Shown in pieces: positions 1 to 12,570 of a DNA stretch of 12,570 nucleotides. The first letter of the stretch is position 1, and each line of letters begins with the position of its first letter. The stretch covers positions 1 to 12,570 of the forward strand of contig JAESSV010000278.1 in the NCBI GenBank assembly GCA_016763895.1, read 5' to 3'. Origin of the DNA: Magnetovibrio sp. GTDB taxonomy: Bacteria; Pseudomonadota; Alphaproteobacteria; Rhodospirillales; Magnetovibrionaceae. The translations under genes and the position numbers were made by a program. The notes under the pieces were generated by a model that worked only from the letters and a program-made list of their open reading frames with translations, was not told where the DNA came from and did not search any database.

Positions 1-15
1 AATTTAAGTTTTATT

Positions 16-21
16 TATAAT
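16..21 (+). promoter_or_regulatory. Candidate -10 box upstream of the sigma gene
   Basis: A perfect TATAAT lies about 110 bases upstream of the sigma-like gene. The matching -35 box would fall outside the window, so it cannot be checked. If real, transcription would start near base 28 and leave a leader of about 100 bases containing the hairpin at 76-122. The surrounding DNA is so AT-rich that a chance match is quite possible. Confidence 0.2.
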
Positions 22-75
22 AAAAACACCCATAAATAAGTAATTTTAAAAATAATAAACCATAAATTGTCACAC

Positions 76-122
76 TTTCCGATTCTCTACGTCTTTATCA
101 GACAGACGTATACAATCGGAGG
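76..122 (+). promoter_or_regulatory. 5' leader hairpin covering the Shine-Dalgarno of the sigma gene
   Basis: The arms 79-84 (CCGATT) and 114-119 (AATCGG) pair exactly. Further in, 88-94 (TACGTCT) and 104-110 (AGACGTA) also pair exactly around a 9-base loop. A 3x3 internal loop with one possible T-A pair separates the two stems. The outer stem can extend through T78-A120 and two G-U pairs (76-77 with 121-122). This places all of the GGAGG ribosome binding site (118-122) in the stem opposite TTTCC (76-80). Translation of the downstream regulator could therefore depend on melting or remodelling of this hairpin. The inner palindrome could instead be a DNA operator. The pairing is read directly from the sequence; the function is inferred. 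Confidence 0.6.
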
Positions 123-130
123 TGACCATT

Positions 131-742
131 TTGTCTTGTCTAAATCAACAAGGTTCGAGTCATAAAACGGGCTCCCAAACAGCATTTAGCAATCACAGTG
201 CATTAAATCAGAATTCTGGATTTACATCTTTTGAACAAGAATGGTCCGAGCATTACCCAATGCTTCTAGGACATGCTCGACGAATATCATATCGCATATG
301 CTTAGAGCCTGAAGATATACTTTCCCAGGCCACAGTTAAGGTCTTAACGTATTTTAATAAAAACCATGAAATCAAATGTTTCCCAGCGCTTATGAAGCTT
401 TCCATTAAGCAGGTATACATTGATAGCAAGAGAAACCTTACGGAACAAATCTTCTTAAGATCTTGTGAGTTGGATGCGGACTCTAACTTTGGTCTCAAAC
501 AAGATTCAACCAATGATGTCGAGCAAAACCATTTTACAAACGAGACCTTAAGTCAGGTCTTTGGGTACGTATGTACATTACCTGATGCTTACAAAGAAAT
601 CTTTGACCTTCGTTTTTTAGATGAATGTACATTTTCTGAAATTTCTAACATAACGGGCTTATCGGAAGTTAATGCTAGGAAAAAAATAAGCACGATCAGA
701 AACAAGATTCAAAATTTTCGTTTTGAAAATAATAATAATTAA
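131..742 (+). CDS. Sigma-70-like (ECF-type) regulator heading the reb cluster
   Basis: A protein of about 203 residues with the two-domain plan of ECF sigma factors. A region-2-like segment (about residues 34-100) includes EHYPMLLGHARR and the helix after PEDILSQATVKVL. A region-4 helix-turn-helix (about 149-196) includes LPDAYKEIFDLRFLDECTF followed by a helix running SEVNARKKISTIRNKI. The first 30 residues are polar and unlike any known domain, and the end is asparagine-rich. A GTG at 122 overlaps the Shine-Dalgarno GGAGGTGA (118-125), so it is a poor start. The TTG at 131 has a 5-base spacing and is preferred. Coding GC is low: one counted 60-base sample (301-360) is 37%. The gene lies 56 bases upstream of rebB-1 on the same strand, so it probably drives or tunes reb transcription. 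No anti-sigma gene is visible. The family is fairly sure; the target promoters are inferred. Confidence 0.75.
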   Translation: MSCLNQQGSSHKTGSQTAFSNHSALNQNSGFTSFEQEWSEHYPMLLGHARRISYRICLEPEDILSQATVKVLTYFNKNHEIKCFPALMKLSIKQVYIDSKRNLTEQIFLRSCELDADSNFGLKQDSTNDVEQNHFTNETLSQVFGYVCTLPDAYKEIFDLRFLDECTFSEISNITGLSEVNARKKISTIRNKIQNFRFENNNN

Positions 743-798
743 TCATCACATATACTCGTTATGCACGTCTTAATAATAGAACGCCAATTAAGGAAAAC

Positions 799-1026
799 AT
801 GATGCCAAACGCTAGTACCGTTAATTCGCAAATTACAGATGCTGTCACGCAAACAAATGTCAAGGTCCTCGGCGAGGCCCCGGCCCAAGCTGCTGCCACG
901 TTGTATCAGGTGGCCAGTCACTCAAGTGGTCTTGCCATGGCAAATGCTGTTTCAAATCAGCAAAACCTCAACAGCCTTAACGCCGTCATTATTGCTGATG
1001 CCATAAACATCATCAAAAGCAAATAA
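799..1026 (+). CDS. rebB: RebB-family R-body structural protein (copy 1)
   Basis: A 75-residue protein of the RebB family (Pfam 'Killing trait'), whose members polymerise in the cytoplasm into R-body ribbons. The diagnostic N-terminal block QITDAVTQTNVKVLGEAPA sits at residues 11-29, followed by LYQVASHSSGLAMANAV and an NQQNLN segment. It shares this core with the RebB at 2468-2740 but is shorter. It lacks that protein's AATTQGV-type block and ends in ADAINIIKSK. The ribosome binding site AAGGA is 4 bases before ATG 799; a second ATG follows at once. There is no signal peptide, and the core is hydrophobic, alanine-rich and serine-rich as expected of an assembling subunit. Synonymous divergence from copy 2 argues for an old duplication. 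The family call is strong; its exact place in the ribbon is unknown. Confidence 0.88.
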   Translation: MMPNASTVNSQITDAVTQTNVKVLGEAPAQAAATLYQVASHSSGLAMANAVSNQQNLNSLNAVIIADAINIIKSK

Positions 1027-1039
1027 AGGATAAAAAAAT

Positions 1040-1450
1040 ATGCCTAGTCTTGACAGTGCTCAGAACACAGATGACCCCGTTCCCTCTTCGGAATTGACCG
1101 CAGACGATTCAGATCAAGACGTTGTTGCAGACGTTGAGCCCTTTGACCCATCTGTTAATTTCATCAACAGTACGGTTTTAGATGCAAAGTCAGGCCTAGA
1201 TATCAACATGGGATCTCAAATTGCCAATCAATCTGCCGGAATGATGATCGAAGACATGCGAGCTTTTATTCAAGGAAACCAACAAATTTTGAATATAGCC
1301 ATCGCTGAATGTCTTAAGAAAATTGTCGAGTCAGATGGCGCAAACGGGAACACTGCGCTTAAAGACTGCACCGCATTTATGACAGATATGACGGTGTATA
1401 TCGGCGAATTAAGCAGCAAGGCTGGGGCAATCTCGAAAGACTTTAAATAG
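1040..1450 (+). CDS. Divergent Reb-like protein with an acidic N-terminal tail
   Basis: A 136-residue protein starting 13 bases after rebB-1, with AAAGGA as ribosome binding site. Residues 1-36 are strongly acidic, with many Asp and Glu and no Lys or Arg. Residues 38-95 align by eye with the RebB core: NMGSQIANQSAGMMIEDMRA matches the MGTLYQALAHSTGLMFENSV pattern, followed by GNQQILNIA against NQQNILSQA. A C-terminal extension (about 96-136) carries one of its two cysteines (C91, C110). No signal peptide or clear membrane span is present. It is probably an accessory ribbon subunit or an assembly-modulating paralogue. Membership of the Reb family is inferred from pattern and context, not from a search. 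The acidic tail contrasts with the basic tail of the Reb-like protein at 2073-2360. Confidence 0.7.
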   Translation: MPSLDSAQNTDDPVPSSELTADDSDQDVVADVEPFDPSVNFINSTVLDAKSGLDINMGSQIANQSAGMMIEDMRAFIQGNQQILNIAIAECLKKIVESDGANGNTALKDCTAFMTDMTVYIGELSSKAGAISKDFK

Positions 1451-1478
1451 GTAATATTTCACCTTATGGAGACCGTCG

Positions 1479-2048
1479 ATGACGATAAAAAACACAATTG
1501 CAAATCAAAAAAAGAAAACAGAAAAGGTCATCGAAAAAGCGACCGCAGAAATTGCCCATGCCGACGATCTGGTTAAGGCAAAAACAAATCCGGATACTGT
1601 TGCTGTTACCCAAAAATCTGACCCGGATCTGGCACACATAAGTCTTGAAGAACTGGCCAAAAATAACGGTGCATTAGAATTAGGCCCAACCAGACAAAGA
1701 TCAAAGACAGACGATAAAGTCCAGCCGGATAAAAAGTTATCGGAAGAAAAACAAGAGCTGACACCTGAACAATATGAAACTCTTAAAAAAGAAATAACAC
1801 ACGACATACTTGCAAAACTAATTCCAATTATGCAGAACTTGGAATTAGCCGTAAAATCGGTAACGGATGAAAACACACAAAAAGTCAACGATAAAGAATT
1901 GAATGCTATTCATAAGATTTATAAAGATGAAACTGCTGAGCTCAATAAACTTTGCAAAGATAATTCAAATAAACTTAATAAAATAAAACGATTATCAACG
2001 TCTCGACTCAATGAGATGAAACTTAAATATTACAAATTTCAACGTTAA
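1479..2048 (+). CDS. Hypothetical charged, helical protein within the reb cluster
   Basis: A 189-residue protein that I do not recognise. It is rich in Lys, Glu, Asp and Asn and has no signal peptide or membrane span. Residues 1-90 are low in hydrophobics and look disordered. Residues 95-189 form long predicted helices (PEQYETLKKEITHDILAKLI and a second helix from about 140) with spacing suggestive of a coiled coil. A single cysteine lies at position 159, and the C-terminus is basic (KLKYYKFQR). The start has the leader TATGGAGACC with GGAG 7 bases upstream, and the same leader precedes the next reb-like gene. One counted sample of its coding DNA (1981-2040) is 27% GC, the lowest seen in the window. 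Position inside the cluster suggests an assembly, scaffold or chaperone role for the R-body, perhaps analogous to non-structural Reb proteins. That is inference only. Confidence 0.8.
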   Translation: MTIKNTIANQKKKTEKVIEKATAEIAHADDLVKAKTNPDTVAVTQKSDPDLAHISLEELAKNNGALELGPTRQRSKTDDKVQPDKKLSEEKQELTPEQYETLKKEITHDILAKLIPIMQNLELAVKSVTDENTQKVNDKELNAIHKIYKDETAELNKLCKDNSNKLNKIKRLSTSRLNEMKLKYYKFQR

Positions 2049-2072
2049 AAAATAAAATGTATGGAGACCAAA

Positions 2073-2360
2073 ATGTCGAAAAATAAAGAACCCAAAAAAC
2101 ATAAGCCACACGTCGAAACGTACCCAAACATGCAATCAATTGTAGAGGTGTCTCCGAATGTTTCGATGGGCAACTTAATGTTAGCGAATTCATATGTTTT
2201 AGGCTCACAATTTTTATCTATGGCGACCAACAACCAATTGAACAATCAAACAAGCATGGCAGCCACGGCCAAAAACGTTGTTAAAATTTTAGGCACAACG
2301 AATGCTGATATGAATGCTTTGACGACAAGAATTGCCGGCGGAATCATAAATAACAATTAG
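2073..2360 (+). CDS. Divergent Reb-like protein with a basic N-terminal tail
   Basis: A 95-residue protein. Start ATG 2073 is chosen over the in-frame ATG at 2061 because the upstream one lies within the Shine-Dalgarno element TATGGAGACC, whereas 2073 has GGAG 6 bases ahead. Residues 1-13 (MSKNKEPKKHKPH) are strongly basic. The rest fits the Reb pattern: EVSPNVSMGNLMLANSYVLG corresponds to GEAPAMAMGTLYQALAHSTG of RebB-2, and QLNNQTSMAATAKNVVKIL corresponds to its NQQNILSQAATTQGVMQIY. It lacks the canonical QITDAVTQTNVKV start, replaced by YPNMQSIV. It is likely a structural or capping variant of the R-body ribbon. A 107-base gap holding two hairpins separates it from the last reb gene. Family assignment is by eye and fairly convincing. 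Confidence 0.75.
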   Translation: MSKNKEPKKHKPHVETYPNMQSIVEVSPNVSMGNLMLANSYVLGSQFLSMATNNQLNNQTSMAATAKNVVKILGTTNADMNALTTRIAGGIINNN

Positions 2361-2375
2361 GTACAAAAGAGTTTC

Positions 2376-2409
2376 AACCTTTCACCTCATGCTTATGAGG
2401 TGAAAGGTT
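2376..2409 (+). promoter_or_regulatory. Perfect 15-bp hairpin between reb genes
   Basis: Arms 2376-2390 and 2395-2409 are exact reverse complements around the tetraloop GCTT. The right arm is followed by AGAAAAG rather than a T-run, so it is not a textbook intrinsic terminator. It starts 15 bases after the stop of the basic-tailed Reb-like gene and 58 bases before rebB-2. It could protect the upstream mRNA from 3' exonucleases, guide RNA processing, or partly terminate transcription, so setting different doses of the Reb subunits. The structure is seen in the sequence; the role is inferred. Confidence 0.75.
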
Positions 2410-2417
2410 AGAAAAGA

Positions 2418-2435
2418 CAACGGAATGTTCCGTTG
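2418..2435 (+). promoter_or_regulatory. Second, short hairpin just upstream of rebB-2
   Basis: CAACGGAA (2418-2425) pairs with TTCCGTTG (2428-2435), realistically as 7 bp with a 4-base loop. Eight bases after the first hairpin, it forms a tandem pair with it. A further TCCGTT at 2438-2443 could compete for the same left arm, so two alternative folds are possible ahead of the rebB-2 ribosome binding site (AGGA, 2455-2458). Confidence 0.5.
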
Positions 2436-2467
2436 CCTCCGTTAACTTTAAGATAGGAATGAAAAAC

Positions 2468-2740
2468 ATGTCTACTGTTTCACCACAAATCACCGATGCC
2501 GTAACCCAAACAAACGTTAAAGTCGTTGGAGAAGCACCCGCAATGGCAATGGGTACACTTTATCAAGCCCTCGCTCACTCAACCGGTTTGATGTTTGAAA
2601 ACTCTGTTATTGCGCAGAATCAACAAAACATTCTATCTCAAGCTGCAACAACGCAAGGCGTTATGCAAATCTACAGTGTTGATACAATTACTGATGCAAT
2701 TGCCGTTTCTCAAATGCTTCAAGCTTCAAGTGAAACCTAA
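2468..2740 (+). CDS. rebB: RebB-family R-body structural protein (copy 2, full-length type)
   Basis: A 90-residue RebB homologue with the complete family pattern. QITDAVTQTNVKVVGEAPAM lies at residues 7-26, then MGTLYQALAHSTGLMFENSV, then NQQNILSQAATTQGVMQIYS, ending in a hydrophobic TDAIAVSQMLQAS helix. The in-frame ATG at 2459 abuts AGGA with no spacing. ATG 2468 has a 9-base spacing and gives the usual MSTV-QITDAV start, so it is chosen. It is probably the main ribbon subunit. It stands last in the cluster, after two hairpins and before a terminator, which suggests expression that differs from its neighbours. Family assignment is strong. Confidence 0.9.
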   Translation: MSTVSPQITDAVTQTNVKVVGEAPAMAMGTLYQALAHSTGLMFENSVIAQNQQNILSQAATTQGVMQIYSVDTITDAIAVSQMLQASSET

Positions 2741-2751
2741 GTTCATAAATT

Positions 2752-2793
2752 CTGGCGAGGATTGGGAAAAAGCCTTTCCTCGCCAGTTGTTTA
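2752..2793 (+). terminator. Intrinsic terminator closing the reb cluster
   Basis: CTGGCGAGGA (2752-2761) and TCCTCGCCAG (2777-2786) are exact reverse complements. A 15-base loop may close further through GG/CC. TTGTTT follows. It begins 11 bases after the stop codon of rebB-2, which is the right place for a 3' end of the reb transcript. The T-tract is short, so termination may be incomplete. Confidence 0.75.
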
Positions 2794-2848
2794 GGACCAT
2801 CGATACATAAGATTTCCGTCCATCCTATTTTCCCTTTTTAATAATTAG

Positions 2849-2860
2849 GTGTAAATACAC
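2849..2860 (+). promoter_or_regulatory. Palindrome upstream of the marR gene, candidate operator
   Basis: GTGTA (2849-2853) and TACAC (2856-2860) form an inverted repeat with a 2-base centre, ending 34 bases before the MarR start codon. MarR dimers usually bind short palindromes near their own promoter, so autoregulation is plausible. The site is short and could arise by chance. Confidence 0.35.
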
Positions 2861-2894
2861 TCGGTTGATATGGTTTTTAAGGTAGAAAAGATCA

Positions 2895-3362
2895 ATGAAC
2901 TCGACAACAAGCCCAGACCTCAGAGCTTTGGATCTCAGTGAAACTGCAAATTGTGCATGTTTTAATGTGCGAAAAACAGCGCGTTCGATTACGCAATATT
3001 ACGCAAGCTTTCTGGCAAACTCACCTTTAAAAGAAACACAGTTTTCAATACTTTCGGTGCTTACACAAACAGAACCTTTGCCAATAGGTAAGTTGGCGGA
3101 AATTTTACTGATGGAACGGACCACCTTAACTCGAAACCTTAAGCCTTTGATTTTACGTGACTTTATATCGATTTCTCCCGGAAAAGACAAACGATCAAGG
3201 CTGGTCAGTCTGACAAATACGGGATCTAAGGCTTTCGCGGAAACGCTTCCCCAATGGCAAAAGGCACAAAAAAATCTAATCGCTAAATTTGGCAAAGTTA
3301 AATGGGCTTTGTTACGCAAGCAACTCACCACGTTACAATCTTTAACGATCGACCCGATGTAA
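2895..3362 (+). CDS. MarR-family winged-helix transcriptional regulator
   Basis: A 155-residue protein of typical MarR length. After an N-terminal dimerisation helix (NCACFNVRKTARSITQYYAS, about residues 19-38) comes the winged helix. LKETQFSILSVL is followed by PIGKLAEILLMERTTLTRNL (recognition helix about 70-85), and the wing carries DKRSRLVSLTNTG. A C-terminal helix completes the dimer interface. The cysteines C20 and C22 at the N-terminus are notable, since some MarR proteins sense oxidants or metals through cysteines, but sensing here is speculative. AAGG stands about 12 bases before the ATG, so translation may be weak. The gene follows the reb terminator by about 100 bases with a palindrome in between. 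It may control itself or the reb genes; no adjacent target transporter or enzyme is seen. Confidence 0.85.
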   Translation: MNSTTSPDLRALDLSETANCACFNVRKTARSITQYYASFLANSPLKETQFSILSVLTQTEPLPIGKLAEILLMERTTLTRNLKPLILRDFISISPGKDKRSRLVSLTNTGSKAFAETLPQWQKAQKNLIAKFGKVKWALLRKQLTTLQSLTIDPM

Positions 3363-3425
3363 CAAGATCGAACCCAGCTGTTTGAGCGTCAAGGAATTGT
3401 CAAAACAATCAAAATATTGAAGACA

Positions 3426-3482
3426 CAGTTTGGAGGCCCAGTTTGGAGGCCCAGTTTGGAGGCCCAGTTTGGAGGCACAGTT
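3426..3482 (+). repeat. 13-bp tandem repeat, four copies
   Basis: Unit CAGTTTGGAGGCC occurs at 3426-3438, 3439-3451 and 3452-3464. A fourth copy at 3465-3477 has its last base changed to A, and a partial CAGTT follows. It lies in the noncoding gap between marR and ppiD. The near-perfect identity of the copies suggests recent slippage expansion and variable copy number between strains. It is not CRISPR, because there are no spacers. Confidence 0.9.
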
Positions 3483-3540
3483 AAAGGGCTTGAGAATGTC
3501 GTTAAAACTCTCAGAAAGCACGTATTCCTCCCTTGCTGTT

Positions 3541-3567
3541 CCCCCCCCGGCCTCTTATGATGCCGGG
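3541..3567. other. C8 tract with a GC-rich hairpin upstream of ppiD
   Basis: Eight consecutive C (3541-3548) run into CCCGGC (3546-3551), which pairs with GCCGGG (3562-3567) around a 10-base loop. A T-rich stretch begins only about 13 bases downstream, so it is a weak terminator candidate for marR at best. The rest of the 250-base gap (3363-3612) holds the 13-bp repeat and the ppiD ribosome binding site; I see no gene in it. Confidence 0.4.
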
Positions 3568-3612
3568 CGTTGAATAACTTTGTTTTTTTGATTCTTAAGG
3601 TGCCTGTTTCTT

Positions 3613-5505
3613 ATGCTTAAACTTATGCGCAAATCTGTGAACTCTATTTTCGTTAAAGCCCTGTTGGTGATGCTCATCGCCAGTTTTGCCGTCTGGGGTA
3701 TCGGCGATGTGTTTAAGGCGGGGCGTTCAGATACGTCCGTAGCCAAGGTGGGCAACATGCCGATTTCTGCGGCTAGCTTTAAGTCTGAACTGGCCCGCGA
3801 AGTTGAACGCGTACAACGCACCATCAACCCGAACATCACGCGTGACCAAGCCATTGCCATGGGTATTGGGGATATGTTGTTGAGCCGTATGGTGAATTCG
3901 GCCATTCTCAACGCCGGAGCACAAGACATGCGCTTGATGGTTTCAAAAACGGCGATTTTGAATGAGATCAAAAATTCCAAAGATTTCTTCAACGATGCGG
4001 GCGTCTTTGACAGCCGGGTTTTCACCCAACTGCTGTCCAATAATGGTCTCAGCGAAGACCGGTATGTCCAATACCTGCGCCAAGGCATGGAACGCGATCA
4101 AATGTTAAGCGCGATTACAAGTGGTGCCATCCCGCCCAAACTCTTGACCGATGCTTTGTACACCTACGAAGCCGAAAAGCGTGTTTTGGACGTTTTACGC
4201 ATCAATTATGCTCAAATCAAAAATGTTCCCAAGCCAACCGACGCTGAACTTTCCGCGTATCATGAAAGCCACACGAATAATTTTATGGCCCCTGAATATC
4301 GATCCATTACGGCTTTGGTGTTAAATGCTGCTGATCTTGCCAAAACGATTGATTTGACGGATGAAGACATTCAAAACGCATACGATGACAGCATCGACGA
4401 TTATTCGAAACCCGAAAAACGCACCTTGAAACAAATTTTGGTCAAAGACGAACTCGTGGCAAGCCGTGCCGCCCAGTTGTTGGACCAAGGCAAAACATTT
4501 GCCGACGTTGCCAAAGACGTTGGAGCAAACCCAGCCTTGATGAACATTGGCACCATGAGCCGCGACGATGTTGCGAACCTGTCTGCTGATCTTGCCACGG
4601 CGGCTTTTTCCGTATCCAAAGGCCAACACACGGCCCCGGTCAAAAGCCCTCTTGGTTGGCATGTGGTGGTGGTCGAAGGCCTTGTGAAAGGCACCGTTAC
4701 GCCCCTGAACAAAGTCAAAGACACCTTGAAAACAAAATTGCAAATGGCCAAGGCTTTGGATGCCTTGTTTGGCCTATCCAACCAATTGGAAGATCTTTTG
4801 GGCAGCGGAATGACCTTGGAAGAAGCCTCTCAGGACCTTGGCATTGGTTTGGATAAAGCCGAAAATATTGATGCCCAAGGTTTAGGCCTTGATGGCAAAG
4901 CCGTTACATTCCCCTTTGTCGCTGATATTTTAAAGGCATCTCTCACGCTGCAAGCTGGCGATGAAAGTACGATGTCCGAAAGCGAAGACAACCAGTCCTT
5001 TTTCGTCGTGCGTGTTGATGCTGTAACGCCATCTGCTTTGCGTCCACTGGACACCGTAAAAGGTACGGTTGCTCAAGCCTGGACGGTTTCAAAACGGGCC
5101 GAAATGGCGGCTGAATTGGCAAAAACTGCGCAAACCCGGCTGCAATCTGGTGAAGATTTGAACGCGGTTGCCAAGGACATGGGCTTTGCTTCCTTTATCA
5201 CGTTGCCGTTTACCCGAACCGGTCAAGGCTTGCAACAAGGGGCGGTGCCCGTGAACGTCATCAAGTCCGTATTCACCTTACCTCAGGGTGGCGTTGCCGA
5301 AGCCGCCGGAACCGGTGCCCATACGGTGGCGCGCGTCAATACCATCCACGCCGCAACACAAGGCGATGCCGACCCAATTTATAAATCCGTAACCGCACAA
5401 ACCACCCGCGCCTTGCAAAACGACTTGGTGCAGCAAATGACCGAAGCCTTACAGGTGCGTTTCCCGGTGCGGGTCAACCAACAAAATCTTAAAGATGTGT
5501 ACTGA
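3613..5505 (+). CDS. ppiD: PpiD-like membrane-anchored periplasmic peptidyl-prolyl isomerase (SurA_N plus rotamase)
   Basis: A 630-residue protein, the usual length for PpiD. A short basic cytoplasmic tail precedes a single membrane span (about residues 12-30, SIFVKALLVMLIASFAVWGI) that anchors the protein with its bulk in the periplasm. A SurA-type N-terminal chaperone domain follows (about 38-165), with the characteristic VAKVGNMPISAASFKSEL start. A parvulin rotamase domain (about 268-358) has KRTLKQILVKDE, the MNIGTMSRDDV segment and SPLGWHVVVVEG. A second SurA-like C-terminal half completes it. It assists folding of secreted and outer-membrane proteins. ATG 3613 has AAGGTG about 10 bases upstream; ATG 3625 is an alternative. 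trpE starts 8 bases after its stop, an arrangement common in alphaproteobacteria, so the two are probably co-transcribed. Parvulin domains in PpiD are often weakly active, so chaperoning may be the main role. Confidence 0.9.
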   Translation: MLKLMRKSVNSIFVKALLVMLIASFAVWGIGDVFKAGRSDTSVAKVGNMPISAASFKSELAREVERVQRTINPNITRDQAIAMGIGDMLLSRMVNSAILNAGAQDMRLMVSKTAILNEIKNSKDFFNDAGVFDSRVFTQLLSNNGLSEDRYVQYLRQGMERDQMLSAITSGAIPPKLLTDALYTYEAEKRVLDVLRINYAQIKNVPKPTDAELSAYHESHTNNFMAPEYRSITALVLNAADLAKTIDLTDEDIQNAYDDSIDDYSKPEKRTLKQILVKDELVASRAAQLLDQGKTFADVAKDVGANPALMNIGTMSRDDVANLSADLATAAFSVSKGQHTAPVKSPLGWHVVVVEGLVKGTVTPLNKVKDTLKTKLQMAKALDALFGLSNQLEDLLGSGMTLEEASQDLGIGLDKAENIDAQGLGLDGKAVTFPFVADILKASLTLQAGDESTMSESEDNQSFFVVRVDAVTPSALRPLDTVKGTVAQAWTVSKRAEMAAELAKTAQTRLQSGEDLNAVAKDMGFASFITLPFTRTGQGLQQGAVPVNVIKSVFTLPQGGVAEAAGTGAHTVARVNTIHAATQGDADPIYKSVTAQTTRALQNDLVQQMTEALQVRFPVRVNQQNLKDVY

Positions 5506-5513
5506 GGCCTGAA

Positions 5514-7044
5514 ATGGATTTAAACCCCAGCATCGGTGTCTTTGAAAAAGCGTATGATGAAGGTCGCCCCCAAGTGGTGTGGACCACCTTGGTCGCGGAT
5601 TTAGACACACCCGTGTCCACTTATCTTAAATTGGTTGGCGAAGACAGCCATGCCTTTTTGTTGGAATCTGTCGAAGCTGGGGCCCATCGAGGCCGTTATT
5701 CTTTTGTGGGATGCCGCCCGGATATTGTGTGGAAAGCAAATGGAAACACCGCCGACATCAACCGCAATGCCCTAACCAAAATTGACGACTTTGCCCCCTG
5801 CCCCGTGGCCAAGCAAGACGGCACGTTGAAATCCTTGCGGGCTTTGTTGGCCGAAAGCCGCATCGATATGTCGGCGACGGTCTATCAAGGCCTTCCGCCC
5901 ATGGCGGCCGGTTTGGTGGGCTATATGGGTTACGATACGGTGCGTTTATCCGAAAACATACCCGACACCAACCCAGACGTTTTAAATGTTCCCGACGGCA
6001 TTTTTTTTGCGGGCAACCGTGACGGCCATTTTCGACAATACCAAAGATTTAATGTATGTGGTTTCGCCTGTTTACCCCACGCCAGACCTGACCGCAGTGC
6101 AAGCGTTTGATTTGGCCCAAGATCGTTTGGCCCACGTGGTGGCTGATTTCGATCAGGCTTTACCGCCTCAAACAACACAAGACGATGTCAAAGATTTGAT
6201 GGCCCCCGTCAGCAACATATCCAAATCAGCATTTTTTGATATGGTGGAACGGGCCAAACAATACATCCTAGCCGGAGACGTTTTCCAGGTGGTGCTGAGC
6301 CAACGGTTTAAAATGCCGTTCACCTTACCGCCGTTTTCGTTCTATCGGTCTTTGCGCCGTGTGAACCCGTCCCCGTTTTTGTTTTTCTTAGATTTTGGTG
6401 ACTTTCAAGTGGCGGGGTCCAGCCCCGAAATCTTGGTGCGTTTGAGAAATGGGCAAGTGACCATTCGGCCCATTGCCGGCACCCGCATCCGGGGCGCCAA
6501 CGAAGCCGAAGATGAAGCCCTTAAAAAAGATCTACTATCTGACCCCAAAGAACGGGCCGAACACTTGATGTTGCTTGATTTGGGCCGCAATGACATTGGT
6601 CGCGTGTCCAAAGTCGGATCCATCGATGTTACCGACAGCTATATTGTCGAACTGTACAGCCACGTTATGCATATTGTGTCCAATGTGGTGGGCAAGATCC
6701 AAGATGACAAAGATGCGCTGGACGCTTTGTATGCTGGTTTTCCAGCCGGAACCGTGTCGGGTGCCCCCAAAGTCCGGGCTATGGAAATTATTGATGAATT
6801 AGAACCTGAAAAACGCGGTGTTTATGCGGGATGTATCGGTTATTTTGGGGCCGATGGCGAAATGGACACCTGTATTGCCCTGCGGACAGCTATCATTAAG
6901 GATAATATGCTGTATGCTCAAGCCGGTGGCGGCATTGTTATGGATTCAACCCCTCAAGGTGAATTTGACGAAAGCTGTAACAAAGCCAAAGCATTGATAC
7001 GAGCCGCCGAAGAAGCGGTCCGTTTCGCTAAAAACAAAAATTAA
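5514..7044 (+). CDS. trpE: Anthranilate synthase component I, interrupted by a one-base frameshift
   Basis: TrpE converts chorismate to anthranilate with ammonia supplied by TrpG, the first step of tryptophan synthesis. The N-terminal part (frame starting 5514) carries the tryptophan feedback site LLES (residues 49-52). The C-terminal part, in the next frame, carries the chorismate-binding core: PIAGTRIRG, LLDLGRND, FPAGTVSGAPK and AQAGGGIVMDS. The first frame stops at 6110 and the second opens at 5986. The switch falls on a run of eight T (6001-6008). With seven T the reading continues as PDGIFLRATVTAIFDN and yields one 509-residue protein of normal length with every motif intact. The extra T may be a sequencing error, a true mutation, or a site of RNA polymerase slippage. 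TGAGG precedes the ATG. trpG does not follow, unlike the usual trpEGDC order. Confidence 0.88.
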
Positions 7045-7081
7045 GACATAAAATCAAGACGTAAAAGCAAGACAGTAAGAG
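7043..7081 (+). repeat. Degenerate 13-bp tandem repeat just after trpE
   Basis: AAGACATAAAATC (7043-7055) and AAGACGTAAAAGC (7056-7068) match at 11 of 13 bases. A weaker third unit, AAGACAGTAAGAG, follows. The array begins inside the trpE stop codon. The period equals that of the 3426-3482 repeat but the sequence is unrelated. No function is apparent. Confidence 0.5.
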
Positions 7082-7129
7082 TTACGATATAAGTAGCGTT
7101 CGCCCCCCTTTTGTTCAAGGAAGTCCAAA

Positions 7130-7624
7130 ATGCGCAGTTTAATCATAGCCATGACCATTCTTTTTTCTGTTTCTGCGGCCCACGCGGAAACATTTCCCGT
7201 GATCACCGATAAAACCGTTCTTTCCGAATGCACCGATTGCCACATGGCGTTTCCTCCGCAAACGTTGACCAAAGCAGTCTGGACAAAAATTATGGGGGAT
7301 CTGTCAAACCACTTTGGTGAAGATGCCAGCTTGGACGCAGCGTCGACGGCGATCATTTTAGATTATCATCTTAAAAATGCGAATGACGTCAGCAAGGTGC
7401 GGGCATCCATGAAATGGAAAACAACTCCCCCCGCGTCCCGTGTTCTTCTGGCATCACGCTTTATTCGCAAACACAAGGGATGCGAGGCTGCTTTTGCTCA
7501 TGAAAAAGTCAAATTGGCATCAAATTGCCTAGCTTGTCATGGCGATATGCAAAAAACAGGAAGCACCAAAGAAAACCTACGCTTCTTGCCAGCGTCCATC
7601 CGGGCCAGTTGCGGCGAAGACTAA
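7130..7624 (+). CDS. Secreted diheme cytochrome c, DHC family
   Basis: A 164-residue protein with a clear signal peptide (MRSLIIAMTILFSVSAAHA, cleavage after residue 19), so it acts in the periplasm. Two c-type heme sites are visible: CTDCH (residues 34-38) and CLACH (133-137). The segment CHMAFPPQTLTKAVWTKIMG, followed by LSNHFGEDASLD, matches the diheme cytochrome c family known from Rhodobacter DHC, which passes electrons to the oxygen-binding SHP cytochrome and usually sits beside a cytochrome b561. Neither partner is encoded here. AAGGAAG lies 6 bases before the ATG. The gene is 85 bases downstream of trpE and ends 20 bases from the convergent response regulator gene. The physiological partner is unknown. 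Confidence 0.85.
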   Translation: MRSLIIAMTILFSVSAAHAETFPVITDKTVLSECTDCHMAFPPQTLTKAVWTKIMGDLSNHFGEDASLDAASTAIILDYHLKNANDVSKVRASMKWKTTPPASRVLLASRFIRKHKGCEAAFAHEKVKLASNCLACHGDMQKTGSTKENLRFLPASIRASCGED

Positions 7625-7644
7625 ATTTTCATGAAGTCCAGATC

Positions 7645-8022
7645 CTAGGCCGCAAGACCGCTCAGGCAATCTCTGACACATGTGGTCAAGTCATCTTCTT
7701 GGAAGGGCTTTTGCAGGGTTGCTGTAACGCCAAGTTCGCTAGCAATGTTTAGGTAGTCGGAAAAAGCTGTACGACCACCGCCGGATATGGCTATGATTTT
7801 AATGCCGGGATAATCTCGTTTCAGCTCAATAATCGTTTCAATGCCTTCTTTGCCCGGCATGATAAGATCGGTGATGATCAGTTGAAATTGTTTTTGTTGA
7901 TGCAAAAGAATGCCAACATTTCCGTTTTCAGCATCGGTCACTTCATAACCTGCTGTTTCCAATGTTATACGCAGAGATTCCCGCACCATTTCTTCGTCAT
8001 CAATTACCAAGATTCTAACCAT
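7645..8022 (-). CDS. Single-domain (CheY-like) response regulator
   Basis: A 125-residue receiver domain and nothing more. The acidic pocket is D8 and D9 (VIDDEE). The phospho-acceptor is D52 in LIITDLIMPG. The conserved Ser is S80 in IIAISGGG, and the Lys is K105 in LQKPF. There is no output domain, so it must act by protein contact or as a phosphate carrier in a relay. It lies 57 bases downstream of the histidine kinase gene on the same strand, its likely phosphodonor. GGGGAA stands 7 bases before the ATG. It converges with the cytochrome gene. Confidence 0.9.
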   Translation of the reverse strand: MVRILVIDDEEMVRESLRITLETAGYEVTDAENGNVGILLHQQKQFQLIITDLIMPGKEGIETIIELKRDYPGIKIIAISGGGRTAFSDYLNIASELGVTATLQKPFQEDDLTTCVRDCLSGLAA

Positions 8023-8079
8023 TTAAATGTTCCCCAAGACTTAAATTTCGAGCACTCGTTTTAATTTGGCACCCTTTTA

Positions 8080-9516
8080 TCACGCAATAATAACATCTTC
8101 ATATAAGGGAAGATAGATATTCATTGAGGTGCCCTCGCCCAGCAAAGTTTCAATGATTAACCGTCCGTTATGATTGGAAATGATGCCATAGGCAATGGCC
8201 AGCCCCATTCCGGTACCCTTACCAACTTCCTTGGTGGTGAAAAAAGGGTCCATGGCGCGTCTGCGGGTTTCTTCTGTCATGCCTTGTCCGTTGTCTTTCA
8301 CAACGATATGAGCGTATGCGCACGCTTTCTTATCTTGCCTCAAGTTTAAGTCTTTGCTGATGCTTAAAGATATCGTCACCTCACCTTTTTGGCCTTCGAT
8401 TGCATCAAAAGCATTAGAGGCTAAATTAATTAAAACAGCCGATATTTGTGATTTGTCGACCATAACTTGACCAACATTTTCGTCAATATTGACGTTTAAA
8501 TGAATTAAAGGTGGTTTTAAGGGCTGGATCAGGGCAAGGGCTGTTTCAACGAGTTCAGCGGCCTCTTCGCGTTCCAAAACACCACTGCCTTGACGGCTGA
8601 ATTCCAGTATTTTTTTAACCAAAAACTGAACCTGTCCAGCCGCCCTGATCACAAATCCCAAATCATGCCCTTCCTTGGCATCTTTGGGCAGACGTTTAAT
8701 AACCGAAGACGTAATATTGCTTATGGGCACCAGCATATTGTTGATATCGTGGGCAATTCCACTGGCAAGACTGCCCAAGCTTTCCATTTTTTGGGACTGA
8801 CGAATGATGCGATCGGCTTCGACTTGCTTTTTCAACAAACCGCGCAGGCGGAAAATAACCAATGTGCCGACAACCGAAAGCAGCAGGAAGGAGATAAGGT
8901 TTACGGCTTGGACAATCGACCCATCAAACTTGAGGTTTTCTTCACGTTGGTTCAAAAGAACCCGTTCGCGCTCTTGCATATTAAAAAGAATCAAGCGCAG
9001 CTCATCCATAACAGCCTTACCACGGTTCGTATTGACCAAGTCGATTGCAGCCAAGGAACCCCTTGAGCGATATAGCGAAATGGTTTTAGCCAATTCATCC
9101 ATTTTTTCGTCAATCAAAGGCTTTGCATAAACAAGGTTCTTTTGTTGTTCTGCGTTATCTAAAGTTAGCTGTTTAACCTTGGCAAAATTGCTATCCAACA
9201 GGGTCAGGGCTGCGTTGAACGGTTCTAAGTACTTTTCTTCCCCGGTCAACAAAAACCCCCGTTGTCCGGTTTCAGCATCCTGTAAACTTGACAAAACATG
9301 GGTCAAGGCCTTTTGAACTTCGAATGAATGAGCCACCCACTTGCGGGCGTCTTCGGTCCGATTAAGGGTCCAAAAAGACGAACTTAAAACGATCAACAAG
9401 ATCACAAAACCAGCCACCAGCGCCCGAAACCATGTTGAACGGAGCTCTTCATTTTGCTGGCGTTCCGCCAAACGCGTGGGGCTTGAAGGATCAATGTGTG
9501 TTTTAAATTGAGACAT
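8080..9516 (-). CDS. CHASE3-domain sensor histidine kinase
   Basis: A 478-residue membrane kinase. It has a first membrane span (about residues 29-51), then a periplasmic CHASE3 sensor domain (about 55-195) with the typical LQDAETGQRGFLLTGEEKYL motif, and a second span (about 203-224). HisKA follows with phospho-acceptor H256 in SGIAHDINNML. The HATPase domain shows the N box (NLASNAFDA, N368), DNGQGM (408-413), FFTTK and GKGTGMGLA. All catalytic residues are present. The ligand sensed by CHASE3 cannot be told from sequence. Its cognate partner is probably the single-domain regulator immediately downstream. No strong Shine-Dalgarno is visible before the ATG. The copper chaperone gene ends 53 bases upstream, so joint transcription with it is possible. 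Confidence 0.92.
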   Translation of the reverse strand: MSQFKTHIDPSSPTRLAERQQNEELRSTWFRALVAGFVILLIVLSSSFWTLNRTEDARKWVAHSFEVQKALTHVLSSLQDAETGQRGFLLTGEEKYLEPFNAALTLLDSNFAKVKQLTLDNAEQQKNLVYAKPLIDEKMDELAKTISLYRSRGSLAAIDLVNTNRGKAVMDELRLILFNMQERERVLLNQREENLKFDGSIVQAVNLISFLLLSVVGTLVIFRLRGLLKKQVEADRIIRQSQKMESLGSLASGIAHDINNMLVPISNITSSVIKRLPKDAKEGHDLGFVIRAAGQVQFLVKKILEFSRQGSGVLEREEAAELVETALALIQPLKPPLIHLNVNIDENVGQVMVDKSQISAVLINLASNAFDAIEGQKGEVTISLSISKDLNLRQDKKACAYAHIVVKDNGQGMTEETRRRAMDPFFTTKEVGKGTGMGLAIAYGIISNHNGRLIIETLLGEGTSMNIYLPLYEDVIIA

Positions 9517-9569
9517 TTATGAAAGTTATAACGAAACTCAGGCATCGTAAAGTCTAAGTCGGGTTAAGC

Positions 9570-9770
9570 CTAAGCAGGTCCACCAAACTCAAATCCAGAA
9601 TCTTCGACCACTTGCGCCATGGTTTTCGCATCAATGCCGTCAACCGTGATGGTTTTCGCATCCAAATCAACCTTAACCTTGGCCTCAGTTGATATTTCCA
9701 AAATTGCTTTTGTAATGGACTTTGCGCAACCTTCGCAGCTCATGCCCAAAACGCTGTATGTATCACTCAT
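9570..9770 (-). CDS. copZ: Copper chaperone, heavy-metal-associated domain (CopZ-like)
   Basis: A single ferredoxin-like HMA domain of 66 residues with the metal-binding motif GMSCEGC (C12 and C15) near the N-terminus, then KVDLDAKTITVDG and a C-terminal VVEDSGFEF. It binds Cu(I) in the cytoplasm and hands it to a P1B ATPase. ATG 9770 is preferred over an upstream in-frame start at 9830: the N-terminus MSDTYSVLGM is typical and AAGGGA lies about 5 bases ahead of it. The longer form would overlap the end of the deacetylase gene. It is on the same strand as copA and cueR but separated from them by the deacetylase gene. Confidence 0.87.
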   Translation of the reverse strand: MSDTYSVLGMSCEGCAKSITKAILEISTEAKVKVDLDAKTITVDGIDAKTMAQVVEDSGFEFGGPA

Positions 9771-9826
9771 GGCGTCCCTTTCTTTAATGTATGTCCATAG
9801 ACTTACGCCTTCCACCGATGGGAAGG

Positions 9827-11110
9827 TCAATTTTCTTTTCGAGCCAGACGCTGGATCATCACCGTCGACAAAGGCACAATGGCAAGACCGCGTTCAAGGG
9901 CATTTGGAATCCAGGTTTTCAAGGCTTGGATGGTTGCTTCTCGGGGATGACCGATGGCAATAGCAACACCGCGTTTGCGGGCCAAGCGTTCGGCTTCCCC
10001 CAATTGTTTCAAAACTTTATCAATTTCATTATCATTATCGATAAAGACGTTGCGAACCAAGGTCGGCATCCCCAGTTCCCGGGCCACCCGTCCAGCGACA
10101 GATTTTGGGGATGTGCGGCTGTCTAAAAATAACACGCCGCGTTTTTTCACCTGTTCCAACACCACGCGCATGGCATGAGCATTTTCGGTGAACAAGCTGC
10201 CCATATGATTGTTGACGCCTATATAACCGTCAAAACGGTCAAGCCCCCAATTGGTGATTTTCGTAAGCTCTTGGTCTTTCATCGCCGTCAACAAAACGTT
10301 TGGCCCGGCGTCAATGCTCGCATCCGACGGTTCCATGGACATATGCAGCATCATTTCATGCCCTTTAGCCCGGGCGGCCTTGGTTTGTTTTAACAAATCA
10401 TTGGCGTACGTCATAAAAGACAACGTCAATGGAGCCTGTACGTTTTCCCACATTCGCTTTGACCGTTTACGATCGACCCCCATGTCGTCAATAACAAGGG
10501 CAATCATGGGCCTGCCGGCTGTGGGCGTGAAGGGCAGCGCATTTTTAAGCCAAGCCGGACGATCTGCTCCACCTTGTTGAGACGGTGGCTTTAACGTTGC
10601 GACGTCAACGGGACCAGAAACGGGACCAGAAACGGGGGCAACAGCAACCTCAACAGCAGCCTCAACAACAGCTGTTGGTGCAAGAGGGACATACACCTCA
10701 TCTACAACTTTTTCTTCATAGGCCCTCTTCATGTTTACATCGTCAACATGTGGTTCCGGTAAAATGACCGACAAACCATCCAGAGATTGCTGAACAAAAG
10801 CCCGTTTCGGCGTTTTTTTAAGGGTTGGTGCATCAAAAAGCGCTTGAGCGCCCAAGTACCCGCCCCCGACGGCAACTCCAAGTACGATCATAAATGCCGC
10901 AGCAAAAGGGGTTTCAATGGTGTGGCGCATGCCCGGCACATGAAATTTAGGGGGTAGTTTTGCAAAGATCCGCGCAATCGGTCCCAGCAACACTTTCAGG
11001 CGCAACGCTTGATGTTGGGCATAGTGTTTCTTTGCCTGACGCTTTGCCCTTGCGGGACCCTTTTTTGGAGTCTTAAGCTTTGTTTTATGCGTAACGTTTT
11101 TACGGGCCAC
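9827..11110 (-). CDS. Divergent polysaccharide deacetylase family protein (YibQ-like)
   Basis: A 427-residue protein. Residues 1-65 are very basic (Lys, Arg, His-rich) and cytoplasmic. One membrane span follows (about 68-91), then a low-complexity Ala/Val/Pro linker (about 140-185) that includes the repeat VSGPVSGPV. The C-terminal domain (about 200-423) belongs to the divergent polysaccharide deacetylase family (PF04748). Its motifs are ALVIDDMG, GHEMMLHMSMEP, GVNNHMGS, LFLDSRTSP and AIGHPR. These resemble the metal-binding and catalytic motifs of NodB-type enzymes, and the domain should be periplasmic. The substrate is unknown. The start is GTG with a poor Shine-Dalgarno. It sits between cueR and copZ without an obvious copper link. 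The long basic N-terminus is more than most relatives have. Confidence 0.87.
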   Translation of the reverse strand: MARKNVTHKTKLKTPKKGPARAKRQAKKHYAQHQALRLKVLLGPIARIFAKLPPKFHVPGMRHTIETPFAAAFMIVLGVAVGGGYLGAQALFDAPTLKKTPKRAFVQQSLDGLSVILPEPHVDDVNMKRAYEEKVVDEVYVPLAPTAVVEAAVEVAVAPVSGPVSGPVDVATLKPPSQQGGADRPAWLKNALPFTPTAGRPMIALVIDDMGVDRKRSKRMWENVQAPLTLSFMTYANDLLKQTKAARAKGHEMMLHMSMEPSDASIDAGPNVLLTAMKDQELTKITNWGLDRFDGYIGVNNHMGSLFTENAHAMRVVLEQVKKRGVLFLDSRTSPKSVAGRVARELGMPTLVRNVFIDNDNEIDKVLKQLGEAERLARKRGVAIAIGHPREATIQALKTWIPNALERGLAIVPLSTVMIQRLARKEN

Positions 11111-11184
11111 AGGATCAATTCCAATACCTTTAAGATTCGTATACGCACAATCCTATGCTTAAGGCTTCACGTCAACGCACGCCT

Positions 11185-11604
11185 TCATTTGTGACATACT
11201 TTCTTTTCTTCAATCGCCAGCCCAGCCAAACCTTCCAGGATCGGACAATCTGGCCTGTCGTCTCCATGACAGCATTCGGTTAAGTTTTTCAAAGTATTGC
11301 GAATACTTTCAAGTTCAGAAATACGTTGTTCGATTTCGGCTATGTGTTTAAGCGCAACCGCTTTCACGTCTGCGCTGGCACGGTCTTTGTTGACCCATAA
11401 GTCCAACAAATTTGAAACATCACCAACGGAAAACCCCATCGCCCGTGATCGTTTGACAAACCGCAAGATTTCCACGTCATTTTCGCCATAATCCCGATAA
11501 CCATTTTCGGCTCGGTCCGCTTGGCTGATCAATCCAATGCTTTCGTAATAGCGGATGGTTTTGGCCGAAACGCCCGATTTTTTAGAAACAGTTCCAATAT
11601 TCAT
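11185..11604 (-). CDS. cueR: Copper-responsive MerR-family regulator CueR
   Basis: A 139-residue MerR regulator with an N-terminal winged helix (NIGTVSKKSGVSAKTIRYYE), a long dimerisation helix, and the Cu(I) loop. C112 and C120 in CHGDDRPDC stand at the same positions as in E. coli CueR, and S77 also corresponds. The extra C111 and a terminal CHK are additional potential ligands. ATG 11604 is chosen over an in-frame start 7 codons upstream: it overlaps the copA stop as ATGA and has AGGA 6 bases ahead. Translational coupling to copA is therefore likely. CueR activates copper-efflux promoters by DNA distortion; its target promoter should lie upstream of copA, outside this window. Confidence 0.92.
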   Translation of the reverse strand: MNIGTVSKKSGVSAKTIRYYESIGLISQADRAENGYRDYGENDVEILRFVKRSRAMGFSVGDVSNLLDLWVNKDRASADVKAVALKHIAEIEQRISELESIRNTLKNLTECCHGDDRPDCPILEGLAGLAIEEKKVCHK

Positions 11605-12570
11605 CTCGTCATTCCTGGTTTCCATCGTTTTAACAAAAGCGAATTGCTGACCACGGACACCGAGCTCATGGCCATAGCGGCCCCGGCAATGGCCGGCGTT
11701 AATATGCCCGCAGCCGCTAGGGGCAACGCGATTATATTATAGAAAAAGGCCCAAAAAAGGTTTTGGCGAATTTTATTTACGGTGCTGCGCGATATCGATA
11801 AAGCATCGGCCACCAATGTTGGATCAGAACGCATCAACGTAATGGACGCTGAATGCATGGCAACATCTGTGCCGGACCCCATCGCCATGCCCACATCGGC
11901 CAAAGCCAAGGCCGGAGCATCGTTCACGCCATCACCAACCATGGCCACCAACGCGCCCTCACCTTGCAAACGTTTGACTTCAGCCGATTTACCCTCAGGC
12001 AAGACTTCGGCGATAACATCTGTTAATCCCAACGTGTCCGCCATGGCTTGTGCGGTCCGTTGGTTATCCCCGGTCAGCATAATGGGACGAATATTTTGGT
12101 CTTTTAAAGTCTGTATGGCCGCTTTGCTGGAGTCCCGCGCCAAGTCACCGACCGCGATATACCCCAACAAAATTGACCCATCAATGGCCCACATAACGGT
12201 GTTGCCTTGGGCTTCTGCGGCTTGTGCTGAAGCTTCGAAATCAGCGGTTGAAATAGAGCCTAAAAAAGCACGATTTCCCACCCGCAATTCATGCCCCGAA
12301 AACGTGGCTTCGATGCCATGCCCGGGATGGGCTTTAAAGCTTTCCAAGGGGGTTAATTTAACATCGCCGACGGCTTCGATGATGGCCCGTCCCAAAGGAT
12401 GTTCACTGCCTTGTTGAGCCGTGGCCACAAGCCGCAAAAGGTGCTTTTCATCCACAGCATTAACCGAAACCACGCGGGGTTTTCCTTGTGTCAGGGTTCC
12501 CGTTTTATCAAAAATAACGGTGTTAATACGGTGAGCATTTTCCAAAGCTTCGGCGTCCTTGATCAAAATG
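11601..12570 (-). CDS. copA: Cu(I)-exporting P1B-type ATPase CopA, C-terminal part, cut by the window edge
   Basis: The last 322 residues of a copper-transporting P-type ATPase. The reading frame stays open to base 12569, and the first visible residues (ILIKDAEALE) are internal to the family, so the gene continues to the right. Seen are the phosphorylation motif FDKTGTLT, the nucleotide-binding SEHPLGRAI and GHGIEA, LTGDN, and the hinge VGDGVNDAPALALADVG. Two final membrane spans carry NLFWAFFYN and MSSVSVVSNS. The YN and MxxSS residues mark Cu(I) specificity (P1B-1). It pumps Cu(I) out of the cytoplasm. cueR follows with a 4-base overlap, and copZ is nearby on the same strand. The N-terminal metal-binding domains and the CPC motif lie outside the window. 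Confidence 0.93.
   Translation of the reverse strand, partial: ILIKDAEALENAHRINTVIFDKTGTLTQGKPRVVSVNAVDEKHLLRLVATAQQGSEHPLGRAIIEAVGDVKLTPLESFKAHPGHGIEATFSGHELRVGNRAFLGSISTADFEASAQAAEAQGNTVMWAIDGSILLGYIAVGDLARDSSKAAIQTLKDQNIRPIMLTGDNQRTAQAMADTLGLTDVIAEVLPEGKSAEVKRLQGEGALVAMVGDGVNDAPALALADVGMAMGSGTDVAMHSASITLMRSDPTLVADALSISRSTVNKIRQNLFWAFFYNIIALPLAAAGILTPAIAGAAMAMSSVSVVSNSLLLKRWKPGMTR

Follow-up and report, generated by a model that had tools for sequence, protein, structure and literature searches.

Only for few strains is it known how R-body production is controlled and which cells undertake it. Sigma factors linked to reb genes have been described in the Raymann Group 2 loci, where a putative sigma factor (HP2.3, frequent) accompanies the Reb proteins (PMC3583457), and in PA14, where the sigma factor FecI2 is needed for reb expression, RcgA is also required and expression is stochastic, occurring in 0.26% of cells (PMC8322103). 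The available text of the PA14 report gives no promoter sequence; a FecI2 logo is presented elsewhere (PMC4362757, Fig 2). In the alphaproteobacterium Azorhizobium, the reb operon is under dedicated local control by PraR and RebR, a repressor and activator arrangement in which the word sigma is absent from the main text (PMC5527310), whilst Caedibacter rebABCD is a compact set of four small reb genes, an operon with no sigma gene in the available description (PMC13430693).

Here we analysed a stretch of 12,570 nucleotides from Magnetovibrio sp. (contig JAESSV010000278.1; hereafter the window), in which the locus at 131..2795 is, as judged from its sequence, a compact R-body (reb) operon with its own ECF-type sigma factor (Table 1). 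Overall, the data are best explained by an operon run by this sigma factor as an autoactivating positive-feedback switch, a reading to which we assign a probability of about 0.8. It shares with Group 2 the combination of Reb proteins and a sigma factor, with Azorhizobium the dedicated local control in an alphaproteobacterium, with Caedibacter the compact set of small reb genes, and with the gammaproteobacterium PA14 the proposed dependence of reb expression on a sigma factor; the stochastic expression in PA14 would also fit a feedback switch. A compact operon of this kind, its promoter code and its autoregulation were not found in the portions of the reb literature considered (PMC3583457, PMC8322103, PMC5527310 and PMC13430693).

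Table 1. Features of the compact reb locus, in window coordinates.
Feature	Position	Strand	Evidence
Predicted reb-sigma promoter P1, GTCACA-N15-CGTC, 5' of sigma gene	69..93	+	Pattern match, also in L039/L040
ECF-type sigma factor (ORF1), 203 aa, TTG start, GTG 122 possible	131..742	+	TIGR02937, PF08281, profile match
Predicted reb-sigma promoter P2, ATCACA-N15-CGTC, 5' of rebA	745..769	+	Pattern match, also in L039/L040
rebA, short Reb protein, 75 aa, RebB family	799..1026	+	PF11747 77.3 bits; rebA clade
ORF3, 136 aa, divergent Reb-like protein	1040..1450	+	Profile comparison; no Pfam match
ORF4, 189 aa, charged helical protein, orphan	1479..2048	+	Own sequence sole match; AlphaFold helices
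ORF5, 99 aa, distant Reb, resembles long secondary Reb of large clusters	2061..2360	+	PF11747 18.3 bits (below cut-off), hhalign
Perfect 15-bp hairpin, ORF5-rebB gap	2376..2409	+	Fold
Second hairpin, 7-bp, ORF5-rebB gap	2418..2435	+	Fold
rebB, Reb protein, 90 aa, RebB family; alternative start ATG 2459	2468..2740	+	PF11747 107.2 bits; rebB clade
Terminator-like hairpin, 10-bp stem, 15-nt loop	2752..2786	+	Fold; not in terminator-scan list

The initial annotation had proposed an R-body locus with two clear RebB homologues, and both assignments hold. Against the RebB profile (Pfam PF11747, cut-off 24 bits), two of the five small window proteins passed, rebA (E 9.9e-22) and rebB (E 4.4e-31), the latter being the top-scoring RebB match in a phylum sample of 397 genomes. 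Each also carries the signature motifs of primary Reb proteins, given as QITD, KXXXD/E and QQ(Q) in PMC13430693, in the form QITD, KVLGE or KVVGE, and QQ. No further RebB was detected elsewhere in the 59%-complete genome and no RebB relative among solved structures. The operon thus holds several reb genes, with likely distant members between the two outer ones, and the four Reb-type proteins originally counted are a generous number: two are certain, ORF5 is a likely but borderline distant Reb (E 0.0025) and ORF3 is a weak candidate, a Reb relative by profile only, at 72% profile probability against a distant Reb of the relatives' large clusters (hhalign, local alignment, six query profiles). 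ORF3 matched no Pfam family; among a set of 13 proteins it matched the ORF3 of two other compact operons (L039 and L040, below) at E 1e-14 and 3e-12. The protein at the position of ORF5 scored 25.0 bits against PF11747 in L040, just above the cut-off, and had no PF11747 match in L039. The Reb kinship of ORF3 and ORF5 rests on modest scores.

That an ECF-type sigma factor precedes the reb genes was likewise confirmed, ORF1 scoring 50.6 bits against the general sigma-70/ECF model TIGR02937 (cut-off 42.9; profile positions 3-163 of 165) and 29.8 bits against PF08281, also above cut-off. Among solved structures, the sigma profile is best matched by the ECF sigmas SigW, SigH and SigE. The best start of ORF1 is the TTG at 131, in agreement with the one given earlier, and it follows a Shine-Dalgarno sequence, GGAGGTGA, at 119-126. 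ORF1 gave a 98.8% profile match to the sigma factor of the relatives' large reb clusters, corresponding to HP2.3 if these clusters are Group 2, an assignment that we infer from their composition rather than from Group 2 reference sequences. Similarity to the large clusters extends to their distant Reb proteins, which ORF3 and ORF5 resemble, ORF5 matching a cluster protein that we label HP22 by inference (91.8%, hhalign local). Relative to Group 2-type clusters the window differs in being a six-gene, sigma-first operon with the orphan ORF4 and, among the window proteins compared (hhalign local), no match to the cluster protein likewise labelled HP21. Its sigma factor, moreover, has about 200 aa, against 291-426 aa for the called sigma ORFs in relatives. 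Sigma relatives in Oscillatoria/Laspinema (L041-L043) had no reb gene in the stretches compared.

ORF4 was correctly described from the outset as an unrecognised charged helical protein. Charged residues make up 35% of it, its AlphaFold model is composed of helices (pLDDT 56.7, a poor model), and it has no RebB match; a search of a 5.8-billion protein set returned only ORF4 itself. The proteins in the matching position are 22% identical in L040 and 18% in L039. Kinship with large-cluster proteins or with an extra three-gene operon was rejected, there being no match. None of ORF3-ORF5 matched a known anti-sigma family, though the orphan ORF4 might conceivably be the partner anti-sigma factor.

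Lack of a conserved gene order in relatives had been named beforehand as one point that would refute the R-body assignment, and such an order was found in two further genomes, alphaproteobacterial MAGs with the loci L039 and L040, where the genes run sigma-rebA-ORF3-(extra)-ORF4-ORF5-rebB. The suggested sigma-first order and self-contained regulation are supported. In a tree whose cluster proteins were chosen by phmmer (E below 1e-9), rebA and rebB each grouped with their L039/L040 counterparts alone (support 0.96 and 0.87). The extra gene of L039 and L040, at the ORF3-ORF4 junction, encodes an orphan of about 310 aa with a hydrophobic C-terminal stretch. It had no Pfam match. Comparison of its model (pLDDT 64.7) with PDB folds gave nothing below E 0.17, no solved protein was a convincing sequence match (best E 0.2), and no kin of it were found in the relatives' large reb clusters. 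Amongst G100 and its relatives it occurred in 1 of 293 genomes, and amongst G101 and its relatives in 1 of 194, each time the source genome only; a search of 385 class genomes gave none, an empty answer that is uninformative as the search had no known positive. The window has no such membrane-type gene, and none was found in the rest of the 59%-complete genome; its operon may therefore be a reduced version, or one that relies on another effector. The operon could even be a decaying copy whose device no longer works, the gene having been lost, but the six window ORFs are all uninterrupted and lie close together, the two promoters and the hairpins are likewise intact, and rebB outscores every other RebB match in the phylum sample, so that we consider decay unlikely.

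The small number of primary Reb proteins, two against 7-10 RebB matches in the relatives' large clusters, together with the lack of any detected relatives there for ORF4 and the extra gene, might also indicate that the compact operon builds a different Reb-based polymer rather than a coiled, extendable ribbon, ORF3 and ORF4 being new structural parts. The QITD, KXXXE and QQ signatures are, however, kept in both Reb proteins, and we hold this reading to be very unlikely. The profile with which reb ORFs were located was built from the two reb proteins of the window and from those that phmmer picked out in L031-L038 at E below 1e-9, and these were therefore found partly by construction.

The element RTCACA-N15-CGTC, an ECF-style -35/-10 pair with a spacer of exactly 15, lies upstream of the sigma gene and of rebA in every one of the three compact operons (6 of 6 places), and in each of the three stretches these two exact matches are the only ones (0.04-0.07 expected). 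The pattern was fixed on these operons and then tested on 18 further reb loci. The loci are not all independent, five genomes belonging to one genus and three to another. Across all 21 loci (286 kb) there are 38 exact matches, of which 32 come from loci other than the three used for discovery; 36 of the 38 precede a reb or sigma gene in the same orientation, and eight loci lack the exact pattern. The reversed pattern matched once, 300 scrambled patterns gave a mean of 0.86 (maximum 9), and the count fell from 38 at spacer 15 to 8 at 16 and 0-3 at each of 11-14 and 17-20.

The element also tracks the sigma factor. A looser form, TCACA-N15/16-CGTC, occurred at 69 sites, all in 14 loci of 14 genomes with a strong sigma, and at none in seven reb loci of six genomes without it, in which the best sigma score was at most 55 bits. 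Two of the 14 (G052 and G421) lack the sigma gene in the reb stretch, and each has a strong one elsewhere (184 bits, on another contig, and 181 bits, about 17 kb away, respectively). All 14 reb-type sigma genes are preceded by a looser site, as compared with 2 of 14 ECF-type sigma genes of other kinds; 12 of the reb-type genes had been included in the sigma profile (A8). For the first 13 sigma genes, shuffles with a still looser pattern gave a mean of 0.41 and a maximum of 3. Called starts were over-extended, and for this reason the first 300 bp of each called sigma ORF were taken in with the upstream region; in L070 the site falls 17 bp within the sigma gene as called. The exact pattern precedes the sigma gene in the three compact operons only, the other 11 sites departing from it by a spacer of 16, by T or C in first position, or by both. 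By sequence, P1 and the like sites ahead of all 14 reb-type sigma genes are what an autoregulated ECF promoter looks like. Some of the 69 looser sites lie elsewhere than in front of reb or sigma genes.

The element could instead bind a CRP/FNR-type activator, TCACA being similar to a CRP half-site, and the sigma factor would then act at another sequence. In ten whole genomes, indeed, 72 of 91 exact matches fell outside reb clusters and 19 within (reversed control, 30), and many of these sites beyond the clusters remain without explanation. A cyclic-nucleotide-binding regulator (HP2.4) is also frequent at Group 2 loci (PMC3583457), and the Azorhizobium RebR is discussed as a Crp-Fnr member (PMC5527310), although it is called tetR-type in PMC13430693. 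The element is nevertheless asymmetric, with no conserved TGTGA upstream in column counts, it keeps a fixed spacing of 15-16 to CGTC and its presence follows that of the sigma factor. In the compact loci about 29-42 nt separate CGTC from the called start codons, so that a further core promoter would hardly fit. The window ORFs inspected include no recognisable CRP-type gene, and no HP2.4-like regulator was seen among the seven ORFs at 122-3362 (Pfam) or in the ORF list; the contig ends 130 bp before the sigma gene, so that an upstream gene is possible. We regard an activator site as highly unlikely.

In the favoured reading, the sigma factor probably drives both its own gene and the reb genes. 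It would bind RTCACA-N15-CGTC at P1 and P2, and initial sigma would give rise to more sigma and to reb expression, a loop that may be bistable and switch in an all-or-none manner. RebB and RebA would be the ribbon proteins, ORF3 and ORF5 distant accessory or assembly subunits and ORF4 a charged helical helper, and R-bodies would presumably form, perhaps as the killing or puncturing device suggested in the initial annotation. The same gene set and element are predicted around the 57% identical sigma factors P0003 and P0004 and around the extra-protein entries P0008-P0013. Such autoactivation, if true, would offer a simple reason why R-bodies appear in few cells only. More broadly, and with belief and doubt evenly balanced, we suggest an alphaproteobacterial ECF sigma lineage dedicated to R-bodies that always activates itself, recognises a promoter code peculiar to it (TCACAA-like, 15-16 bases, CGTC) and defines a reb regulon. 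The compact operon would be its smallest bistable form, and in relatives the regulon would also take in a new membrane-type family, where the operon is compact, or a new three-gene accessory operon, where the cluster is large, both being candidates for the missing R-body effector or trigger. A promoter code that belongs to a single sigma lineage can be tested with reporters, allows candidate R-body regulon genes to be listed in uncultured genomes and points to two uncharacterised gene sets travelling with the sigma factor.

Several other assignments were rejected. Membership of the MarR gene at 2895-3362 in the system is not supported, as no match to it was found at E 0.01 in L039 or L040. A phage origin was discarded as the sigma factor and the extra protein had no relatives in viral contigs, and a plasmid origin as the extra protein (P0011 query) had no plasmid match and the sigma factor a single distant one (29% identity); PADLOC gave no defence-system match for the sigma factor, ORF3, ORF4, ORF5 or the extra protein. 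No known RNA element was found at gathering scores.

The terminator said to close the gene set is in part upheld: the hairpin is real and its stem perfect, but its T-tail is poor and it is missing from the output of the terminator scan, in which loops were limited to 3-8. The two hairpins 5' of rebB may set the rebB mRNA level apart from that of the upstream genes. The longer of them is single-copy in the genome, and was thus rejected as a dispersed repeat; it was also rejected as a conserved feature, the ORF5-rebB hairpin being strong in the window and L040 and no stronger than chance in L039. This perfect 15-bp hairpin had gone unmentioned in the initial annotation, and the fold of the ORF5-rebB gap gave a z of -5.7.

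Six genes on one strand occupy the first 2.8 kb of the window (bases 1-12570 of contig C230), which belongs to a genome of 1.94 Mb, 59% complete and in 293 contigs. A profile search upheld the RebB-family assignment that the initial annotation had made for the proteins at 799 and 2468, and no further RebB gene was found when the 293 contigs of this 59%-complete genome were searched.

Genes of the compact reb (R-body) operon in the window, with results of the family profile search
Gene	Position	Strand	Family match
ECF-type sigma	131-742	+	
rebA	799-1026	+	RebB-family, far above curated cut-off
ORF3	1040-1450	+	no significant family
ORF4	1479-2048	+	no significant family
ORF5	2061-2360	+	RebB score below curated cut-off
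rebB	2468-2740	+	RebB-family, far above curated cut-off

Besides the sigma itself, a search of a 5.8-billion protein set (43 candidates scored) returned three sigma relatives, at 57, 57 and 39% identity, and a genome-contig scan with these gave five loci, two of which carry reb genes: L039, titled in its record as a Rhodobacter sp. MAG, and L040, as uncultured Alphaproteobacteria. No reb genes were found within the stretches examined at the other three. The sigma-first order emphasised in the initial annotation is conserved in L039 and L040, which share the window order plus one extra gene (sigma-rebA-ORF3-extra gene-ORF4-ORF5-rebB). In a phmmer comparison of 13 proteins only, the scale on which the E-values of this comparison are to be read, the window proteins matched those of L039 and L040 at 1.6e-42 and 7e-38 (sigma), 6.5e-22 and 4e-27 (rebA), 1e-14 and 3e-12 (ORF3) and 3.5e-35 and 2e-32 (rebB), respectively. 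ORF5 gave 0.055 and 0.0038, no better than its 0.00097 against L039 rebB, and ORF4 gave 0.02 against L040, its L039 counterpart being outside the 13-protein set and 18% identical by alignment; given these weak scores, ORF4 and ORF5 therefore match across the operons by position more than by sequence. In a tree, the three rebA proteins form their own clade (support 0.96), as do the three rebB proteins (0.87).

The extra protein, encoded between ORF3 and ORF4, is 317 aa long in L039 and 312 aa in L040 (33% identical); the gap at this position in the window is 28 bp, and a search of the rest of the window genome (59% complete) did not recover the gene. It has no Pfam domain and belongs to a family of at least eight members, both source proteins included, among the best 7995 candidates scored, with one or more hydrophobic stretches within residues 236-265 in 8/8 members. 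Its AlphaFold model (pLDDT 64.7) comprises a beta-rich part followed by helices, and a PDB search with this model gave no good match.

A predicted promoter element, RTCACA followed by 15 bases and CGTC, precedes both sigma and rebA in the three compact operons (6/6), and these two sites are the only exact matches in each operon stretch, against 0.04-0.07 expected. Across 21 reb loci (286 kb) there were 38 exact matches spread over 13 loci, of which 36 count as upstream of a reb or sigma gene under a preset criterion (on the strand of the ORF, from -30 to 300 bp ahead of it); the remaining two, at L035 8467 and L038 7608, fall inside over-extended reb ORF calls, the latter some 115 bp upstream of the Reb domain. 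A spacer of 16 gave 8 matches and spacers of 11-14 and 17-20 gave 0-3 each, compared with the 38 for a spacer of 15, and scrambled patterns (n = 300) gave a mean of 0.86 and a maximum of 9. With the pattern fixed beforehand, ten whole genomes held 91 exact matches, and the reversed control gave 30. Of these 91, 19 sit in reb clusters, in seven genomes, and most of those elsewhere are unexplained (in the window genome, 5/6 such matches are inside predicted ORFs and 1/6 is intergenic). Neither the element nor the compact operon was found in the available portions of PMC3583457, PMC13430693, PMC8322103, PMC5527310, PMC4362757 and PMC3377617, the FecI2 logo of PMC4362757 lying outside this comparison.

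Judged from sequence, the predicted element follows the sigma. All 69 sites of a looser form (TCACA-N15/16-CGTC) fall in 14 loci of 14 genomes, with none in 7 loci of 6 genomes, and the sigma adjoins the reb genes in 12 of the 14. With a profile built from 12 of the 14 sigmas, several of the genomes being close relatives of each other, strong copies were found away from the reb genes in the other two genomes, G052 and G421 (184 and 181 bits), each preceded by a looser site, and the six genomes lacking the element scored at most 55 bits. A looser site precedes 14/14 reb-type sigma genes versus 2/14 other ECF-type sigma genes; the exact form stands before sigma in the three compact operons only, the other 11 having a spacer of 16 and/or T or C first. 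Some of the 69 sites are not before reb or sigma genes, for example L040 at 1206. At three loci of order-level relatives (L037, L069 and L070) a looser site also occurs on the far side of sigma, before unrecognised genes. Cyanobacterial relatives of the sigma, two per locus at 94-140 bits to the profile, occur in L041, L042 and L043, where no reb genes were found within the stretches examined.

A three-gene set (107-126, 93-97 and 244-276 aa; 93-104 for the second over L031-L035) adjoins the sigma, with one looser site before it, in the reb loci L031 (2185-3561), L032, L034 and L035, at matching places; L033 has the looser site and, by the ORF calling used, two of the three genes. These are candidate further regulon members. 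The second protein is similar from locus to locus, as is the third; for the first, only the position corresponds, and no relation of the set to ORF3, ORF4, ORF5 or the extra protein was shown.

Most probably the sigma drives its own gene as well as the reb genes, a positive feedback that would therefore give on/off behaviour; no anti-sigma gene was recognised. Such a model would fit the stochastic reb expression of PA14 (0.26% of cells) described in the available part of PMC8322103, although according to the same text that system also requires RcgA, and it lies outside this class. Two hairpins upstream of rebB could shape its mRNA levels; they are present in the window (z -5.7) and in L040 (z -4.8), and not clearly in L039 (z -0.2).

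RebB matches at E 0.01 or better occur in 10/60 relatives, nine above the cut-off (the window genome being in both counts), with 7-10 matches per genome in several, and at E 1e-6 in 11/397 genomes of a phylum sample. In profile-profile comparisons with large clusters, the compact sigma matched their sigma at 98.8%, ORF5 a long distant Reb at 91.8% and ORF3 another distant Reb at 72%; ORF4 and the extra protein had no match there. Group-2 reb loci of Raymann et al. often include a putative sigma factor, as far as the accessible part of PMC3583457 goes, and we interpret the compact operon as related to that type, in a divergent and shortened form.

Within the genus, an rsmB-like gene lies directly before ppiD in genome G002, and before it with two intervening ORFs of 110 and 126 aa in G003; this conserved gene reads like rsmB. 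No reb or marR match was found before ppiD in either, and compared with these two genomes the left part of the window is therefore inserted or rearranged. The G001 contig stops about 1.2 kb short of ppiD, that genome having instead a reb locus of the large-cluster type where another of its contigs begins, and G004 gave no ppiD match. The G+C content is 38.8% in the operon versus 48.6% from ppiD onward. A MarR-type regulator (2895-3362), with no match there in G002 or G003, directly follows the operon, and a 13-bp tandem repeat of 4.4 copies (3426-3482) lies between it and ppiD. Further along, trpE (5514-7044) is in two overlapping frames (5514-6110 and 5986-7044); in three same-genus relatives, two of them cut by the stretch end, one frame spans both pieces, and the split is either an assembly error or a broken gene. 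From the ORF list, putative genes for a heavy-metal-binding domain protein, a MerR-type regulator and a copper-type P-ATPase lie close together at 9570-12566.
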